Assembly (NCBI GenBank): GCA_903825305.1
Contig: CAIKAC010000013.1
Span: 62,001 to 126,000 of the forward strand
Length of the DNA stretch: 64,000 bases
Direction of reading: 5' to 3'
DNA from: an uncultured Actinomycetes bacterium
GTDB lineage: Bacteria; Actinomycetota; Acidimicrobiia; Acidimicrobiales; RAAP-2
In this document: piece after piece, positions 1 through 64,000 of the stretch
How the letters are laid out: each line of letters begins with the position of its first letter
How positions within the stretch are numbered: the first letter of the stretch is position 1
Position numbers and translations under genes: made by a program
The notes under the pieces: model-generated
Databases searched by the model: none
What the model saw: only the letters and a program-made list of their open reading frames with translations
Told to the model about the DNA's origin: nothing

Positions 1-502
1 AGTTGTGCCAGAAGTCATTGCCGAACACGGTGGTGTGGGGGTTCGCACGCAAGTGGGCCACTCCTTCATCAAACAAATCATGGCGGAGACGGGGGCGGTG
101 TTTGGTGGTGAACATTCGGGCCACTACTACTACCGAGACAATTACCGGGCTGACTCGGGGATCATCACTGCCCTGATTGTGCTGGAGATGCGCTGTCGAT
201 CAGGCCAACCCATGTCGGCCATGCTCGAGCCCTTCCGGCGCTACTGGGCCTCGGGGGAGATCAATACTCACGTGGATTCTCCGGCCGACACCGTGGAGGC
301 AGTTGCTGATGTGGTGGCCTCACAGGGGGCGACCGTCGATCGACTCGATGGATTGACCGTTGATCATGGGGATTGGTGGTTCAATCTGCGACCATCGAAC
401 ACCGAGCCGCTCCTTCGCTTGAATGTTGAGGCCCCGGACGAAGCACAAGGCAAAGCTCGGGTGGAAGAAGTAATTGCGCTCATTGCGTCGGTGGGGGCCT
501 AA
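1..502 (+). CDS. manB: Phosphomannomutase/phosphoglucomutase, C-terminal part (cut by window edge)
   Basis: The reading frame is open from the first bases, so the gene begins upstream of the window; the GTG at 5 is an internal valine codon. About 165 C-terminal residues of an alpha-D-phosphohexomutase are visible. The sugar-binding loop GEHSGHYYYRD and the C-terminal phosphate-binding loop RPSNTEPLLR are both present. The family interconverts hexose 1- and 6-phosphates in the cytoplasm, feeding GDP-mannose and other nucleotide sugars. The next gene starts directly after its stop, so the two are probably cotranscribed. Whether mannose or glucose phosphate is the substrate cannot be told from this fragment. 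Confidence 0.9.
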   Translation, partial: VVPEVIAEHGGVGVRTQVGHSFIKQIMAETGAVFGGEHSGHYYYRDNYRADSGIITALIVLEMRCRSGQPMSAMLEPFRRYWASGEINTHVDSPADTVEAVADVVASQGATVDRLDGLTVDHGDWWFNLRPSNTEPLLRLNVEAPDEAQGKARVEEVIALIASVGA

Positions 503-733
503 ATGCTCAACGCCAGTCTGCTCGAGATCCTGGTGTGTCCCAACGATCGCGGGTCACTGCGGTACTACCCCGAACTCAGGCTCTTAGAGAATCCGCGCAC
601 GCACAAGGTCTACGAGGTTGTTCACGATATTGCGGTGCTGTTGCCTGAGAGTCAACGAGATGCCACCGCCGATGAGGCCGCTGCCATGGAGGCCCAGGCC
701 TCAAGCGCGATTACGACGGGTTCGAAGAGTTAG
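503..733 (+). CDS. Trm112-like small protein
   Basis: A 76-residue protein beginning directly after the mutase stop. The N-terminus LLEILVCPND followed by a YEVVHDIAVLLPE segment is the Trm112/YcaR (UPF0434) pattern: a CP knuckle, then a short beta hairpin ending in an I-x-V-LLP motif. In other organisms Trm112 proteins bind and stabilise methyltransferases; small bacterial forms like this one have no firmly known partner. Pairing with a phosphohexomutase gene is common in actinobacteria (family knowledge). Its last 23 bases overlap the end of the oppositely oriented acyl-CoA synthetase gene. Confidence 0.8.
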   Translation: MLNASLLEILVCPNDRGSLRYYPELRLLENPRTHKVYEVVHDIAVLLPESQRDATADEAAAMEAQASSAITTGSKS

Positions 734-2342
734 CCACAAACGCAATGGCCTCGCGCTTGTGGCGCGCATAGTCCATTTTCCCTGAAGGACTCCGACCGAT
801 GGTGTCCACAAAGCGGATGCTTCGAGGGGCTTTGTAGCGTGCCAAGTGTTGACGCACATGCTCAGTCAAGGCTTCGGGGTCAGGACGAGGTGCCGAAGCG
901 ATGAGCTCAACGATGCCCACCACGACTTCGCCGTAGCGCTCATCGGGGACACCAACAACGCAGGCATCGGCCACACTTTCATGGCGCTTTAAGACTTCTT
1001 CCACTTCTTCGGGATAGACCTTTTCGCCGGCCGTATTGATGCACTGGCTTCCGCGGCCCATGAAATTAACCGTGCCGTCGGTCGAAACGATGGCGTAATC
1101 ACCGGGGATGGAGTAGCGCTTGCCGTCAATGACACGAAAGGTCGCTGTGGTCTTGGCCTCGTCTTTGTAATAACCGAGGGGCACTCGTCCACCCAATGCC
1201 ACCATGCCAATTTCGCCAGATCCTGGGACAACATCGCGATTGTCTTCGCTGAGCACTCTCACCTGTTGAGACACCGTGAAGGTTCCGGTCGTGGTGGTGT
1301 CGTTCCCCCGCGATAGCGATGTCCCCACCCCAATGGCTTCGGATGATCCGAGGGAGTCAATGAGGAGCAAGCGTGGCTTGAAGGCAGCGAGAGCATCTTT
1401 CATGTCTTGGGAGAACATCGCGCCAGTAGAGAGAATGGATTTCAACGAATCAAAGTGGTACTTGCCTGGGTGGGCTTGTATTTCGGCCACCAACGGGCGT
1501 GCGAAGGGGTCGCCGACGATGATGAGTTGGGCGACTTGCTTGGCATCGATCGTGGCGGCAAGTTCAGCCGGGTCATAGTGACGGCTCTCGAGCAAAATGA
1601 CGTGGCCACCTTCAATCAGGCTCTCAAGAGCTTGAAATTGTCCCGTGCCGTGCATGAGGGGACAGGCCGGCAAGAGGGGGAGACTCGGGCCAAGTTCTCG
1701 AAGGCGATGCTTCATTGCTTCGAGGCCACCCTCGAGATCCCAGCGTCGATACGCACCAACATTGAGTCGGCAGAACAAGTCATCTTGACGCCACATCACA
1801 CCTTTGGGCATCCCTGTGGTGCCACCGGTGTACATGAAGAGCAGGTCATCGCCGCTCAACGGTGCCGGTCGCTCAATCACCTCGGGCGTCTCAGCGATGA
1901 CATCTTGATAGTTGGTCGCCCACTCGGGACATGGCGCCGAACCGTCATCGACGAAGAGCCAGGCAACGACCTTGGGCATCGCATCTTTCATGGATGCCAC
2001 CGTGTCGACGAAGGACCCATGGAAGATCACCACTCGTGCATCGGCGTTGTCCCAGAGGTAGCTGAGTTCTTCTGTGCCGTAGCGATAGTTGGTGTTGACG
2101 GGAATGAGTCCCGCGCGCATGGTGGCGATAACGCCAATCAGGTATTCAGGGCAGTTGTAGAGATATTCAGCAACGGTTTCTTGATGCGAAAGCCCTTTGT
2201 CGAGTAGCCATTGGGCGAGCGCCCGGGATTCTCGCTCCACCTGTTCCCACGACAAGGTGCGATGACCTTGGGTGATGGCGGGCGCTTGAGGCTGAATCTC
2301 AGCGATGGCTTCGATGACCTCGGCGTAGTTCCAGTTACTCAC
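711..2342 (-). CDS. Acyl-CoA synthetase (AMP-forming)
   Basis: A 543-residue ANL-superfamily enzyme that activates a carboxylic acid as acyl-AMP and transfers it to CoA. The phosphate-binding P-loop MYTGGTTGMPKGV is intact, and near the C-terminus SPSGKMDYARHK carries the catalytic lysine. Length and motifs resemble the actinobacterial FadD-type synthetases that act on fatty or steroid-derived acids, but the substrate cannot be read from the sequence. The start is GTG, preceded by a GAGGGGG Shine-Dalgarno stretch. Acyl-CoA dehydrogenase (3042) and enoyl-CoA hydratase (8697) genes nearby suggest a beta-oxidation-like role, although they are not in one operon. Confidence 0.9.
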   Translation of the reverse strand: MSNWNYAEVIEAIAEIQPQAPAITQGHRTLSWEQVERESRALAQWLLDKGLSHQETVAEYLYNCPEYLIGVIATMRAGLIPVNTNYRYGTEELSYLWDNADARVVIFHGSFVDTVASMKDAMPKVVAWLFVDDGSAPCPEWATNYQDVIAETPEVIERPAPLSGDDLLFMYTGGTTGMPKGVMWRQDDLFCRLNVGAYRRWDLEGGLEAMKHRLRELGPSLPLLPACPLMHGTGQFQALESLIEGGHVILLESRHYDPAELAATIDAKQVAQLIIVGDPFARPLVAEIQAHPGKYHFDSLKSILSTGAMFSQDMKDALAAFKPRLLLIDSLGSSEAIGVGTSLSRGNDTTTTGTFTVSQQVRVLSEDNRDVVPGSGEIGMVALGGRVPLGYYKDEAKTTATFRVIDGKRYSIPGDYAIVSTDGTVNFMGRGSQCINTAGEKVYPEEVEEVLKRHESVADACVVGVPDERYGEVVVGIVELIASAPRPDPEALTEHVRQHLARYKAPRSIRFVDTIGRSPSGKMDYARHKREAIAFVANSSNPS

Positions 2343-2403
2343 GCGACCCCCTCAGATAATGCTGCGCAGGAAATCCTAGGGCACCATCATCGAGGGGCAA
2401 GAC

Positions 2404-2883
2404 TTACGCGGTGGGCAGCGGTCCCGCGTTTCCGTAGCCCTGGCGTTCGCCCGTGCCCGCCCGAGCAACGAGCTGTTCTGGTTCAAACAGCATCCAATAG
2501 GCGTTGCGGGCATGTTTGCGGCTGCGGTTGTCGAACACTTGGGCGAGCACGGCTGGATCGTCGGCTTCATCTTCGTGAACAAATACTTCCAAAATCGGCG
2601 TTGACGTCATGAGCTGCGCCATCATGATTCCTTGGCTTGCCTCGTGGGCGCAGATCTTGTCGACATCGGCAGAACCGGGCATGCCACAGGCGACCACGAT
2701 GGAACAGTCATCGCGTTCGATCATGTTCTTCGCGGCCACCGCGAGGTCCTTAAAACCCGGTACGGTGCGGCGAATCACGTGGAAGCTTTCGTTAAACCCA
2801 TCGCATTTGCTCAATTCATCAAGTGCCGCACCACCCATGTCGTATCGGGCGAACATGGTGTCAACAACGCCAATGGTGATCAT
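2404..2883 (-). CDS. ribC: Archaeal-type riboflavin synthase (RibC family)
   Basis: A 159-residue protein matching the archaeal riboflavin synthase family, which dismutates two 6,7-dimethyl-8-ribityllumazine molecules to riboflavin and is related to lumazine synthase rather than to the bacterial RibE-type enzyme. From residue 7 the family motifs occur in order: VDTMFARYDMG, TVPGFKDLAVAAK (40-52), CGMPG (66-70), KICAHEAS (76-83), QLMTS (90-94), EVFVHEDEA (99-107) and the C-terminal GTGERQG. The ATG at 2883 is preferred over an upstream start because an AAGGAG ribosome site lies eight bases before it and homologues begin there. No other riboflavin gene is adjacent. Bacterial riboflavin synthases are normally the two-domain lumazine-binding type, so this is probably a transferred or replacement gene (inference). 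Lumazine synthase is the main alternative, but the motifs favour RibC. Confidence 0.85.
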   Translation of the reverse strand: MITIGVVDTMFARYDMGGAALDELSKCDGFNESFHVIRRTVPGFKDLAVAAKNMIERDDCSIVVACGMPGSADVDKICAHEASQGIMMAQLMTSTPILEVFVHEDEADDPAVLAQVFDNRSRKHARNAYWMLFEPEQLVARAGTGERQGYGNAGPLPTA

Positions 2884-3041
2884 GGGGAGGGCTCCTTGGG
2901 GGATGAGGGAATACCTAGCCTCTAGTTTGCCTGCTCGGCGCATACCTTGTGCCAGGAGGGGTAAAGCAAGAGGTTTCAGGCAGGAGCCCGAGAGGTCCTA
3001 ATCTGTGATCATCGTTTGGTCTACAAGCAGAGGGAGCCGAC

Positions 3042-4331
3042 GTGGCGTGGGATTTTGAAACTGAACCGGAATTTGAAGAGAAGCTCGCATGGATGCGGGA
3101 GTTCGTCGTCGAAGAAATCTTCCCCCTCGAGGTTTTAGGTCTCGAATTCGACCAACTCATGAAGTTGATTGAACCCTTGCGCGAAGAGGTCAAGGCTCGA
3201 GGACTCTATGCCGTGCACCTTCCCCCAGAACTTGGCGGTAAGGGCTTTGGTCAGGTGAAGCTTGGGCTGATGCACGAAATCTTGGGTCAGTCCATGTACG
3301 CCCCCTTCGTCTTTGGCAACAATGCTCCCGACTCTGGCAACGGTGAACTCATCGCTATTGGTTCGGCACAAACGGGCCGCATGGATCAGCGTGAACAGTG
3401 GCTTGAGCCCTTACTCAATGGCACCGCTCGCTCAGCATTCGCCATGACTGAGCCAGAAGTCGCAGGATCTGATCCGACGCTGCTTCGTGCTCGCGCATTC
3501 AAAGACGGGGATGAGTGGGTCATTGACGCCCACAAGTGGTACACGACGAATGGCTCGATTGCTGATTTCTTCATCGTGATGGCCGTGACCAACCCCGATG
3601 TCCACCCCTACCAAGGCAGCTCGATGATCATCGTTCCTGCCGACACCCCTGGGGTGAAGGTCGTACGTGACATCGCCTCCATTGAAGATCCAGAGGGACG
3701 TTACGGACAGTATTTCAATCACTCAGAAGTTCTTTTTGAATCGGTGCGTGTTCCCGTGAGCAACCTCCTCGGCGTGGAAGGGCAAGGCTTTGCCCTCGCC
3801 CAAGAGCGCCTCGGACCAGGCCGCATTCACCACGCCATGCGCTGGTTGGGCCAATCCAAGCGTGCCCTCGACATCATGTGTGAACGAGCAGTATCGCGCT
3901 ATGCCCACGGTTCTGTGTTGGCCGAGAAGCAGACCATCCAGAACTGGGTGGCAGATTCCATGGCCGAAATGCACGCGGCTCGGCTCATGACCTTGCAAGC
4001 AGCTTGGAAGATGGACAAGGTTGGCGCTCCAGCCGCTCGCGTAGAAATTGCGATGATCAAGTACTACGGCGCACAAGTGCTCTACAACGTGATTGACCGC
4101 GCTATTCAAACCTGCGGTGGTCTTGGTTACTCAGCTGATCTTCCCTTGGAATCGATGTATCGCCATGCCCGTGCCGCTCGGATCTATGACGGACCTGACG
4201 AAGTACACCGCATGACCGTGGCTCGATGGAAGCTCAAGCAGTACGCGCCCACCGACATTCCAACCGAATACATTCCAGCGCGCGCCAAAGATGCCAAGGA
4301 GCACTTTGCCGCGATGTTGAATTCGCTCTAA
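3042..4331 (+). CDS. Acyl-CoA dehydrogenase (ACAD10/11-like)
   Basis: A 429-residue flavoprotein that introduces a double bond into acyl-CoA and passes electrons to ETF. The FAD/substrate segment AFAMTEPEVAGSDPTLLRA, the WYTTNG strand, and the C-terminal QTCGGLGYSADLPLESMYR and IYDGPDEVHRMTVAR motifs are clear. The IYDGPDEVHR ending is typical of the ACAD10/11 branch, which often works with a phosphotransferase-like partner; a gene of that type lies at 36.1-37.1 kb. The GTG start has a strong AGAGGGAG ribosome site. It is transcribed divergently from the riboflavin synthase gene. Confidence 0.92.
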   Translation: MAWDFETEPEFEEKLAWMREFVVEEIFPLEVLGLEFDQLMKLIEPLREEVKARGLYAVHLPPELGGKGFGQVKLGLMHEILGQSMYAPFVFGNNAPDSGNGELIAIGSAQTGRMDQREQWLEPLLNGTARSAFAMTEPEVAGSDPTLLRARAFKDGDEWVIDAHKWYTTNGSIADFFIVMAVTNPDVHPYQGSSMIIVPADTPGVKVVRDIASIEDPEGRYGQYFNHSEVLFESVRVPVSNLLGVEGQGFALAQERLGPGRIHHAMRWLGQSKRALDIMCERAVSRYAHGSVLAEKQTIQNWVADSMAEMHAARLMTLQAAWKMDKVGAPAARVEIAMIKYYGAQVLYNVIDRAIQTCGGLGYSADLPLESMYRHARAARIYDGPDEVHRMTVARWKLKQYAPTDIPTEYIPARAKDAKEHFAAMLNSL

Positions 4332-5353
4332 ATCAACCAGGGCGCAAGTCGCTCGTTAATCCATGCATGCAAGGCATCGCCTTGAGTGTGCAAGGTGGAT
4401 TCGTCGACTTTGGTCTTGGGCAATTTGAACAAACTTCGTGGCCGACGATCGAAATACAACTGACCAGCTGGCGGTTGCCCGAGGGGTTGGGTCGCAGCCC
4501 AGAGCAAGGTGTCGGCTCCAGCTTCGACGCCTCGTAGGACTGGCTTGAGAAGTGTTGAAAACGTAGGAAGCGCTTCGCTCAGGCCGGGGGTATTGGTCCA
4601 GCCCGGATGAACGGCCAAGGCGTGACACTCGTGAGTCCAGGCTTGGTGAACCATTAGGACGATTTGTGCTCGTTTGGCTCTGGCGTAGGCCACGGTGCCT
4701 TGGTAGTTCTCCGCGGTCATCTCGAGCTGCTCGAGATCGAAAGCTTGGCTATACATGCCACCCGATGTCATGGCGATAACGCTTGTCTGACTCGAAACCT
4801 CCAAGAGTTTAGTGAGCAGCGCTGGACCTAAGAGGTGGGTTGCGAGGGTCATTTCGACGCCTTGGGCGTTAGTGGTGAAGGTGTCAGAGAGCGCACCGGC
4901 ATTATGAATGATCACCTCAGGAATAACGCCAGTCTCGCGAATGCGACTGGCTAATGCGGTGACGGCATCAAAGTCCGAGAGATCGCAGCGATAGCCCGTA
5001 ATGGATCCCGCGAGACTTTCAGAGTCGGCCACCACGTCGTCAAGGCGATCTTGGTTACGGCCAATGCCGATGACCTGACAACCCAAACCCGCTAGTGCGA
5101 GCGCGCTGTAGCGACCAAGCCCTGAGGTGACGCCACTGAGCAAGATCACACGACCGGGGCGAGGCTCGAGATCCTCGAAGTGCTCCAGACGTCGGCGAAT
5201 GCCAAAGCCAAGGGAGGAAAAACTTCCGACCACGCTGGCTTCGAGTGCGCGGTCGACCACATGGCGAGATGCTTTCACTGGCTCAAGCCTAGGAGGCAGT
5301 GGGTCAATGATGACCGGGGGAGAGCTCGCGGATCGCTTCGCGCAATTTGTCAC
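4328..5353 (-). CDS. Short-chain dehydrogenase/reductase, DHRS12-like
   Basis: An NAD(P)-dependent oxidoreductase with a Rossmann fold: the glycine loop LSGVTSGLGR, the NAG motif in VIIHNAGALSD, the catalytic serine in MTSGGMYS and the YARAK active-site tyrosine-lysine pair. A roughly 50-residue N-terminal helix segment before the fold and the overall pattern resemble DHRS12-type SDRs. The start is uncertain. The GTG at 5353 would overlap the upstream gene by 50 bases; a GTG at 5278 would avoid this, but neither has a convincing ribosome site. Its stop overlaps the end of the convergent dehydrogenase gene by four bases. Substrate unknown. Confidence 0.85.
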   Translation of the reverse strand: MTNCAKRSASSPPVIIDPLPPRLEPVKASRHVVDRALEASVVGSFSSLGFGIRRRLEHFEDLEPRPGRVILLSGVTSGLGRYSALALAGLGCQVIGIGRNQDRLDDVVADSESLAGSITGYRCDLSDFDAVTALASRIRETGVIPEVIIHNAGALSDTFTTNAQGVEMTLATHLLGPALLTKLLEVSSQTSVIAMTSGGMYSQAFDLEQLEMTAENYQGTVAYARAKRAQIVLMVHQAWTHECHALAVHPGWTNTPGLSEALPTFSTLLKPVLRGVEAGADTLLWAATQPLGQPPAGQLYFDRRPRSLFKLPKTKVDESTLHTQGDALHAWINERLAPWLI

Positions 5354-6263
5354 CCGTTGCCGCTATTGCCAAGACGGGAATGGTGACACCATGCTCAACG
5401 TAGCGTTGAATGTGCGCTCGGCAGGCTTCGTAGGAGCCGTGCACAATGAGGTCATCGACCACATCATCGGGGATGACCTCGAGGGCACGCTTGCGATCTC
5501 CGGCCTCCCATGCCTCCCACATCGCCTCGAGTTGAGGCCCCCGACCAATCCATTGCTGAAAGGCGGCGTAGCCCGCAACGTTGAGATAGGCCGCCACCAT
5601 GCGCCTACCGATGGCGCGAGCCTCTTCGGCATTGTCGCTCGGGATAACAAAAATGCGAGCCGTGACCTCAATGTCGCGGCCGGATTCTGCCAGGACGGTT
5701 TCGACGTCACCGGCACTGAGCCAGTTCAAAATCACGCCATCGGCTTCGCGGCCTGCTAAGCGCAACATGCCAGCGCGCAACGCCGCGAGGTGAATCTTCG
5801 GAGGCTGCTCAATGGGTCGGCTGAGTTTGAAACCTTTCACGCTGAAGGTTTCGTATTCCTCCGTTACTTTCTCACCACGCAGTGCTGCGGTGAGAAAGCG
5901 CAAGGTGTCTCGTGAGCGTTGGTAGGGCTTGGTGTAGCTTTCGCCATTCCAACGCTCCACGATGACGGGGCTCGATGCCCCAATGCCGAGGGTAAATCGT
6001 CCCGGGGCCAATTCCGCCAATGCCGCAGCCGATTGGGCGATGAGGGCGGGACCGCGGGTGTACACCGGCACAATGGCCACGCCGAGCTGGAGGCGAGGCT
6101 CGATGGCGGCAGCAAACGCGAGAATGGAAAAGCCGTCAGCACCATCGATTTCTGCTGACCAAAGATCGCTGTAGCCAAGGTCAGCAATTTCGTGAATAAC
6201 CTCGCGGTGCTCAAGCAAACTGATGCCTTCAAAAGGGACGGTGATGCCGTAGCGAGTGGTCAT
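5304..6263 (-). CDS. LLM-class F420-dependent oxidoreductase
   Basis: A 319-residue luciferase-like TIM-barrel protein. The segments LGYSDLWSAEIDGADG, LGVAIVPVYTRGP and APGRFTLGIGASS, and the C-terminal substrate-recognition region, are typical of actinobacterial LLM flavin enzymes that use reduced cofactor F420 or FMN. The ATG at 6263 has an AAGGAG site eight bases upstream. It lies 20 bases downstream of PPK2 on the same strand. The cofactor assignment is by family; no F420 biosynthesis gene is in the window to support it. Confidence 0.88.
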   Translation of the reverse strand: MTTRYGITVPFEGISLLEHREVIHEIADLGYSDLWSAEIDGADGFSILAFAAAIEPRLQLGVAIVPVYTRGPALIAQSAAALAELAPGRFTLGIGASSPVIVERWNGESYTKPYQRSRDTLRFLTAALRGEKVTEEYETFSVKGFKLSRPIEQPPKIHLAALRAGMLRLAGREADGVILNWLSAGDVETVLAESGRDIEVTARIFVIPSDNAEEARAIGRRMVAAYLNVAGYAAFQQWIGRGPQLEAMWEAWEAGDRKRALEVIPDDVVDDLIVHGSYEACRAHIQRYVEHGVTIPVLAIAATGDKLREAIRELSPGHH

Positions 6264-6283
6264 AAGTACTCCTTAGTCGTGAT

Positions 6284-7063
6284 CTAAGCCGTGAAGTCGA
6301 GTCCCTGTGAGCGAGGTGGCTCCGTGCCCGCCCGCCTCATGCCCTGCTCAAGTGCCGCAATCACGGTTTCTATGACGTGTACGCGAGCGAAGTGTTTGGA
6401 CTCAGCCGGTATCACCGACCAGGGCGCATAATCGGTATCAGTTCGACGCAGCATTTCGTTGATGGCCACTTCATAGTCGGCTCGCTTGGAGCGGTTGCGC
6501 CAATCCTCGTCACTCAGTTTCCAACTCTTGAGAGGATTGTCTCGCCTTCCCTCAAAACGACGCAATTGCTCTTGGTCGGAAATGTGAAGAAAGCACTTCA
6601 CGAAGACGACACCCTCGGCGGCCATGGATCGCTCAAAGTCATTGATTTCCCCATAAGCCCGCTCCCACGCAGCTTCATCGACGAGCTGCTCGACGCGCTC
6701 CACGAGCACGCGGCCATACCAAGAACGATCAAGGACCACCATGCCGCCGTCGCCTGGGATGGATCCGAAAAAGCGCCAGAGGAAATGGTGACGTCTATCG
6801 TTCTTGTTCGGCGCGGCAAAGGTGTCAACGCGATAGTGGCGAGGATCAAGCGGAGCGACGAGTCTACGGATCGCACCGCCTTTACCAGCTGCATCCCAGC
6901 CCTCCATGAGTACCAGCAAAGGTGGCCCAACGCGATCTCCGATGAGACCACCGTTGACGAGTCGGAGGTGGAGGAGGTGGCGCTGAGCGGCGAGGAGGCG
7001 TTGGTCGGCTTCCTCTTTGCTCAGCGAAGCTGAAAGATCAACGTCTTCAAGCCGAGTGGTCAT
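6284..7063 (-). CDS. ppk2: Polyphosphate kinase 2 family protein
   Basis: A 259-residue P-loop kinase of the PPK2 family, which transfers phosphate between polyphosphate and nucleotides. Walker A is GWDAAGKGGAIRR, the catalytic/lid region contains LDRSWYGRVLVERV, and the LKSWKLSDEDWRNR segment is characteristic. The frame is open upstream to 7198, but the ATG at 7063 fits the family N-terminus and begins after a hairpin at 7074-7104 that separates it from the aquaporin gene. Only a closely spaced GGAG precedes this start. Whether it makes ADP, ATP or GTP cannot be decided by eye. Confidence 0.9.
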   Translation of the reverse strand: MTTRLEDVDLSASLSKEEADQRLLAAQRHLLHLRLVNGGLIGDRVGPPLLVLMEGWDAAGKGGAIRRLVAPLDPRHYRVDTFAAPNKNDRRHHFLWRFFGSIPGDGGMVVLDRSWYGRVLVERVEQLVDEAAWERAYGEINDFERSMAAEGVVFVKCFLHISDQEQLRRFEGRRDNPLKSWKLSDEDWRNRSKRADYEVAINEMLRRTDTDYAPWSVIPAESKHFARVHVIETVIAALEQGMRRAGTEPPRSQGLDFTA

Positions 7064-7073
7064 CACTCCATTC

Positions 7074-7104
7074 AACCCCACGCAGGACCCGCCCGCGTGG
7101 GGTT
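7074..7104. terminator. Strong hairpin between aquaporin and ppk2
   Basis: AACCCCACGC (7074-7083) pairs perfectly with GCGTGGGGTT (7095-7104) around an 11-base loop. It lies ten bases past the aquaporin stop and eleven before the ppk2 start. No T-run follows on the minus strand, although four Ts follow on the plus strand. It may end aquaporin transcripts or limit readthrough into ppk2. Confidence 0.5.
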
Positions 7105-7113
7105 GCGCCTTTT

Positions 7114-7830
7114 CTAGGCTTCGTGACGCCCGAAAATGCCGAGGTGAGCGCCGGCAGCAATGGCGCCACCAACGAGGGGAGCCAAGAGAAAGAGCCACAC
7201 CTGCTTAAGCGCTGTGCCGCCGACAATCAGAGCAGGGCCAAAGCTTCGAGCAGGGTTCACCGAGGTGCCGGTTAGAGGAATGCCAAAGAGGTGAATGAAG
7301 GTCAAGGTCAAGCCGATAGCCACACCAGCGGTGACAGCGTTACCAACTTTGGATGTCACAGCCAAGATGACGAAGACAAAGACTGCGGTCAAGACGACTT
7401 CAATGAGAAATGCCGAACCCATGGAGATGTGGGTAATGGAGGCCGATCCATAGCCATCGGCACCGAGCCCCGTGGTGGTGCGGTTGTACGAAGGCGAGCC
7501 AGAGAACACGCCCCACAGCAAGAGCGCGCCACCGATGCCACCGAGGAATTGGGCAATCCAATACCCGAGTCCCTCAACGACGCTCATCCGACCTGAGATC
7601 ACAGCACCAATGGTGACCGCCGGGTTGACGTGGCATCCAGAAACCGCACCAATGGTGTAGATCAGCCCCAAGAGCACCAAACCGAATGCCAGAGCGGTCG
7701 TGACGACACCGACGCCGACATTGCCGCCATCAAGTTTGAAACCAAACATCAAGGTAGCGACGCCACAAGCGAAGAACACCAAGATTGCGGTGCCGATGAA
7801 TTCGGCAATGAGACGTTTGGCGAGTGACAT
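7114..7830 (-). CDS. Aquaporin (MIP family channel)
   Basis: A 238-residue polytopic membrane protein with six hydrophobic segments and both aquaporin half-helix signatures: SGCHVNPAVT (NPA at 69-71) and GTSVNPARSFGPA (NPA at 192-194). Length and motifs match AqpZ-like water channels; glycerol facilitators usually carry an aspartate after the second NPA and are longer. The ATG start has a GTAGGAGGTCACC ribosome site. It appears to be transcribed alone, with a hairpin between it and ppk2. Confidence 0.93.
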   Translation of the reverse strand: MSLAKRLIAEFIGTAILVFFACGVATLMFGFKLDGGNVGVGVVTTALAFGLVLLGLIYTIGAVSGCHVNPAVTIGAVISGRMSVVEGLGYWIAQFLGGIGGALLLWGVFSGSPSYNRTTTGLGADGYGSASITHISMGSAFLIEVVLTAVFVFVILAVTSKVGNAVTAGVAIGLTLTFIHLFGIPLTGTSVNPARSFGPALIVGGTALKQVWLFLLAPLVGGAIAAGAHLGIFGRHEA

Positions 7831-7914
7831 GGTGACCTCCTACAGGGCAGCCTCGGTGGCGGGGCTTGCTGCCTCCAAGGGTAAATGGGATCTATTCGCT
7901 AGCGGTGGATCGTG

Positions 7915-8697
7915 CTAGTTGGGTAGCCAGCGAAACGCGGGAGCGCGTCGCTCAGAGAAGGCCGCCACCCCTTCGTCGAGATCGCCAGCATCTCGAGCAA
8001 TGGCTTCCCACGTAGCAATGGTGTCGCGTCGTGCCGAGCCTTCGAGCACCGCCTCATCAATGACCGCTTTGGTGGCCAGTTGGGTCAGTAGTGATTTGCT
8101 GGCCATGGTCGCGGCTAGGTGATTGACGGTGGCTTCTACCTCATCATCGGCGACCAAGATGTCGATGAGTCCCAGATCAAAAGCCGTTTGAGCATCAAAC
8201 AGCTCAGCCGTGTAAATCAAGCGCTTGGTGTGAGATGGGCCGATCAGCGACGCAATCCGAAGTAGCGCGGCTGGGGGGTAGGTCACCCCCAGTTTTGAAG
8301 GAGTAATGCCAAAGGTGGCAGATTGACCGGCCACTCGAATATCGCACGCCACTGCCAGCTGCACGCCGCCGCCGACACAGTTCCCCTGGATGGAGGCGAT
8401 CGTTGGTCGGGGGAACTGAGCCAAAGCCGCTTCGGCGGCGGCATTTCGGGCGCGGTATCCGTCGTCAACTCCGGCATCAGCAAGTGAACCGGCAACATCT
8501 TTAATGTCGGCGCCAGCGCAAAAGTGGCCATCGGCTCCGGTAAGCACGAGGACACGGATGTCGTGGTGGGCGACTTCATCAAGGACATCGGGCAAGGCTG
8601 ACCACATATTCATCGTGACGGCATTACGTCGAGCTGGATTATTGAGGGTCACCGTTGCAATCTCTTGTTCGATGGTCACGATGAGTTGATCTGTCAC
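7915..8697 (-). CDS. Enoyl-CoA hydratase/isomerase family protein
   Basis: A 260-residue crotonase-fold protein. The oxyanion-hole segment HFCAGADIKDVAG and the second CoA-binding region IQGNCVGGGVQLAVACDIR are present, followed by FGITPSKLGVTYP. The family hydrates 2-enoyl-CoA or catalyses related isomerisations; where classical hydratases have a glutamate pair this protein is less typical, so the exact reaction is uncertain. It starts with GTG and lies 85 bases upstream of the aquaporin gene on the same strand. Confidence 0.88.
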   Translation of the reverse strand: MTDQLIVTIEQEIATVTLNNPARRNAVTMNMWSALPDVLDEVAHHDIRVLVLTGADGHFCAGADIKDVAGSLADAGVDDGYRARNAAAEAALAQFPRPTIASIQGNCVGGGVQLAVACDIRVAGQSATFGITPSKLGVTYPPAALLRIASLIGPSHTKRLIYTAELFDAQTAFDLGLIDILVADDEVEATVNHLAATMASKSLLTQLATKAVIDEAVLEGSARRDTIATWEAIARDAGDLDEGVAAFSERRAPAFRWLPN

Positions 8698-8819
8698 GGG
8701 TTCTCGCTTTCGATATCGACCTTATGGAGCCTAGGTACTCGGGTGATAGCCAAGGTTCATCACGTGGATCACCGGGGCCTGTTGACCTGAATTTAGGGAC
8801 ATGATCGGGCCCAAGCACT

Positions 8820-8838
8820 TGACAGTGCTAGCCTGTCA
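8820..8838. promoter_or_regulatory. Operator-like palindrome upstream of the DEAD-box helicase
   Basis: TGACAG-TGCTAGC-CTGTCA: perfect six-base arms around a seven-base centre that itself contains the palindrome GCTAGC. It lies about 100 bases before the helicase start, in the 244-base gap between divergent genes, and overlaps a TTGACA that could be a -35 box. It is a candidate protein-binding site; no regulator is identified. Confidence 0.4.
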
Positions 8839-8941
8839 GTCCGGTTGAGAACAGTCTCGCCGTGAGTTGCTCTGCTTTTCCGCGTGATTGTTTCGCTTGG
8901 GTCTAAGAGTGGCTGCCCAACAGAAACGGAATAATCGCGCC

Positions 8942-10252
8942 ATGGCGTCTCCAGAAACCCCCACCTTTGCCGACCTCGGTCTGGCCCATGACCTCATTGA
9001 GGTTCTCAAAACCAAGTCCATTACCCACCCCTTGCCCATTCAGGCAGCAACTATTCCTGATGCACTCAAAGGCCGTGACGTCTCGGGTAAGGCCCCGACG
9101 GGATCAGGCAAAACTTTGGCGTTCTCTTTGCCCCTGGTTTCACACATCAAGAAGTCAAAGCCAAAGCGCCCCACGGGTCTGGTGTTAGCCCCTACCCGCG
9201 AATTGGCCAACCAGATCGCTAAAGACCTCATTCCCTTGGCTAAGACCAAGGGACTCTTTGTGCACGCCTTTTATGGAGGCGCAGGATACGGTCCTCAGAT
9301 CAAGGCTTTGGAGCGACGCGTTGACATTGCCGTGGCGTGCCCTGGACGACTCGAAGACTTGCTTCAGAGTCATTACCTCACCTTGGAAGATGTGAACTTC
9401 GTTGTTATCGACGAAGCAGACCGCATGGCTGACATGGGATTCTTGCCTTCGGTTAAGCGCTTGTTGAACCAAACCAACAAGAAGCGTCAAACCGTGCTGT
9501 TCTCCGCCACTCTCGACGGTGCCGTTGATGCACTGGTTCGCGACTACCAAAGCGACCCTGTGCTCCACGAATTCATGCCGGACGAAGATGAATCCGGCAC
9601 CATGACCCACAAATTTGTGTATTTGACGCCGGATGCTCGCGTGGAGCGCACCGCTGAAGCCATTGACGAACACGGTTCGACCGTAGTCTTCGTACGTACC
9701 CGCCATGGTGCTGATCGTTTAGCTAAGCAACTGAGCCACCACGGCATCAAAGCTGCCGCCATCCACGGAGACCGCAGTCAAGCGCAGCGCGAACGTGCGT
9801 TGAAGTCATTCACGAAGGGTGAAGTGCAAGCCCTTATCGCTACTGACGTCGTTGCTCGCGGTATCCACGTCGACGACGTTGCCTGTGTGGTGCACTACGA
9901 CTTGCCCCAAGACTCCAAGGACTACGTCCACCGTTCAGGCCGTACCGCTCGTGCCGGCGCTGACGGAGAAGTCGTTGCCCTCGTGATTCCAGAATCAAAC
10001 CGACTCGGTGCGATGATCATCAACCAGTTGCAACTCACACCTGAGATTGAGGGTACGCAGCCAGAAATTCGCCCTCGTCCACAAAAGCCCCGTTCGGGTG
10101 GCGGTCACCGTGGTGGTGGCCACTCACACAGCGGTGGCGGCCAAGGTCGTCCTGGTGGTCGCGCCAAGGGTGGACGCCCGGGGGCGCGTGGCGGCAAGCC
10201 CGGTGGTGGCGGACCTTCAGCTCGACGCAAGGGTCCTCGCAAAGCTTCTTAA
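8942..10252 (+). CDS. DEAD-box RNA helicase
   Basis: A 436-residue ATP-dependent RNA helicase. Q motif FADLGLAHDLIEVLK, motif I APTGSGKT, motif Ia PTRELANQI, motif II VVIDEADRMADMGF, motif III SAT, and HRSGRTARAG near the end of the core are all visible. Residues from about 375 to the end form a basic Gly/Arg/His-rich tail typical of RNA-binding extensions in RhlE/CsdA-like helicases. The frame extends back to a TTG at 8888, but the ATG at 8942 fits the family best. It probably acts in ribosome assembly or mRNA decay. The gene ends four bases into the convergent MpaB-like gene. Confidence 0.92.
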   Translation: MASPETPTFADLGLAHDLIEVLKTKSITHPLPIQAATIPDALKGRDVSGKAPTGSGKTLAFSLPLVSHIKKSKPKRPTGLVLAPTRELANQIAKDLIPLAKTKGLFVHAFYGGAGYGPQIKALERRVDIAVACPGRLEDLLQSHYLTLEDVNFVVIDEADRMADMGFLPSVKRLLNQTNKKRQTVLFSATLDGAVDALVRDYQSDPVLHEFMPDEDESGTMTHKFVYLTPDARVERTAEAIDEHGSTVVFVRTRHGADRLAKQLSHHGIKAAAIHGDRSQAQRERALKSFTKGEVQALIATDVVARGIHVDDVACVVHYDLPQDSKDYVHRSGRTARAGADGEVVALVIPESNRLGAMIINQLQLTPEIEGTQPEIRPRPQKPRSGGGHRGGGHSHSGGGQGRPGGRAKGGRPGARGGKPGGGGPSARRKGPRKAS

Positions 10253-11181
10253 GGCTGCATCGCCGATTCAGGTTCGTGAACAGCCTTCGGATCGCGAGCA
10301 ATCCAGCGAAGCAAAGCGCTTAACCGCTGTGCCGTTGGCTCAACGGTAAGTCGATCAACAATTGCAATCCTTGGAAGATGTAGTTGGCGCTGGGCCCATG
10401 GGGGAAGCAGCGCTTGAGCGGCAGTCGTCAAGGTCAGGTGCGTCGCGAGTTCGTGCGGAAGTCGCCGAACGCCCTTGAGCACAAAGTTTCGAGCTTGCCG
10501 GGCTTCTCTTGTGAATTCCAACTCGGGTTGGATGGCCACAAAGTACTCGGCAAGCTCGCGATTAGTCATTGGCACCCAGGTCGCCCCAAGTGCGAAGGCG
10601 ATCTTGCTCATTTCTTTGAGGTAATCGTCCTTGTCGGCTTCGCTGAGTTCTATCGATCCATAACGCTCGGCTCCGGCAAGGAAGCACGAAACCTCAGCGG
10701 CGTGGACCCAGGTAATCAAATCGGGATCCGTAGCGCGGTATGGGCGACCGTCTGATGTGGTTCCTTGGACGCTGGCGTGAATCTTGTTCACGAGGTCAAT
10801 GGCTTGTTGCGCATCGTCGGCTGTTCCAAAGCTCGTGATGCCAATGAAAAAGGCGGTGCGCTCGAGGCGGCCCAAGGGGTCGCTGCGATACGCAGAATGT
10901 TGGGCAACGCCAGCCATTGCGAGGGGATGGAGCATTTGCATCAACAGCGATGCCAGGCCGCCGATCAACATGGACGGCAAGTCTGCGTGAATTTGTCGAA
11001 CGATGGAGTCGGGCGAGAAATAGGCGAGGTTTGGATCCATGCAAGGCGGTGGCGGGTCTCCCGGCAAACCAATGGAAGTGCGCAAGCCTTGATTGAGGGT
11101 ACTGTGCAAGTTCGTCAATAACTCCGTTGACGCTTCATTGCCACGTTGGCGCGCCTCGTCAATAACTGAGCCCATTCCCAT
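10249..11181 (-). CDS. Oxygenase MpaB family protein (DUF2236)
   Basis: A 310-residue protein of the MpaB/Lcp-like DUF2236 family. Recognisable pieces are the hydrophobic segment GGLASLLMQMLHPLAMAGVAQHS, split by PLA, then YRSDPLGRLERTAFF and the conserved TWVHAAEVSCFLAGAERYG. Related proteins include fungal mycophenolate MpaB and rubber latex-clearing proteins, which bind haem through conserved histidines; the function of most actinobacterial members is unknown. A TAGGGT box six bases before the ATG suggests leaderless transcription. Confidence 0.82.
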   Translation of the reverse strand: MGMGSVIDEARQRGNEASTELLTNLHSTLNQGLRTSIGLPGDPPPPCMDPNLAYFSPDSIVRQIHADLPSMLIGGLASLLMQMLHPLAMAGVAQHSAYRSDPLGRLERTAFFIGITSFGTADDAQQAIDLVNKIHASVQGTTSDGRPYRATDPDLITWVHAAEVSCFLAGAERYGSIELSEADKDDYLKEMSKIAFALGATWVPMTNRELAEYFVAIQPELEFTREARQARNFVLKGVRRLPHELATHLTLTTAAQALLPPWAQRQLHLPRIAIVDRLTVEPTAQRLSALLRWIARDPKAVHEPESAMQP

Positions 11182-11187
11182 GCCTTC

Positions 11188-11193
11188 ACCCTA
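11188..11193 (-). promoter_or_regulatory. -10 box for a leaderless MpaB-like transcript
   Basis: On the minus strand TAGGGT is followed by GAAGGC and then the ATG at 11181, so transcription would begin at or next to the start codon. The same TAGGGTGAAG string precedes the GH3 gene at 29272. Confidence 0.5.
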
Positions 11194-11221
11194 CGGGCGA
11201 GGACGGATCGTTAGGCCTTGG

Positions 11222-12046
11222 TCACGAGCGAGAGGCCCGTTCATTGAGCATGGCGGCATAGTCAATGGCTTGTTGAATTTCATTTGTGATGGACAAGGTC
11301 GCGGTGAGGAGGACTGGGCCGGGTGTCGTCACACCGTCACAGCGAGGAGCTTGGGCAAGGAGATTCCCCATGGGATCAATGATCTGACTGGCTCCCAACA
11401 ATGCGGCTGATGGGTTTACGCCACATTGGCCTGCCATGATCCAGAACTGTCCGTGTGCGAGGGCATGAGCTCGATACCACGAGTCCCAGGTGGGCGCCCC
11501 AGGAATGTCATAGGCCGCAGGCTCAATCACAAGTTCGACACCGGCCTGGCGCAATGCGAGTTGGGTCTCTGAAAAGTCTCCATCGAAGCAGGTCACAAGG
11601 CCCACGCGACCCAACTCGTCATCGTCGATAACCGTGATGCCCGTTCCTTTTGCAAAGACTAAGTGCTCACCAGTAACCGGATAGGGCTGGAATTTGCGAT
11701 GGGTTCCAACAATGGCGCCTTTGCGATTGATAAGCACTGCCGTGTTGTAGATCGCTCCGCCGGCTTTCTCGGGAATAGTTCCCGCATGGATCCAGATGCC
11801 GAGTTTGGCGGCAGCAGCACTCAAGACATCAGTGGTGGGTCCCGGAATGGTTTCAGCTAGGGCCTGTGCGTCAACGGCAAGGGTCTCGGGGTTGTAACCC
11901 ATATTCCATAACTCAGGCAACACCACGAGATCAACGCCATGACTGGCTGCATCCTCGATGGCCATGATCGCATCGTGAAGATTCTTCTTTGCGTCACCTG
12001 GCGCCGGCAGCCACTGAATGACTCCCACGCATAGTTCAGGCTTCAT
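11222..12046 (-). CDS. Carbon-nitrogen hydrolase (nitrilase superfamily)
   Basis: A 274-residue amidase-like enzyme with the complete Glu-Lys-Cys triad in its usual surroundings: VVLPELWNMGY, GTHRKFQPYP and LVTCFDGDFSE. The family hydrolyses amides, nitriles or carbamoyl compounds; length and the late NPSAALLGASQIIDPMG segment match stand-alone aliphatic amidase or N-carbamoyl hydrolase types. The ATG is preceded by GGAGAGA. The substrate is not identifiable and the neighbours give no pathway clue. Confidence 0.88.
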   Translation of the reverse strand: MKPELCVGVIQWLPAPGDAKKNLHDAIMAIEDAASHGVDLVVLPELWNMGYNPETLAVDAQALAETIPGPTTDVLSAAAAKLGIWIHAGTIPEKAGGAIYNTAVLINRKGAIVGTHRKFQPYPVTGEHLVFAKGTGITVIDDDELGRVGLVTCFDGDFSETQLALRQAGVELVIEPAAYDIPGAPTWDSWYRAHALAHGQFWIMAGQCGVNPSAALLGASQIIDPMGNLLAQAPRCDGVTTPGPVLLTATLSITNEIQQAIDYAAMLNERASRS

Positions 12047-12085
12047 CGCTGTCTCTCCACGCGCTCACCCTATGCGCTCAGGCAA

Positions 12086-12544
12086 CTAGGCGTCGGCAAT
12101 TCCTGAGCGCGCCAGTGCCGCGTGAATGTGGAATGCCGCACGCAACGGACCCTCCAAAGTGGTGAGGAGATCTTCGTGGGGGGCCGGAGTCTGGGCGCTG
12201 ATGGCCACGTTGGTTGCTTCCGCCAAGGTTGCGTAGAACCAGTATTTATTCTGAAAATTGCAAAAGGATTCAAAGCAATCGCGAAGTTGAAAAAAGAGCC
12301 AACTGACCTGAGCGGGGTATTCCGTGATGACCTCAAGGTAGTCAGAAAATGGGCCACCGGCATCGGGCCGCGTGACCGGTGTAATTAAGACATCAGCTCC
12401 CTGAAAATATTCAGTTTTGCCAATTGCTCCGGTGGCAATCGACTCTGCGATGGTTTCGAGTCCACGACGAATGCCAACGAGGTCAACGGGGGCGTCCATG
12501 TCGGAGAAGATCTCATCTTCGGCATCAAAATATTCGTTTGTCAT
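12086..12544 (-). CDS. Hypothetical protein, acidic N-terminus
   Basis: A 152-residue protein I do not recognise. The first 25 residues are strongly acidic (FDAEDEIFSDMDAPVD); the rest looks helical and contains an aromatic stretch SWLFFQLRDCFESFCNFQNKYWF. No signal peptide or membrane helix is evident. The ATG at 12544 has a GGGAG site, so the longer frame to 12613 is not needed. It is the last minus-strand gene before the glycan locus and may not belong to it. Confidence 0.65.
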   Translation of the reverse strand: MTNEYFDAEDEIFSDMDAPVDLVGIRRGLETIAESIATGAIGKTEYFQGADVLITPVTRPDAGGPFSDYLEVITEYPAQVSWLFFQLRDCFESFCNFQNKYWFYATLAEATNVAISAQTPAPHEDLLTTLEGPLRAAFHIHAALARSGIADA

Positions 12545-12672
12545 AGGGCTCCCTTCGTTGGCGTGCTTCCAGTATGAGGGGAGGGTGTGACAGCGGCCCA
12601 TAAGCACCGCCAATCACCGAAATTCAAGTTTGGCAAGCCGCGAACAGATTGATCGTCTTTGTGCGCGAGTCA

Positions 12673-12678
12673 TAGAAT
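12673..12678 (+). promoter_or_regulatory. -10 box for a leaderless nucleotidyltransferase transcript
   Basis: TAGAAT lies six bases before the ATG at 12685, with TTGATC (12649-12654) 18 bases upstream as a plausible -35 box. No Shine-Dalgarno sequence is present. Confidence 0.55.
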
Positions 12679-12684
12679 GCACGA

Positions 12685-14319
12685 ATGGCTCCCTTCATTG
12701 GCCGAAAGAGCCAGGCTTCAACCAATCTGTTCGCGCTGAGTGATCGTGACGAACTTGCCATCACGATGGCTCTGGGATCGCCGAAGGATGCGCTGGATGC
12801 ATTTCGTCGCTGGGGCCGAGGCGTGGTCTTCGAAGATTTGCCGACCCCGACCCACCGCCTACTTCCACTCGCGGCCCAAAAACTCGAACACTTGGAATCG
12901 CTTGCTGGCGACGAATTACTTGGAAAATTCACAAAAGCAAGTCGCATCTATTGGCTGAAGAGTCAAATGACGGCCCGGGCGGCTGGCCAAGTTGTTGCCA
13001 TGCTGCTGGAGCAAGGAATACCAGCAATGCTCGTGAAGGGGTCAGCTGTCGTATGGCATCTCGGCGGCAATGTTCGATCCCGGCCCATGGACGATATCGA
13101 CCTTCTGGTGAGACCAGATCAGGTCAGAGAAGCTTTGGATGTGTTTCATCGAGCCGGGTTTGTTGAAGATACGGGCGCGCTCAATGAACGTGACCTTGGC
13201 TTGCTTATCAGTCAGCGACATGCCATTGGTCTGCACAATGCGGAAGGCATCCAACTTGACCTGCATTGGCATCCGATCTCATGTTCAAGAAACGCTCGAA
13301 CCGCTGAGCATTTTTGGGAGGGAGCACAGCAAGGTTCGGTGGCTGGATCTCCCTGCCTTGTGGCCTCGAGGGCTGACTGCGTTGTTCATGCCATTGCTCA
13401 CGCCTATGGAAACCGTCCCTTCATGGAAGCTCGGTGGTTGCCTGACGTGTACCTTCTTGCGTCTGACCCCCACGTGCCGGTGGATTGGGAGCGAGTCGTA
13501 GCGACTGCTCATCTCACGCGTTGCGCGGTGCCCGTCTCGCAGGCGCTCGACGTAGCAGCGAGACATACTGATCTCTCGGTGCCTAACCTCGTCTTCGGCC
13601 GCCTAGGACGAGGAACCTGGGTGGAGCGCACCGTGACCAAGCCTCGCCTTGCCCAGTATGGGGCGATGCGGCCGGCAACTCAGCTAGAGAGTTTGGTGGA
13701 CGCCTATAACGAATATCTCTCTGGCGATGTTTCGCAATCTGGGGCGATAAGAAACCTCATCGGTTTTCTGAGCACGTATTGGTCGGTTACCCCTAGATCG
13801 GTGGTGGGCCATGCCGCCTTTGTGGCGTTAGGCAGACCGCAGCGTCTTCGGCGCTCTAGGACTCGCTCGACGACATACGCGGCACATATGCCTTGTTTGC
13901 GACCGGGAGAACAAACTTGGTTCACCCTCGGGTCTGAAGGTGTTACAGCTCTGGTTCGGGGTTGGTCCAACCCGGAGGCTCATGGAACCTGGTCAACGGG
14001 TGCTGAATCCCAGGTTCGAATTGGCATAGAGGATGCGAAGATCCTTGCAATCACCTTCACGCCGTTTCTGGCTCCGGGGCACCCTCGAATCGAACTCGAA
14101 GTGGTGATTGACAATCAACTGTGCCAAAGATTTGTCTTTACTGGCACGATGTGGTTGACGCAACAAATTCGAATGGAACTTCCCTCCGACCCTCTCAGCG
14201 GGAAGCGTGATGCTGATATTCGTTTCATTGTGCGACGACCCATGAGTCCCGGTGAGGCCTGCCTTGAAGCAGGTACGAGACCACTTGGTATTTCTCTTGC
14301 GAGGATGGAAGTTTACTGA
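12685..14319 (+). CDS. Nucleotidyltransferase-5 family protein with C-terminal beta-sandwich-like domain
   Basis: A 544-residue protein. Residues 110-145 hold the NTP_transf_5 signature: LVKGSAVVWHLGG followed by RPMDDIDLLV with the metal-binding Asp pair; LDLHWHP (about 200) is also typical. Genes of this family usually sit beside HprK-like kinase and PqqD genes, as here. Residues of about 400-544 look like a separate all-beta domain: it opens with VRGWSNPEAHGTWSTG and closes with GTRPLGISLARMEVY, a pattern I associate with the C-terminal domain of some polysaccharide glycosyltransferases. This fusion is unusual for the family as I know it. What it adenylylates or otherwise modifies is unknown. 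It is convergent with, and overlaps by seven bases, the GT2 gene at 14313. Confidence 0.82.
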   Translation: MAPFIGRKSQASTNLFALSDRDELAITMALGSPKDALDAFRRWGRGVVFEDLPTPTHRLLPLAAQKLEHLESLAGDELLGKFTKASRIYWLKSQMTARAAGQVVAMLLEQGIPAMLVKGSAVVWHLGGNVRSRPMDDIDLLVRPDQVREALDVFHRAGFVEDTGALNERDLGLLISQRHAIGLHNAEGIQLDLHWHPISCSRNARTAEHFWEGAQQGSVAGSPCLVASRADCVVHAIAHAYGNRPFMEARWLPDVYLLASDPHVPVDWERVVATAHLTRCAVPVSQALDVAARHTDLSVPNLVFGRLGRGTWVERTVTKPRLAQYGAMRPATQLESLVDAYNEYLSGDVSQSGAIRNLIGFLSTYWSVTPRSVVGHAAFVALGRPQRLRRSRTRSTTYAAHMPCLRPGEQTWFTLGSEGVTALVRGWSNPEAHGTWSTGAESQVRIGIEDAKILAITFTPFLAPGHPRIELEVVIDNQLCQRFVFTGTMWLTQQIRMELPSDPLSGKRDADIRFIVRRPMSPGEACLEAGTRPLGISLARMEVY

Positions 14320-15002
14320 CCTTGATTCTTGGCTCGCATGGCGAGAACCGAGTCTCGCGCCAGAGCAAGATATGTCCGTTTCAAGCGCTCGGAGTCTCGC
14401 GTCCAATTGGCATCATGGACCCGACGCTCCAGGGTGACTTCCTCGATGGTCGCAACCGTCAAGCCAGCTCGTTGACATCTCAGAAACCACTCCATGAACT
14501 CGGTTCCCGCGAGCTCAGGTCGAGTGGTTTGTCCGCCACCTTCGAGATAGAGGGCTCGTCGGGTGGTGAGATTGCCAGCGACGGCTCCGGGTTCAGGCTG
14601 TGAAAATGCTTCAAAATTCCCTGATTCGTTGCGATTTACTTCGAAGCGAACCATCGAACCAGTGACGCCAACAATGTCCGGCTGGGTGCGAAGGAGCGAT
14701 TCATGGAGGTCAAGCCGCTCGGGCGTCATCCGGTCGTCGGCGTCAAGAAAGGAGATGAGTTCTCCCTTGGCTCGTGCTGCTCCTAAATTCCTCGCGTGTG
14801 AGACCCCCGAAGGCGGTTGCTGCAAGACCACAACGTCGCGTGATCGAGCAAGCTCGGCGCTGTTGTCGCTGGAACCATCATCAACAACGATGACTTCAGC
14901 CGCGGGATAATTCTGACGAAGGCTGCTCTCGATGGCCTCAAGAATGAAGGCTGCTCCATCTCTCACGGGAATAATGACGCTTACGCTGAGTCGTTGTGTC
15001 AT
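14313..15002 (-). CDS. GT2-family glycosyltransferase
   Basis: A 229-residue GT-A fold enzyme. The N-terminal VSVIIPVRDGAAFILEAI, EVIVVDDGSSDNS and the DxD-bearing ISFLDADDRMTP segments define GT2. There is no membrane helix, so it is cytoplasmic. The C-terminal part (RRVHDANWTRDSERLKRTYL) resembles small GT2 proteins found beside HprK-like/PqqD genes (recollection, not searched). It is the last gene of the minus-strand operon PqqD-kinase-GT2-GT2 and overlaps the preceding GT2 by four bases, implying translational coupling. Donor and acceptor are unknown. Confidence 0.88.
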   Translation of the reverse strand: MTQRLSVSVIIPVRDGAAFILEAIESSLRQNYPAAEVIVVDDGSSDNSAELARSRDVVVLQQPPSGVSHARNLGAARAKGELISFLDADDRMTPERLDLHESLLRTQPDIVGVTGSMVRFEVNRNESGNFEAFSQPEPGAVAGNLTTRRALYLEGGGQTTRPELAGTEFMEWFLRCQRAGLTVATIEEVTLERRVHDANWTRDSERLKRTYLALARDSVLAMRAKNQGQ

Positions 15003-15712
15003 GGCGCTCCAGTTTCACTGATACCGGTGTTGATCCGCGAGAGACGAGCGCGAACCGCGGCCAGCATTCCTTGGGACTTCGCGCTCGGGATTGAATTGGT
15101 AAGCGAGTCTTGGTGCTGGCGATAACTAAACACCAACACATCGATGGAAGTCACTTCATAGCCGGACTCGACGAGGCGAACGAGTAAGTCCACATCTTCA
15201 CCAAAGCGCAAGTCTTCATTGAATCCGCCGACAGAGCGAAAAGCCTCAGTGGTCAGGTATAGCAAGTTGGTAGACGGACAATGCGTGGGTTGCGAATACT
15301 TAGGCGGGTGAGATCCGTGCTCGAGGTATCTCATGGATCCGACAATGACGTCTCCAGAGATCCCGATGAGATTGAGGCGTGGGTCTGGGCCTTGAATTTC
15401 ACAAATGTCATCAGCATCAAAAAACCAGATCAGGGGAGTGCAGACCTTGCTCGCCCCAAGGTTCCTGGCGGCTGAAGGACCTATTGGTTGGTCACTCTTA
15501 GCACGAAAGCAACGAAGTGCCACCTTGCACTCTTTGGCCGTCGCCATGGCAATCGATGGTGACTGATCGGTGCAGGCATCATCAACCAAGATGATTTCTT
15601 TTAATCCAGACACCTGGGACAGACTCTTGATTGCTTCTGCGATAAAGGGTGCGCCGTTGTGAACCGCCATGACCACGGTCACTGGCTGATCTTGTTCTCG
15701 GTACTTAGTCAT
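14999..15712 (-). CDS. GT2-family glycosyltransferase
   Basis: A 237-residue GT2 enzyme with VTVVMAVHNGAPFIAEAI, IILVDDACTDQSPS and the metal site LIWFFDADDICE. It shares long stretches with the GT2 at 17258 (WFFDADDICE, GGF-E, FGEDVDLL, FSYRQHQ-S-TNS), so the two are paralogues within the locus. Its start overlaps the kinase stop in an ATGA junction and its stop overlaps the next GT2 start, so all are probably translated from one mRNA. No membrane segment is seen. Confidence 0.88.
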   Translation of the reverse strand: MTKYREQDQPVTVVMAVHNGAPFIAEAIKSLSQVSGLKEIILVDDACTDQSPSIAMATAKECKVALRCFRAKSDQPIGPSAARNLGASKVCTPLIWFFDADDICEIQGPDPRLNLIGISGDVIVGSMRYLEHGSHPPKYSQPTHCPSTNLLYLTTEAFRSVGGFNEDLRFGEDVDLLVRLVESGYEVTSIDVLVFSYRQHQDSLTNSIPSAKSQGMLAAVRARLSRINTGISETGAP

Positions 15713-16740
15713 GACAATTCATCAAGTAAGGCGCCGAGTTGATTCGGCGCTTGCGTTCGGTCGGGGCCAAAGGTGATGGCATAGGAGGGGAGGGAACGCA
15801 GCGTCTCGCTGATTTGATGCATGGCCAACGCCTTAACCGTCCGCAATTGAAAGACGGTGCTTGGCATGAGCGCCACCGCGGCTGAAAGCCGAGAAATGTT
15901 CCGCGGACCTTGGGGTTCAGATCCGAGTTGAGGAAGGACCACGCCAACTAGTTCTAGCGAGTCGACCACTTGATTTCCATAATTTTGAGTGAAGTCGAAG
16001 ATCGATTTATCATCGTCCCCTCTCACGGCAACAATCTCCTGGTGGAGCTCGGGAAAATATTCCAACGAGTTGGGAAGCAGCTTGCCGACACCAAATAGAT
16101 TGATGGCCCTCGGTGGGTGAGAGCCGCCGAGGAGCGAATAATCGTCAGAGACGTATTCCCATCCAGCTGCGAGACACGCGATCGCCGATGTTGACTTTCC
16201 GGTTCCTCCGGGACCCACGATCAGAAGACCTTTCCCATTTCGTCCAACCGCGGCTGCATGGACCAGCGCCACACCATGGTCTGCGTTCAGCCAATGGAAG
16301 AGATGGATGAGGGGTGCCGACTGCTCCCAATAGGGCAGGCGGTTGAGCTCTTCAATCCAATAGATTCCACGCTGTCTTTGACTGTCCCACAACATATATG
16401 TGACGGCTTCAGGTGCATACATCGCCGTGATGTGTTCTTCGTGCTGCCCGGCGTCTGGAGCGACTTTGCCGGGATCGAGCAGGCGCAACTCGGTTGGAGC
16501 GTGGTGGCCCCTCGGTAACGGTCCACTCCAAACCCGAATCTGAGCGCTCGCGTGGTTGCCGCTTACCCACCTTCGCCTTAGTGGGCTCAACACGATCCGA
16601 GACAATTCTTGACCTCGAATGGTCAAGCTGACGGAGAGTTCACCAATGCATAAATCTTGCTGGACCGTGACCTCATCATCGACATAGGCATCGAAGGCCG
16701 CCCACAGCTGTTCGAATTGTTGCCGGCGAAAAGAAGTCAT
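15709..16740 (-). CDS. HprK-related serine kinase-like protein
   Basis: A 343-residue protein with a C-terminal HPr-kinase-like P-loop domain: HAAAVGRNGKGLLIVG leading to GPGGTGKST (176-184), then WEYVSDDYSLL (194-204). The N-terminal 150 residues are family-specific. Relatives occur with PqqD-domain proteins and nucleotidyltransferase-5 proteins in capsule, exopolysaccharide and lasso-peptide loci; in the lasso peptide paeninodin a related kinase phosphorylates the precursor's C-terminus. Here the substrate may be the PqqD protein's tail or a glycan carrier (inference). No HPr or PTS gene is nearby, so a classical HprK role is unlikely. Confidence 0.82.
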   Translation of the reverse strand: MTSFRRQQFEQLWAAFDAYVDDEVTVQQDLCIGELSVSLTIRGQELSRIVLSPLRRRWVSGNHASAQIRVWSGPLPRGHHAPTELRLLDPGKVAPDAGQHEEHITAMYAPEAVTYMLWDSQRQRGIYWIEELNRLPYWEQSAPLIHLFHWLNADHGVALVHAAAVGRNGKGLLIVGPGGTGKSTSAIACLAAGWEYVSDDYSLLGGSHPPRAINLFGVGKLLPNSLEYFPELHQEIVAVRGDDDKSIFDFTQNYGNQVVDSLELVGVVLPQLGSEPQGPRNISRLSAAVALMPSTVFQLRTVKALAMHQISETLRSLPSYAITFGPDRTQAPNQLGALLDELS

Positions 16741-16765
16741 AGTGGGCTGGTTCGCGATGGCCGCA

Positions 16766-17152
16766 CTACTCTTCGTTACGAATAGTCAGACCGTCTGCGT
16801 CGTAGTCAATGTCGTGGATGGGGTCTGCGAGCAACATGTCTGCCATGTCCGTAAATTTGGTAACCCCAAGTGGCCCAGGTCCCGGTTCGGCCCATTTGCC
16901 GGCGGAACTTGCTTCCTCCGACATTGCAAGGAGCTCTTCGTTCGCCAACCAGGTAAGAAATTCTGAGGGATCACCATCAGAAATAAGATCATCAATGGGC
17001 GTCTCAGACAGCAGTTGTGTCCAGAGCGCAGTGGCTTCAGCAGAAAATGAGTAGTACGCCCCCGTCTTCATTTGAATCACCACGGCCTCGCCATCAAAGA
17101 TCTCCGAGATGACGTCGAGGGGATTGAGGCTGTAGCCCGGTTGGTTCGGCAT
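16766..17152 (-). CDS. PqqD-domain protein with DPIHDID tail
   Basis: A 128-residue acidic protein. Residues of about 5-78 form a PqqD/RRE-like winged-helix domain (YSLNPLDVISEIFDGEAVV, GAYYSFSAEATALWTQL), a fold that binds leader peptides of modified peptides. Residues 80-128 are an extra tail with a Gly/Pro linker and the motif TDMADMLLADPIHDID (101-116). The tail could be a substrate segment for the adjacent kinase or a docking peptide (inference). The ATG is preceded by AAAGGAG. It is the first gene of the operon with the kinase and two GT2s, 25 bases before the kinase. No separate precursor peptide gene is visible next to it. Confidence 0.82.
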   Translation of the reverse strand: MPNQPGYSLNPLDVISEIFDGEAVVIQMKTGAYYSFSAEATALWTQLLSETPIDDLISDGDPSEFLTWLANEELLAMSEEASSAGKWAEPGPGPLGVTKFTDMADMLLADPIHDIDYDADGLTIRNEE

Positions 17153-17257
17153 CGTTACTGTGCTCCTTTACGCCTTCACGCTAGTTCAGGGTCGCAAACG
17201 CTTCGCGTCTCTTGGTCGTCTCGTGACTTTCGGTGTGATCGCAACAGATGTGACGTC

Positions 17258-18199
17258 TTATTCCTTGGACGCGCGACCTTGATGCTGTTGAGCTCGAAGG
17301 ATCATTGCTCGGGTGGTTGCTAGAAGTCCTAGTGCTCGCGATTGATCCACTGAATTAGTTTTGGAGCGAGCGTGCTGTCGATAGGAGAAAATCAGGTCAT
17401 CAATCCAGCGGACACGAAATCCCTGCTCTTTGATGCGAATGAGCAGGTCTAGATCTTCTCCAAAATCTTTCATCGACTCGGTGAATCCACCAACTGCCTC
17501 GAAGGTGGCGCGGTCGATAAAAATCACCGATGTGATCGGCATGTGCGTCGGTTTGCCAAATCGTCGAGGAACAGAACCATCTTCAAAGATGCGGACTTTT
17601 CCCGCCACTACGTTGAACCCCTCATCGATGAGTCGAATTCTGGGATCATGTGTTTTTACTTCACAGATGTCGTCAGCATCGAAAAACCACAAAATGTCAC
17701 CCGTGGCCGCTTTGGCGCCAATATTGCGAGCTCGCGCAGCGCCACAAGGTTCAGACCCCTCTGCGTGGATGAGATGAACCGGAACGTCTGCTTGAGAAGC
17801 GAATTGCTCAACTATGTCAGCGGTGGAATCACTTGAATGATCGTTGATAACAATGATTTCGCGCAGGTGATCAAGTAAGCCAAAGCTTTCCAAGGTCTCC
17901 TGGATATGCATCTCAGCATCTTTCGCAGCGATGACAATGGAAACTCGTTGAGTTGGCACCGCAACATTGTAGAGATCTCGGTTCTCCCTAGAGGTAATTG
18001 GGTGTTGGCCGAGGTCGTTTGTCGCACGGCGCCATTGGCCCGTTCCAAAGTAAGGCAACTTGCTAGCATCAAGCGAGGAGAAGCCATCGGCTGCTATTTC
18101 GGGCCTTGAAACGACAAAGCGAGGGTTGGCGGACAGTGACGAGTGGCAATCATCGTTGCGCAATCGCAACGATTGCAGCACGCAACTATTTGGCGTCAC
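17258..18199 (-). CDS. GT2-family glycosyltransferase
   Basis: A GT2 enzyme whose fold begins near VSIVIAAKDAEMHIQETL and continues with IIVINDHSSDSTAD and ILWFFDADDICE. The frame is open to a start at 18199, but the first 80 residues are not GT-like and overlap the divergent gene at 18136. A GTG at 17959, directly before the fold, is the more likely start, giving about 233 residues. It is paralogous to the GT2 at 14999 and lies 105 bases upstream of the PqqD gene on the same strand, so it may head the same transcript. Confidence 0.85.
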   Translation of the reverse strand: MTPNSCVLQSLRLRNDDCHSSLSANPRFVVSRPEIAADGFSSLDASKLPYFGTGQWRRATNDLGQHPITSRENRDLYNVAVPTQRVSIVIAAKDAEMHIQETLESFGLLDHLREIIVINDHSSDSTADIVEQFASQADVPVHLIHAEGSEPCGAARARNIGAKAATGDILWFFDADDICEVKTHDPRIRLIDEGFNVVAGKVRIFEDGSVPRRFGKPTHMPITSVIFIDRATFEAVGGFTESMKDFGEDLDLLIRIKEQGFRVRWIDDLIFSYRQHARSKTNSVDQSRALGLLATTRAMILRAQQHQGRASKE

Positions 18200-20508
18200 T
18201 GGTCTTGTTGGGCGAGTCGGTGATGGCCGTTGATCCTGGAGCCGACTTCTACATTCTCATTATCGATGCCTTTGATTCAGATCTTGAAGATCTTCGTATG
18301 AGATATCCCACGTTTCGCTGGATTGGCGTAGACAACATCGGCGTTGAACCATCGCAATTGACCCGTATGGCGTTCTACTACGACGTCACGGAATTCGCGA
18401 CCTCCTTGAAGCCTTGGTTGCTGAGTTCCTTATTGGAAATTTTCGAGATTGCGATCTACCTAGATCCTGACATTGAGGTATTCGATGACTTGAGTTCCAT
18501 CGAGGATCTTGCACGTCAGAACGAAGTTGTTCTCACGCCACACGTGCTGCGTCCTGTTCCACGAGATGGGCTACAGGTGGCGGAGGAAAGTTTCTTGCTT
18601 TCGGGTCACTTCAACCTTGGGTTCATTGCAGTGTCGAAAGCTGCCAGCAATTTCTTGGAATATTGGAAGGAACGCCTGGGGCGCTACTCATTGCATCGCG
18701 TCAGCGAGGGCTACTTCACGGATCAGCGATGGGTTGATGCTGTTCCAGCGCTGTTCGATCACGTCGTCGTGAAGGATCCTGGTTGGAACGTTGCCTATTG
18801 GAACCTTCATGAGCGCCGCATTGCCGATACCGGAGAAGCTGGGCCAACACAACGTGGCTCTTTCTTGGTTAATGGATCGCCATTGCGGTTCTTTCACTTC
18901 AGCGGCCACCGCGCCGAACAGCCACTGACTGCGTCCGTTCACAGCCCCAAATTGCGAGTTGACATCACGAAAGATCCTGCGTTAGTGAGAATATTCACTG
19001 AGCGGGCCCAACGCATCTTGTCGTTCGACCAAGAGGCTGAACCGTATCGGTGGGGGTACTTTCTCGATGGTCGTCCTATTCCACAGGTCCTCCGCACGGC
19101 CTATTGGCATGCCGTTGACGACGCCATCCGCACCGGAGATCCGCTGCCGCCCTCTCCCTTTGATGCGGACGCCGGAGCTGCCTTTGATGAATGGTTGAGC
19201 GAGCGGATTGAATTCGATCTTCCGCGCATCGCCTTGTTATGGGTTCAGTTCAAGCCCGATTTCGTGGCGAGCTTTGGCGAACTTAATTTCGATAATGTTC
19301 GCTGGCTGCCTCATTCATTACTCAACAGTCCCGATTTCGTTGCATCAGCGCGCCGGGGTGACCTTGAGGTGCTTGAGTCCATGCTTCCTCGCAATATCCG
19401 AAATCAGCCGGGCATCAATCTCATCGGATATCTGCTGGGGGAGTTTGGCCTTGGTGTTCATGCGCGTGGCATCGCTTCAAGCGTGTTGGCTGCTGGACTT
19501 CCATTGAGTCTGTCTCCGCTCACCGCTCCGGGACATGTGCACCAGGCCCAATCGCTTCCAGGAGTTCAATCGTTGGCCTATGACGTCAATGTGGTCTGTG
19601 TCAATGCAGACGCACTTCCCCAGTTGGCGCAAGATGCTCTTTGGCAACGCATAAAACACCAACCCATTGTGGGGGTGTGGAACTGGGAACTTCCTCAGAT
19701 GGCGCCAGAGATGGTGGCGTGTTCTGAGTTGCTTGATGAGATTTGGTGTGGCTCTGAATTCATTGCCGAGTCAATTCGCTCGTCTGGTGCGCATTGTGAG
19801 GTCTATGTCCATCCCCTGTGTATTGAAGCCCCAGCACCCACCAAATTGCTCCGAGCAGACCTGGGACTGTGCGATGACGGATTTACCTTTGGATTTTCTT
19901 TCGACTATCGATCGGTAGAGCGACGAAAAAATCCTTTCGGGCTCATCCGGGCTTATCGAGAGGCATTCCAAGGAGACGAGGGCGTGCAACTCGTCATCAA
20001 GACGATCAACGCAACATCCGAAGATCTCTACAAGTTGGGTGAGGCAGTTGGAGGGAGAAGTGACATCCGGGTCATAGCGCGCCATTGGAGCGATGCTCAG
20101 ATGAGGGCGTTTTATCAACTCATTGATTGCTACGTCTCGCTTCATCGAAGTGAAGGCATCGGCTTGACCATGGCAGCAGCAATGGCATCGGGAACCCCCG
20201 TCATTGCAACGGGTTGGTCTGGAAACATGAGCTTTATGGACGAATCGAGTGCCGCGCTCGTTCCCGTCACCATGACCGAGGTTGGCGTTGGGTTCGAACC
20301 CTATATGCCAGATGCCCTCTGGGCAGAACCAGACGCGTCCGCCGCGATAGAAGCGATGCACTCGCTGGCCAAAAATCCAACGTTTGCACTGGCTCTTGGA
20401 GGGCGAGGGAGAGAACATTTACTCTCAATCGCGTCACCCCAAGTCGCAGGAGCGTGGATGTCAACACGTTACAAAGCAATTTCCAAAGGAAGCGGTCGTC
20501 GACAGTGA
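18136..20508 (+). CDS. Large two-domain glycosyltransferase
   Basis: About 790 residues. The N-terminal third resembles sugar transferases of the GT8-like GT-A fold: IATIAARNYLASLVLLGES at the start, an acidic metal-site segment YLDPDIEVFDD (near 108) and SGHFNLGFIAVS. The C-terminal third is a GT-B/GT4 enzyme with VGVWNWELP, FSFDYRSVERRKNP and the nucleotide-sugar motif HRSEGIGLTMAAAMASGTP (near 670). One chain therefore carries two transfer centres. The GTG at 18136 with an upstream GAGGG is preferred over a TTG at 18106. It overlaps the FkbM gene through a GTGA junction. Product unknown; xylose or glucuronate, made by the neighbouring pair, are possible donors. Confidence 0.85.
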   Translation: MTSGNHRCAIATIAARNYLASLVLLGESVMAVDPGADFYILIIDAFDSDLEDLRMRYPTFRWIGVDNIGVEPSQLTRMAFYYDVTEFATSLKPWLLSSLLEIFEIAIYLDPDIEVFDDLSSIEDLARQNEVVLTPHVLRPVPRDGLQVAEESFLLSGHFNLGFIAVSKAASNFLEYWKERLGRYSLHRVSEGYFTDQRWVDAVPALFDHVVVKDPGWNVAYWNLHERRIADTGEAGPTQRGSFLVNGSPLRFFHFSGHRAEQPLTASVHSPKLRVDITKDPALVRIFTERAQRILSFDQEAEPYRWGYFLDGRPIPQVLRTAYWHAVDDAIRTGDPLPPSPFDADAGAAFDEWLSERIEFDLPRIALLWVQFKPDFVASFGELNFDNVRWLPHSLLNSPDFVASARRGDLEVLESMLPRNIRNQPGINLIGYLLGEFGLGVHARGIASSVLAAGLPLSLSPLTAPGHVHQAQSLPGVQSLAYDVNVVCVNADALPQLAQDALWQRIKHQPIVGVWNWELPQMAPEMVACSELLDEIWCGSEFIAESIRSSGAHCEVYVHPLCIEAPAPTKLLRADLGLCDDGFTFGFSFDYRSVERRKNPFGLIRAYREAFQGDEGVQLVIKTINATSEDLYKLGEAVGGRSDIRVIARHWSDAQMRAFYQLIDCYVSLHRSEGIGLTMAAAMASGTPVIATGWSGNMSFMDESSAALVPVTMTEVGVGFEPYMPDALWAEPDASAAIEAMHSLAKNPTFALALGGRGREHLLSIASPQVAGAWMSTRYKAISKGSGRRQ

Positions 20509-21524
20509 CACAGAATATGGATTGGCAAAATCAGAAGGAACAGTTGATCTCCTACGCACAGAATCGCGAAGACATCCTTCTGGCGCGCGCACTGAAGCCC
20601 TGGGAACACTCCGGCTTTTGGATTGACATTGGAGCTGGCCATCCCCGATTTGATTCAGTAACCGCCCTGTTCAGCAATTTCGGGTGGCGTGGCATCAATG
20701 TGGAGCCATTGGATGAGGAATTTGATCTCCTCACCCAAGAACGTTCAAGGGACATCAATATTCACACTGCGGTGGGCTTGCACGAAGGAACGGCCACGCT
20801 GTACGCCGGCCCCCCAGAAAATCGAGGGATGTCGACCTTGGTCGAATCCCAGGGCGAGATGCTCTTGGAGACAGGCTTCACCAAAGTGCACGTGCCGGTG
20901 ATAACTCTCCAGAGCATCGTGGACGAGCATGTGAGTGAAGTGGTCGATTTCTTGAAGGTGGATGTCGAAGGCTTTGAGTACGAAGTTCTCTCCAGTGTGA
21001 ATCTTGCGGCATTGCGACCTCGCATCATTGTGGTGGAAGCAACGCTACCGGGGACCACCATCGACTCTTCTGGACCTTGGGAGTCACTTGTGATTGATGC
21101 GGGATATCAGCTCGTGATGTTTGACGGGCTCAACCGCTATTACTGCCTGGTCGATGGCGATCCAGCCATTCAAAAGAGTCTGTCGATACCCGTGAACGTT
21201 TTGGACAATTTCGTTGAATACCGAACGCAGATTGAGATCGGCGCTGGACTCGCTCGCATTAATCGCGACTATCGCGAAGCCCTAGATGACCTCGCCGAGA
21301 CAAAAAGGCAGCTGCATCGCATGCAACAAGACCTTATTACTTCGCAGCGTAAATGTGCATCGGCCCTGGAATCGCTGGTTCCCTTCGAGCAGAAAATCGA
21401 TGACATTGAGTCTCGACTGGGATATCAGATCTATTCCAACATGGCCCATCGAATTGCCAACCATCCGTGGCTGTTCACATCAATAAAGAAAATCTTGTCG
21501 TGGTCTTCTTCTGGCAGCGATTGA
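20505..21524 (+). CDS. FkbM-family methyltransferase
   Basis: A 339-residue SAM-dependent methyltransferase of the FkbM/Methyltransf_21 type. The SAM-binding motif is FWIDIGAGHPRFDSVTALF (38-56), followed by VEPLDEEFDLL and VDFLKVDVEGFEYEVL (about 145-160). The last 90 residues form a probable coiled coil (DDLAETKRQLHRMQQDL), which is not part of the enzyme domain. The GTG at 20505 overlaps the stop of the glycosyltransferase as GTGA, so translation is coupled; an ATG at 20517 is the alternative. It probably O-methylates a sugar of the glycan made by this locus. Confidence 0.87.
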   Translation: MTQNMDWQNQKEQLISYAQNREDILLARALKPWEHSGFWIDIGAGHPRFDSVTALFSNFGWRGINVEPLDEEFDLLTQERSRDINIHTAVGLHEGTATLYAGPPENRGMSTLVESQGEMLLETGFTKVHVPVITLQSIVDEHVSEVVDFLKVDVEGFEYEVLSSVNLAALRPRIIVVEATLPGTTIDSSGPWESLVIDAGYQLVMFDGLNRYYCLVDGDPAIQKSLSIPVNVLDNFVEYRTQIEIGAGLARINRDYREALDDLAETKRQLHRMQQDLITSQRKCASALESLVPFEQKIDDIESRLGYQIYSNMAHRIANHPWLFTSIKKILSWSSSGSD

Positions 21525-21541
21525 CGAAGAGAACATGGCGA

Positions 21542-22480
21542 TCATTTTGGTTGGTTGAGCAATCGAAACCATTGAATCGTTTCGTCTAATCCTTGACGCA
21601 AATCCATCACTGGCTCCCAAGAAAGGAGCGACCTCGCCCGCCCGATGTCGGGGCATCGCCTGGCTGGATCATCAGTTGGTAGGGCTTCGAACTTGATGGG
21701 ACTGTTTGAACTGCATGCCTCAATGATGATCTGGGCAATCTCCAAGACGCTGCGCTCATCTGGATTTCCTAGATTGATGGGACCCGGCAGATCTGCATCA
21801 GCCAATGCCATGAGGGCGGACACCATGTCTGAAACGAAACACAAACTGCGAGTTTGCTTGCCTGTCCCGTAGATCGTGACATCAGAGCCAGCAAGCGCTT
21901 GGGTGATGAAGTTTGAAACGACGCGACCATCAGCGGTATCGAGTCGGGGGCCGTAGGTATTGAAGATCCTTGCTATGGCCGTGTTGACGCTGTGTTCACG
22001 GGCAAAAGCGGACGTAGATGCTTCTGCAAACCGTTTCGCTTCGTCATAAACGCTGCGGGGACTTGTCGGCTCTACATTTCCTCGGTAGGTCTCGGTTTGA
22101 GGGTGGACGAGGGGGTCCCCATAGACCTCTGACGTGGAGGCCAGCACAAAACGCGCCCTGTTGCTTCGAGCGAGCTCGAGTAATCGAAACGTGCCTTCGG
22201 ATCCGACACGAAGCGTCTCGAGGGGGCGTTGCAGGTAGGCCTTAGGCGATGCCGGGGATGCGAGGTGGTAAATGATGTCGATGGATCCTGTGGGCGGTAG
22301 CGGATCGCAAATATCTACTTCGCTGAAAGAAAACAATGGTGTCTGCAAGGCCGCATCAAGATTGTGCAGTTTGCCCGTAGAGAGGTTGTCAAAGACGGTC
22401 ACAACATCTCCTCGGGCAATGTGTGCATCAACGAGGTGAGAACCGAGAAAACCAGCACCTCCGGCGATCAAAATATTCAC
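21542..22480 (-). CDS. uxs: UDP-glucuronate decarboxylase (UDP-xylose synthase)
   Basis: A 312-residue extended SDR. NAD is bound by GGAGFLGS (7-14); HLASPASPKAY (72-82) and STSEVYGDP are hallmarks of UDP-xylose synthase, and the catalytic pair is in SVYDEAKRFAE (Tyr145, Lys149). The enzyme converts UDP-glucuronate to UDP-xylose in the cytoplasm. It starts with GTG inside the stop codon of the upstream UDP-glucose dehydrogenase gene, so the two make a two-step pathway from UDP-glucose to UDP-xylose. It is convergent with the FkbM gene, 17 bases apart. Confidence 0.92.
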   Translation of the reverse strand: MNILIAGGAGFLGSHLVDAHIARGDVVTVFDNLSTGKLHNLDAALQTPLFSFSEVDICDPLPPTGSIDIIYHLASPASPKAYLQRPLETLRVGSEGTFRLLELARSNRARFVLASTSEVYGDPLVHPQTETYRGNVEPTSPRSVYDEAKRFAEASTSAFAREHSVNTAIARIFNTYGPRLDTADGRVVSNFITQALAGSDVTIYGTGKQTRSLCFVSDMVSALMALADADLPGPINLGNPDERSVLEIAQIIIEACSSNSPIKFEALPTDDPARRCPDIGRARSLLSWEPVMDLRQGLDETIQWFRLLNQPK

Positions 22481-23766
22481 ATGCCCCCCAAGCCTCGGTA
22501 GCGAAAACCACGCGCACGCATCTCATCGGGATCGAGCAGATTCCTCGCGTCGACGATGGTCGGCGAGCGCATTGAGAGAGCCATGGCGGAGTAATCCGCG
22601 GTCACAAATTGAGGCCATTCGGTGAGGATCACAAGTGCATCAGCACCCATGGCTGCCACTTCGGCTGTCGCAACGATGTCAAGATTATGGATGTCGATAT
22701 CAGGTTCACTGGTCATGACAGTGGGGTCATAAGCGCGCACCGTTGCCCCTCTGGCTTGGAGCGCGTGAGCGATGAATACCGCGGGGGAGTCGCGTCGATC
22801 GTTGGTGCCGGCTTTAAAGGTGAGACCCAAGATGCCAATGACCGCATCATGGAGGGGCCCAGTTTCACTGGCCACCAATTCGATGATTCGTTCGATGTGG
22901 TGCGTGTTCGCGTCTACTGCTGCTCGCACGACCTGTAGCGGTTGCTGGAATGTTGCCCCCACGTGAAGCAACGCGCGCGTGTCTTTGGGGAAACAGGAGC
23001 CGCCCCAGCCTGGTCCTGCATCCATCATGCTGTGGCCAATGCGAGGGTCGGCGCCCATTGCTGCTGCGACAGTTGCAAAGTCCGCACCGGCGCTTTCGCA
23101 GAAGAAAGCAAGGTCATTCATGAAACTCACCTTGGTGGCGAGAAAGGCGTTGGAGGCGTATTTTATTGTCTCCGCGCTTTCTGGAGTTGTCATGAAAATG
23201 GGCACATCAGGATGTGTCGTGAGACTGACAACAGCTTCGCCAGCTTCGCGATTCCGAGCGCCGATGACGATTCGATCAGGGTGGTCGAGATCATAAATGG
23301 CATGCCCTTCTCGAAGAAATTCGGGATTCGAGACTACGGAAACATCGTTGCGATCCAGCACCTGCTCCAAGAGGGCCGTTGTTCCTATCGGGGCGGTCGA
23401 TTTCTTGACCAGAATGCAGCCCTGCTTCAAGGCCGGCCCGATTTCTCTCGCGGCATTGATGAGGGGGTTGAGATCGGCTGATCCATCCGGGAGAGGGGGC
23501 GTTTCAACGCAGAGAAATACAAAATCACAACCTGCAATCGCTTTGATGGTGTTGGAAGAGAAGTGAAGCCGATGGGATGCAATTTCTTGATCGAGAAGTT
23601 CCTGAAGTCCAGGCTCATGGATAGGACTCACGCCTTGTTCCAAGCATGCGATGCGTTGCGGATCGCGCTCGGCAACCATGACCCTATGGCCACTTCGGGC
23701 GAGCAGAAGGGCGGTCGGGAGACCCACGTATCCCGCCCCTATGACGCAGATCTGTTTAGCAGCCAT
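22477..23766 (-). CDS. ugd: UDP-glucose 6-dehydrogenase
   Basis: A 429-residue enzyme oxidising UDP-glucose to UDP-glucuronate with two NAD. It has the dinucleotide loop VIGAGYVGLPTALLLA at the N-terminus, SNPEFLREGHA, the central SNAFLATKVSFMNDLA and the catalytic cysteine in GWGGSCFPKD (Cys258). A late LGLTFKAGTNDRRDSPA segment completes the UDP-binding domain. It overlaps the UDP-xylose synthase gene by four bases. A CATAGT hexamer seven bases before the ATG may be a -10 box. It is at the edge of the glycan locus. Confidence 0.93.
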   Translation of the reverse strand: MAAKQICVIGAGYVGLPTALLLARSGHRVMVAERDPQRIACLEQGVSPIHEPGLQELLDQEIASHRLHFSSNTIKAIAGCDFVFLCVETPPLPDGSADLNPLINAAREIGPALKQGCILVKKSTAPIGTTALLEQVLDRNDVSVVSNPEFLREGHAIYDLDHPDRIVIGARNREAGEAVVSLTTHPDVPIFMTTPESAETIKYASNAFLATKVSFMNDLAFFCESAGADFATVAAAMGADPRIGHSMMDAGPGWGGSCFPKDTRALLHVGATFQQPLQVVRAAVDANTHHIERIIELVASETGPLHDAVIGILGLTFKAGTNDRRDSPAVFIAHALQARGATVRAYDPTVMTSEPDIDIHNLDIVATAEVAAMGADALVILTEWPQFVTADYSAMALSMRSPTIVDARNLLDPDEMRARGFRYRGLGGM

Positions 23767-24070
23767 TAGTTCTACTATGGCAAAGAAGCACGAGGACGGC
23801 GCGCGATAGGGCAGGTGGCCGCCGTCGGCGAAGAACCGGTTCGAGCCGAATTGGAAGGCGTCAGGGCAATCGCTGGGATCCTCATCGGTCGATGGTCCAG
23901 TGACAGTGGATGAATCGAATTTGGCTCAGTGCTTGATGAGCGGTGAATCGGAGAGCGGACGAAAACGAGTCTTGATGAGGAAAGGATGTGCTTGCTGCCC
24001 CATCACCCATCCTGAGACGCCGTCACCGCGAACCCCAGTTGTGAAAACAAAGAATCTGAGACGGCGTGTT
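23767..24070. other. Gene-free stretch between ugd and the PLD-like gene
   Basis: About 300 bases without a supportable gene. It contains two near copies of CTGAGACGCCGTC (24012-24024 and 24056-24068, the second with C-to-G and C-to-G changes). Because ACGCCGTC is the complement of GACGGCGT, they could also pair as an eight-base stem with a 35-base loop just past the PLD-like stop. A plus-strand open frame from 23900 overlaps the PLD-like gene and is not believed. Confidence 0.5.
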
Positions 24071-25417
24071 TTAACTCGTGATGGTAAACGTTTTGCGAGC
24101 ACTCCCCGCGGAGCAAGAGACCGATGCAGTCGCAGTACCAGGGTCAGTAGATGTACCAATTCGCCAGGACCACGTGGCGTTGCCAGCACCATTGGTAGTT
24201 TCACGGCCCAAGCCTGAGGCATGGCTTTGATAGCCACTGGGCAATGTGACCGACAGCGTGCAGCTCTGCCCAGCCTTGGTGGTGTGGATACTGAGTGATG
24301 CATAGGAGCCACGGATGATGGTTCCCGGTGCATTCGAGATCGCGACATGGCCCGAGCCACTTGGAGAACCAGAGGGGAGTGAGCCAGCTGACGACGTGCT
24401 GAGGTGCTGACCCTGTGCATAGTCATGGGCGAGCGCCGCGGCAACGCCGTGAATGGTTGCCATACCTGTCGTGATCACCCCAAGTTCTCGGTTGTAACTC
24501 AACGAAGAGGTTGAGAAATTTTCACTCCCCAAGAACAAAACACCTGAGGTGCTAGTGCAATCTGCGCAAATGGCCTTGGCGTGAATGTAAACCTGCGAAC
24601 TTGAGAGGAGTGAAACATGGACACCTGCCGCTGCAAGTTGGCTAAGAGCGTTGGTCCACGATGAATCTTGCGTCATGACGACCTTGACCGTGACTCCCCG
24701 GTGAGCGGCGTTAGCGAGGGCAGATTCGACTGCATAATTTTTCATCTCCTCGTTCTCAACCAGCAATTGATGCCGAGCACTACCAATGAGACCGACGAGC
24801 GAAGCGGTCGAACCAGGGCTCCAGAGGAGACCATGAGAGGAAACACCGGCGCCACTATTGCCGGAGAAATCTGCCGAGAAGGTCTGGGTGATGGCCCGTA
24901 CGTCTGGTGGGTTTGTGTCTTCGACCCAAAAATCGCGTGTATTTGCATAGTCGGCAGGAACGAGATTTCCGGTGCCGATGTAGGCACGCTGGCCGTCCAC
25001 TACGAAGTACTTGGCATGGAAGATCTGTCCAGGTGGGGCCCAAGCGACCTTGACCTTGGAAGCGGAGAGCGTGGCGTAAGCCGCAGCATTTTCTGACCGA
25101 CCGAGGTACGCAGCATTCAGCAAGACCCTGACGTTTACCCCTCTTCGCGCCGCCCCGATGAGGGACTGCTCAACGTTTGTGTCTTTGAGCTCATAGATGG
25201 AGAGCACGATGCTGCGTGACGCTGCAGCGAGGGCTGCATTTACAAACCCATATCCCGAACTTGGTTCCACCCACAGGTGGGTAATCGGGGAAGCAGGAAT
25301 TGCCGCAGTGGCAGATTCAACGAAGATTGGAAATAGTGAACTTGCGAGCGCTAGGACGAGTGCTAGCAAAAAAGTCGGAACTCTCAAGAATCGTTCAACA
25401 GCATGGTGAGATCTCAT
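24071..25417 (-). CDS. Secreted phospholipase-D-like protein with two HKD motifs
   Basis: About 448 residues. An N-terminal signal sequence (FLRVPTFLLALVLALASS) leads to two phospholipase-D repeats: HAKYFVVDGQRAYIGTGN (about 134) and HAKAICAD with FLGSENFS (about 279). Each has His and Lys, and the Asp follows at the expected spacing. Members hydrolyse phosphodiesters in lipids or nucleic acids through a covalent phosphohistidine. A Ser/Gly-rich linker then leads to a C-terminal all-beta, Ig-like domain. The ATG at 25417, with GAGG upstream, gives a proper signal peptide; the frame also extends to 25468. It is downstream of the J-domain membrane protein on the same strand. The substrate is unknown. 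Confidence 0.85.
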   Translation of the reverse strand: MRSHHAVERFLRVPTFLLALVLALASSLFPIFVESATAAIPASPITHLWVEPSSGYGFVNAALAAASRSIVLSIYELKDTNVEQSLIGAARRGVNVRVLLNAAYLGRSENAAAYATLSASKVKVAWAPPGQIFHAKYFVVDGQRAYIGTGNLVPADYANTRDFWVEDTNPPDVRAITQTFSADFSGNSGAGVSSHGLLWSPGSTASLVGLIGSARHQLLVENEEMKNYAVESALANAAHRGVTVKVVMTQDSSWTNALSQLAAAGVHVSLLSSSQVYIHAKAICADCTSTSGVLFLGSENFSTSSLSYNRELGVITTGMATIHGVAAALAHDYAQGQHLSTSSAGSLPSGSPSGSGHVAISNAPGTIIRGSYASLSIHTTKAGQSCTLSVTLPSGYQSHASGLGRETTNGAGNATWSWRIGTSTDPGTATASVSCSAGSARKTFTITS

Positions 25418-25464
25418 GAGAAGTCCTCGCCTCGAACTGTCGCATGATCCGGATTCATACGTGC

Positions 25465-26451
25465 TCACTGCGTGTTATCAAAGCACACGACTTTGCCCGG
25501 ATTCGCATCACCGGATTGTTCGGTGTAGGTATTCGTTGTTGATGCTGGGCACTGTCCGGAGGTTCCGGTCACGCCAACGATTTTTGCATAATGCGAGTTA
25601 TCGCAACCGGTAACGCCGGTGATGCTGTTGCCACTAGCGGTAATGCAGGAACCAGTCGTGAAGGAAAGTTGTGTCGTCGCGCCACTTGCTCCACTGGATC
25701 CGCTCGAGCCAGAGGTTCCGCTTGCCGTGCTCGCCGAAGACGATGAAGCGGCACTGTTGGAAGAATTGGCATTGTGTCCAGCGATAATTGCGCCGGCAAT
25801 AACAAAGGCGATGACCGAGATCCAGACACCTGCCCGACGAAGTAGCGGCCGTCCGGGCGGCATGGGGTGGGCGAGGGGGACGAGCAAGGGCTCCGAAGGC
25901 GGGCGTGGCTCTGCCATCGATGAAATGGTGCTCAATGTCCCAAGATTGTGGAGCACATATCCGATATTCGCAAAGAACGCGATTATGCCCCACCAACCCT
26001 TAATGAGGGTGTCATTTTGAACCTGGCGAAACATGGCTTTGGCACAGCCCTTGCAGGCATTGATTCGCACCACGCCTTTTCGTCTTGTGATGATGAGGCC
26101 AATACCTTGGTGGAGTTCAATGAGTGTTGCTGGCCCATGTCCACAAAACATGCATTCGCCAGGACCAGGTTGGCGAGGCAAGTTCGAGGTGCCCGCGCTT
26201 TGGTGATCGCTAAAGCCAAGGCGAAGTCGAGCATCGTATTCAGCTCGAAGGCTTTGATCAGAAAGCACTTCATAGGCCTCGGAAGCTTCTGACATTCGCA
26301 CTGTCAAGCGTTCGACTTCTTCAGCGGACGCACCAACATGGCGATCAGGGTGAAGGTCAAAGGCGAGTTTGCGATAGGCCTTTTTGATCTCGTCCGTCGA
26401 GGCAGAGCGACTCACGCCAAGAATGTCGTAAAACGTTGGGGCGGATGCCAC
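25465..26451 (-). CDS. Membrane J-domain protein with extracytoplasmic Cys domain
   Basis: About 328 residues with an unusual order of parts. Residues 4-75 are a J domain with the HPD motif (34-36) that stimulates DnaK-type chaperones. Two CxxC pairs (about 100 and 133) form a probable zinc ribbon, followed by a hydrophobic stretch (152-174) and a clear membrane helix (about 208-224). A Ser/Gly linker then leads to a domain with four cysteines (near 269, 283, 301, 323), whose spacing and [15 protein letters not shown] segment resemble the LppU/septum-formation-like extracytoplasmic domains of actinobacteria. The GTG at 26451 has AAAGGA five bases upstream and is preferred to a GTG at 26502. 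Function is unknown. Confidence 0.8.
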
Positions 26452-26500
26452 AGACTTCCTTTCCAATAGCTCGTGGTTTGGTGATTGTTTAGGAGATAAC

Positions 26501-26532
26501 ACGGCCCACCATCGCTGTTGATGGCGGGCCGT
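26501..26532. terminator. 13-base hairpin between the vWA and J-domain genes
   Basis: ACGGCCCACCATC (26501-26513) faces GATGGCGGGCCGT (26520-26532) around GCTGTT. In the minus-strand RNA every position pairs, one of them as G-U. It lies 31 bases past the vWA stop and 50 before the J-domain start, so it probably ends or attenuates the upstream transcript. No U-run follows. Confidence 0.55.
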
Positions 26533-26563
26533 GCATTCTTAGAAGGTTTTCAATCGTGAATGG

Positions 26564-27235
26564 TTACTCTTCGCCCATGGCCGAGGAGCGATCACTCTTG
26601 CTGAACGCGATGTTGTTCATATCCTCGGTTGACAGTGAGTAGGCAAGGTGCATCTTTGATTTCACTCCATCAAAGGCCCCATCAATACCGCGACGCGACG
26701 CCCGAAAGGTCATCGAGTCTTGCTCGCGGAAACCCATCTTTTGGCCTTCATCGATTGCATCTTGATTGGCGCCAAGGAAGGTGAAGTTCCAGCCTTCTGC
26801 CATCCTTGCTCTCACACTGTCCATAACTTGGAGGTGCGTCCACTCACGGCTGGCATTTTCCATGCCGTCCGTCACGACGACCACCATGACTCGCTCAGGA
26901 CGCAGCGCTTCGGGCTGCTCCTCGAGCCAGTGCTTCGTCGTCGTGATGGTTCGCCCAATGGCATCGAGCAATGCCGTGTTGCCACGAGGTACCAAGCGGT
27001 AGGGGTGCAGTTGGTCGATGGGGGTGAGCTCGGCGACGAGTTCGTAATCACTATCAAATTGGGCCAAAGTAACAACGGTGTCAGTGCCGCTTCGTTCTTG
27101 AAGCGTTGAGACGATGCCACCTTGCATGTCATCTTGAATAGTTACCATGGACCCGCTTCGGTCCACCACAAAAACCAGCAGAGTGGTGTCCTTCGTGATG
27201 GAAGGGGTGGTGGTGCTTGGAGACTCAGTAGTCAT
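26564..27235 (-). CDS. von Willebrand factor A domain protein
   Basis: A 223-residue single vWA domain. The MIDAS metal site is visible as VFVVDRSGSM (DxSxS at 25-29), with the threonine in RGNTALLDAIG and the aspartate in VVVVTDGMENAS. There is no signal peptide, so it is cytoplasmic. Such proteins act as metal-dependent adaptors, often with AAA+ ATPases or chelatases, but none is adjacent. Its start overlaps the stop of the small HTH gene in an ATGA junction, so the two are coupled. Role unknown. Confidence 0.85.
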   Translation of the reverse strand: MTTESPSTTTPSITKDTTLLVFVVDRSGSMVTIQDDMQGGIVSTLQERSGTDTVVTLAQFDSDYELVAELTPIDQLHPYRLVPRGNTALLDAIGRTITTTKHWLEEQPEALRPERVMVVVVTDGMENASREWTHLQVMDSVRARMAEGWNFTFLGANQDAIDEGQKMGFREQDSMTFRASRRGIDGAFDGVKSKMHLAYSLSTEDMNNIAFSKSDRSSAMGEE

Positions 27236-27570
27236 GAGCCATCTCCTTTCTTGCGGGATGCCCGCTTTGGTGGAGCCGACGCTGCTTGCGACGGCTTGGT
27301 CTTTGCTTCCTGGATGAGTTGGTGGACGCGAGCTGGACTCACGCCGATTTGGCGAGCGACCTCTCGAACTGGGAGGCCCTCGTCGTACGCTTCGGCCACG
27401 GCGTGAGCTCGAAGCGCGGAGAGTTGTTGGATTTGGCGCTGAGCTTTTTCCATTTCTCGAGTCGCTTCTTGGTAGCGACGTCGAGCGTCAGGAATCTGTG
27501 CCAGCACACTGAGGAACTGCTCGTTATCTTGGTCTCTTGGGGTGGGTTGTTCATCGGAGGTCTTGGCCAT
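27232..27570 (-). CDS. Small helix-turn-helix protein with coiled coil
   Basis: A 112-residue protein. Residues of about 25-65 are predicted coiled coil (REMEKAQRQIQQLSAL), followed by a helix-turn-helix of the resolvase/sigma-region-4 kind (GLPVREVARQIGVSPARVHQLI) and a lysine-rich tail. It is probably a DNA-binding protein. The ATG at 27570 has a TACCCT box eight bases upstream and no ribosome site, suggesting a leaderless start; the longer frame to 27600 overlaps the neighbouring gene. It is translationally coupled to the vWA gene and may regulate it (inference). Confidence 0.75.
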   Translation of the reverse strand: MAKTSDEQPTPRDQDNEQFLSVLAQIPDARRRYQEATREMEKAQRQIQQLSALRAHAVAEAYDEGLPVREVARQIGVSPARVHQLIQEAKTKPSQAASAPPKRASRKKGDGS

Positions 27571-27578
27571 GTCTAGGG

Positions 27579-27584
27579 AGGGTA
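27579..27584 (-). promoter_or_regulatory. -10 box for a leaderless HTH-vWA transcript
   Basis: TACCCT on the minus strand lies eight bases before the ATG at 27570 and no Shine-Dalgarno sequence is present, so the HTH-vWA pair may have its own promoter. Confidence 0.4.
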
Positions 27585-27596
27585 AACAAACAAATA

Positions 27597-27800
27597 TCAA
27601 ATGTCAAGGGGGTCTGAACAAATTTGGCGAAAACGGCGGATGCGATCGCGCTTCCGCTTTTCTTGGATCCGGCCATAGAGATAGAAGCCGGCGATAAGTG
27701 CGGGTAGCCACAACACGCCGATCAACACTTCGACCAGATAGCCACTCGTGGCTGCAATCCAAAGCAAGAGCGCTATGACGGACAGGGGAATTATCTCCAC
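27597..27800 (-). CDS. Small membrane protein
   Basis: A 67-residue protein with two hydrophobic stretches (IIPLSVIALLLWIAATSGY and VLIGVLWLPALIAGFYLYG) and a strongly basic tail (RIQEKRKRDRIRRFRQ), which should face the cytoplasm. The GTG start has AGGAG eight bases upstream, arguing that it is translated. It overlaps the end of the next small membrane gene by ten bases, and both begin with Met-Glu-Ile-Ile. No family recognised. Confidence 0.65.
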   Translation of the reverse strand: MEIIPLSVIALLLWIAATSGYLVEVLIGVLWLPALIAGFYLYGRIQEKRKRDRIRRFRQICSDPLDI

Positions 27801-27985
27801 GTCGTGTACTCCTGCTTGTGTTGGCTCGTGATCTGTTGATGGTGGTGGCGGGCGAGCATCTCTGCCATCACACCCACAATGGCCACGATGCCAAGCATGG
27901 CCTTGGCGGTGCCAGCTGGGCTCTTGGCTCTAAAGCCTGGAATGACTACCCCAAGGGCAATCACCAGGATGAGGATGATTTCCAT
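27791..27985 (-). CDS. Small membrane protein
   Basis: A 64-residue protein with an N-terminal hydrophobic helix (IILILVIALGVVIPGF), a second one (AMLGIVAIVGVMAEMLA) and a His/Gln-rich polar end. The ATG has a good AGGAG site. It overlaps the next small membrane gene by ten bases and shares its MEII start, which suggests a related pair. It heads the minus-strand run that leads into the HTH and vWA genes. Function unknown. Confidence 0.62.
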   Translation of the reverse strand: MEIILILVIALGVVIPGFRAKSPAGTAKAMLGIVAIVGVMAEMLARHHHQQITSQHKQEYTTWR

Positions 27986-28108
27986 GATGCAACTCCTGTG
28001 TTTCGTTAGGAGTCATGGTGCCTGAGGGTTGTGACACGCCTTCGACGTGAATGGTGAGCAGCTGTTTCCAAGCGCAAGGAATCAGAAATCCAACCCCGGT
28101 CAGTTGTC

Positions 28109-29272
28109 TTATCCGGGCAGGAGGTGACAGACCTGCGGGGTATTCGTTGCCACAACGCGAGCAGCGGCTGCTTGCAGTGCTGAGCGTTGGATTCGATGGC
28201 CATTCACCGCGCCCACGATGCCCGCGGCCATAGCTTGGGCATTGGCGATGCTGATCTGGTCACTTGCTGGATAGGGTCCGAGGAGTTGATCTGCGCCTGC
28301 GCGAATCGAGAGCACGCTCGCTTGTGCGAGGGAGAGGTGTGCGCTGCCAATGGCGCCAGCGCCAAGCGAGTCGGTGACGATAAGACCGCTAAAGCCAAGA
28401 TTACGAAGGGCAGCTACGGCCTTAGGCGACAAGGTGGATGGAGCCGTGGTGAGCCCTTTGATGACCGCGTTCGACAACATCACGGCTGGTACGCCGGCTG
28501 CGATTGCCGCTTGAAATACACGAAGGTCCGAGGCCTGAAGCGTGGACCATGACTTCGTGACCGCGGGCCCATTGTCAGTGTTGCCACTCGCGCCTCCGAG
28601 ACCGGGGAAGTGCTTAACCGTGGCGATGATGCCAGCACTGTGCAGGCCCTGATCAAAGGCAACAACATCGGCAGCGTCTCGTTGTACGTTGCCACCAAAT
28701 GAACGCAACCCAACGGGATTAGTGGCGCCCGGGTAGGCGGCACTCCCATCAACGTCAGCCACCGGAGCGAGGTCCATGGTGATGCCGGCTTTCGCCATCG
28801 CCAACCCGACGCGTCGAGCCAAGGCGGCGATCTGGGCTGGGGACATGGTGGCGCCCATGACGTGGGCCCATGGCCAGCTGCCTGTGAGGCCAGAAACTCT
28901 GATGATGCCTCCACCTTCATCATCTGTCATGACCGCGAGGTTTAAGTGAAGTGGCGTGAGCGTTTGGAGCGATCGCAAGGTGGGAGCGAGATGAGGTGGG
29001 GTGGCGTCGCCATAGAGCAACACACCACCAAATCCGTCCTTTGCCGCTTGGGTCATAACGCCAAAACTCGTCGAAAGCGCCGATACAACGACCGTTTCTC
29101 TGGCGAGTTGGGGAGTGGCCCAGTTGGCAACCAGCGTTGACGCACAGGAAAAGGGGGTGGGGACGGTTGTCGTGGAACTGGTCGACGCAGAAGAAGCACA
29201 TGCAGGCGTGATGCCGACAGCGACTGCGAGCAGCGCGGCTGACGCCAGCATCATGGATTGCTTCATCTTCAT
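28109..29272 (-). CDS. Secreted glycoside hydrolase family 3 protein (NagZ-like)
   Basis: A 387-residue GH3 N-domain protein with a signal peptide (MLASAALLAVAVGITPACA). Characteristic pieces are MTDDEGGGIIRVSG, GITMDLAPVADVDG, TVKHFPGLGGASGNTDNGP (the His-containing loop of NagZ enzymes) and the nucleophile region LIVTDSLGAGAI. NagZ enzymes remove N-acetylglucosamine from peptidoglycan fragments; an exported single-domain form suits cell-wall turnover. The cysteine at the end of the signal peptide might make it a lipoprotein, although the lipobox is poor. A TAGGGT box lies six bases before the ATG. Confidence 0.88.
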   Translation of the reverse strand: MKMKQSMMLASAALLAVAVGITPACASSASTSSTTTVPTPFSCASTLVANWATPQLARETVVVSALSTSFGVMTQAAKDGFGGVLLYGDATPPHLAPTLRSLQTLTPLHLNLAVMTDDEGGGIIRVSGLTGSWPWAHVMGATMSPAQIAALARRVGLAMAKAGITMDLAPVADVDGSAAYPGATNPVGLRSFGGNVQRDAADVVAFDQGLHSAGIIATVKHFPGLGGASGNTDNGPAVTKSWSTLQASDLRVFQAAIAAGVPAVMLSNAVIKGLTTAPSTLSPKAVAALRNLGFSGLIVTDSLGAGAIGSAHLSLAQASVLSIRAGADQLLGPYPASDQISIANAQAMAAGIVGAVNGHRIQRSALQAAAARVVATNTPQVCHLLPG

Positions 29273-29278
29273 GACTTC

Positions 29279-29284
29279 ACCCTA
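29279..29284 (-). promoter_or_regulatory. -10 box for a leaderless GH3 transcript
   Basis: TAGGGT, GAAGTC, then ATG on the minus strand. It is almost identical to the MpaB-like promoter end at 11181-11193. Confidence 0.5.
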
Positions 29285-29359
29285 GGAGCATGAGATCTGA
29301 GGTACTTGTCGCCACTACCAAGTGTGGGCCACGGCGGTATTTCATGGCCTATGCGACTC

Positions 29360-29914
29360 TTAGCGAATGACGGCTCGCTCGAGAACGATGAGTGAGCAAA
29401 TAACGAGGCCAGCCAATACCGAAAGAAGGAGTTGGCGAAAAGTTCGTGAAGTTCGATACGAAAAGACCAAGGCAAAGGCACTCATGAGAACAAACCCGGC
29501 GCCCACACCGAGGTAGTCAACGCTACGAGCCGGCAACTTCGCAACAACACCAATCAGCATCACCATAAGGGGGATGCCCCCACCGGACAGAACCCCTAAG
29601 TAAGTACTTGCAGCCTGGGCGCGTTCTTTCCACGTAGCACTTCGCCTCTTGTTGTATTCAAATCCATACGCGAGCGCTACGCCCGAGACGACGAATAAAT
29701 CCACAAGAGAGATCAACGTGGCGAACCAGTCCTTCCACGCCGAGACATGCAATCCTGCCTCCATAGCGGCGAGGGTCGTTACGGTGAAGATCCCCACAAC
29801 TACGGAAATGGGATTGAATCTTTGAGGCAAAAGAATCGCACCAATCCAGCGAACAAGCGGGGGTGGTCGGTTCTCTTGGTCGCGTTCAGCGAACCCAGCT
29901 ACGTGATCATCCAC
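29360..29914 (-). CDS. Hypothetical membrane protein
   Basis: A 184-residue protein with four or five predicted membrane helices (for example VVVGIFTVTTLAAMEAGL, LISLVDLFVVSGVALAYGF, GIPLMVMLIGVVAKL, AGFVLMSAFALVF, LLLSVLAGLVICSLIVL) separated by a basic loop (YNKRRSATWKERAQ). No family is recognised and the neighbours give no clue. No ribosome site is seen before the ATG. Confidence 0.65.
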   Translation of the reverse strand: MDDHVAGFAERDQENRPPPLVRWIGAILLPQRFNPISVVVGIFTVTTLAAMEAGLHVSAWKDWFATLISLVDLFVVSGVALAYGFEYNKRRSATWKERAQAASTYLGVLSGGGIPLMVMLIGVVAKLPARSVDYLGVGAGFVLMSAFALVFSYRTSRTFRQLLLSVLAGLVICSLIVLERAVIR

Positions 29915-29999
29915 GGTTCAGGATTCTACGGTGCCCACCATGAATTCTTAGGGTGATTCGAATGATCGACTTTTAATTGAGAGCGGTAGATGGCGCTGT

Positions 30000-30212
30000 T
30001 TACGGTGCCTGTTGTCGCCAACGTTGGAGGGCAATTCCGGACCAGATTAATTCGACCACGCCAAAGGGCCATGCTCCAGAGGCAAAGCCATAGCCACTTG
30101 ACAAAAGACAGCCCAAGGCAAAGAGCGCTATGAATCGGCGCCCGCGGCGTTCTAGGGCATACATCACCATCATGAAACTCACGGCGCAGATGCCGTATAG
30201 CGTCACTGCCAT
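30000..30212 (-). CDS. Conserved small membrane protein
   Basis: A 70-residue protein with two membrane helices. The pattern YGICAVSFMMVMYALERRGR, then FALGCLLSSGYGFASGAWPF and VELIWSGIALQRW, is one I recall from many actinobacterial small proteins, with the ALERRGR and GAWPFGVVELIW parts most constant; no function is assigned to that family. The ATG has a GGGAG site. It appears to stand alone between two unrelated genes. Confidence 0.75.
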   Translation of the reverse strand: MAVTLYGICAVSFMMVMYALERRGRRFIALFALGCLLSSGYGFASGAWPFGVVELIWSGIALQRWRQQAP

Positions 30213-30325
30213 CCGATCTGCTCCCTACCGTCAAAAATGACAAGCTGGTTCGGCACAACCACCATCTCGAATTTCAGACTTCTACTCAGGCAGGGGAATT
30301 AAATTCCTGCGACGATCCACAAAGA

Positions 30326-31828
30326 TCACGGTTTTTCGTTTGAAGCCAACTTTCGACGTGTCCAGCGAAGTACAAAGACACCGAGACCAAGAGATCCAAC
30401 GCCCAGCATGACCGATGGCGAGAGCGGCGCTCCGGTAGCTGGCAGCCCTGAAGGTCGCGTCGTCGTGGTAGTCGTGGATGAAGCTGCCAAGGTAATGCAG
30501 GAAGGTGCAGACGTTGACGAGTAAGGGCCATTGCTCGCTCTAATGGAGAAGCAATAGCGAGTTCCCGGGGAGAGGCCGGAGATAGTCGTGCCGGAAGGAT
30601 TCACCGGCGTGGCACGAATCCCAGGACCGACGGGACTTACGAGAAGTTCGGAATCTGCAATTGGTTGATTGCCCGGATTGGTCGGGGGAGTGAAGGTTAA
30701 CGAGACCGAGCTGTGGGAGGTCGCAGAGACATTCGTGATGGTCGGTTTGCTCGGCAAAAGTTTCAACTGCTCAATGGTCTGGTCCTGAGATTCAACAACC
30801 CAGAGATCGCTTCCATCGAAGTAGACGCCGTTGAGCCCGTAGTTCACTGTCGGTGCTGGACCAGGCATCGAGATGATCTGGGTTGGGTTATTCACTGAAA
30901 AACCGTAGAGAGCACCAGGAGTTCCACTGGGGTTGACGTACCAAACCCACGTTCCATCCGAAGCAATCGAGGTTGGTGTAACGGAACCAAGCGAGATTGG
31001 CCCCCCTACCTGCTGACCGCTTGTCAAATCAACTTCAATCACTTGGTTGCCTTCGGCGGCCCAGAGGTGCTGGCCATCGCTCGTCAGTGCGGCGACGCTT
31101 GAAGCGTTTTGTTGCGCAGCAATGGAGAACCTAGGGGCGCCGAGCGTGGTGGTTGAAGAGGAGAAGTCATACGCTGCCAACGAGCCATTGGAAAAACCGA
31201 GCCAAAGGGTCGAACCAACCAGCTGAATCGATCTAGCCTCAGGGCTACTTAGGCCACCTATTGGACTCAGCGTAGAAGTACTCGGGACAAATCTCCACAT
31301 CTTTCCGCTGGCGTCGAGGAAAACAATGGACGATCCTGAAACGAATCCACCCGGCATCGGGGTATTCACTGTTCCGTTCAAGGTTAGAAAATCTACTGCT
31401 CTGACTTGTTGACCCGAAGTCGGATCGATTTCCACGATGCCCGGATGTTCGATTCCTCCAGCAATGGCGAAGCCGGTGGCGAATATGTGACCACCAAGTT
31501 CGACGACGGTTGAGCCGAGGTAATACGACGCTCGGAAACCGTTGAAGGCAATAGTTTGGATTGGGCTCGAACCATTGTCGTTCGGAGCGAGTTCGGTCAT
31601 AGTCGAGGCCGTGGGTGCCCAGAGATGACTGCCATCCCAGAACATGCCACCCCAAGGCACGGTAGGCGAGGCGTAGATGGTGCCCCAGTTCGCAACGGGC
31701 TGAGTGTTTGGCGTTGCTTCCGCAGGCGCACCGAGCAACCCTGAGGCGGCGACGATAGCGACCACCACGAATGGCGCAAAGAGCCGGCGTAGTCTCGAAA
31801 CTAAAGGTTTGGTGACCACACTTGGCAT
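30326..31828 (-). CDS. LPXTG-anchored beta-propeller/FN3 surface protein
   Basis: A 500-residue exported protein. A long signal peptide (FAPFVVVAIVAASGLLGAPAEA) is followed by repeated blades such as WDGSHLWAPTAS, TSDGQHLWAAEGNQVIEVD and FDGSDLWVVESQDQTIEQL, a beta-propeller pattern. Residues of about 345-435 form a fibronectin type III domain (SVSLTFTPPTNPGNQPI, LSPGTRYCFSIRASN). A Thr-rich spacer leads to LPATG at 462-466, a hydrophobic helix and the basic tail RWTRRKL: a complete sortase signal. It should therefore be fixed to the cell wall. The ATG has an AAGGGA site. No sortase gene is in the window. Confidence 0.87.
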   Translation of the reverse strand: MPSVVTKPLVSRLRRLFAPFVVVAIVAASGLLGAPAEATPNTQPVANWGTIYASPTVPWGGMFWDGSHLWAPTASTMTELAPNDNGSSPIQTIAFNGFRASYYLGSTVVELGGHIFATGFAIAGGIEHPGIVEIDPTSGQQVRAVDFLTLNGTVNTPMPGGFVSGSSIVFLDASGKMWRFVPSTSTLSPIGGLSSPEARSIQLVGSTLWLGFSNGSLAAYDFSSSTTTLGAPRFSIAAQQNASSVAALTSDGQHLWAAEGNQVIEVDLTSGQQVGGPISLGSVTPTSIASDGTWVWYVNPSGTPGALYGFSVNNPTQIISMPGPAPTVNYGLNGVYFDGSDLWVVESQDQTIEQLKLLPSKPTITNVSATSHSSVSLTFTPPTNPGNQPIADSELLVSPVGPGIRATPVNPSGTTISGLSPGTRYCFSIRASNGPYSSTSAPSCITLAASSTTTTTTRPSGLPATGAPLSPSVMLGVGSLGLGVFVLRWTRRKLASNEKP

Positions 31829-32030
31829 CCAACAGTTCCCTTCTTGGTGGAGGTGAATGGTCTCAATCTATACATCGGAACTCATCAAAGAGAATCCGAC
31901 ATACGTTTTAGCTTCAGTTCTTAGTGAACAAAGATAAATGCTCTTAGGCCGATCTTCGTAAAGAGGCGGAGTTCCGAGGAACGGCAACATCGCTTCCTCT
32001 GCTGAGAAGTTAAGAATGCTCCTGAATTTG
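31829..32030. other. Intergenic stretch between the LPXTG gene and tRNA-Ala
   Basis: About 200 bases, visibly more AT-rich than the genes around it. It must contain the promoters of the LPXTG gene. I see no open frame, repeat or RNA in it. Confidence 0.4.
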
Positions 32031-32103
32031 TGGAGGTAAGGGGATTTGAACCCCTGACCCCTTGACTGCCAGTCAAGTGCTCTACCAACTGAGCTATACC
32101 CCC
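32031..32103 (-). tRNA. tRNA-Ala (GGC anticodon)
   Basis: On the minus strand a full cloverleaf can be drawn: acceptor GGGGGTA with TACCTCC (one G-U), D arm GCTC-AGTTGGTA-GAGC, anticodon stem CTTGA/TCAAG around CTGGCAG with anticodon GGC, and T arm GGGG-TTCAAAT-CCCC. The discriminator base is A and CCA is not encoded. Confidence 0.95.
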
Positions 32104-32173
32104 GAAGGAAGAGTCACTTTATCAGTGCTGGGCAGGGTGAGAGTGCAGGCAAGGGCGGTACGGAGAGTTGCCA

Positions 32174-32179
32174 TAACCT
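32174..32179 (+). promoter_or_regulatory. -10 box for a leaderless leuS transcript
   Basis: TAACCT followed by six bases (AGAGAG) and the leuS ATG at 32186. The GAGAG is too close to the ATG to act as a normal ribosome site. Confidence 0.5.
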
Positions 32180-32185
32180 AGAGAG

Positions 32186-34639
32186 ATGGCCAGAGCCTTC
32201 CCCGTAACCGAAATCGAGTCCAAGTGGCAGGCCTTTTGGCTTGAGAGCGGCACCTACGAGGTCGACAACGACGATCCACGGCCATCGTTTTATGCGCTGT
32301 GCATGTACCCGTATCCATCGGGATCTGCTCATCAGGGTCACGTTCGCAACTACACCTTTGGTGATCTGAACGTTCGCTATCAGACCATGAAGGGCCACGC
32401 GGTGCTTTCGCCCTTTGGCTTTGACTCTTTCGGATTGCCGGCTGAAAACGCTGCCATCAAGACGGGCCGACACCCTCGTGAATTCACCGATGAGCGAATC
32501 GAAGAACTCCGCGGCAGCGTGCGCAAACTTGGTGCGGTCTATGACTGGCGCCGAGAAGTTCGCAGCCACGATCCTCGATACATCCGCTGGAGCCAGGCCA
32601 TCTTCTTGAAGTTCTATGAAGCCGGGTTGGTGTATCGCAAGATGGCGCCGGTGAACTGGTGCCCAGGCTGTTCGACCGTGCTGGCCAACGAACAAGTGCT
32701 TGCCGATGGCACCTGTGATCGTTCGGGTGACATCGTGGAAAAGCGTGATCTCGAGCAGTGGTTCTTCCGTATCACCGCCTATGCCGATGAACTGCTCGAG
32801 ATGCTCGACGATCTTGAATGGCCCGAACGCGTCAAGACCATGCAGCGCAACTGGATTGGCCGAAGCGAAGGTGCGCAACTCACCCTCAAGGTCGAGGGGC
32901 AAGATGAGTTAGGCATTGAGGTATTCACGACGCGTCCCGACACCAGTTTTGGCATGACCTATGCGGTCTTGGCGCCAGAACACCCTTTGGTGGATCAACT
33001 CACCACGCCAGAATGCCGTGAAGCGGTTGAAGCGTTACGAGAACTGGCCGCTGGCTCCACAGAAATTGAGCGGACGAGTTCTGACAACAAGACGCTCGAT
33101 AAGCGCGGTGCGTTCACCGGATCCAAAGTGATCAATCCCTTTAATGGGGTCGCGATCCCCGTATATGTCGCCGACTATGTCCTCATGGGTTATGGCACCG
33201 GGGCCATCATGGCGGTGCCGGCAGAAGATGAGCGTGACTACGCCTTCGCTACGGCCTATGGCTTGCCCATCATTCGCACCACCGAGCCAGAGGGTGGCTT
33301 GCCTGAGGATTTCGAAGGTGCCTATACGGGTGGCGGCATCAAGGTGAACTCAGGTTTCCTTGACGGCCTCGATGTGCCAACGGCCAAGAAGAAGGCCATT
33401 GCTTGGTTGGAGGAGCAGGGGATAGGTAGCGGCACCGTCAATTACCGCTTGCGCGACTGGCTGGTATCTCGCCAGCGCTTCTGGGGATGCCCCATTCCCA
33501 TCATCTATTGCGACGACTGCGGGGTCGTGCCGGTACCCGACGACCAGCTTCCCGTCGTCGCCCCTGACGATGTGGAATTTGTACCCTCTGGCCAAAGCCC
33601 CTTGGCAACCCATCAGGGCTTTGTGGAGACGCTTTGTCCGCACTGTGGCAAACCTGCTCGACGCGAATCCGACACGATGGACACCTTTGTGGATTCGAGT
33701 TGGTACTACCTGCGCTTTTGCGACCCGTTCAGCGACGATGTGCCCTTCTCTCCAGAAGCAGCCCAGCGCTGGATGCCCGTCGATCAATACATCGGCGGCA
33801 TTGAGCACGCGATTTTGCACTTGCTCTACGCGCGCTTCTTTACCAAAGCCCTTATCGACGTCGGATTCGCTCCAGGGATTGAACGCGAACCCTTCAAGCG
33901 ACTCTTCACCCAAGGCATGATCCGCATGGACGGATCCAAGATGTCCAAATCCAAGGGCAATCTCGTGGCACCGACCAAGTACTACGAAACCGTTGGCGCT
34001 GATGGTCTTCGCCTCTTCCACCTCTTTGTCGGTCCACCAGCCGATGATTTTGACTGGACGGATCAAACTGACCAAGTCATCGATGGCTGCGCCCGCTTTC
34101 TTGATCGCCTATGGCGTTTGAGCACGGGCGAACACGTTTCAGGAAACGGGGCCAAGGACGATACGATCCGCCGCATGACCCACAAGACGATCAAGAAAGT
34201 TACTGATGACCTTGATCGTTGGAGCTACAACACAGCCGTGGCCGCGCTCATGGAGTTGCTCAATGCGGTGATGAAGGCAAACGCCGAAGCCGAACTCTCA
34301 CAGCCGGTGCGCGACGAAGCCGTTGATGCACTTATTCAGTTGCTCGCTCCTATGGCTCCCCACATGACTGCTGAGTTGTGGGAGATGCGACACGGCACCC
34401 ACGTCCATGAACAGCACTGGCCCGAGTTCGACCCTGACCTGGTGGTCGAAGACACCGTGACCATGGTCGTGCAAGTCAATGGCAAGGTAAAGGCCAAGAT
34501 TGAAGTGACCGCCAATGTCTCAGAGGACGAGGCTGCGGCCATTGCCTTGGCTGACGAGGCCATCGTGGCTGAACTCGATGGTGCAACACCGTCACGGGTT
34601 ATTGCGCGGCCACCAAAACTGGTGAACATCGTTCGCTGA
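32186..34639 (+). CDS. leuS: Leucyl-tRNA synthetase
   Basis: An 817-residue class I synthetase charging tRNA-Leu. The HIGH-type motif is HQGH (49-52) in PYPSGSAHQGHVRNYTFGD, the KMSKS motif is at 585-589 in DGSKMSKSKGN, and the CP1 editing domain lies between them (TTRPDTSFGMTYAVLAPEH). A zinc-type cysteine segment (NWCPGCSTVLANEQ) precedes the editing domain and a second, CDDCG/CPHCG, follows it. Length is normal for the bacterial form. It overlaps the next gene by one base. Confidence 0.97.
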   Translation: MARAFPVTEIESKWQAFWLESGTYEVDNDDPRPSFYALCMYPYPSGSAHQGHVRNYTFGDLNVRYQTMKGHAVLSPFGFDSFGLPAENAAIKTGRHPREFTDERIEELRGSVRKLGAVYDWRREVRSHDPRYIRWSQAIFLKFYEAGLVYRKMAPVNWCPGCSTVLANEQVLADGTCDRSGDIVEKRDLEQWFFRITAYADELLEMLDDLEWPERVKTMQRNWIGRSEGAQLTLKVEGQDELGIEVFTTRPDTSFGMTYAVLAPEHPLVDQLTTPECREAVEALRELAAGSTEIERTSSDNKTLDKRGAFTGSKVINPFNGVAIPVYVADYVLMGYGTGAIMAVPAEDERDYAFATAYGLPIIRTTEPEGGLPEDFEGAYTGGGIKVNSGFLDGLDVPTAKKKAIAWLEEQGIGSGTVNYRLRDWLVSRQRFWGCPIPIIYCDDCGVVPVPDDQLPVVAPDDVEFVPSGQSPLATHQGFVETLCPHCGKPARRESDTMDTFVDSSWYYLRFCDPFSDDVPFSPEAAQRWMPVDQYIGGIEHAILHLLYARFFTKALIDVGFAPGIEREPFKRLFTQGMIRMDGSKMSKSKGNLVAPTKYYETVGADGLRLFHLFVGPPADDFDWTDQTDQVIDGCARFLDRLWRLSTGEHVSGNGAKDDTIRRMTHKTIKKVTDDLDRWSYNTAVAALMELLNAVMKANAEAELSQPVRDEAVDALIQLLAPMAPHMTAELWEMRHGTHVHEQHWPEFDPDLVVEDTVTMVVQVNGKVKAKIEVTANVSEDEAAAIALADEAIVAELDGATPSRVIARPPKLVNIVR

Positions 34640-35196
34640 TGGCGGCCGCTGAAGCGCTGCGAATCGAGCACCGTGACGCCACCTTGACGGCACCGGCCCT
34701 GGAGATTCGATATTCGAACAAACGGCGCCGCACCGCTACCGCGTGGTGGGAGGGGGCAACCTTGGTCGTAGCCCTGCCAGCTCGGATGAGAGTTGCTGAT
34801 CGCGAACCAACGATTCAGTGGCTCATTGAAAAATCATCCAAGCACCGACCCGTCCTCCACAAAGGAGATGAGGGACTGTTGCTTCGTGCCAAAGAACTCA
34901 GCGAAGAACTTGATCTCCACGTAGAACCTCGTTCGGTCCGCTTTGTAACGAATCAGTCAAAACGCTGGGGATCATGCACGCCGCTCACCGGAGAGATCCG
35001 CCTCTCAGATCGACTGAAACTCGTCCCCTCGTGGGTCCTTGATGCTGTGTTGGTCCATGAGCTCGCCCACTTGGCAGTAGATGACCACTCGGCTCGGTTT
35101 CACGAATTGGCGAATCGTTTCCCCAGACAACATGAGGCCACCATCTTTCTCGAAGGCTTTCACTTAGGGCTGGGTGCTAGGGGAGAAGACGACTAG
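34639..35196 (+). CDS. YgjP-like metallopeptidase (DUF45)
   Basis: A 185-residue protein with the zinc-protease motif VLVHELAHLAVDDHSARFHEL: two His in HELAH and a third in the following H-x-x-x-F-H. The preceding RWGSCTPLTGEIRLSDRLKLVP segment (RWGSC box) is diagnostic of the YgjP/SprT-like DUF45 family. Members are thought to be cytoplasmic metal-dependent hydrolases with unknown substrates. Its ATG shares an A with the leuS stop (TGATG), so expression is coupled to leuS. Confidence 0.88.
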   Translation: MAAAEALRIEHRDATLTAPALEIRYSNKRRRTATAWWEGATLVVALPARMRVADREPTIQWLIEKSSKHRPVLHKGDEGLLLRAKELSEELDLHVEPRSVRFVTNQSKRWGSCTPLTGEIRLSDRLKLVPSWVLDAVLVHELAHLAVDDHSARFHELANRFPRQHEATIFLEGFHLGLGARGEDD

Positions 35197-36080
35197 TTCC
35201 CTTGGTCGCGCAGGAACTCTTCGAATTCAGCGACGAGTTCATCTCCCGTGGGCAACTCATCAACACCCAGAGTGTTGCCTTCGGCGGCATCGAGGGTGAC
35301 TTCGAGTGAGTGCACCATGTGCTCGTGTTCAGGGTTGGAAGAGATCAAGTCGTCGACTTCACGGCGCGAAGTATCAGCCGCGCTGAGCAGCGCTCCTTCA
35401 TCGAAGCGCAAGGACCCAACAACGTTGACACCCTCAATGAGGGCCGCTGATGCTTGGGGGAAACTCATGCCGGCAACGTAGTGAGGAACGCGGGCCCACA
35501 AGGTAATGCAGTCAATGCCTGCTTCACCACAGGCCAACTCAATGGCTGAAGTAATGCCAGCGGGAACTTCAATTTCACCTGCCGCCATGCCGACATTGTC
35601 GAGCAGGTGACGAGACTCTGCCGGCACGGTGCCCGCCAGCTTCACGGGACGCGTGTGCGGAGCTGGGGCAGGGAAGGCACCTAAACCCATCACCAGGCGC
35701 ACATCGAAGCGTTGAGCAAGATCAATCACGGAATCAACGAAGGGAGCCCAGCGGGTGTCGGGTTCAGGCCCAACGAGAAAGAGCACGTCGTTGCCGTCAA
35801 GGTCCTTGCCCGCTCGCAGCTCAATTTCTGGCCAACTCAATCCCTGGTTCACGCCATCCACGATTCGCACGATGGGTCGGCGAGCCCGTTGATCCAAAAA
35901 TTCATCAGCATCGAAGCAGGCCACCAAGGTGGTGGGGCCACTTTCCAGCAGTGAGTTCATCGCCGATGATGCGCCGAGACCGGCGTCGATCCAGCCCTCA
36001 AGCGAGACAATGAGGACCGGCTCGGAGAGACTGACATCCTCGATGAGTTCATAGAGCAGTTCTGGGTCGAATTCGTTCAT
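35193..36080 (-). CDS. PAC2-family protein
   Basis: A 295-residue member of the PAC2 family, named after the eukaryotic proteasome assembly chaperone 2. Typical pieces are VLIVSLEGWIDAGLGASSA at the N-terminus, VLFLVGPEPDTRW and the central MGLGAFPAPAPHTRPV, followed by GIDCITLWARVPHYVAG. Actinobacterial members are widespread; a role with their 20S proteasome is suspected but not proven. An AAGGGTGAA site precedes the ATG. It is the second gene after the phosphotransferase gene, eight bases apart, and its end overlaps the YgjP-like gene by four bases. Confidence 0.85.
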   Translation of the reverse strand: MNEFDPELLYELIEDVSLSEPVLIVSLEGWIDAGLGASSAMNSLLESGPTTLVACFDADEFLDQRARRPIVRIVDGVNQGLSWPEIELRAGKDLDGNDVLFLVGPEPDTRWAPFVDSVIDLAQRFDVRLVMGLGAFPAPAPHTRPVKLAGTVPAESRHLLDNVGMAAGEIEVPAGITSAIELACGEAGIDCITLWARVPHYVAGMSFPQASAALIEGVNVVGSLRFDEGALLSAADTSRREVDDLISSNPEHEHMVHSLEVTLDAAEGNTLGVDELPTGDELVAEFEEFLRDQGN

Positions 36081-36088
36081 TTCACCCT

Positions 36089-37126
36089 TTAGTCAAGCAG
36101 TTCTGCAGCACTTTGAGCCAGCGCCGCAATTTGAGCCGGGAAATGATCCACGGAACCACGGTTTCCGCCGCCCGAGCCACCAAGTTGACGGAAATAGACC
36201 CCTTGCAAAATGCAGGCCAAGCGCCAGAAGGCAAAGGCCCGGTAATAAGCAATGTTGGATAAATCAAAGGGACTCTCCGCGGCGTAGGCGGCCAAGACTT
36301 CATCGCGAGTAGCAAAGCCCGGCGCCGCTGACGGTGACTCATCAGTAAGCGCCCGCAAGGTATCGGTGGGCTCGGGCCAGTACACGAGCATCATGCCTAC
36401 ATCAGCCAAGGGGTCGCCCAAGGTGCAGATCTCCCAGTCGAGAATGGCTTTGACCTGGCCGGCTTCATCGATCACGGTGTTGGAGAGGCGATAGTCCCCG
36501 TGAACGATGGCACCTGCTTGTTGTTTGGGGATCGATTCGCCCAAGCGAGCAGCCACGCGTTCGATCAGCCCATCATCGATGGTGTTGAGCTTCATCTGTT
36601 CGTATTGACTTGACCAGCGCTTGAGCTGGCGAGCCACATAGTCTTCAGTTTTGGCGAAGTCGCCGAGGCCCACCTGGGAGGGAACCACTCGATGAAGCTC
36701 TGCCAAAGTGCGTGCCAGGTTCCCACCAGCCGCAGCCCTCAGCTCTGCGCTCTGGGCCATGGCGTCGGCCTCATCTCGCAAAATGATCCCCTCGACGAAA
36801 TCCATGACGTAAAAAGGGTGCTCATTTACTGATGGGTCCGTGCACAAGCCGTAGACGCGAGGGGCTGGCACGCCACCGCGCCCTAGGGCGCTGAGCAAGG
36901 TGTGCTCACGAACCATGTCGTGAGCGGTGGGCAAAATGTGACCAGTGGGAGGGCGGCGAAGCGCCAGGGCACGGCCGTGGCGATCTGTCAACCGATAGGT
37001 CAAGTTGGAACGGCCACCCGCGATCAGCGCAAAGTCATAGGGCCCCTCGAACTGTTCGATATTGGCGTTGAGCCAATCGGTGACGGCGTCAACGTCGATG
37101 CCAATGATGCTGGGGGCCTGGTCCAT
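36089..37126 (-). CDS. Aminoglycoside phosphotransferase-family protein (ACAD10-kinase-like)
   Basis: About 345 residues of an APH/choline-kinase-fold protein. The N-lobe has GGRSNLTYRL and LALRRPP; the catalytic loop is GAIVHGDYRLSNTVID (HGD and N) followed by the metal-binding ILDWEICTLGDPLADVG. This GGRSNLTY plus LALRRPPTG form matches the phosphotransferase domain linked to ACAD10/11-type acyl-CoA dehydrogenases, where it may phosphorylate a hydroxyacyl-CoA (family knowledge). The ATG at 37126 has a TAGCGT box seven bases upstream; the longer frame to 37207 overlaps the divergent thioredoxin gene. Confidence 0.87.
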   Translation of the reverse strand: MDQAPSIIGIDVDAVTDWLNANIEQFEGPYDFALIAGGRSNLTYRLTDRHGRALALRRPPTGHILPTAHDMVREHTLLSALGRGGVPAPRVYGLCTDPSVNEHPFYVMDFVEGIILRDEADAMAQSAELRAAAGGNLARTLAELHRVVPSQVGLGDFAKTEDYVARQLKRWSSQYEQMKLNTIDDGLIERVAARLGESIPKQQAGAIVHGDYRLSNTVIDEAGQVKAILDWEICTLGDPLADVGMMLVYWPEPTDTLRALTDESPSAAPGFATRDEVLAAYAAESPFDLSNIAYYRAFAFWRLACILQGVYFRQLGGSGGGNRGSVDHFPAQIAALAQSAAELLD

Positions 37127-37133
37127 GCCGAAG

Positions 37134-37139
37134 ACGCTA
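37134..37139 (-). promoter_or_regulatory. -10 box for a leaderless phosphotransferase transcript
   Basis: TAGCGT on the minus strand, seven bases before the ATG at 37126; it faces the thioredoxin -10 box at 37173 in a 59-base divergent promoter region. Confidence 0.5.
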
Positions 37140-37172
37140 GTAGGTGGGGTGAGGGCATTGGTTCGGCGCCGA

Positions 37173-37178
37173 TAGCCT
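37173..37178 (+). promoter_or_regulatory. -10 box for a leaderless thioredoxin-TPR transcript
   Basis: TAGCCT followed by seven bases and the ATG at 37186, with no Shine-Dalgarno sequence. Confidence 0.5.
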
Positions 37179-37185
37179 TCAGAGC

Positions 37186-37887
37186 ATGGCTGACGTGACC
37201 GATGCAACCTTTCAACAAGCAGTGCTGGAGCGCTCTCACCACGTCACCGTGGTGGTTGATCTCTGGGCTGAGTGGTGTGGACCCTGTAAGACCATTGGCC
37301 CCATGCTCGAGCGCGCTGTCGCTGAGCGGCCAGGCCAGATGGAGTTGGCGAAAGTTGACGTTGATGCCAACCCCATGACCGCCCAAATGTTCCAAGTGCA
37401 GTCCATCCCCGCTGTCTATGCCTTGAAAGACGGAAAAGTCATCGATGGGTTTGTCGGAGCGGTTCCCCAAGAACAAATCGATGCCTTTCTCGATCGGATT
37501 GGACCCAGTGAGGCTGATGACCTTGCGGCCATGGGGGATGAAGCATCACTGCGCGCCGCACTCGAGATCGATCCAGGACACCGGGCCGCCATCGAACAGC
37601 TGTGTGAGTTGCTCCTTGAGCGCCGTGAACCAAATGAAGCGCTAGAGCTCCTCGCTCGGATTCCAGAAACCCCAGAACTTCACGCCTTGGCGGCCCGAGC
37701 CCGATTAATCCAAGCCGATGTGGATTTAGCCACAGCTTCGATCACGGCAACTCTCGATGACCTACTTGACCGTGTGGCAAGCGATGACGCAGCGCGACAG
37801 GAATATCTCGACCTTCTCGAAGCTTTGGGGCCGAACAATCCAGAAACTGCCACCTATCGCAAGGCTCTTGCCTCGCGGCTCTTCTAG
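37186..37887 (+). CDS. Thioredoxin-TPR co-chaperone-like protein (CnoX/YbbN type)
   Basis: A 233-residue protein with an N-terminal thioredoxin domain carrying the active WCGPC motif (DLWAEWCGPCKTIGPML) and cis-proline site (QVQSIPAVYALKDG), followed from about residue 110 by helical TPR-like repeats (EIDPGHRAAIEQLCELLLE). This layout matches YbbN/CnoX, which protects proteins from oxidation and passes them to GroEL or DnaK; unlike E. coli CnoX the CXXC is complete, so it may also reduce disulfides. Its stop codon forms part of the folP -10 box. Confidence 0.88.
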   Translation: MADVTDATFQQAVLERSHHVTVVVDLWAEWCGPCKTIGPMLERAVAERPGQMELAKVDVDANPMTAQMFQVQSIPAVYALKDGKVIDGFVGAVPQEQIDAFLDRIGPSEADDLAAMGDEASLRAALEIDPGHRAAIEQLCELLLERREPNEALELLARIPETPELHALAARARLIQADVDLATASITATLDDLLDRVASDDAARQEYLDLLEALGPNNPETATYRKALASRLF

Positions 37888-37890
37888 GCT
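37885..37890 (+). promoter_or_regulatory. -10 box for a leaderless folP transcript
   Basis: TAGGCT, whose TAG is the stop codon of the thioredoxin gene, lies six bases before the GTG start at 37897. Confidence 0.5.
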
Positions 37891-37896
37891 TTCGTC

Positions 37897-38748
37897 GTGC
37901 TTCATCCCATCTCAGCCCCGCGACTCGATCTGGGTCCTCACTCATACGACACCTCATCTCGCGCTCTGGTGATGGGAATTTTGAATCGCACCCCCGACTC
38001 GTTTTACGACCAAGGTGCGAACTTCGCCTTTGATGCCTTCTTGACGAAGGCTGAGCAACTCGTGGCCGACGGCGCTGACCTTTTAGACATTGGTGGCGTG
38101 AAGGCGGGGCCTGGTGAAGAAGTCACCGAAGCCGAAGAACTTGATCGCGTGGTGGGATCAGTAGCCGAGATTGCCAAGCGATTTGATGTGCCGATCTCCA
38201 TTGATACCTGGCGCGCTTCGGTTGCCAAAGCGTGCTTCGAACAAGGTGCCGTGGTGGGCAACGACATTTCAGGCTTTGGAGATCCTGACTATCTGCGTGT
38301 CGCCGCTGAAGCGGGAGCGTCGGTGGTGGCCACTCACATCAGGCTCAAACCCCGCGTGGCGGATCCCAACCCTGAATACAACAACTTGATGGAAGATGTC
38401 ACGGCGTTCTTGCTTGACCGGGCACACCAAGCAGAAGCACTGGGCATCCCGAAAGAACGCATCATTATTGATGCGGGCCTCGATCTCGGCAAAAGCACGC
38501 CGCAGTCACTCCGTCTCTTGCGCGGCAGTGATCACTTGGCCTCGCAGGGCTATCCCTTGCTGCTCTCTGCTTCGAATAAGACCTGTCTGGGCGTATTGCT
38601 TGATCTTGAAGTCGGGAATCGTCGCGAGGCATCGTTGGCGGCCAATGCCTTGGGAATTTTGCGTGGGTGCAGGATCTTGCGCGTCCATGACGTCGCCGGC
38701 ATGGTGCGGGTTCGCGATGCCATGCAGGCCCTCTTGGAGGCTCGATGA
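37897..38748 (+). CDS. folP2: Dihydropteroate synthase homologue, FolP2 type
   Basis: A 283-residue TIM-barrel protein of the DHPS family. The opening ALVMGILNRTPDSFYDQG and LDIGGVKAGPGEEV match my recollection of mycobacterial FolP2 rather than FolP1, whose corresponding loop is DIGGESTRPG. Further departures from active DHPS are DAGLDLGKS in place of DPGIGFGK and SASNKTCLG in place of a GxSRK box. SIDTWRASVAKA and ILRVHDV remain. FolP2 proteins are reported to lack normal DHPS activity, so a role in folate synthesis is doubtful. It overlaps holA by four bases. Confidence 0.87.
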   Translation: MLHPISAPRLDLGPHSYDTSSRALVMGILNRTPDSFYDQGANFAFDAFLTKAEQLVADGADLLDIGGVKAGPGEEVTEAEELDRVVGSVAEIAKRFDVPISIDTWRASVAKACFEQGAVVGNDISGFGDPDYLRVAAEAGASVVATHIRLKPRVADPNPEYNNLMEDVTAFLLDRAHQAEALGIPKERIIIDAGLDLGKSTPQSLRLLRGSDHLASQGYPLLLSASNKTCLGVLLDLEVGNRREASLAANALGILRGCRILRVHDVAGMVRVRDAMQALLEAR

Positions 38749-39737
38749 GCGAAGCCGCCAAGGTCACCTTGGTCAAAGGCGACGATGAAGCGGTCGTGGC
38801 GAGTGAATTACGAACGGTGCTTCAAGAGTTGGTCGGGGATCGCGATGCCTCGCTCGTCGTAGAAGAACACGGCGACGGGGGAGCAGGTGCAGCTAATGAA
38901 ATTTTGGATGTCGGTAGTGCGGTGGACGCATTCACGACCGCACCCTTCTTGATGGACCGCAGAATCGTGGTGCTGCGCGATGCCGGGAGAATCAATGCCG
39001 ATGGCGCCAAGCAACTGATTGACGCCATGGCTCAAGCGCCCGACGCTTGCCTATTGGTGCTCGCGCGGTGGCGAGGCACGATGCCCGTGAGCCTTACCAA
39101 GGCAATCAATGCCCAGGGCCGCGTGATTGATGTTGCCGTTGGCCAAAGTGCTGCTCGAAAGAAATACCTCGCCGAAAACTTAAAGGCAGCACCGGTGCGA
39201 CTCAATGCTGCGGCTACTGAGGTTCTCGATAAGCACCTTGGAGACGATCTCGGTCGCTTGAGCGGCTTGCTCGAAACTTTGGCTCGCGCCTATGGCGATG
39301 GCGTGACCATTGATCCAGGCATGCTTGAGCCTTTTTTGGGGACCCGGGGAAACGTTCCCATTTACGAGCTCACCGGCAAAATCGAAGAAGGCAAAGTAGG
39401 CGATTCCCTTAATACCTTGAACCGCATGATGGGCCCCGGTGGAACCTCAGCGCATCAGATCGTGGCCTTGCTTGATAATCACTTCACCCGCATCGCCCGC
39501 TTAGAGGGATCTGGGGTGCGTTCAGGTGACGAAGCAGCAGAAATGCTCGGCGTAGCTCCCTATCCAGGGAAAAAGCTCTTTGGCCTCTCGAAGAAAATGA
39601 ATCACGACAAAGTCGTGAAGGCACTGAATCTCATTGGGGACGCAGACCTTGATCTGAAGGGAACGTCAGGACTCTCCGAGCAAGCCATTGCAGAGGTGCT
39701 CGTGGCGCGACTCGCGCAAGTGGTGGCGTCGAAGTAG
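38745..39737 (+). CDS. holA: DNA polymerase III subunit delta
   Basis: A 330-residue clamp-loader wrench subunit that opens the beta sliding clamp. VTLVKGDDEAVVASELRTVL at the start, APFLMDRRIVVLRDAG, the sensor-like region CLLVLAR, and the C-terminal GKIEEGKVGDSLNTLNRMM and helical collar region are typical of HolA. The position next to rpsT (convergent) and lepA is a conserved arrangement in actinobacteria. Its ATG overlaps the FolP2 stop as ATGA. Confidence 0.9.
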   Translation: MSEAAKVTLVKGDDEAVVASELRTVLQELVGDRDASLVVEEHGDGGAGAANEILDVGSAVDAFTTAPFLMDRRIVVLRDAGRINADGAKQLIDAMAQAPDACLLVLARWRGTMPVSLTKAINAQGRVIDVAVGQSAARKKYLAENLKAAPVRLNAAATEVLDKHLGDDLGRLSGLLETLARAYGDGVTIDPGMLEPFLGTRGNVPIYELTGKIEEGKVGDSLNTLNRMMGPGGTSAHQIVALLDNHFTRIARLEGSGVRSGDEAAEMLGVAPYPGKKLFGLSKKMNHDKVVKALNLIGDADLDLKGTSGLSEQAIAEVLVARLAQVVASK

Positions 39738-39752
39738 TTCGACGCAGCGGTG

Positions 39753-40016
39753 TTACTTGGCGGCGTTGAGTGCGTTGAGTCGACGCATCAGTCGGCTCTT
39801 GCGGTTCGCAGCTTGGTTCTTGTGGATGACGCCCTTGGCAGCAGCCTTGTCAATGCGCTTGAGAGCCATACGCAGTGCTTCAGCGTTGGCGTCAGTACCC
39901 ACCGTGGCGACCGCGCTCTTGGTGCGGGTCTTGATTTCAGAGCGGACAGCCTTGTTGGAGAGGCGACGACGCTCGTTCTGGCGGTTGCGCTTGATTTGAC
40001 TCTTGATGTTTGCCAC
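39753..40016 (-). CDS. rpsT: 30S ribosomal protein S20
   Basis: An 87-residue, very basic protein that binds 16S rRNA in the small subunit. The pattern [20 protein letters not shown] at the N-terminus and [20 protein letters not shown] at the C-terminus is unmistakable for S20. The GTG at 40016, with AAGGA eight bases upstream, is the start; an open frame further upstream to 40064 is not used. It is divergent from lepA. Confidence 0.96.
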
Positions 40017-40120
40017 GAAAAATCCTTGGTGCGATCCGTTGGGACACCCGGTTGAGGGCCCCACATGGAGTTTCCATGCTAGCAGGCCCTAGGTGGGAGG
40101 GCCATCGCCGGGAAAACCGA

Positions 40121-40126
40121 TAGCCT
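40121..40126 (+). promoter_or_regulatory. -10 box upstream of lepA
   Basis: TAGCCT followed by nine bases and the GTG at 40136, so any leader would be only one to three bases long. Confidence 0.45.
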
Positions 40127-40135
40127 AAGGGTCCC

Positions 40136-41947
40136 GTGGCCGCCCAGAAATCCAACACAGCACTTGAAATTGCCAAAATTCGCAATTTCTCTATCATCAG
40201 CCACGTCGACCATGGAAAGTCGACCCTGTCTGACCGCATCCTAGAAATTACTGGAGCCGTTGATGCTCGACAGATGCGAGCCCAATATCTCGATTCCATG
40301 GATATCGAACGCGAGCGTGGCATCACCATTAAGGCGCAAAACGTTCGTGTGAGCTTTGAGGGCCACACCCTCCACCTCATTGACACGCCGGGACACGTGG
40401 ACTTTGGCTACGAGGTGTCGCGATCCTTGGCAGCCTGCGAAGGGGCCGTGTTGTTGGTCGATGCATCGCAAGGCATCCAGGCCCAAACCCTGGCTAATTG
40501 CTATCAAGCCCTCGAAAATGATCTCGAGATCGTGGCCTGCATGAACAAGATCGACCTGCCAGCTGCTGATCCTGCGCGCTGTGCGGCTGAAATCGAAAAT
40601 GTGCTCGGCATTCCTGCTGATCAGGTGCTCTCTATTTCTGCCAAGACCGGCGAAGGGGTGCCCGAGCTGTTGCGTGCCATCATCGAACGGGTCCCGGCAC
40701 CCGAGGGCGATCCTGATGCGCCACTGCAGGCATTGATTTTTGACTCCAGCTTTGATCAGTACCGAGGCGTCATTTCATCGGTCCGCGTCATGAATGGCAC
40801 GTTGCGAAGCGATGAGAAGGTTCGCTTCATGCAGGCCAATAAGACGCACGAGATCGAGGAGATCGGTGCCCGGACACCTACCCCCGTGCCCTTGCCGGCC
40901 ATCGGGCCAGGCGAAGTTGGCTATCTCATCGCTGGCATCAAGACCGTTGGTGATGCGCGTTCCGGTGAAACCGTAACGACGGCCACCGGCGGAGCCACGG
41001 AAGCCTTGACGGGCTATCGCGACCCTAAGCCCATGGTGTTTTGTGGTCTCTATCCCATTGATGGCGATGATTTGCCGGACATGCGAGATGCCCTCGACAA
41101 ACTCAAACTCAATGACGCCAGTGTGACCTTTGAGCCTGAGAGCTCCCATGCCCTCGGCTTTGGCTTTCGCTGTGGCTTCCTAGGACTGCTTCACATGGAA
41201 ATTGTGAAAGAGCGCCTTGAGCGCGAATTCAACCTCGATCTCATCGCGACTGCACCGAGTGTGGTGTACCACGCGTATCTGACCGATGGTTCCATGCAGG
41301 TCATTGACAATCCTGTCGAGTTGCCCGAATCAACCAAGCTCGACCACATCGATGAACCCATGTTGTCCATCACGATTCTGTCGCCCTCTGACTACACCGG
41401 AACCATCATGGACCTGTGCCAGTCTCGCCGGGCTGAGATGACCAAGATGGAGTACTTGAGTCCCGAACGCGTGGAACTCGTCTACGCCATTCCGTTGGCC
41501 GAGGTCGTCATGGACTTCTTTGACGCGTTGAAGTCGCGCACCAAGGGCTATGCCTCGCTCGATTACGAGCCGACGGATTATCAGACCTCTCAGTTGGTTC
41601 GCGTCGACATCTTGATCAACCACACACCCGTTGACGCCTTCTCGACCATTGTTCACCGCTCGAGCGCCGAGTACTACGGCCGTCGGATGGCAGAACGCCT
41701 CAAGGAACTCATTCCCCAGCAAATGTTCGAAGTGCCGATTCAGGCTGCAATCGGGGGTCGGGTTATTGCGCGTGAGACGGTTCGGGCCCGCCGCAAAGAC
41801 GTATTGGCCAAGTGCTACGGCGGTGACATCACGAGAAAGCGCAAGCTGCTCGAGAAGCAAAAAGAGGGCAAGAAGCGCATGAAGAATCTCGGACGGGTCG
41901 AAGTACCCCAAGAGGCCTTCGTGGCTGCCCTCAAACTCGAGGATTAG
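40136..41947 (+). CDS. lepA: Elongation factor 4
   Basis: A 603-residue translational GTPase that acts on the ribosome. G1 is [10 protein letters not shown]2 lies in [10 protein letters not shown]3 is DTPGHVDF, G4 is NKIDLP and G5 is SAKTG. The LepA-specific C-terminal domain follows, ending in [21 protein letters not shown] and [16 protein letters not shown]. Length is as expected. It starts with GTG, divergent from rpsT. Confidence 0.97.
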
Positions 41948-41961
41948 GCGTCCCTTCGCAC

Positions 41962-41988
41962 TTGGCACTCGGTAGACTCGAGTGCTAG
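41962..41988. promoter_or_regulatory. CIRCE operator abutting the hrcA start codon
   Basis: TTGGCACTC (41962-41970), nine bases, then GAGTGCTAG (41980-41988): each arm differs from the CIRCE consensus TTAGCACTC-N9-GAGTGCTAA by one base. It ends at the base before the hrcA ATG and covers a TAGACT -10 box at 41973-41978. HrcA bound here would block its own operon. Confidence 0.88.
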
Positions 41989-43068
41989 ATGGTCACTCAT
42001 GAACCCAACCACCGACGTCGCGCTGACGACGCCCTCGACGACCGCAAGGCCGCCATCATTCAGGCCGTCGTTGAGGAGTACATCGGCACAGGCCAAGCCG
42101 TGGGATCAAGCCACGTAGCCAACGCCGATGGTGTTCAGGTGTCGTCGGCCACGGTGAGAAGCGAGATGGTGGCCCTAGAGCGTGAGGGTTATCTCGTGCA
42201 ACCCCATACGAGCGCGGGTCGTATTCCGACCGACAAAGGCTTTCGCTATTTCGTGGACCATTTGACCCAACCTGGGAATCTTGGACCCGGCCAGCGTGCG
42301 CAAGTATCCAACTTCTTTACCCAAGTGCAAGGTGGCTTGGAAGACGTTCTTGAGCGCACCTCATCGTTGCTGTCAGATATGACGCGCTATGCCGCGGTGG
42401 TGGTGGGACCCAGCCATGAGACCACCACCGTGAAATCAGCGCAGTTGGTCGATCTGGGATCTCGTCGCTTGGTGGCGGTGTGTGTATTGAGTGACGGCGC
42501 CGTTGAAAATTTCAGTTTTGAGATTGGCGAAGAACTCGATGTTTCTGTGATTTCAGCCGCCTCCGTTGCCCTTGATCAGCACCTGAGGGGAGCAACCTTG
42601 GGGGCGATGCCCGCCATGAACCCCAGCGGACACCGTGCCGTCGATGAGTTAGTGCTGAGCGCTGCGACGGGACTGATGGCGGCGGTCAGCGCCGATGCCG
42701 AACCGGTCTATGTCGGTGGTTCGTCGCGACTCGCCCATTCTTTTGATGCCATTGAGACCGTGCGAGGGGTATTGAGCATTTTGGAGCAACAACTCGTGGT
42801 GGTCTCACTGTTGAGAGACGTGCTCGACAGCGGATTGAGCGTGGCCATTGGTTCGGAACATGGATACGAGCAATTGTCGAGTTGTGCCGTCGTGGTTGCC
42901 CCCGTCGAAGTTGATGGGGTCTCGGCCGGTGCGGTTGGCCTGTTGGGGCCAACGCGAATGGATTATGCCCAAGCCATGGCGGCAGCCGAAGTGGTGAGTC
43001 GACAACTCGCCGAACGCATCGGAACCGAACGGGGCTTGATGGCTCCAGGGGAGCATGGCCGTGGCTGA
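41989..43068 (+). CDS. hrcA: Heat-inducible transcription repressor HrcA
   Basis: A 359-residue repressor that binds CIRCE and is kept active by GroEL. The N-terminal winged helix reads [18 protein letters not shown] and [18 protein letters not shown], with the [18 protein letters not shown] hallmark; the C-terminal GAF-like region includes [12 protein letters not shown]-like [17 protein letters not shown]. The only in-frame start near the family N-terminus is the ATG directly after the CIRCE element, without a ribosome site. It overlaps dnaJ by 14 bases. Confidence 0.95.
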
Positions 43069-44182
43069 GGACTTTTACGCCCTCCTTGGCGTTGGGCGCA
43101 CGGCCAGTGCCGATGAAATCAAGAAGGCCTATCGACGCCTTGCCAGAGAACTCCACCCCGACACCAACCCCGATCCAGCCGCCGAAGAGCGCTTCAAGGA
43201 AGTGTCGATGGCCTATGAGGTGCTGTCTGATCCGCAACGTCGCCAGCAGTACGACATGTACGGCGATCCACGTGACCGCATGCAAGGCGGTGGCTCACCG
43301 TTTGATGCTGGCATGGGCTTTGGTGACATCTTTGACGCCTTCTTCTCGCAAATGGGCGGCCAAGGCCCGGGCGCAAGACGTCGGGGACCCGTTGCTGGTT
43401 CCGATGTCGAAGTGGTGATGGATCTCGAGTTGGTCGAAGCTGCCTTTGGAGCGCAACGCGATCTCAGCGTACGGCTGCCCGTTGCGTGTTCTGAGTGCAA
43501 TGGCTCGGGAGCTCAAAACGGTACGTCGCCCGAAACCTGCCCTGACTGTGGTGGTGCTGGCGAAGTACGTCGAGTCCGCCAGTCCTTGCTTGGTCAAATG
43601 GTGACCTCAGCGCCGTGTGGGCGATGTGGTGGCTTCGGTACGGTTATCGCCACCCCGTGCACCAAATGTCGAGGTGATGGACGCGTCACCGAAGAACGCA
43701 CCTTGACTGTCGATATTCCAGAAGGCGTAGAACATGGCACCACACTTCGTCTGACCGATCATGGAGCGGCCGGTCCTCGTGGCGGCCCGCGCGGGTCGCT
43801 CTATGTGCATCTCAGAGTTCGAGAAGATGCGCGTTTTGAACGCGTTGGCGATGATCTTCATGTAACTATTCATGTGGCCATGACCCAAGCCGCCTTGGGA
43901 GCCACGATTGAGATTGAGACCCTTGAGGAGCCCACGTCCTTGCGGGTGCAACCGGGAAGCCAATCGGGACTCGTTACCAAGATCAAGGGCCAGGGTGTGC
44001 CTCATCTTCATGGTCGGGGCCGTGGCGATCTCTATGTTCACCTCCAGGTCGATACCCCAACGCAACTCAATGAAGAGCAGATGACCTTATTGGGGCAGTT
44101 GGCGGATCTCAGAGGCGAAGCCATTGAGCCCGCTGAAGAGCATCACGGTTTGTTCTCCAAGATTCGCTCAGCCCTGTCATGA
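43055..44182 (+). CDS. dnaJ: Chaperone protein DnaJ
   Basis: A 375-residue full-length type I DnaJ. J domain with HPD ([10 protein letters not shown]), a Gly/Phe-rich segment ([12 protein letters not shown]), four zinc-binding CxxCxGxG repeats ([32 protein letters not shown]) and the C-terminal substrate-binding domains ([14 protein letters not shown]). It works with DnaK and GrpE, neither of which is here. Being in the hrcA operon it should be under CIRCE control. It ends four bases into rsmE. Confidence 0.96.
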
Positions 44183-44886
44183 GTACCGCGGGAGCTCAGC
44201 GTCGCGCAAACTGCGCGGCGCAGGTCTTTGTCGATGACGTGGGTCATCCTGTGCTCACCGATAGCGATCGTCACCACTTGGTCAAGGTTCGGCGGCTTCG
44301 CGACGGGGAAGAAGTAGTTGCGAGCGATGGCCGCGGTAACTGGCGAGTTTGTGTGATGGCTGGTGAAGATCTCGACGCTGCTGGCGAATTGGAATTCGAA
44401 GAACGCAGCTCAACGTTTGGCGTGGCGATGGCGCCGGTTAAGGGAGATCGCTCTGAGTGGGCGGTTGCCAAACTCACCGAACTCGGTGTTGCTTCCATCA
44501 CGGCTTTGATCACTGAGCGCGGAGCGGTGCGCTGGGACGCCCATCAAGCCCACAAGGTGCTCGAGCGCTGGCGCCGCGTCAGCGTCGAGGCAGCGTGCCA
44601 ATCGCGCCAAGTTCACCTGCCCACCATTGAGGGACCCCTTCGAGTGAGCGATCTCAAGGGCCCCGGCGTGGCCATGGCGGCGCTCGGGGGAGCGGGTCTC
44701 ACCCAAGAGGTTTCCACCATCTTGGTAGGGCCTGAAGGAGGCTGGAGCGACGAGGAACTCAGTGCTGGTTTTGACCGTGTTGAGCTTGCCGGTGGGGTTC
44801 TGCGCACTGAGACGGCTGCCGTGGTGGCCGGTGCGCTTCTTGGGTGGCTTCGAGGCGGTACGGTTCCACTAAGTGATATTCGCTAG
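44179..44886 (+). CDS. rsmE: 16S rRNA m3U1498 methyltransferase RsmE
   Basis: A 235-residue SPOUT-class methyltransferase that methylates U1498 of 16S rRNA. An N-terminal PUA-like domain ([21 protein letters not shown]) is followed by [18 protein letters not shown], a substrate-binding [10 protein letters not shown] and the knotted SAM site [14 protein letters not shown] with LRTETA. It lies between dnaJ and the HIT gene, its start overlapping the dnaJ stop. Confidence 0.94.
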
Positions 44887-44901
44887 AGGAGAACGGACAC
44901 C

Positions 44902-45264
44902 TTGGTAACAGCCCCAGCAGACTGCTTGTTTTGCAAGATCCTTGCCGGCGAGATTCCTTCGACCCCGGTCTATGAGAATGACGCCGTCTACTGCTTCCGA
45001 GACATCGCCCCAACGGCGCCAACCCACGTGTTGGTTATTCCTCGTCGACACATCGAGAATGCCCATCACGTACAAGACAGCGATGCTGATGTGATGGCCG
45101 CCATGATGGGCGCAGCCCAAGAAGTTGCTCGCCTCGAAGGCATCGATGCTCCCGAGCGTGGGTATCGCTTGGTGATGAACGTAGGGGAAGATGCACAAAA
45201 CTCGGTGCCTCATCTCCACCTTCACGTGGTGGGTGGCCGCCACTTGGAATGGCCCCCCGGATGA
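44902..45264 (+). CDS. HIT-family hydrolase (HinT-like)
   Basis: A 120-residue histidine-triad protein. CLFCKILAGEIPSTPVYE at the N-terminus and the HLHLHVVGG triad near the C-terminus place it with HinT-type purine nucleoside phosphoramidases, which hydrolyse AMP-lysine and related adducts. The start is a TTG ten bases after AGGAG. It lies 15 bases behind rsmE and overlaps phoH by four bases. Confidence 0.93.
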   Translation: MVTAPADCLFCKILAGEIPSTPVYENDAVYCFRDIAPTAPTHVLVIPRRHIENAHHVQDSDADVMAAMMGAAQEVARLEGIDAPERGYRLVMNVGEDAQNSVPHLHLHVVGGRHLEWPPG

Positions 45265-46250
45265 GTAATTCGATTCGCAGTCAAGAGACCCCGAGCGGCG
45301 TGCCGGTGGCCATCACGGTCGTACCTCACGTTCATTTGATGGCGGCATTGTTGGGCCATCGCGACGAGTTGCTTCGCCAGGTAGAAAACGCCTTCCCAGA
45401 GTCGCGCATCACGGTGCAAGGAAACCAAATTGAGGTCATCGGCCCCAACGCTGAACAGATTGCTCGACTATTCGATGAGTTGGTGATTTTGCTCGAGACG
45501 GGCCAAACCCTTGACGCTGTCAAAGTTGAGCGCACGCTCGACATGGCCAGAGAAAACGTGCGGGCTTCAGAAGTCATGGGCACCACCGTGATGAAGTCCT
45601 CTCGCGGCAAACCCGTTCGTCCCAACACCGCAGGCCAGAAGCGCTACTGCGACGCCATTGGCGAGAACACCATCACCTTTGGTCTCGGACCTGCTGGTAC
45701 GGGAAAGAGCTACCTTGCGGTGGCACTCGCAGTGCAAGCCCTTCAGTCAAAGAAAGTGCAGCGCATTGTGCTGACGCGCCCCGCAGTTGAAGCCGGAGAG
45801 CGCTTGGGCTTTTTGCCTGGAGACATGATGGCCAAGGTGGATCCCTACTTGCGCCCGCTCTATGACGCGCTCTTTGACATGCTCGAACCAGAAGGTGCGC
45901 AACGGCTGATTGAGAAAGGGGCGATTGAAGTAGCACCCTTGGCGTTCATGAGAGGCCGTACCTTGAATTCGAGTTTCATTATTTTGGACGAAGCACAGAA
46001 CACCAGTCCCGAGCAGATGAAGATGTTCTTGACGCGTATCGGGTTTGGCTCCAAAGCCGTGATTACTGGTGACGCGAGCCAGGTGGACGTCCCCGGTGGG
46101 CGGTCCGGATTAGTCGGCCTCGAAGCGATCTTGGGTGATGTTGATGACATCGCCTTTGTCCACTTGACCAAGCGCGATGTTGTTCGCCACAAAATCGTGG
46201 CTGACATTGTGGATGCCTATGACCGCGCTGCTGAAAAGGATGCCCGTTGA
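45261..46250 (+). CDS. phoH: PhoH-like ATPase
   Basis: A 329-residue P-loop ATPase of the PhoH/YbeZ family. An N-terminal KH-like region (ITVQGNQIEVIG) precedes Walker A GLGPAGTGKSYLAVALAV and Walker B FIILDEAQNTSPEQMKMFL. YbeZ partners YbeY, and here ybeY follows directly. The start is the ATG at 45261 within the HIT stop (ATGA), not the frame start 12 bases earlier. It is probably an RNA helicase or chaperone in ribosome maturation. Confidence 0.94.
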   Translation: MSNSIRSQETPSGVPVAITVVPHVHLMAALLGHRDELLRQVENAFPESRITVQGNQIEVIGPNAEQIARLFDELVILLETGQTLDAVKVERTLDMARENVRASEVMGTTVMKSSRGKPVRPNTAGQKRYCDAIGENTITFGLGPAGTGKSYLAVALAVQALQSKKVQRIVLTRPAVEAGERLGFLPGDMMAKVDPYLRPLYDALFDMLEPEGAQRLIEKGAIEVAPLAFMRGRTLNSSFIILDEAQNTSPEQMKMFLTRIGFGSKAVITGDASQVDVPGGRSGLVGLEAILGDVDDIAFVHLTKRDVVRHKIVADIVDAYDRAAEKDAR

Positions 46251-46756
46251 ACATCGATGTGTTTGGCGCTGATGAACAGCAAGCGTTCGAGATTGATTTA
46301 GAGGTATACACGCAGCTGCTGGCCTTCGCCTTGGCAGCTGAAGGGGTTCGACCCCCCGCTGAGGTGAATCTGCTCTTCGTTGATGACGAAACGATTGCTG
46401 CCCTTAATGAATCGCACATGGGCAAGCAAGGCCCAACGGACGTCTTGAGTTTCCCCATTGATGACGAGCCAGTATCCCCTGGTCGCAGTCCCGATGCCGG
46501 GGCGCCGGGACCGGGTGGAGGCAGTGAAGCCGAGTCATTGCGATTGGTGGGGGACATCGTGATCGCCCCAGCGGTGGCTGCGGTGAATGCCGTTGAGCAT
46601 GACGTGAGCCTCGATGACGAATTGCGCTTGTTAGTGGTGCATGGAGCGCTGCATCTCTTGGGCTGGGATCACATGGCAGAACGCGAAGCAGAGGAGATGG
46701 AAGCCCGCGAACAGGTGCTGTTGCGCGAATTCGCCAAGGATCGAGCAGCTCAGTGA
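46247..46756 (+). CDS. ybeY: Endoribonuclease YbeY (rRNA maturation factor)
   Basis: A 169-residue zinc-dependent endonuclease. The metal motif is HGALHLLGWDHMAEREAEEM, with three His, preceded by NESHMGKQGPTDVLSFP. An 18-residue Pro/Gly-rich loop (about residues 84-101) is inserted between the two conserved blocks, as is common in high-GC actinobacteria. A TTG start overlaps the phoH stop, so it is translationally coupled. It helps mature 16S rRNA 3' ends. Confidence 0.94.
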   Translation: MNIDVFGADEQQAFEIDLEVYTQLLAFALAAEGVRPPAEVNLLFVDDETIAALNESHMGKQGPTDVLSFPIDDEPVSPGRSPDAGAPGPGGGSEAESLRLVGDIVIAPAVAAVNAVEHDVSLDDELRLLVVHGALHLLGWDHMAEREAEEMEAREQVLLREFAKDRAAQ

Positions 46757-48039
46757 TCGCTGCGAGTTTTAGTGGGGTAGATGTGGTCTACCTCGTCATT
46801 ATCATCGCGCTGCTCTTGGCCTCTGGAGCCCTAGCGGCAGCCGAGACGTCGCTGGTGCGCACCAACAAAGTCAAAGCGCGCAGTCTTCAAGAAGAGCGCC
46901 GACGAGGTGCCAAGGCACTCGTTGATCTGGTGGAGCACCCCGAGAAATTTTTGAACCCCGTGCTGCTGCTCGTACTGATTTGTCAGTTGGTATCAGCGAC
47001 CTTGATTGGTGTGTTGGCCGCCAATTGGCTGGGATCCTGGGGCGTGTTAGTTGCCACTGCTTTCGAAGTCGTGGTCATTTTCGTCTTTTTTGAGGCGGTA
47101 CCAAAGAACTGGGCCGTTCACCATCCCGAGCGAGCGGCCTTGGCCTCGGCTCCTGTCGTCAAAGCAGTCATCAACTTTCCGCTCATCAAAGCGATTTCTA
47201 CGGTGCTTATTGGTTTGGCGGACCTCATCTTGGGCCGTCGTGGCGACAATGCCCATATCTCGATGGTGACGGAATCGGAACTCCTCGCCATGGCCGATGT
47301 GGCACAAGCCGAATCAGTGATCGATTCTGAGGAGCGCGAATTCATTCACTCGGTCATTGACTTTGGCGACACGGTGGTGCGAGAGGTCATGGTGCCGCGA
47401 CCTGACATGGTGGCCTTAGAAAACACCATCACCGTGAGTGATGCACTGGTCGAGGCGCTCGAACTTGGCTTTTCGAGACTTCCCGTCTACGAAGAGTCCA
47501 TTGATGACGTCATTGGCATCGCCTACATACGAGATCTCATGCGACTCGAGCGAGATGGCCGCGGTGATGAGTTGGTCGCCGAGCACCTACGCAGCGCCAC
47601 CTTCGTTCCCGAGACCAAACCAGTGCCAGCCTTGTTGCGTGAGATGCAGCGCGAGCGAATCCACCTCGTCGTCATTGTTGACGAATATGGCGGCACCGCA
47701 GGCCTTGCCACTCTCGAAGATCTCATCGAGGAATTGATCGGTGAAATTGATGATGAGTTCGATAAGGCATCAGCGACGGCCACCAAAATCGACGAGCACA
47801 CCTTCTTGGTTCCCGGTCGGATGTCTATTGATGAGGTGGATGACTTGATCGGTCGAGAACTTCCCAAGGGCGGATTCGACACGGTCGGTGGATTATTGAT
47901 GGACCTCCTCGGTGCGTTCCCCGAAGCCGGTGAATCCGTCGACGCCCCGGGAGCAACGCTCACCGCCACGGAAATCGATGGTCGCAAAATTGAAACGGTG
48001 CAGATTGTGCTGATCGATGACTCAGAAGAGGATGCCTAG
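46753..48039 (+). CDS. CNNM/CorC-type CBS-domain membrane transporter
   Basis: A 428-residue protein: an N-terminal DUF21 region with three to four membrane helices (VYLVIIIALLLASGALAAAETS and following), two CBS domains starting near VREVMVPRPDMVALE, and a C-terminal CorC_HlyC domain (LVPGRMSIDEVDDLIG). CNNM/CorC proteins export magnesium and often neighbour ybeY and era. The GTG start overlaps the ybeY stop (GTGA). Its last base is shared with era's start region. Confidence 0.92.
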   Translation: MIAASFSGVDVVYLVIIIALLLASGALAAAETSLVRTNKVKARSLQEERRRGAKALVDLVEHPEKFLNPVLLLVLICQLVSATLIGVLAANWLGSWGVLVATAFEVVVIFVFFEAVPKNWAVHHPERAALASAPVVKAVINFPLIKAISTVLIGLADLILGRRGDNAHISMVTESELLAMADVAQAESVIDSEEREFIHSVIDFGDTVVREVMVPRPDMVALENTITVSDALVEALELGFSRLPVYEESIDDVIGIAYIRDLMRLERDGRGDELVAEHLRSATFVPETKPVPALLREMQRERIHLVVIVDEYGGTAGLATLEDLIEELIGEIDDEFDKASATATKIDEHTFLVPGRMSIDEVDDLIGRELPKGGFDTVGGLLMDLLGAFPEAGESVDAPGATLTATEIDGRKIETVQIVLIDDSEEDA

Positions 48040-48935
48040 TGCGATCTGGATTTGTTGCCGTGGTTGGTCGACCCAATGTTGGTAAATCAACCCTGGTTAA
48101 TGCCTTCGTTGGAGAGAAAGTAACCATCACCTCAGCGAAGCCCAACACCACCCGCCATCAAATCCGCGGCGTCTTTACCGACGAACGCGCCCAAGTGGTG
48201 TTCGTGGACACGCCCGGTATCCACCGCCCCAAGACCAAATTGGGTGAACGCCTCAATGACTCGGCCTATGCCGCATTCGAAGGCGTCGATCTCATCCTCG
48301 CGCTCGTCGAAGCGCACAGCGAGATTGGTCCCGGTGATCGTTTGGTGCTCGGCCACGCCCTTGAGGCCGCTCGTCGGTTCTCCCTGCCCCTTTTTGTGGT
48401 CGTCAACAAAGTTGATCGAGCTGGAGCTAACGGCACGGCTGATCAACTCATGAAGGTCAGTGCCGTTGTCGATGAACTCGGCCAGGGGGATCTTGTGGGG
48501 ATCGCAGCCGCGGTTGAGTATTTTCCGGTATCGGCTAAGAGTGGCAAAGGCGTAGAACGCCTCTTGGGCAGCATTATCGACCGTTTGGAAGATGGACCAG
48601 CGTTTTATCCCGAGGACATGGCGAGCGACCAAAGTGAAACCGACTGGATCGCTGAGCTCGTTCGCGAACAACTCCTGAGTCGCTGCCATGACGAATTACC
48701 ACACTCGATTTTCTGTCGCGTGACCGAATATGAACTACCAAGGATTCGGGTTGAAATTCTGGTGGAGCGCGACAGTCAAAAGGGCATCGTGATTGGCAAA
48801 GGTGGCGAACTCTTGAAAGAGGTGGGCATTGCCACAAGAAAGCAGTTGCCCGAAGGCGTCCATCTCGAACTTTACGTTCGTGTTGAGAAGGGTTGGCAGG
48901 GCCGCACCGAGGTGCTTGACCGCTTGGGCTTCTAG
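48039..48935 (+). CDS. era: GTPase Era
   Basis: A 298-residue ribosome-assembly GTPase. G1 GRPNVGKST, switch region TTRHQIRG, G3 DTPGIHRP, G4 NKVD and G5 VSAKSG are followed by a KH domain with KGIVIGKGGELLKEVG that binds the 16S rRNA 3' end, where YbeY also acts. It is the last gene of the operon starting at hrcA and overlaps the convergent helicase gene by four bases. Confidence 0.96.
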   Translation: MRSGFVAVVGRPNVGKSTLVNAFVGEKVTITSAKPNTTRHQIRGVFTDERAQVVFVDTPGIHRPKTKLGERLNDSAYAAFEGVDLILALVEAHSEIGPGDRLVLGHALEAARRFSLPLFVVVNKVDRAGANGTADQLMKVSAVVDELGQGDLVGIAAAVEYFPVSAKSGKGVERLLGSIIDRLEDGPAFYPEDMASDQSETDWIAELVREQLLSRCHDELPHSIFCRVTEYELPRIRVEILVERDSQKGIVIGKGGELLKEVGIATRKQLPEGVHLELYVRVEKGWQGRTEVLDRLGF

Positions 48936-50845
48936 TTCTGGGTGATTCGCGCCAAAAACGCGAGCACTTCATCTCGGTCGCGGGTTCGCTTGAGCGGCGG
49001 AAGCGCATTGAGCAGCACCTTGCGATAACTCGCCGTTGCGAGTCGATCATCGAGAATGGCCACGACGCCTTCGTCGCTGATGGATCGAATGAGGCGGCCT
49101 GCTCCTTGGGCGAGCAAAGTGGCAGCTCGAGGCAGGTCAATCACGCTGAACGCTCGCTGTTCGCCAACAGCCGCACGCCGCGCCTGGAGCAAGGGATCAT
49201 CGGGGCGACCGAAGGGGAGCCGGTCAATGACGACTACCGAGAGGCTTCTGCCCGGGACATCGAGCCCTTGCCACATGCCCATGGTGGCGAAGAGGCAGGC
49301 GTCCTCGTTGTCGCGGAAGCGTTCGATGAGTTGCGGGGCACTTGAAGCATCACGCTGCACCAAGATGGGGTGATCGACTGCTTGTTCGACGATGGACGAG
49401 ACAATGTCGAGGGCGCGATAGGACGTAAAGAGCGCAAGGGTGCGACCACCGGCGGCATTGATGAGACCAATGATTTCGGCCGCCATCTTTTCTTCGGCGT
49501 CTTTGGCTTTGCGATCGCCGAGGCCTTCGGGGACATAGAGCAATCCTTGATTGGCAAAATCAAATGGGCTGCCAGCATCAATCTGGCGAACTTCGCTTTC
49601 GTCGAGTCGAAGCCGCTCGGCGAAGCGAGGCGGGATGGTGGCCGACGTTAAGACGACGGTTGATTCAGCAAAGAGTTGTTCGTGCAGCAATGGGCCGACT
49701 TCAATGGGGGAGAGCACAAGGTGACGCTGGGAGCGAAATCCTTGCACCCAACACACCTCTCCTGGTCGCTGAGCGACGATGCGAGCTATTTCTTCTACCA
49801 GTGCCGTGGTCATCGCAATAGCTCGAGGCGCTTCGGTGTTGCTACTGGCATCGACGTTTCGAAGTGCGCTGAGCAGTTTGCGTAAGGCTTGGTCAGCCCG
49901 GTTAAGGATCGCAGCGAGATCAACATCGCGCGCCAGTGATACTGGTGCCGCATCAGGATGGGCAAGGAGGGCTTCGGCGAGATCGTCGCTCACCGCGATG
50001 ACGTCCGTGATGATGGTGGGATCGGCTTTGAGCATGGGTCGAGCCGTGGTCGCAACCGTACGAAGTCGGCTCGGAGCCAACTCTATGCCCAGACACTGGG
50101 TCATGACACCTTCGAGTTCATGGGCCTCATCAATGACGACGAGGTGGTGTTCAGGAAGCACCGATCCTTGGGCGGCAAGATCGGCGCCGAGGAGATGAAG
50201 GTTGGTAATGATGACGTCGGCCTCTCCCGCTTCGGCTCGGGCGCGTTCAGCAAAGCAACGAGAGCCTGACGGGCAGTTAAAGACTCCGGGACATTCTCGC
50301 GGCCCCACTGACACCATGGACCACGCCTTATCGCTGACGGGCTCTTCGAGGTCGGCGCGATCTCCCGATACCGTCTCTGATTCCCACGCCATGAGGCGCT
50401 TTACCTGAGGGACGAGGCGCTCTGATTCAGCGGCTGAGGCGTCTTGTTCGTCAAGGCTGGCCTGGAAGCCGCGAACGCCCAATTCGACGACCCGTTGCCT
50501 ACAGGCGTAATTCTGTCGGCCTTTGAGGACCGCCACGGAGGCGCCACCAAGTTCAGCGGCCACGAGTGGGGCGTCACGCTTGGCGAGTTGCTCTTGCAGG
50601 GCTTTCGTGGCGGTGGCGATGACTACCCGCTGGCCGGCTCGAATAGCGGGAACAAGATAGGCAAGAGATTTTCCCGTTCCCGTGCCGGCTTGGACGATGA
50701 GGTGTCGGTGTTCAGCGAAGGCATCTTCAACGGCTTCGGCCATTTCGACTTGACCTTTGCGCAGTTCGCCGCCTCCAGGGAGTGCTCCGGTGACGGCAGC
50801 AAGGTCCTCGGCAGGGGTGGTGGTGACTGGTGGGCGATTCGACAC
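48932..50845 (-). CDS. dinG: DinG-family ATP-dependent helicase
   Basis: A 637-residue XPD/DinG-like superfamily 2 helicase. Walker A is QAGTGTGKSLAYLVPAI; a four-cysteine iron-sulphur cluster region (YACRQRV, ECPGVFNCPSGSRCFAERA) lies between motifs Ia and II; motif II is VVIDEAHELEG. The C-terminal helicase domain contains TSYRALDIVS and WQGLDVPGRSLSVVVIDRLPF. The family unwinds DNA with 5'-3' polarity during repair. A TACGGT box lies nine bases before the GTG start, and AAGGA overlaps that spacer. Confidence 0.93.
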   Translation of the reverse strand: MSNRPPVTTTPAEDLAAVTGALPGGGELRKGQVEMAEAVEDAFAEHRHLIVQAGTGTGKSLAYLVPAIRAGQRVVIATATKALQEQLAKRDAPLVAAELGGASVAVLKGRQNYACRQRVVELGVRGFQASLDEQDASAAESERLVPQVKRLMAWESETVSGDRADLEEPVSDKAWSMVSVGPRECPGVFNCPSGSRCFAERARAEAGEADVIITNLHLLGADLAAQGSVLPEHHLVVIDEAHELEGVMTQCLGIELAPSRLRTVATTARPMLKADPTIITDVIAVSDDLAEALLAHPDAAPVSLARDVDLAAILNRADQALRKLLSALRNVDASSNTEAPRAIAMTTALVEEIARIVAQRPGEVCWVQGFRSQRHLVLSPIEVGPLLHEQLFAESTVVLTSATIPPRFAERLRLDESEVRQIDAGSPFDFANQGLLYVPEGLGDRKAKDAEEKMAAEIIGLINAAGGRTLALFTSYRALDIVSSIVEQAVDHPILVQRDASSAPQLIERFRDNEDACLFATMGMWQGLDVPGRSLSVVVIDRLPFGRPDDPLLQARRAAVGEQRAFSVIDLPRAATLLAQGAGRLIRSISDEGVVAILDDRLATASYRKVLLNALPPLKRTRDRDEVLAFLARITQN

Positions 50846-50854
50846 GGTCCTTGA

Positions 50855-50860
50855 ACCGTA
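50855..50860 (-). promoter_or_regulatory. -10 box upstream of dinG
   Basis: TACGGT on the minus strand, nine bases before the GTG at 50845. No actinobacterial LexA box (GAAC-N4-GTTC) is recognisable nearby. Confidence 0.4.
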
Positions 50861-50901
50861 GCGAATTCCTGAGCACTCACCAATGACCTCGCCTCACCAA
50901 C

Positions 50902-50907
50902 TAGCGT
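50902..50907 (+). promoter_or_regulatory. -10 box for a leaderless uppS transcript
   Basis: TAGCGT followed by six bases and the GTG start at 50914; no Shine-Dalgarno sequence is visible. Confidence 0.5.
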
Positions 50908-50913
50908 CAAAGC

Positions 50914-51678
50914 GTGCCTCGTGAGTCAAAACGACCATTCCAGACCTTTACTGATCCGACGATTCCCTCTGAGATCGACCCGTCGCGTATCCCGACCCAT
51001 GTGGCTTGCGTGATGGATGGGAACGGCCGCTGGGCCAACGCGAGAGGCCTCCCACGCACCGATGGCCACGCAGCTGGCGAAGAGGCGTTGGTCGACTGTG
51101 TCGATGGCGCTCTTGAGCTCGGCGTGTCCTGGCTGACGCTCTATGCCTTCTCTACCGAGAATTGGAAACGGCCGGTTGATGAGGTTCGATTTCTCATGGG
51201 CTTCAATGAGGGTTTGCTCATGCGTCGCCGCGATGAACTCAACGAAAAGGGTGTTCGCATTCAATTTGCAGGTCGTCGGGATTGGCGAGTGCCCAAGCGG
51301 GTCCTCAAACGCATGGATGAAGCAACGGAGCTCACGAAAAACAACCGACGCCTGACCTTGACCATGGCGTTTAACTACGGGGGCAGAGCTGAAATCGTCG
51401 ATGCGGTGAAGGCCATGGTGGCAGACGGCGTGAGTGCATCAAAAGTTTCGGAACAGCAGATTCGCAATTATCTCTACCATCCCGAGATGCCCGATCCCGA
51501 TTTGGTGGTACGAACCTCGGGTGAATATCGAATCTCGAACTTTTTGCTCTGGCAAATTGCATACTCAGAATTGACTTTTCCTGAGGTGCTGTGGCCAGAT
51601 TTTCGCCGCGCTGATCTCTATCAGGCGGTGTTGGAGTATCAGCAACGCGAACGTCGATACGGCGGATTGGAAACCTGA
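50914..51678 (+). CDS. uppS: Isoprenyl transferase (undecaprenyl diphosphate synthase type)
   Basis: A 254-residue cis-prenyltransferase that elongates allylic diphosphates with IPP to the polyprenyl carrier used for cell-wall and glycan synthesis. The catalytic VACVMDGNGRWANARGLPR, the TLYAFSTENWKRP strand and the C-terminal DLVVRTSGEYRISNFLLWQ and FPEVLWPDF motifs are intact. Product chain length cannot be told. It overlaps the following small membrane gene by one base. Confidence 0.96.
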   Translation: MPRESKRPFQTFTDPTIPSEIDPSRIPTHVACVMDGNGRWANARGLPRTDGHAAGEEALVDCVDGALELGVSWLTLYAFSTENWKRPVDEVRFLMGFNEGLLMRRRDELNEKGVRIQFAGRRDWRVPKRVLKRMDEATELTKNNRRLTLTMAFNYGGRAEIVDAVKAMVADGVSASKVSEQQIRNYLYHPEMPDPDLVVRTSGEYRISNFLLWQIAYSELTFPEVLWPDFRRADLYQAVLEYQQRERRYGGLET

Positions 51679-51908
51679 TGATCAAGTGGATTTTGGTGAC
51701 GCTTGGCCTGATCTTCCTTGTGGGTGTCTTTGGCACCGCGCTCTTCGTGCTTCACGGCCTCTTGGTGTTCTTGGTCGTGGTGGTTGCCCTCGTGTTGTTA
51801 ATTGGCATTGGCAACTACCTCAATTCCGTGCTGGGCATTAAATACAAGGCCCAGCAGTTCAATAATCCCCGTCGAGACCGGGATGCGAAGTCGGACGAGG
51901 CTCCGTGA
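51678..51908 (+). CDS. Small membrane protein between uppS and recO
   Basis: A 76-residue protein with two hydrophobic helices (ILVTLGLIFLVGVFGTALFV and LLVFLVVVVALVLLIGIG) and a charged tail (NNPRRDRDAKSDEAP). Its ATG shares bases with the uppS stop and its stop overlaps recO, so it is embedded in the operon and likely real. No family is recognised. Confidence 0.75.
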   Translation: MIKWILVTLGLIFLVGVFGTALFVLHGLLVFLVVVVALVLLIGIGNYLNSVLGIKYKAQQFNNPRRDRDAKSDEAP

Positions 51909-52633
51909 GCCAACGCCGCGATATCGGTATCGTTCTTCGAACTTACCGACTCGGTGAAGCAGATCGCATCGTGGTGATCATGACTCGCGAATATGGGAAA
52001 ATTCGCTGTGTTGCCAAAGGAGTTCGAAAAGTCGGATCTCGCTTTGGGGCCAGGTTGGAGCCCATCACCTATGTTGACGTAGCGTTTTGGAAGGGCCGGA
52101 GCGAATTGAGCGTGGTGAGCCAAGTCGAAGTGCTCGACCGATACAGCGCGATTCGAGAAGACTATGACCGGATGACCGCTTCGATGTCCATGCTCGAAGT
52201 CGTGGACCAGGTGGCCCAAGACAACCATCCCGATGAACGACTCCTCGAGACGTTGATCCGCGCCTTGGGGGTTCTCAATGATCCAACGAAAGATCCTCAG
52301 CTCGTTGCCGCGGCCTTTTTTCTCAGGGTTCTTGAACTCGATGGTGCTCGTCCCGAGGTTGAGCTGTGTGTGTCTTGTGGAGAGTCTGAAGAACTCGTCG
52401 CCTTTGATTTTCTAGAAGGAGGGGCGCTGTGTCGCAGCTGTCGGCGTGGTCGGCCACTCTCAGGCGAAGCGCTCGGGCTGTTGCGTCGGATTCTCGGTGG
52501 TGGACTGGGCGGTGTTTTGAGTGCCGAGGTGCCCGATGGAGCGGCCGAGGTACGGGCCATCAGCGTTGAAGCCATGGAAATTCACTTAGACCGCAGGCTC
52601 CGCAGCGTTCGCTCCCTAGGATCAGGGTCGTGA
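51905..52633 (+). CDS. recO: DNA repair protein RecO
   Basis: A 242-residue recombination mediator that loads RecA with RecF and RecR. The N-terminal OB fold opens with GIVLRTYRLGEADRIVVIMT and GKIRCVAKGVRK; a zinc finger of four cysteines (CVSCGE and LCRSCRR) is followed by a helical C-terminal domain. It starts with GTG overlapping the previous gene and overlaps the photolyase gene by four bases. Confidence 0.93.
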   Translation: MSQRRDIGIVLRTYRLGEADRIVVIMTREYGKIRCVAKGVRKVGSRFGARLEPITYVDVAFWKGRSELSVVSQVEVLDRYSAIREDYDRMTASMSMLEVVDQVAQDNHPDERLLETLIRALGVLNDPTKDPQLVAAAFFLRVLELDGARPEVELCVSCGESEELVAFDFLEGGALCRSCRRGRPLSGEALGLLRRILGGGLGGVLSAEVPDGAAEVRAISVEAMEIHLDRRLRSVRSLGSGS

Positions 52634-54048
52634 ATCAGGGCCCTGCCATTATGTGGTTCCGGCGCGATTTGCGCCTCGGCGACCATCCTGCACTCCATGA
52701 GGCAGTGCGTGTGGGCGCTGAAGCCGGTGTGCTTGGCGTCTTCGTGCTTGATGATGCGCTGCTAGCGCCATCGGGCAAGCCTCGCGCCGCGTTCTTAGCG
52801 GGATGTCTCGATGCGCTCAATGAAGCCATGGGTGGCCATCTCGTTATCTTGAAGGGCGATCCCAGCATTGTGATCCCTGACCTCGCACGAGGTATCAATG
52901 CCTCGGCTGTAGTGGTCAGTGCAGATTTTGGACCCTATGGTCAACAGCGAGACAGCGCTGTAGAAGCCATTCTCGCCTTGGATCGCATTCCCTTGGAGCG
53001 AGTGGGGTCGAGTTATGCCGTTGACCCGGGCACGGTGCTTTCCGATAAGGGGGCGCCGCTCAAAGTATTCACGGCCTTTCGTCGTCGATGGGAAATCATC
53101 GGTCCTCACGTGGTGCTCGATGCACCGGATGTGAGCTGGGTCGATTTCCCTTCCATGGCCACCACCAGCCAGATTGTCGATGATGCAGGACGCATGAGAC
53201 CTCAACGTTTTGACGGTCTTGATGATGGGGTGACCGTGGGTTCCTTTGAACCCGGAGAAGCCGCGGCACTCGCTCGCCTTGATGAGTTTGCGGGAGCCAA
53301 GGCTTCGTATTACCGCGACATGCGCGACATCATGGCCGAGCCGGGCACGTCCGGCCTAAGTCCATATTTGCGCTTCGGGTGCATTCATCCGAGGACGGCA
53401 CTTGCCCTCGTGAATGGCGATGACGAAGGCTCAACCACCTTCCGATCAGAAATTTGCTGGCGAGAGTTTTACGCTGACGTGCTCTTTCACGAACCCCAAA
53501 GCGCTCGTGAAACCCTGCAGCCTTCATTGGCTGATTTGCGCTGGGACGATGGCGAGATAGCGGAAGGTCGTTTCCAGGCCTGGGCGAGAGGTGAAACGGG
53601 AATTCCCCTCGTTGATGCCGGCATGCGACAATTGCTTGCCGAGGGCTGGATGCACAATCGCACGAGGATGATTTGCGCGAGCTTCCTCGTCAAGCATCTC
53701 CACATCGACTGGCGTTGGGGCGCTCGGTGGTTCATGGATCGTCTCATCGATGGTGATCTGGCGTCCAACAGCCATGGCTGGCAATGGACGGCGGGCACGG
53801 GCACTGACGCTGCTCCCTTCCACCGCATTTTCTCGCCCATCGCCCAAGCCGAACGCTTTGACGCCGCGGGAACCTACATCCGCCGCTACGTGAGCGAACT
53901 CGCAACCGTCGAGCCACCGCAGCTCTACGAACCAGGTGGCGGAAGCGGCTTGCTTCGTCCTGATGGCTACCCTGCACCCATCGTGGATTTGAAAGCAGAG
54001 CGTGAAGAGGCGCTGTCCCGTTTCGCGCACGCTCGCGGACGATCGTGA
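52630..54048 (+). CDS. phr: Deoxyribodipyrimidine photolyase
   Basis: A 472-residue cryptochrome/photolyase-family protein repairing cyclobutane pyrimidine dimers with light. The N-terminal antenna domain starts IMWFRRDLRLGDHPAL; the FAD domain has GLSPYLRFGCIHPR, ICWREFYADVL, GWMHNRTRMICASFLVKHL and the SNSHGWQWTAGTG segment. This is the class I CPD photolyase pattern. It is coupled to recO and hemW through four-base overlaps, an unusual repair/haem operon. Confidence 0.93.
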   Translation: MNQGPAIMWFRRDLRLGDHPALHEAVRVGAEAGVLGVFVLDDALLAPSGKPRAAFLAGCLDALNEAMGGHLVILKGDPSIVIPDLARGINASAVVVSADFGPYGQQRDSAVEAILALDRIPLERVGSSYAVDPGTVLSDKGAPLKVFTAFRRRWEIIGPHVVLDAPDVSWVDFPSMATTSQIVDDAGRMRPQRFDGLDDGVTVGSFEPGEAAALARLDEFAGAKASYYRDMRDIMAEPGTSGLSPYLRFGCIHPRTALALVNGDDEGSTTFRSEICWREFYADVLFHEPQSARETLQPSLADLRWDDGEIAEGRFQAWARGETGIPLVDAGMRQLLAEGWMHNRTRMICASFLVKHLHIDWRWGARWFMDRLIDGDLASNSHGWQWTAGTGTDAAPFHRIFSPIAQAERFDAAGTYIRRYVSELATVEPPQLYEPGGGSGLLRPDGYPAPIVDLKAEREEALSRFAHARGRS

Positions 54049-55121
54049 GCCACGACGCTGAGGCATACGGCGTCTACCTTCACGTTCCTTTTTGCCGGCA
54101 ACGCTGCGATTACTGCGCATTCGTGACGTACACGAATCGCGACCAAGACATCGACGCGTATGTGGATGGCGTTCTTCGAGAATTGGACGAACAGGATCGG
54201 CCAGCAACGTCGGTGTTCTTTGGCGGTGGTACGCCATCGATGCTCCCAGCCCACGTGATGGAGAGGTTGATTGCGGCCATTGCCGTGCATCCCGGGGCAG
54301 AGATCACGATGGAAGTCAATCCCGAAGATGTCACCGAGGACTATCTCCACGCTGTCCACGATGCAGGAATTACGCGAGTCAGCGTGGGCATTCAGTCAAC
54401 GGCTCCCCATGTGCTGAAAAGTCTTGGCCGCATTCACAGGGCCGAAGGCGCCAGAGAGCTCGCAGAGCTCATTGACGGGGTGGGGTTTTCTTCTTGGTCG
54501 ATGGACTTGATTCTTGGCACCGTGGGTGAGCGTGATGAAGACGTACGAGAAACCCTCGCTACGGTGCTCGATCACGACGCCGCACCACCGCATCTGTCGG
54601 CATATCTCTTGACGCCTGAGCGCGCTACGCCTCTTGGCAAAGATCCGCTTCGTCACCCTTCGGAAGAAACGCTTGCCGATCGCTACCTGCTCTTGAACCA
54701 AGAGCTAGAGCGAAGACATTACGGCTGGTATGAAATCTCCAACTTTTCTCGCGATGGCCACGAGTGTCGTCATAATCAGCTCTATTGGGCTCAAGGCGAT
54801 TACCTCGGCGTGGGGCCTGGCGCCCATGGCCATCTTCGAGGTCGGCGATCCTGGCGAATTGCCAATCTCGACACCTGGCTGGAGCGGAGTGCGCGCCACG
54901 AAGACACCGAAGCTGGTTGTGAAATCGTTGAAGAAGCATCGGCTCGCTTTGAGCGAGCGGCGTTGATGTTGCGCACTCGTGTTGGCGTGCCTGCGGCTTG
55001 GCTTGCCGATGCGGATGAGTTGAGCGAATTCGTTTCCATCACGGGGGACCGAGCGATTCTGACTCCCCAAGGACGCTTGATGGCCGACGAAATCGCTCGG
55101 CGACTTGAGCCGACCTCATAG
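54045..55121 (+). CDS. hemW: Radical SAM protein HemW (coproporphyrinogen dehydrogenase-like)
   Basis: A 358-residue radical SAM enzyme. The 4Fe-4S motif is FCRQRCDYCAF (Cys17, Cys21, Cys24, CX3CX2C), followed by FFGGGTPSML and SVGIQSTAPHVLKSLGR. HemW is a haem chaperone rather than the HemN dehydrogenase; the shortened form and CX3CX2C alone cannot exclude other activities. In many actinobacteria hemW lies beside lepA; here it is 12 kb away, behind phr. Confidence 0.92.
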   Translation: MSHDAEAYGVYLHVPFCRQRCDYCAFVTYTNRDQDIDAYVDGVLRELDEQDRPATSVFFGGGTPSMLPAHVMERLIAAIAVHPGAEITMEVNPEDVTEDYLHAVHDAGITRVSVGIQSTAPHVLKSLGRIHRAEGARELAELIDGVGFSSWSMDLILGTVGERDEDVRETLATVLDHDAAPPHLSAYLLTPERATPLGKDPLRHPSEETLADRYLLLNQELERRHYGWYEISNFSRDGHECRHNQLYWAQGDYLGVGPGAHGHLRGRRSWRIANLDTWLERSARHEDTEAGCEIVEEASARFERAALMLRTRVGVPAAWLADADELSEFVSITGDRAILTPQGRLMADEIARRLEPTS

Positions 55122-55149
55122 GGGCCCCAGCGCCCTCGTCGCTAGGCCC

Positions 55150-55155
55150 TAGGCT
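55150..55155 (+). promoter_or_regulatory. -10 box for a leaderless glyS transcript
   Basis: TAGGCT followed by eight bases and the ATG at 55164. No ribosome site is visible. Confidence 0.5.
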
Positions 55156-55163
55156 CTAGTGCC

Positions 55164-56489
55164 ATGAGTGAACCCACCGAATTCAATGATCCTGGCTTGA
55201 TGGACAAAATCGTGAGTCTGGCCAAGCGCCGCGGCTTTGTCTTTCCCTCTGCTGAGATCTACGGAGGTTTTCGCTCCACCTATGACTACGGCCCCTTGGG
55301 CGTGTTGATGCTGCGCAACGTCAAGAACGCGTGGTGGCGTTCCATGGTTCAATACCGAGACGACGTAGTCGGCCTTGACGCTGCCATTTTGTCGCCTCCC
55401 GCCGTCTGGGAAGCCTCTGGCCACCTTGGAAACTTCTCTGACCCCATGGTTGATTGTCGCTCCTGCAAAGAACGCCACCGGGCTGACCACATTGGCGATA
55501 CTTGCCCTAACTGTGGCTCGAAGGACCTAACGGAAGCGCGTGATTTCCAACTGATGTTCAAGACTCACGCGGGGCCGGTGGAAAACGATGGATCGGTGGC
55601 GTACCTACGGCCAGAAACGGCTCAGGGCATGTTCATCAATTTCCTCAACGTGCAAACCACGACTCGCAAAAAGCCACCCTTTGGTATCGCCCAAATTGGC
55701 AAGAGTTTCCGCAATGAGATCACGCCAGGAAACTTCGTATTTAGAACTCGCGAGTTCGAGCAGATGGAAATGGAATTCTTCGTGCCGCCCGAAGAGGCAA
55801 CGACCTGGTACGAATATTGGATCAAGGCTCGATACGAGTGGTACCTCGACCTCGGCATGCCCTCTGAGCGCTTGCGGCTTCGTCCGCACGACGCCGATGA
55901 GTTGAGTCACTATTCGGCAGGAACGACTGACGTTGAGTTCGCCTTCCCCTGGGGTTGGGGAGAACTCGAAGGCATTGCCAACCGAACGGATTACGACCTT
56001 AAGGCTCATGAAGCTGCGTCGGGGACGAAGCTGCAGTACTTCGATCAGGCGAACGACACCTGGTACACGCCCTATGTGATTGAACCAGCGGCAGGGGCGA
56101 CGCGGACCATGATGGCCTTCCTCATCGCTGCGTTCCAAGAAGACGAAATTGGTGGCGAAGCTCGCAGTGTGCTTCGCCTTGACTGGCGCTTGGCGCCGTA
56201 TCAAGTGGCCGTGTTGCCACTCTCGAAAAAAGACGAGTTAGAACCGACTGCTCGAGAAGTGCTGGCATCGTTGCAGCCGCATTTCCAATGCGACTACGAC
56301 GTGACGCAATCCATTGGTCGGCGCTATCGCCGACAAGATGAGGTGGGAACCCCGTGGTGCGTCACCATCGACTTTGACAGCCTCGAAGACCGGTGCGTCA
56401 CGGTTCGAGACCGCGACACCACGGAGCAAGTTCGCGTGCCGATTGATGGCCTGGTGGCTGAATTGATCAGCCGCACCAAGAAGGCCTAG
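55164..56489 (+). CDS. glyS: Glycyl-tRNA synthetase (alpha2 type)
   Basis: A 441-residue class II synthetase of the homodimeric kind used by actinobacteria. LAKRRGFVFPSAEIYGGFR, the zinc pairs CRSCKERH and CPNCGSKDL, motif 2 QIGKSFRNEITPGNFVFRTREFEQMEME and motif 3 near LRLDWRLAPYQVAVLPL define it, with a C-terminal anticodon-binding domain. It overlaps the end of the convergent ABC permease gene by four bases. Confidence 0.96.
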   Translation: MSEPTEFNDPGLMDKIVSLAKRRGFVFPSAEIYGGFRSTYDYGPLGVLMLRNVKNAWWRSMVQYRDDVVGLDAAILSPPAVWEASGHLGNFSDPMVDCRSCKERHRADHIGDTCPNCGSKDLTEARDFQLMFKTHAGPVENDGSVAYLRPETAQGMFINFLNVQTTTRKKPPFGIAQIGKSFRNEITPGNFVFRTREFEQMEMEFFVPPEEATTWYEYWIKARYEWYLDLGMPSERLRLRPHDADELSHYSAGTTDVEFAFPWGWGELEGIANRTDYDLKAHEAASGTKLQYFDQANDTWYTPYVIEPAAGATRTMMAFLIAAFQEDEIGGEARSVLRLDWRLAPYQVAVLPLSKKDELEPTAREVLASLQPHFQCDYDVTQSIGRRYRRQDEVGTPWCVTIDFDSLEDRCVTVRDRDTTEQVRVPIDGLVAELISRTKKA

Positions 56490-57292
56490 GCCATCTTGCG
56501 GTAGCGCTGGATTGCAAGCGGCGCTAGCACCACGACAAATCCAAGCGACCATGCAAGGGATTTCCAGATGATTCCGGGCATGGCGTAATGGCCACCGAGC
56601 ATCAAACTTCGAGCAGCGTTTACCGTAATGGTGACTGGCTGATTATTGGCAAAGGCTTGAAGCCATCCGGGCATGCTTTGAGTCGGCACGAAAGCTGATG
56701 ACGCAAAGGTCAAGGGGAACAGCAGCGGGAAACTCATGAGCTGTGCTGTTTCGGCATTAGCAGCGGTGAGGCCAATGATGGCAAATCCCCACATCAGGCC
56801 ATAGGCAAAGAACAGCATCAAGAGTGCAGCAAGAAGGTAGTTGGCAACGCCACCCGTTGGTCTAAATCCAACCGCAAAGCCAACTGCCGTCAACAAGCCA
56901 ATAACAAAAATATTGCGACACACATCGGCGGTCGTTCGACCACCCAACACCGCAGCGCGAGACATGGGCAGTGCTCGGAATCGCTCGAGCAAACCAGTTT
57001 GGAGGTCTTCGGCCAATCCAATGGCGGTTGAGATTGCTCCGAAGCACATGGTTTGGACGAAGATGCCGGGCATCAGGTAGTTGACGTAACTGCCGCCCGG
57101 GACAGGAATTGCACCGGCGAATACGTAGCGGAACAAGAGGACGAACATGATGGGCTGCAGGCTCGAGAAGAACAGTGCCTCTGGCGTCCTCATCAAGCGG
57201 ATCAGATTGCGCTTGGTAACCACCGCGATGTCGCTGATGGTCCACGTCAGGGCGTTTCCAGACTGCGTGGGGGGAAAGGCAATGTCGGTCAT
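56486..57292 (-). CDS. ABC-2 type exporter permease (DrrB-like)
   Basis: A 268-residue membrane protein with six predicted helices, for example FSSLQPIMFVLLFRYVFAG, ICLGAIS-type MCFGAISTAIGLAEDLQTG and PLLFPLTFASSAFVPTQSMP. The motif LQTGLLERFRALPMSR is characteristic of DrrB-like permeases of drug or lipid exporters. It overlaps the ATPase gene by four bases, forming an exporter pair. Substrate unknown. Confidence 0.92.
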   Translation of the reverse strand: MTDIAFPPTQSGNALTWTISDIAVVTKRNLIRLMRTPEALFFSSLQPIMFVLLFRYVFAGAIPVPGGSYVNYLMPGIFVQTMCFGAISTAIGLAEDLQTGLLERFRALPMSRAAVLGGRTTADVCRNIFVIGLLTAVGFAVGFRPTGGVANYLLAALLMLFFAYGLMWGFAIIGLTAANAETAQLMSFPLLFPLTFASSAFVPTQSMPGWLQAFANNQPVTITVNAARSLMLGGHYAMPGIIWKSLAWSLGFVVVLAPLAIQRYRKMA

Positions 57293-58299
57293 GATGACTC
57301 CTTGGCGCCGCGGCGACCTCTTGCAGTACTCGATTGGGTGACGGCTTCGGTGTCAACTTCAGTGGGCTTTCCCGTCAAAGCCAAGAACACGTCATCAAGG
57401 CTTGGCTCACGAAGGGTGAGGCCCACAACGGGGATGCTGCCCGCATCGAGGCGGCGCAGTACTTCTGCGGCCTTTGGCGGCCCCTCTTCAACGGTCAACT
57501 CCACGCTGTTGCCATCAAAGTGCGGGGCTTTGGGCGAAAGATCGGCAATGAGTTGTGAGGCTTCTCGTGCTTGTTCTGGAGAATCAGTGGTGATGGCAAG
57601 CACCGTTGCCCCCATGTCTGCTTTGAGCTCTGCGGGGGTGCCGTGGGCAATGACTTTGCCGTGGTCAATGACCACGATGTCTTCGGCCAAGCGGTCGGCT
57701 TCTTCGAGGTATTGGGTCGTGAGCAACACGGTGGTGCCACCGCGCACGAGACCCTCGATGACTTCCCACAAGCCTAGACGGCTTTGCGGGTCAAGACCGG
57801 TTGTGGGCTCATCAAGAAACAAAATCGGCGGGGATGAGACCAGCGCTGCAGCGAGGTCAAGGCGCCGGCGCATTCCGCCTGAATAGGTCTTCAAACTGCG
57901 GGACCCCGCATCGGAGAGGCCGAATTGTTCGAGGAGTTCTTCCGTGCGTTGCTTGACGAAGCCGTGGGGGAGGTGATTGAGCCTTCCGATCATCTCCAGG
58001 TTCTCAATGCCAGTGAGATTTTCATCCACCGTTGCAAACTGACCCGCAAGGCCGATAATGCGACGAACTTTGGCGGCGTCTTTCACCACGTCGAGCCCCA
58101 AGATGGTGGCGGTGCCAGCATCGGGGCGCAAGGTGGTGGTCAACGCTCGAACGGCAGTGGTCTTACCCGCTCCGTTTGGCCCCAAGAGCCCAACGACCTG
58201 GCCTCGACGAACCGTGAGATCAAATCCATCGAGCGCCTTGACTTGGCCTTTGCGGAAGGTCTTTTTGAGGCCGCGGGCCTCTACAGCGATATCAGTCAT
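57289..58299 (-). CDS. ABC exporter ATP-binding protein (DrrA-like)
   Basis: A 336-residue ATPase. Walker A GPNGAGKTTAVRAL, signature YSGGMRRRLDLAAAL and Walker B PILFLDEPTTGLDPQSR are intact, with a C-terminal DrrA-type extension (LRRLDAGSIPVVGLTLREPSLDDVF). It powers the adjacent permease. A TAACCT box lies seven bases before the ATG. Typical substrates of this class are anthracyclines or lipids; nothing here decides. Confidence 0.94.
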   Translation of the reverse strand: MTDIAVEARGLKKTFRKGQVKALDGFDLTVRRGQVVGLLGPNGAGKTTAVRALTTTLRPDAGTATILGLDVVKDAAKVRRIIGLAGQFATVDENLTGIENLEMIGRLNHLPHGFVKQRTEELLEQFGLSDAGSRSLKTYSGGMRRRLDLAAALVSSPPILFLDEPTTGLDPQSRLGLWEVIEGLVRGGTTVLLTTQYLEEADRLAEDIVVIDHGKVIAHGTPAELKADMGATVLAITTDSPEQAREASQLIADLSPKAPHFDGNSVELTVEEGPPKAAEVLRRLDAGSIPVVGLTLREPSLDDVFLALTGKPTEVDTEAVTQSSTARGRRGAKESS

Positions 58300-58306
58300 C
58301 GCTCTG

Positions 58307-58312
58307 AGGTTA
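58307..58312 (-). promoter_or_regulatory. -10 box for a leaderless ABC exporter transcript
   Basis: TAACCT on the minus strand, seven bases before the ATG at 58299, with no Shine-Dalgarno sequence. Confidence 0.5.
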
Positions 58313-58328
58313 GCGATATTGTCGCTTC

Positions 58329-59249
58329 TTAGCGGTACTTAACGCCCGATTGTTTGGATTTGGTCTTAATCGCTACGTTGATCTTCACGAGCTGCTCGAC
58401 GAAGAAGTAACACAGGCCGTCGGGGATAGCCCGGATTCCTGCACGGTTGAGCCACCAGTGGTCGTTGCGAATCTTGGCCAGCCGGCGTCGAGCGCGTTCT
58501 TCGAGCTTGGGCCGAGGCGGGCGAGAAAAAGACAAAGGTGGAGGAAAACTCTTTGTAGAAAGGTGGGCCGTCATCTCGGCGTTACCTAAGGTCACCCGGG
58601 TGCGGACACGAATCAAACCCGCAAGATTCTTTGATACTCGGGTGATCGACACTGCTTCTGGGACAATGATGCGTTCGGTGACGAGGAAGTGTTCGTCGAA
58701 GAAATAATCGCCAGCAATCAAATTGGGAAATCGATCGAAACGGGCGCGACCGGCTCGATTGGTGCCAAAGAATCCTTTCCCGGCAACTGAGTGCATGCCC
58801 CATGACTTATGACCTGGAAAGCGGTCGCGCATTCGGTAATAGGCCTTAACGGGCCAGGTTGATTGCGACCAGTCGAGCTCTACGCGCGGCGCCACGGCAA
58901 CGGCTTCCTCTCGGGTGGCGGTGGCGACCAAGAGGGCAATTTCTTCGGGACTCATCACCACATCGGCGTCACAGTAGAAACGTGGATAGATATCGCCAGC
59001 GAGATCGTCTCCTGTGTTGTAGCCCTCGAGTTGACTGGCCACGTCGGTTTCGTGCACGATGACCCCGGGGAATTGGCGCGCACGATCGGCGGTGGCATCA
59101 GAACAGCCATTGGCAACCACGATGACGCGATACTCCCCAGACGCAACCTGTGGCTGGAAGGCTGCCAAGAATGTGGCGATGCGATCCTCTTCGTTATGGG
59201 AGGGAACAATGAACGCAGCAATTTCTTGTCCGGTGCCGAGATGGTCCAT
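58329..59249 (-). CDS. GT2-family glycosyltransferase
   Basis: A 306-residue GT-A protein. AAFIVPSHNEEDRIATFLAA, VIVVANGCSDATADRA and YCDADVVMSPEEI give the GT2 core and metal site; GTNRAGRARFDRFP is family-specific. The C-terminal 60 residues are strongly basic (RPPRPKLEERARRRLAK), perhaps for membrane contact. It lies 29 bases upstream of the ABC ATPase gene on the same strand. Donor and acceptor unknown. Confidence 0.86.
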   Translation of the reverse strand: MDHLGTGQEIAAFIVPSHNEEDRIATFLAAFQPQVASGEYRVIVVANGCSDATADRARQFPGVIVHETDVASQLEGYNTGDDLAGDIYPRFYCDADVVMSPEEIALLVATATREEAVAVAPRVELDWSQSTWPVKAYYRMRDRFPGHKSWGMHSVAGKGFFGTNRAGRARFDRFPNLIAGDYFFDEHFLVTERIIVPEAVSITRVSKNLAGLIRVRTRVTLGNAEMTAHLSTKSFPPPLSFSRPPRPKLEERARRRLAKIRNDHWWLNRAGIRAIPDGLCYFFVEQLVKINVAIKTKSKQSGVKYR

Positions 59250-59258
59250 GGGACTCGA

Positions 59259-59264
59259 ACGCTA
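59259..59264 (-). promoter_or_regulatory. -10 box upstream of the GT2 gene
   Basis: TAGCGT on the minus strand, nine bases before the ATG at 59249. Confidence 0.4.
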
Positions 59265-59330
59265 ACACTCAGACCTAGCCATGAGGTGCTCCCATCGTCT
59301 TGAGGTGGAACACAGCCGTCAATCCTGCGG

Positions 59331-59336
59331 TACCCT
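59331..59336 (+). promoter_or_regulatory. -10 box for a leaderless dnaG transcript
   Basis: TACCCT followed by six bases and the dnaG ATG at 59343. Confidence 0.5.
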
Positions 59337-59342
59337 CCCTGC

Positions 59343-61193
59343 ATGGCTGTTCCTCCCGAAGAGATTGCTCAAGTACGGGCAGCTACCGACATTGTGGCGC
59401 TCATTGGCGAGCAAGTAGCTCTTAAAAAAGCGGGTCGCCGTTGGAGCGGTCTGTGTCCGTTTCACGGAGAGAAGAGCCCTTCGTTTTCGGTCAATGCCGA
59501 AGAGGGATTGTTTTACTGTTTCGGATGTCACAAGTCAGGCGATGCCATTACCTTCGTTCGCGAAACGCAAGGCCTTGATTTCATCGATGCGGTTCGTCTG
59601 CTTGCTGATCGAGCGGGCATTGTGCTGCACGAAGATGAAAAGGCGACCGGCGCCTCGAAAGATCGAGCGCAGCTGCTCAGCGCCATGGAGCAAGCAGTCG
59701 AGTTCTATCACCAGAGGCTCTTGTCGTCCCCCGATGCTGGCCGTGCGCGCGATTACTTGCGTAGCCGCGGGTATGACGGCGATACGGTTCGGACGTTCAA
59801 ACTCGGGTGGGCGCCAGATGATTGGGATCAGTTGGCCAAACACCTCAAGGCTAGCGATCACATCTTGGAAAAAACGGGACTCGGCTTTGTCAACCGACGC
59901 GGTCGACAACAAGATTTCCTACGAGCTCGTGTCGTCTTTCCCATTTTCGACCCGGGCGGCCGAGCCATTGCCGTTGGCGGCCGAATCTTGCCACCAGTTC
60001 CTGGGGCCCCATTGCCGGATCGTCCAGAACCTAAATACAAAAACTCTCCCGAGACGCCGATTTATTCCAAGCGGCGAACGCTCTATGGCTTGAATTGGGC
60101 CAAGAAGGCCATTGTGGAGAGCTCGGAAATCATCGTCTGTGAGGGCTACACGGACGTCATTGCCTTTTTTGAGGCGGACCTTCCGCGGGCGGTCGCCACC
60201 TGTGGCACCGCGCTGGCCGAAGAACACTTTGCCGTGATGCGTAATTTCGCCAAACGGATTGTCTTGGCCTATGACGCAGATGCCGCTGGGCAGAACGCCA
60301 CGAGTCGGGTCTATGAGTGGGAGCGAAAGCACGAGATTGACGTAGCGGTTTGTCAACTCCCCACAGGTACAGACCCAGCTGACTTGGCCAGGAAAGACCC
60401 CGAAGCACTGCGTCAAGCCATTGATGAGGCGAAACCATTCCTGCGTTTTCGGGTGGATCGCGTGTTGAGCCAAGGAACAATGACCACCGCCGAGGGACGA
60501 GCGCGTGCTGCAGAACAGGCCATCGCGGTGATCGCTGAGCACCCTGATGAACTCGTGCGCGACCAATACTTGATTGACGTCGCTGATCACTGCCGCTTAG
60601 ACGTTGCCATGCTTCGTGATCGCTTAGCTAAGCATCGTTCCGGCGAACGAGTCGTGGTGGCTCATGAGAGAGCCATTGCAAATGAACCCAGTAGTTCAGA
60701 CGACGAGCCTGAACACGGTGTCATCGAGGATCCTCGAGACCGCCCCGGCCTTGAGGCCTTGCGCCTCGCAGTGCATCGACCAGATCTCGCCTCGGGTCGA
60801 CTCGAAGCATTCTTGTTTGTCAACGACGACCAGCACAAGGCTGCTGAAGCGCTGCTCAGTCATGCAACGGTCGCAGATGCCATAGAGGCAGCCCCACCCC
60901 CTGCTGCAGCCTTGCTGCGCCGGGTCACGGTTGAAGAACCCACGATTGACGAAGACGTTGCTGACCCGGTAGGGCCGGTCATTGCACAGCTGTTGCGAGT
61001 CTTGGTGCGCCAACGCGTAGCCGAACTCCAGTTGGCGCTTCGGCGAGGCGAAGGCGATCTCGCGAGTAGCGCCAAGACTATTGCTGAGTTGCAACTCGCG
61101 GTTGAAGATCTTGGTCAAGAAGAAACCGGCATAGAAGCAGAAGCATGGTTGCTTGAGTGGTTCGCTCACGATCTTGAGGCAAGCAGTGAGTGA
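59343..61193 (+). CDS. dnaG: DNA primase
   Basis: A 616-residue primase making RNA primers at the replication fork. The zinc-binding domain has CPFH (38-41) and CFGCHKSGD (59-66); the catalytic core includes RARVVFPIFDPGGRAIAVGGR and the TOPRIM site VCEGYTDVIAFFEADLPRAV with AYDADAAGQ. The C-terminal DnaB-binding helices end near WLLEWFAHDLEAS. It overlaps the sigma factor gene by eight bases, an arrangement found in the macromolecular synthesis operon. Confidence 0.96.
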   Translation: MAVPPEEIAQVRAATDIVALIGEQVALKKAGRRWSGLCPFHGEKSPSFSVNAEEGLFYCFGCHKSGDAITFVRETQGLDFIDAVRLLADRAGIVLHEDEKATGASKDRAQLLSAMEQAVEFYHQRLLSSPDAGRARDYLRSRGYDGDTVRTFKLGWAPDDWDQLAKHLKASDHILEKTGLGFVNRRGRQQDFLRARVVFPIFDPGGRAIAVGGRILPPVPGAPLPDRPEPKYKNSPETPIYSKRRTLYGLNWAKKAIVESSEIIVCEGYTDVIAFFEADLPRAVATCGTALAEEHFAVMRNFAKRIVLAYDADAAGQNATSRVYEWERKHEIDVAVCQLPTGTDPADLARKDPEALRQAIDEAKPFLRFRVDRVLSQGTMTTAEGRARAAEQAIAVIAEHPDELVRDQYLIDVADHCRLDVAMLRDRLAKHRSGERVVVAHERAIANEPSSSDDEPEHGVIEDPRDRPGLEALRLAVHRPDLASGRLEAFLFVNDDQHKAAEALLSHATVADAIEAAPPPAAALLRRVTVEEPTIDEDVADPVGPVIAQLLRVLVRQRVAELQLALRRGEGDLASSAKTIAELQLAVEDLGQEETGIEAEAWLLEWFAHDLEASSE

Positions 61194-62382
61194 TCCTGTG
61201 CTGCCCGAACATCTGCGAGTCGCCCTCGATGAAGCCCTCGAGCTGCGCGGGGGAGCGGTGGCGCTGAGCCAGCAAGGTTTTGACGAGATCATTGATGAAC
61301 TTGGGGTGGACGACGCTCATTTTCAGCCGATCGTGACCTATCTTGTCGAGCGCGGATATCGATTCGATGAAGGTGATGAGCTTGATGTGGCTGATGTTCC
61401 TCGCCTTCGCATGCAGCGTGGTGCTACGACGCCTGATGACGGCGTTTCGGCGTACCTCTCAGAAATCGGCGCGACGCCACTCTTGAGTCCAGACGACGAG
61501 GTTCGCTACGCCCGAGAAGTGCAACGAGGACTTGTGGCAAGTGAACGACTCGCGCTCCACGAAGCCTGTTTAGAGAGCGATGACGGTGCCGACGAGTCGC
61601 ATCTCTTAGATACTCATGAACTTCGACGACTCAAATCGCAAGTCCTAAGGGCGGAGCAAGGTCGTAATGAACTCATCCGGGCCAACCTTCGACTCGTGGT
61701 TTCGATTGCCAAGAAGTATCGAAACCGTGGCTTGGCTTTTCTTGATTTGATTCAAGAGGGAAATTTAGGACTCATGCGGGCCGTGGAGCGCTTCGACCCT
61801 GAGCGAGGGTTCAAACTCTCTACCTATGCCACCTGGTGGATCCGACAATCCATGATGCGAGCCATAGCCGATCAGGCGAGAACAATACGCATCCCGGTGC
61901 ACATGATGGAGCACATCACCCAGGTGGTAGCCACCCAACGCCGCCTCACTCAAGAACTCGGCCGAGATGCCACGGCCGAAGAAGTGGGCGCTGAACTCTC
62001 ACTGAGCGCGGAAAAGGTTCGAGAATTTCTCCGGCTCAACCAAAGCACCCTGAGTCTTGAACAGCCCATTGGTGAAGGCGATTACTCGCTGTCGGACACC
62101 ATCGAAGACATTGACGTCGATGGACCCGAGGAAGAAGCGGCGAAGCATTTGCTCGAAGAGACCCTCCACGGCGTCTTGGGGGATCTCGATGAGCGCGAAC
62201 GCATGGTGGTCGCCATGCGCTTTGGCCTCGGTGGCGCCAAGGCGGCCACGCTGGAAGAAGTGGGCAAAGAATTTGGCATTACTCGGGAGCGAGTGCGCCA
62301 GATTGAGGCCAAGACCATGGCCAAATTACGCCGCCCTGAGAATGCTGCGGCCTTGCGAGCATTTCTTGGCGTGGCTGATTAA
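61186..62382 (+). CDS. rpoD: RNA polymerase sigma factor, SigA/RpoD type
   Basis: A 398-residue principal-type sigma factor. Region 1.2 begins VSAYLSEIGATPLLSPDDEV; region 2 has NLRLVVSIAKKYRNRGLAF, LIQEGNLGLMRAVERFD and FKLSTYATWWIRQ; region 3 follows; region 4.2 ends GITRERVRQIEAKTMAKLR. It lacks the long acidic N-terminal extension of many actinobacterial SigA proteins. The GTG at 61186 overlapping the dnaG end is preferred. Whether this is the primary sigma or an alternative HrdB-like one cannot be settled here. Confidence 0.93.
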   Translation: MSDPVLPEHLRVALDEALELRGGAVALSQQGFDEIIDELGVDDAHFQPIVTYLVERGYRFDEGDELDVADVPRLRMQRGATTPDDGVSAYLSEIGATPLLSPDDEVRYAREVQRGLVASERLALHEACLESDDGADESHLLDTHELRRLKSQVLRAEQGRNELIRANLRLVVSIAKKYRNRGLAFLDLIQEGNLGLMRAVERFDPERGFKLSTYATWWIRQSMMRAIADQARTIRIPVHMMEHITQVVATQRRLTQELGRDATAEEVGAELSLSAEKVREFLRLNQSTLSLEQPIGEGDYSLSDTIEDIDVDGPEEEAAKHLLEETLHGVLGDLDERERMVVAMRFGLGGAKAATLEEVGKEFGITRERVRQIEAKTMAKLRRPENAAALRAFLGVAD

Positions 62383-62435
62383 TTGGCCCGGCGCCGAGAC
62401 CCCGGGGTGTGCCTGCTAGATTCAAGTCTCGTTAT

Positions 62436-62507
62436 TCCGAGGTAGCTCAATGGCAGAGCACGCGACTGTTAATCGTGTGGTTGAGAGTTCGAGTCTCTCC
62501 CTCGGAG
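62436..62507 (+). tRNA. tRNA-Asn (GTT anticodon)
   Basis: Acceptor TCCGAGG pairs with CCTCGGA, D arm GCTC-AATGGCA-GAGC, anticodon stem with loop CTGTTAA giving anticodon GTT, and T arm GAGAG-TTCGAGT-CTCTC. The discriminator is G and CCA is not encoded. It lies 53 bases after the sigma factor gene. Confidence 0.95.
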
Positions 62508-62550
62508 CGCAGTATTGATGGTCCTGAGGGACCATTGCCGGAGGGGGACT

Positions 62551-62811
62551 ATGGCTGAGACTGACGACAAACGTTGGTTTACCCGATCGGAAACCTTTCC
62601 CGGGCTTCGCATCCTCACCTGGCAAGGCAAAGTCGCATTTTGGCTCTACGCATTTTTGGTCGTGGTCGCCATTGCGATTTATGTCGGCTCCAACCTCGGA
62701 CTCATGGTCTTTGTTGTGGCCTTTTACACGGCGGTCTTTTTCGGCATCGTCCTCGTCAAGTCCGACATCAGGCCGCCAGAGCCGCCCTCACATGACGATG
62801 GAGAGCGCTAG
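62551..62811 (+). CDS. Small membrane protein
   Basis: An 86-residue protein with a polar, tryptophan-containing N-terminus (FPGLRILTWQGKV) and two membrane helices (FWLYAFLVVVAIAIYVGS and LMVFVVAFYTAVFFGIVLV), then a short acidic tail. The ATG at 62551 has a GGAGGGGG ribosome site, so the longer frame to 62515, which would run into the tRNA, is not needed. Family not recognised. It overlaps the next, convergent gene by four bases. Confidence 0.75.
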   Translation: MAETDDKRWFTRSETFPGLRILTWQGKVAFWLYAFLVVVAIAIYVGSNLGLMVFVVAFYTAVFFGIVLVKSDIRPPEPPSHDDGER

Positions 62812-63893
62812 CAGCCAGTTCCGCTCAGGATGATAGGCTGCGCGGTTACCCTGCCGTGTGAAAGGCCTGGAGTGCCTACCGAACAGGTCCAGGCGTTGGG
62901 TTGTGCCATCACACTAAAGAAGTCTCGTTGGGAACTGGTGAAATACTGAGCGGGATCGTGGTGGAAGCCGGGAAGTTCAAATGAATAGCTCGGACGGCGT
63001 TGGTGCATCGGAGATGAAAACAGACCGATACTCGGCCAATCTGGATTGATGTCAAGCTGCATGCCCGTCACAATGCCAGCCGCGATTTCCGCCTGGGCGA
63101 GCTGCGAGGGCAAGGTTCCATTCATCGTCGCCACGTAGATCACGTTGCCTTTGGCATCCAGGCCGAGCCCCGAACGGGGCTGGGCTCCAATAGATGCCAG
63201 CGTGGCTCCCCAGTTGCCCCAAGCAGGGTTTGCTGCCAGAGCCGTGAGTTTGGCGCCGGCCACCAAGAGAGGAAGGTTCTGACGGCATGAAATTGCAGCG
63301 AATTTCTTGGTGGGCAACCCAGCCCCCCAGGCAGCAATTTTGAGTTGCCCAAGGTTATTGATGCACGCGGTGGCCATTCCGGGAACCATCGCCTCTAAGA
63401 CTTGGCCGTCCATGATGACGCCACCAGCGTTGGCGTTGGCTTTAAAACCACCGTTGAATGCTGCGAGGACACCGACGCGCAATTCTCCATCAGAGAGTTG
63501 CGGCTTGGCGTCGGCAGGCACATTGGTGGCGGATCCCGGGGGATCAATGGTGCCACCGTGGAGGTGAAAGGCCACCGTTCGGCTCCGAAAGCGAACCGCC
63601 GTAAAGCTGATACCCGGGTACACAATGGTCTGGCGATCCACCATGACGCCACGGGCCGATCGGGCGACCACCTTCCACCCACGTTGGGGCAGCTCAAGAG
63701 GCTGGGGTGCGATGGTCGTGGAAGTCGTGGATGAACCCGTTGGAATGGTGCTCGACGGACTTGAGGTAGTTGGCTGAGAACTCGAGGGACTCGCAGCTCG
63801 CACGGTTGCATCAGCTGAGTCCATGGTGCTGACTAGGGCCAGCGAGGAACTCGCTACGACGAGCGTGGCGAGGGTTGTTAGCAACTTCTTCAT
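62808..63893 (-). CDS. Secreted phosphodiester-glycosidase-family protein (NAGPA-like)
   Basis: About 361 residues. A signal peptide (MKKLLTTLATLVVASSSLALV) is followed by a Ser/Thr/Pro-rich linker and a domain with VLAAFNGGFKANANAGGV, GLGLDAKGNVIYVA and GIVTGMQLDINPDWPS, the pattern of the phosphodiester glycosidase (NAGPA) family, which releases N-acetylglucosamine from phosphodiesters. The ATG at 63893 gives a proper signal peptide; the frame continues to 63968. Ribosome site weak. The exact activity is uncertain; it may act on cell-wall polymers. Confidence 0.8.
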   Translation of the reverse strand: MKKLLTTLATLVVASSSLALVSTMDSADATVRAASPSSSQPTTSSPSSTIPTGSSTTSTTIAPQPLELPQRGWKVVARSARGVMVDRQTIVYPGISFTAVRFRSRTVAFHLHGGTIDPPGSATNVPADAKPQLSDGELRVGVLAAFNGGFKANANAGGVIMDGQVLEAMVPGMATACINNLGQLKIAAWGAGLPTKKFAAISCRQNLPLLVAGAKLTALAANPAWGNWGATLASIGAQPRSGLGLDAKGNVIYVATMNGTLPSQLAQAEIAAGIVTGMQLDINPDWPSIGLFSSPMHQRRPSYSFELPGFHHDPAQYFTSSQRDFFSVMAQPNAWTCSVGTPGLSHGRVTAQPIILSGTGC

Positions 63894-64000
63894 TGGAAAT
63901 CCAATCGTGGTGGAGGCGAGGCAACCGTCAAGGGTAGTGGTGCCCGCCAGGCCAGCGATGTCGCCCATGATCGGCAGGGGGCGCTCTTGGATCGACCTCT

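Follow-up and report, generated by a model that had tools for sequence, protein, structure and literature searches.

The locus at 12685-23766 of the window, by which we mean the whole analysed stretch of 64,000 nucleotides from an uncultured Actinomycetes bacterium, has in our estimate an even chance of being a divergent member of a widespread gene cassette that is centred on a self-presenting fusion of RRE, leader and core for phospho- and glyco-tailoring. Its PqqD-like protein carries a C-terminal tail behind the RRE domain that is conserved in 84 related loci, and the tailed cassette is spread over at least 10 phyla. With such a distribution of the gene set bacteria may possess a widespread and unstudied route to sugar-modified molecules. 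The literature searched contains no description of the tailed PqqD proteins or of the cassette.

Genes of the locus

All genes named in a previous sequence-only reading of this DNA are present, namely NTP_transf_5, the HprK-like kinase, PqqD, three GT2 and one GT4 glycosyltransferases, FkbM, a UXS-like SDR and UGD:

12685..14319, plus strand: NTP_transf_5 nucleotidyltransferase (PF14907, 7e-35, 121 bits, cut-off 31)
14313..15002, minus strand: GT2 glycosyltransferase c (PF00535, 5e-25; sister identity 62%)
14999..15712, minus strand: GT2 glycosyltransferase b (PF00535, 4e-15; sister identity 51%)
15709..16740, minus strand: HprK-like kinase (NCBIfam HprK_rel_A/B, ~1e-9)
16766..17152, minus strand: PqqD/RRE-like protein of 128 aa with conserved C-terminal tail (sister identity 61%; AlphaFold model similar to TbiB1)
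17258..18199, minus strand: GT2 glycosyltransferase a (PF00535, 2e-22, domain from residue 87)
18106..20508, plus strand: 800-aa glycosyltransferase with C-terminal GT4 domain (PF00534, 8e-11; sister identity 61%)
20214..21524, plus strand: FkbM-family methyltransferase (PF05050, 3e-22, domain from residue 138; sister identity 53%)
21542..22480, minus strand: UXS-like SDR sugar-nucleotide enzyme, a neighbour outside the conserved cassette (PF01370/PF16363)
22477..23766, minus strand: UDP-glucose 6-dehydrogenase (UGD), a neighbour outside the conserved cassette (TIGR03026, 406 bits)

Several of these frames are probably too long at their 5' ends. Judged from the residue at which its PF00535 domain begins, GT2 a probably starts near 17965 (in the sister species this gene is split into several frames), the 800-aa glycosyltransferase probably starts with GTG at ~18136 and the FkbM methyltransferase at ~20517. 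The GT2 b gene overlaps the end of the kinase gene by 4 bases. In the 800-aa protein the GT4 domain occupies residues ~603-720 and the N-terminal half is without family match. The nucleotidyltransferase is the sole NTP_transf_5 copy in the genome; it shows K118-G119 and the metal-type residues D137/D139, motifs that are conserved among its homologues, and has a C-terminal extension of ~250 aa. All three GT2 enzymes find MftF, the mycofactocin glycosyltransferase, among their best NCBIfam matches, but their scores of 63-77 bits, with the cut-off at 280, indicate only a distant GT2 similarity. MftF glycosylates a RiPP-derived product.

The kinase matches Pfam PF07475 at 3e-4 and 20.8 bits (cut-off 33.3 bits) and NCBIfam HprK_rel_A (TIGR04352) at 36.4 bits, under the equivalog cut-off of 200 bits. 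Its His-Lys-Asp-Asp tetrad is intact (H161, the Walker-A lysine K182, D199 and D200) and is at least 93% conserved among 74 homologues. Kinases of tailed loci form one clade (62/62, support 0.917) apart from the 16 control kinases tested, and the window's kinase falls within it. The distance matrices of PqqD, kinase and NTP5 correlate with rho values of 0.35-0.57.

The PqqD-like protein and its tail

The PF05402 profile gives no match at all to the window's protein. Its assignment as PqqD-like comes from its relatives, one of them scoring 51 bits, and from its fold. TbiB1, a lasso B1 protein that was crystallised with its leader, is matched by the domain at 1.8e-18 in a profile search and is also the best Foldseek match; canonical tailed members are nearest to lasso_PqqD_Bac. 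The domain is a lasso-B1-type RRE, as found in lasso clusters. RREs normally bind a leader peptide that is made as a separate precursor.

Behind this domain follows the tail, with the canonical form FxxPxLxKYTDMQDLLLLDPIHEVDxxGWP. The cultured Novosphingobium sediminis NBRC 106119 (locus L119) is one carrier of a canonical tailed PqqD. In the window it comprises residues ~92-128 of a divergent member, which has kept KFTDMADMLLADPIHDID (residues 99-116) and lost, as in the window's genus, both the aromatic-Pro anchor and GWP. Conservation of the tail exceeds that of the RRE domain, including those columns that the search did not use: D110 is found in 100%, P111, H113 and G121 in 99%, an aromatic residue at 92 in 96% and P95 in 92%, and the sequence C-terminal of GWP varies. 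Searches of the tail against PDB sequences gave no match, and no DPIH-type motifs were found outside PqqD proteins. The sequence-only reading had overlooked this tail.

The first half of the tail resembles the YxxPxL motif of lasso leaders in the same spacing and the same register, and the near-invariant second half stands where a core peptide would start. At positions -17/-14/-12 of lasso leaders YxxPxL is the reported B1-recognition motif (PMC10368454). When the 17-aa BsfA leader is aligned with the tailed proteins, its best alignment lies exactly at the tail register in 66/85 of them, which none of 500 shuffled leaders equalled; for the precursor leader of control locus L136 this is so in 30/85 proteins (0/500 shuffled). 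The window's own tail is not the best-scoring offset for either leader. In the AlphaFold model of a canonical member the tail forms a strand (123-125) and a helix (128-134) at pLDDT ~80-85, and the DPIHEV-GWP part is floppy (pLDDT ~55).

No conserved Ser, Thr or Tyr occurs in the core-like segment, so the usual acceptor of kinases of the PadeK/BsfK type is absent. We also considered the tail as a Ser/Thr kinase site and rejected it: Thr101 is the sole conserved hydroxyl residue, is replaced by Asp in 8% and directly precedes the helix, so that an N-cap is the simpler reading.

Conservation of the cassette

Among the 85 tailed loci the kinase is found in 70, NTP5 in 64 and GT2 in 71. In the 65 tailed loci with at least 6 kb of downstream sequence, PqqD, HprK-like kinase, GT2 and NTP_transf_5 occur together in 49, nearly always on one strand, which bears out the expectation that the first, second and fourth of these recur together elsewhere; in 41 the next gene with a label is the kinase. 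This neighbourhood survey, a kind of check that had been proposed, gave GT2 in 58/65 loci (usually 2-3 per cassette), FkbM in 7/65 and a UGD homologue in 1/85. GT2 genes are thus a standard part of the cassette, and the suggestion that glycan enzymes mark this locus as an unusual variant is not supported; of that suggestion the built-in peptide survives, in the form of the conserved PqqD tail.

GT4 and FkbM are local additions, long homologues of the 800-aa GT4 protein being found in two Chloroflexota tailed loci. UGD and UXS were rejected as part of the cassette core, and with them the idea of a UDP-xylose supply within the unit: in the sister species they do not follow FkbM, and a 48%-identical UGD lies elsewhere in that genome. 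Xylose supply is itself unproven, as the SDR scores far under the NCBIfam equivalog cut-offs.

Some Chloroflexota loci have the tail but neither kinase nor GT2 nor NTP5, so that the tail can occur independently of the kinase, and in loci without kinase it is found directly ahead of an ABC exporter gene. ABC exporter genes, MsbA/PglK-like transporters among them, are present in some other loci, and sulfotransferases were seen among cassette loci. PADLOC gave no match and a reading as defence system was rejected; PLSDB gave none either, and carriage on plasmids is not supported.

Search for lasso machinery and a separate precursor

In agreement with the sequence-only reading no lasso cyclase, leader protease or separate precursor gene was found in the locus. 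The window's genome has no leader peptidase (PF13471), and none accompanies any tailed PqqD in the 85 loci, where the only peptidase match (L093) adjoins a second, tail-less PqqD. Eight of the 14 tail-less PqqD control loci have this peptidase; the tail-less loci with kinase and NTP5 L130, L133, L040 and L042 are also without it. Asn_synthase is represented in the window's genome by just two short partial matches of 65-75 residues, and a SGGxDS-type motif occurs in none of the 85 loci. No lasso cluster was found elsewhere in this genome, and this reading was rejected. The two results that would have refuted the sequence-only reading, a gene set not conserved as a unit and a lasso system in another part of the genome, were not obtained. 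The conserved short ORFs that had been thought worth seeking nearby did not turn up: the 1601 candidate ORFs of the 85 loci contain no recurrent conserved one, and all that came up was near-identical DNA shared by related contigs of Oscillatoria or a motif match by chance. In control L136 a scan of this kind does yield a plausible precursor.

Proposed function and alternatives

In the proposed fusion the leader-like segment of the tail probably docks in cis on the RRE of its own protein, as read from secondary structure, and the invariant [LA]DP[IV]H[DE][VI] segment would thereby be offered to the partner enzymes. An acceptor that lies on this scaffold or next to it may then be phosphorylated by the HprK-like kinase, after which NTP_transf_5 would attach to it a hexose or nucleotidyl group; in the pseudomycoidin lasso cluster PsmN reportedly acts likewise, following PsmK. 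GT2 enzymes, in the window together with GT4 and FkbM, could lengthen and decorate the glycan, and the ABC exporter, where present in other loci, might export the product. The cis docking, the sequence in which these enzymes act, and what serves as acceptor and as product are inferred. A more far-reaching version, which we hold to be rather doubtful, sees in these proteins ribosomally encoded scaffolds of a new class, with recognition domain, leader and invariant core in one polypeptide; DPIH[DE][VI] would serve as the site or the template for assembly of a glycan or sugar-phosphate product, and the phosphate would reside on an unusual acceptor, e.g., the invariant Asp or His.

A real possibility is that the tail serves for docking or regulation and is no substrate: it would fill the groove of the RRE or bring in the kinase, a GT2 or the exporter, and the true acceptor, be it a lipid, a small molecule or a peptide from a gene elsewhere, would be bound in trans. 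The near-invariance of the core-like part, its lack of a hydroxyl acceptor, the variable C-terminus beyond GWP and the persistence of the tail in loci without kinase and directly before an exporter gene all fit such a role. However, a search of the 85 loci turned up no conserved second peptide, and docking alone hardly explains why a conserved core-like stretch comes after a leader-like register. An ordinary locus for surface polysaccharide or lipid-linked glycan, with kinase and PqqD as regulators, would agree with several GT2 genes per locus, the MsbA/PglK-like transporters, the sulfotransferases and the UGD beside the window locus. We consider it quite improbable: the priming sugar-phosphate transferase PF02397 is absent from the whole genome (it is present in 9/14 control genomes), on which ground a conventional EPS locus of the Wzx/Wzy type was rejected; the genes recognised in the locus include neither flippase nor polymerase, UGD is not conserved with the cassette and the RRE is of lasso-B1 type. 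RRE, HprK-like kinase and PF14907 do occur in lasso clusters, but a lasso or other RiPP cluster with precursor, peptidase and cyclase elsewhere in the genome is largely refuted by the missing PF13471, the partial Asn_synthase matches and the missing SGGxDS-type motif, and is highly improbable.

If the self-presenting fusion is true, a natural fusion of RRE, leader and core is conserved across phyla, next to enzymes of a kind known from lasso peptides with phosphate or sugar modifications. The loosely annotated PqqD/HprK/NTP_transf_5 set would become a testable pathway with a defined 30-residue sequence as putative substrate, and the orphan Pfam family PF14907 would gain a second, lasso-free context for its chemistry.

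Relation to known systems

The paeninodin, pseudomycoidin and bsf lasso clusters resemble the cassette in their lasso-B1-type RRE, the tetrad of the HprK-like kinase and the predicted nucleotidyltransferase; in bsf the B1 protein speeds up phosphorylation by BsfK (PMC10368454, PMC9266682). In contrast with these clusters, the cassette is without separate precursor, B2 peptidase and cyclase, has a leader-like segment fused to the RRE and GT2 enzymes as standard partners, and has no Ser conserved in its core-like part. NCBIfam HprK-related kinase A/B, SynChlorMet (ScmC/ScmD) and tail-less loci with PqqD, kinase and NTP5 offer kinase and PqqD families that are related to those of the cassette, but scores lie far under the equivalog cut-offs, and the kinase clade described above separates the tailed loci from the 16 control kinases tested. 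The same enzyme families come together in the lasso clusters of Butyrivibrio (nucleotidyltransferase, HPr kinase, GT2 and EpsH), which differ in that genes for LasA, LasB and LasC are present there (PMC7533575).

The locus and its relatives

The sequence-only reading described this locus correctly, and its gene list was recovered with Pfam and NCBIfam: an NTP_transf_5 nucleotidyltransferase (NTP5), three GT2 glycosyltransferases, an HprK-like kinase, a small PqqD-like protein, an 800-aa protein with a C-terminal GT4 domain, an FkbM methyltransferase, a UXS-like SDR and UGD. Kinase and PqqD-like protein had to be checked through relatives because the former scores under the Pfam cut-off and for the latter no PF05402 match was found in Pfam. 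The window NTP5 has ~250 extra residues. Three genes are referred to by position:

12086-12613 (-), small protein upstream of NTP5 without Pfam or PADLOC match; at the counterpart position in the sister species (L005:7547-8002) lies a protein alike in size and sequence start
16766..17152 (-), PqqD-like protein
17258..18199 (-), GT2 glycosyltransferase, here GT2a

The set from NTP5 to FkbM shows identical gene order in the sister species (G001; 51-62% identity). There FkbM is not followed by UGD/UXS, and a 48%-identical UGD sits on another contig. The GT2a orthologue (L005:12552-13400) is split over several reading frames with intact neighbours, hence GT2a is dispensable. Relatives at order and phylum level (G042, G339, G374) have PqqD, kinase, GT2s and NTP5 in common, and do not share GT8/GT4-like, FkbM and UGD genes as a set. 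The idea that the locus is a special glycan variant of local origin is not borne out; the long GT4-containing enzyme and the FkbM methyltransferase are acquisitions of the window locus, both kept in the sister species. GC content is 0.53-0.54 over 14-22 kb versus 0.56-0.59 across most of the window, and within the family the PqqD protein occurs, among genomes sampled, in the sister species only. Taken together, low GC and patchy presence suggest horizontal acquisition without proving it.

A leader-like tail on the PqqD protein

All PqqD proteins of the set run on past the RRE domain, which resembles that of lasso B1 proteins, into a tail with the canonical form FxxPxLxKYTDMQDLLLLDPIHEVDxxGWP (residues numbered after the window member). 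Conservation of columns 99-108 is partly built in, since they belonged to the search pattern; tail columns outside it are equally conserved, namely D110 (100%), P111, H113 and G121 (99% each), W122 and P123 (95%), an aromatic residue at 92 (96%) and P95 (92%). G31 and Y33 are the sole invariant residues of the RRE domain. In AlphaFold models of the window protein (pLDDT 76) and of a canonical member (pLDDT 83), the RRE fold is followed by a strand and a helix of the tail (pLDDT about 80-85) and finally by a low-confidence DPIHEV-GWP. A DSSP strand within a single chain needs a partner strand of the same chain, and in the models this partner is probably beta-3 of the wing. A segment that is most conserved yet least ordered usually serves a partner and not the fold. 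Foldseek places the model beside TbiB1, a lasso RRE protein crystallised with its leader.

The tail spacing of aromatic residue, Pro and Leu is that of the lasso leader motif YxxPxL. When the 17-residue leader of the lasso precursor BsfA was slid ungapped along each of the 85 proteins, the tail register was the best offset in 66, a number equalled by 0/500 shuffled leaders. With the putative precursor of the tail-less control locus L136 it was best in 30/85 (again 0/500 shuffles). In this register a lasso core would begin at residue 109, so that the near-invariant DPIHEV-GWP falls exactly at the core-peptide position. The earlier guess of a built-in peptide is supported, as a PqqD tail, a form not seen at that stage. 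The window member retains KFTDMADMLLADPIHDID, but both its aromatic-Pro anchor and GWP are gone; each leader aligns better elsewhere along this protein than at the tail, and the protein may rely on the helix and the DPIHDI part alone.

Distribution of the cassette

A profile built from five PqqD proteins and run on genome contigs gave 94 loci, of which 80 were kept; the window and four relatives bring the total to 85 (84 independent, L092 and L038 being the same locus). Going by the record titles, they cover Chloroflexota, Pseudomonadota, Desulfobacterota-type deltaproteobacteria, Bacteroidota, Planctomycetota, Cyanobacteriota, Nitrospirota, Actinomycetota, Bacillota, Acidobacteriota-type bacteria, Verrucomicrobiota and others. 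The kinase is present in 70, NTP5 in 64 and GT2 in 71 of the 85 loci (203 GT2 matches in total). Downstream sequence of 6 kb or more is available for 65 loci; 49 of these contain all four genes, 41 have the kinase as next labelled gene, and GT2 (58), kinase (57) and NTP5 (44) lie on the same strand. In 19 an ABC transporter of 500 aa or longer is nearby. Sulfotransferases are recurrent neighbours. The correlations between the distance matrices for PqqD, kinase and NTP5 (rho 0.57, 0.35, 0.51; reached by 0/500 permutations) fit joint inheritance as one unit, shared species history contributing too. Kinases of tailed loci form one clade (62/62 against 16 controls, split support 0.917).

A B2-type leader peptidase (PF13471) was found beside the tailed PqqD in 0/85 loci versus 8/14 tail-less controls (Fisher p 1.8e-8), the controls being sampled differently, from kinase hits within the window's own phylum. 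An internal control is provided by L093 (Oscillatoria contig PCC 10802), where a tail-less PqqD adjoins a peptidase (1-704) and a tailed cassette without peptidase starts ~9 kb away, at 9962. Control L007, of lasso type, combines a short PqqD with peptidase, cyclase, kinase and PF14907. Neither an SGGxDS-type Asn-synthase motif nor a recurrent short ORF turned up in the tailed loci. In the window's own genome PF13471 and the priming transferase PF02397 were not found, and Asn_synthase matches are partial only.

Two tail-less loci show further features. L136:11487-11741 (+) encodes a plausible lasso precursor, AYETPSITELGSVAAMTR/GEGVKGDDDTLAWFIKYGTDPTS, with Ser at its end, adjoining PqqD, peptidase, kinase and NTP5 genes. 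L145:5476-12784 holds four tail-less PqqD-like ORFs, two NTP5 and one HprK-like kinase in about 7.5 kb.

Putative function

The cassette can be considered a putative form of RRE-guided peptide tailoring, already known in kind. In lasso clusters the precursor is phosphorylated by the kinase, sped up by the B1 protein BsfB1, and PsmN, a nucleotidyltransferase by annotation, is required for the hexose carried by the phosphorylated Ser, a role that may be indirect (PMC9266682, PMC10368454). By analogy, the tailed PqqD would present its own core-like segment, while an acceptor would receive phosphate and sugar from kinase and NTP5 as a primer for elongation by the GT2s. The acceptor is the main difficulty: the core-like stretch has an invariant Asp, an invariant His and a conserved acidic residue but lacks hydroxyl residues. 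This leaves two options: unusual chemistry, or a tail that serves for docking while the acceptor lies elsewhere. In Chloroflexota loci the tailed PqqD lies directly ahead of an ABC exporter, with adenylation-domain proteins present and without the kinase, and these loci favour a broader scaffold role of the tailed PqqD.

Tailed PqqD, ABC exporter and adenylation-domain proteins, with neither HprK-like kinase nor NTP5, are found in the Chloroflexota loci L058, L068, L074, L080 and L082, several of which also carry sulfotransferases and an SsuA/SsuC-like importer.
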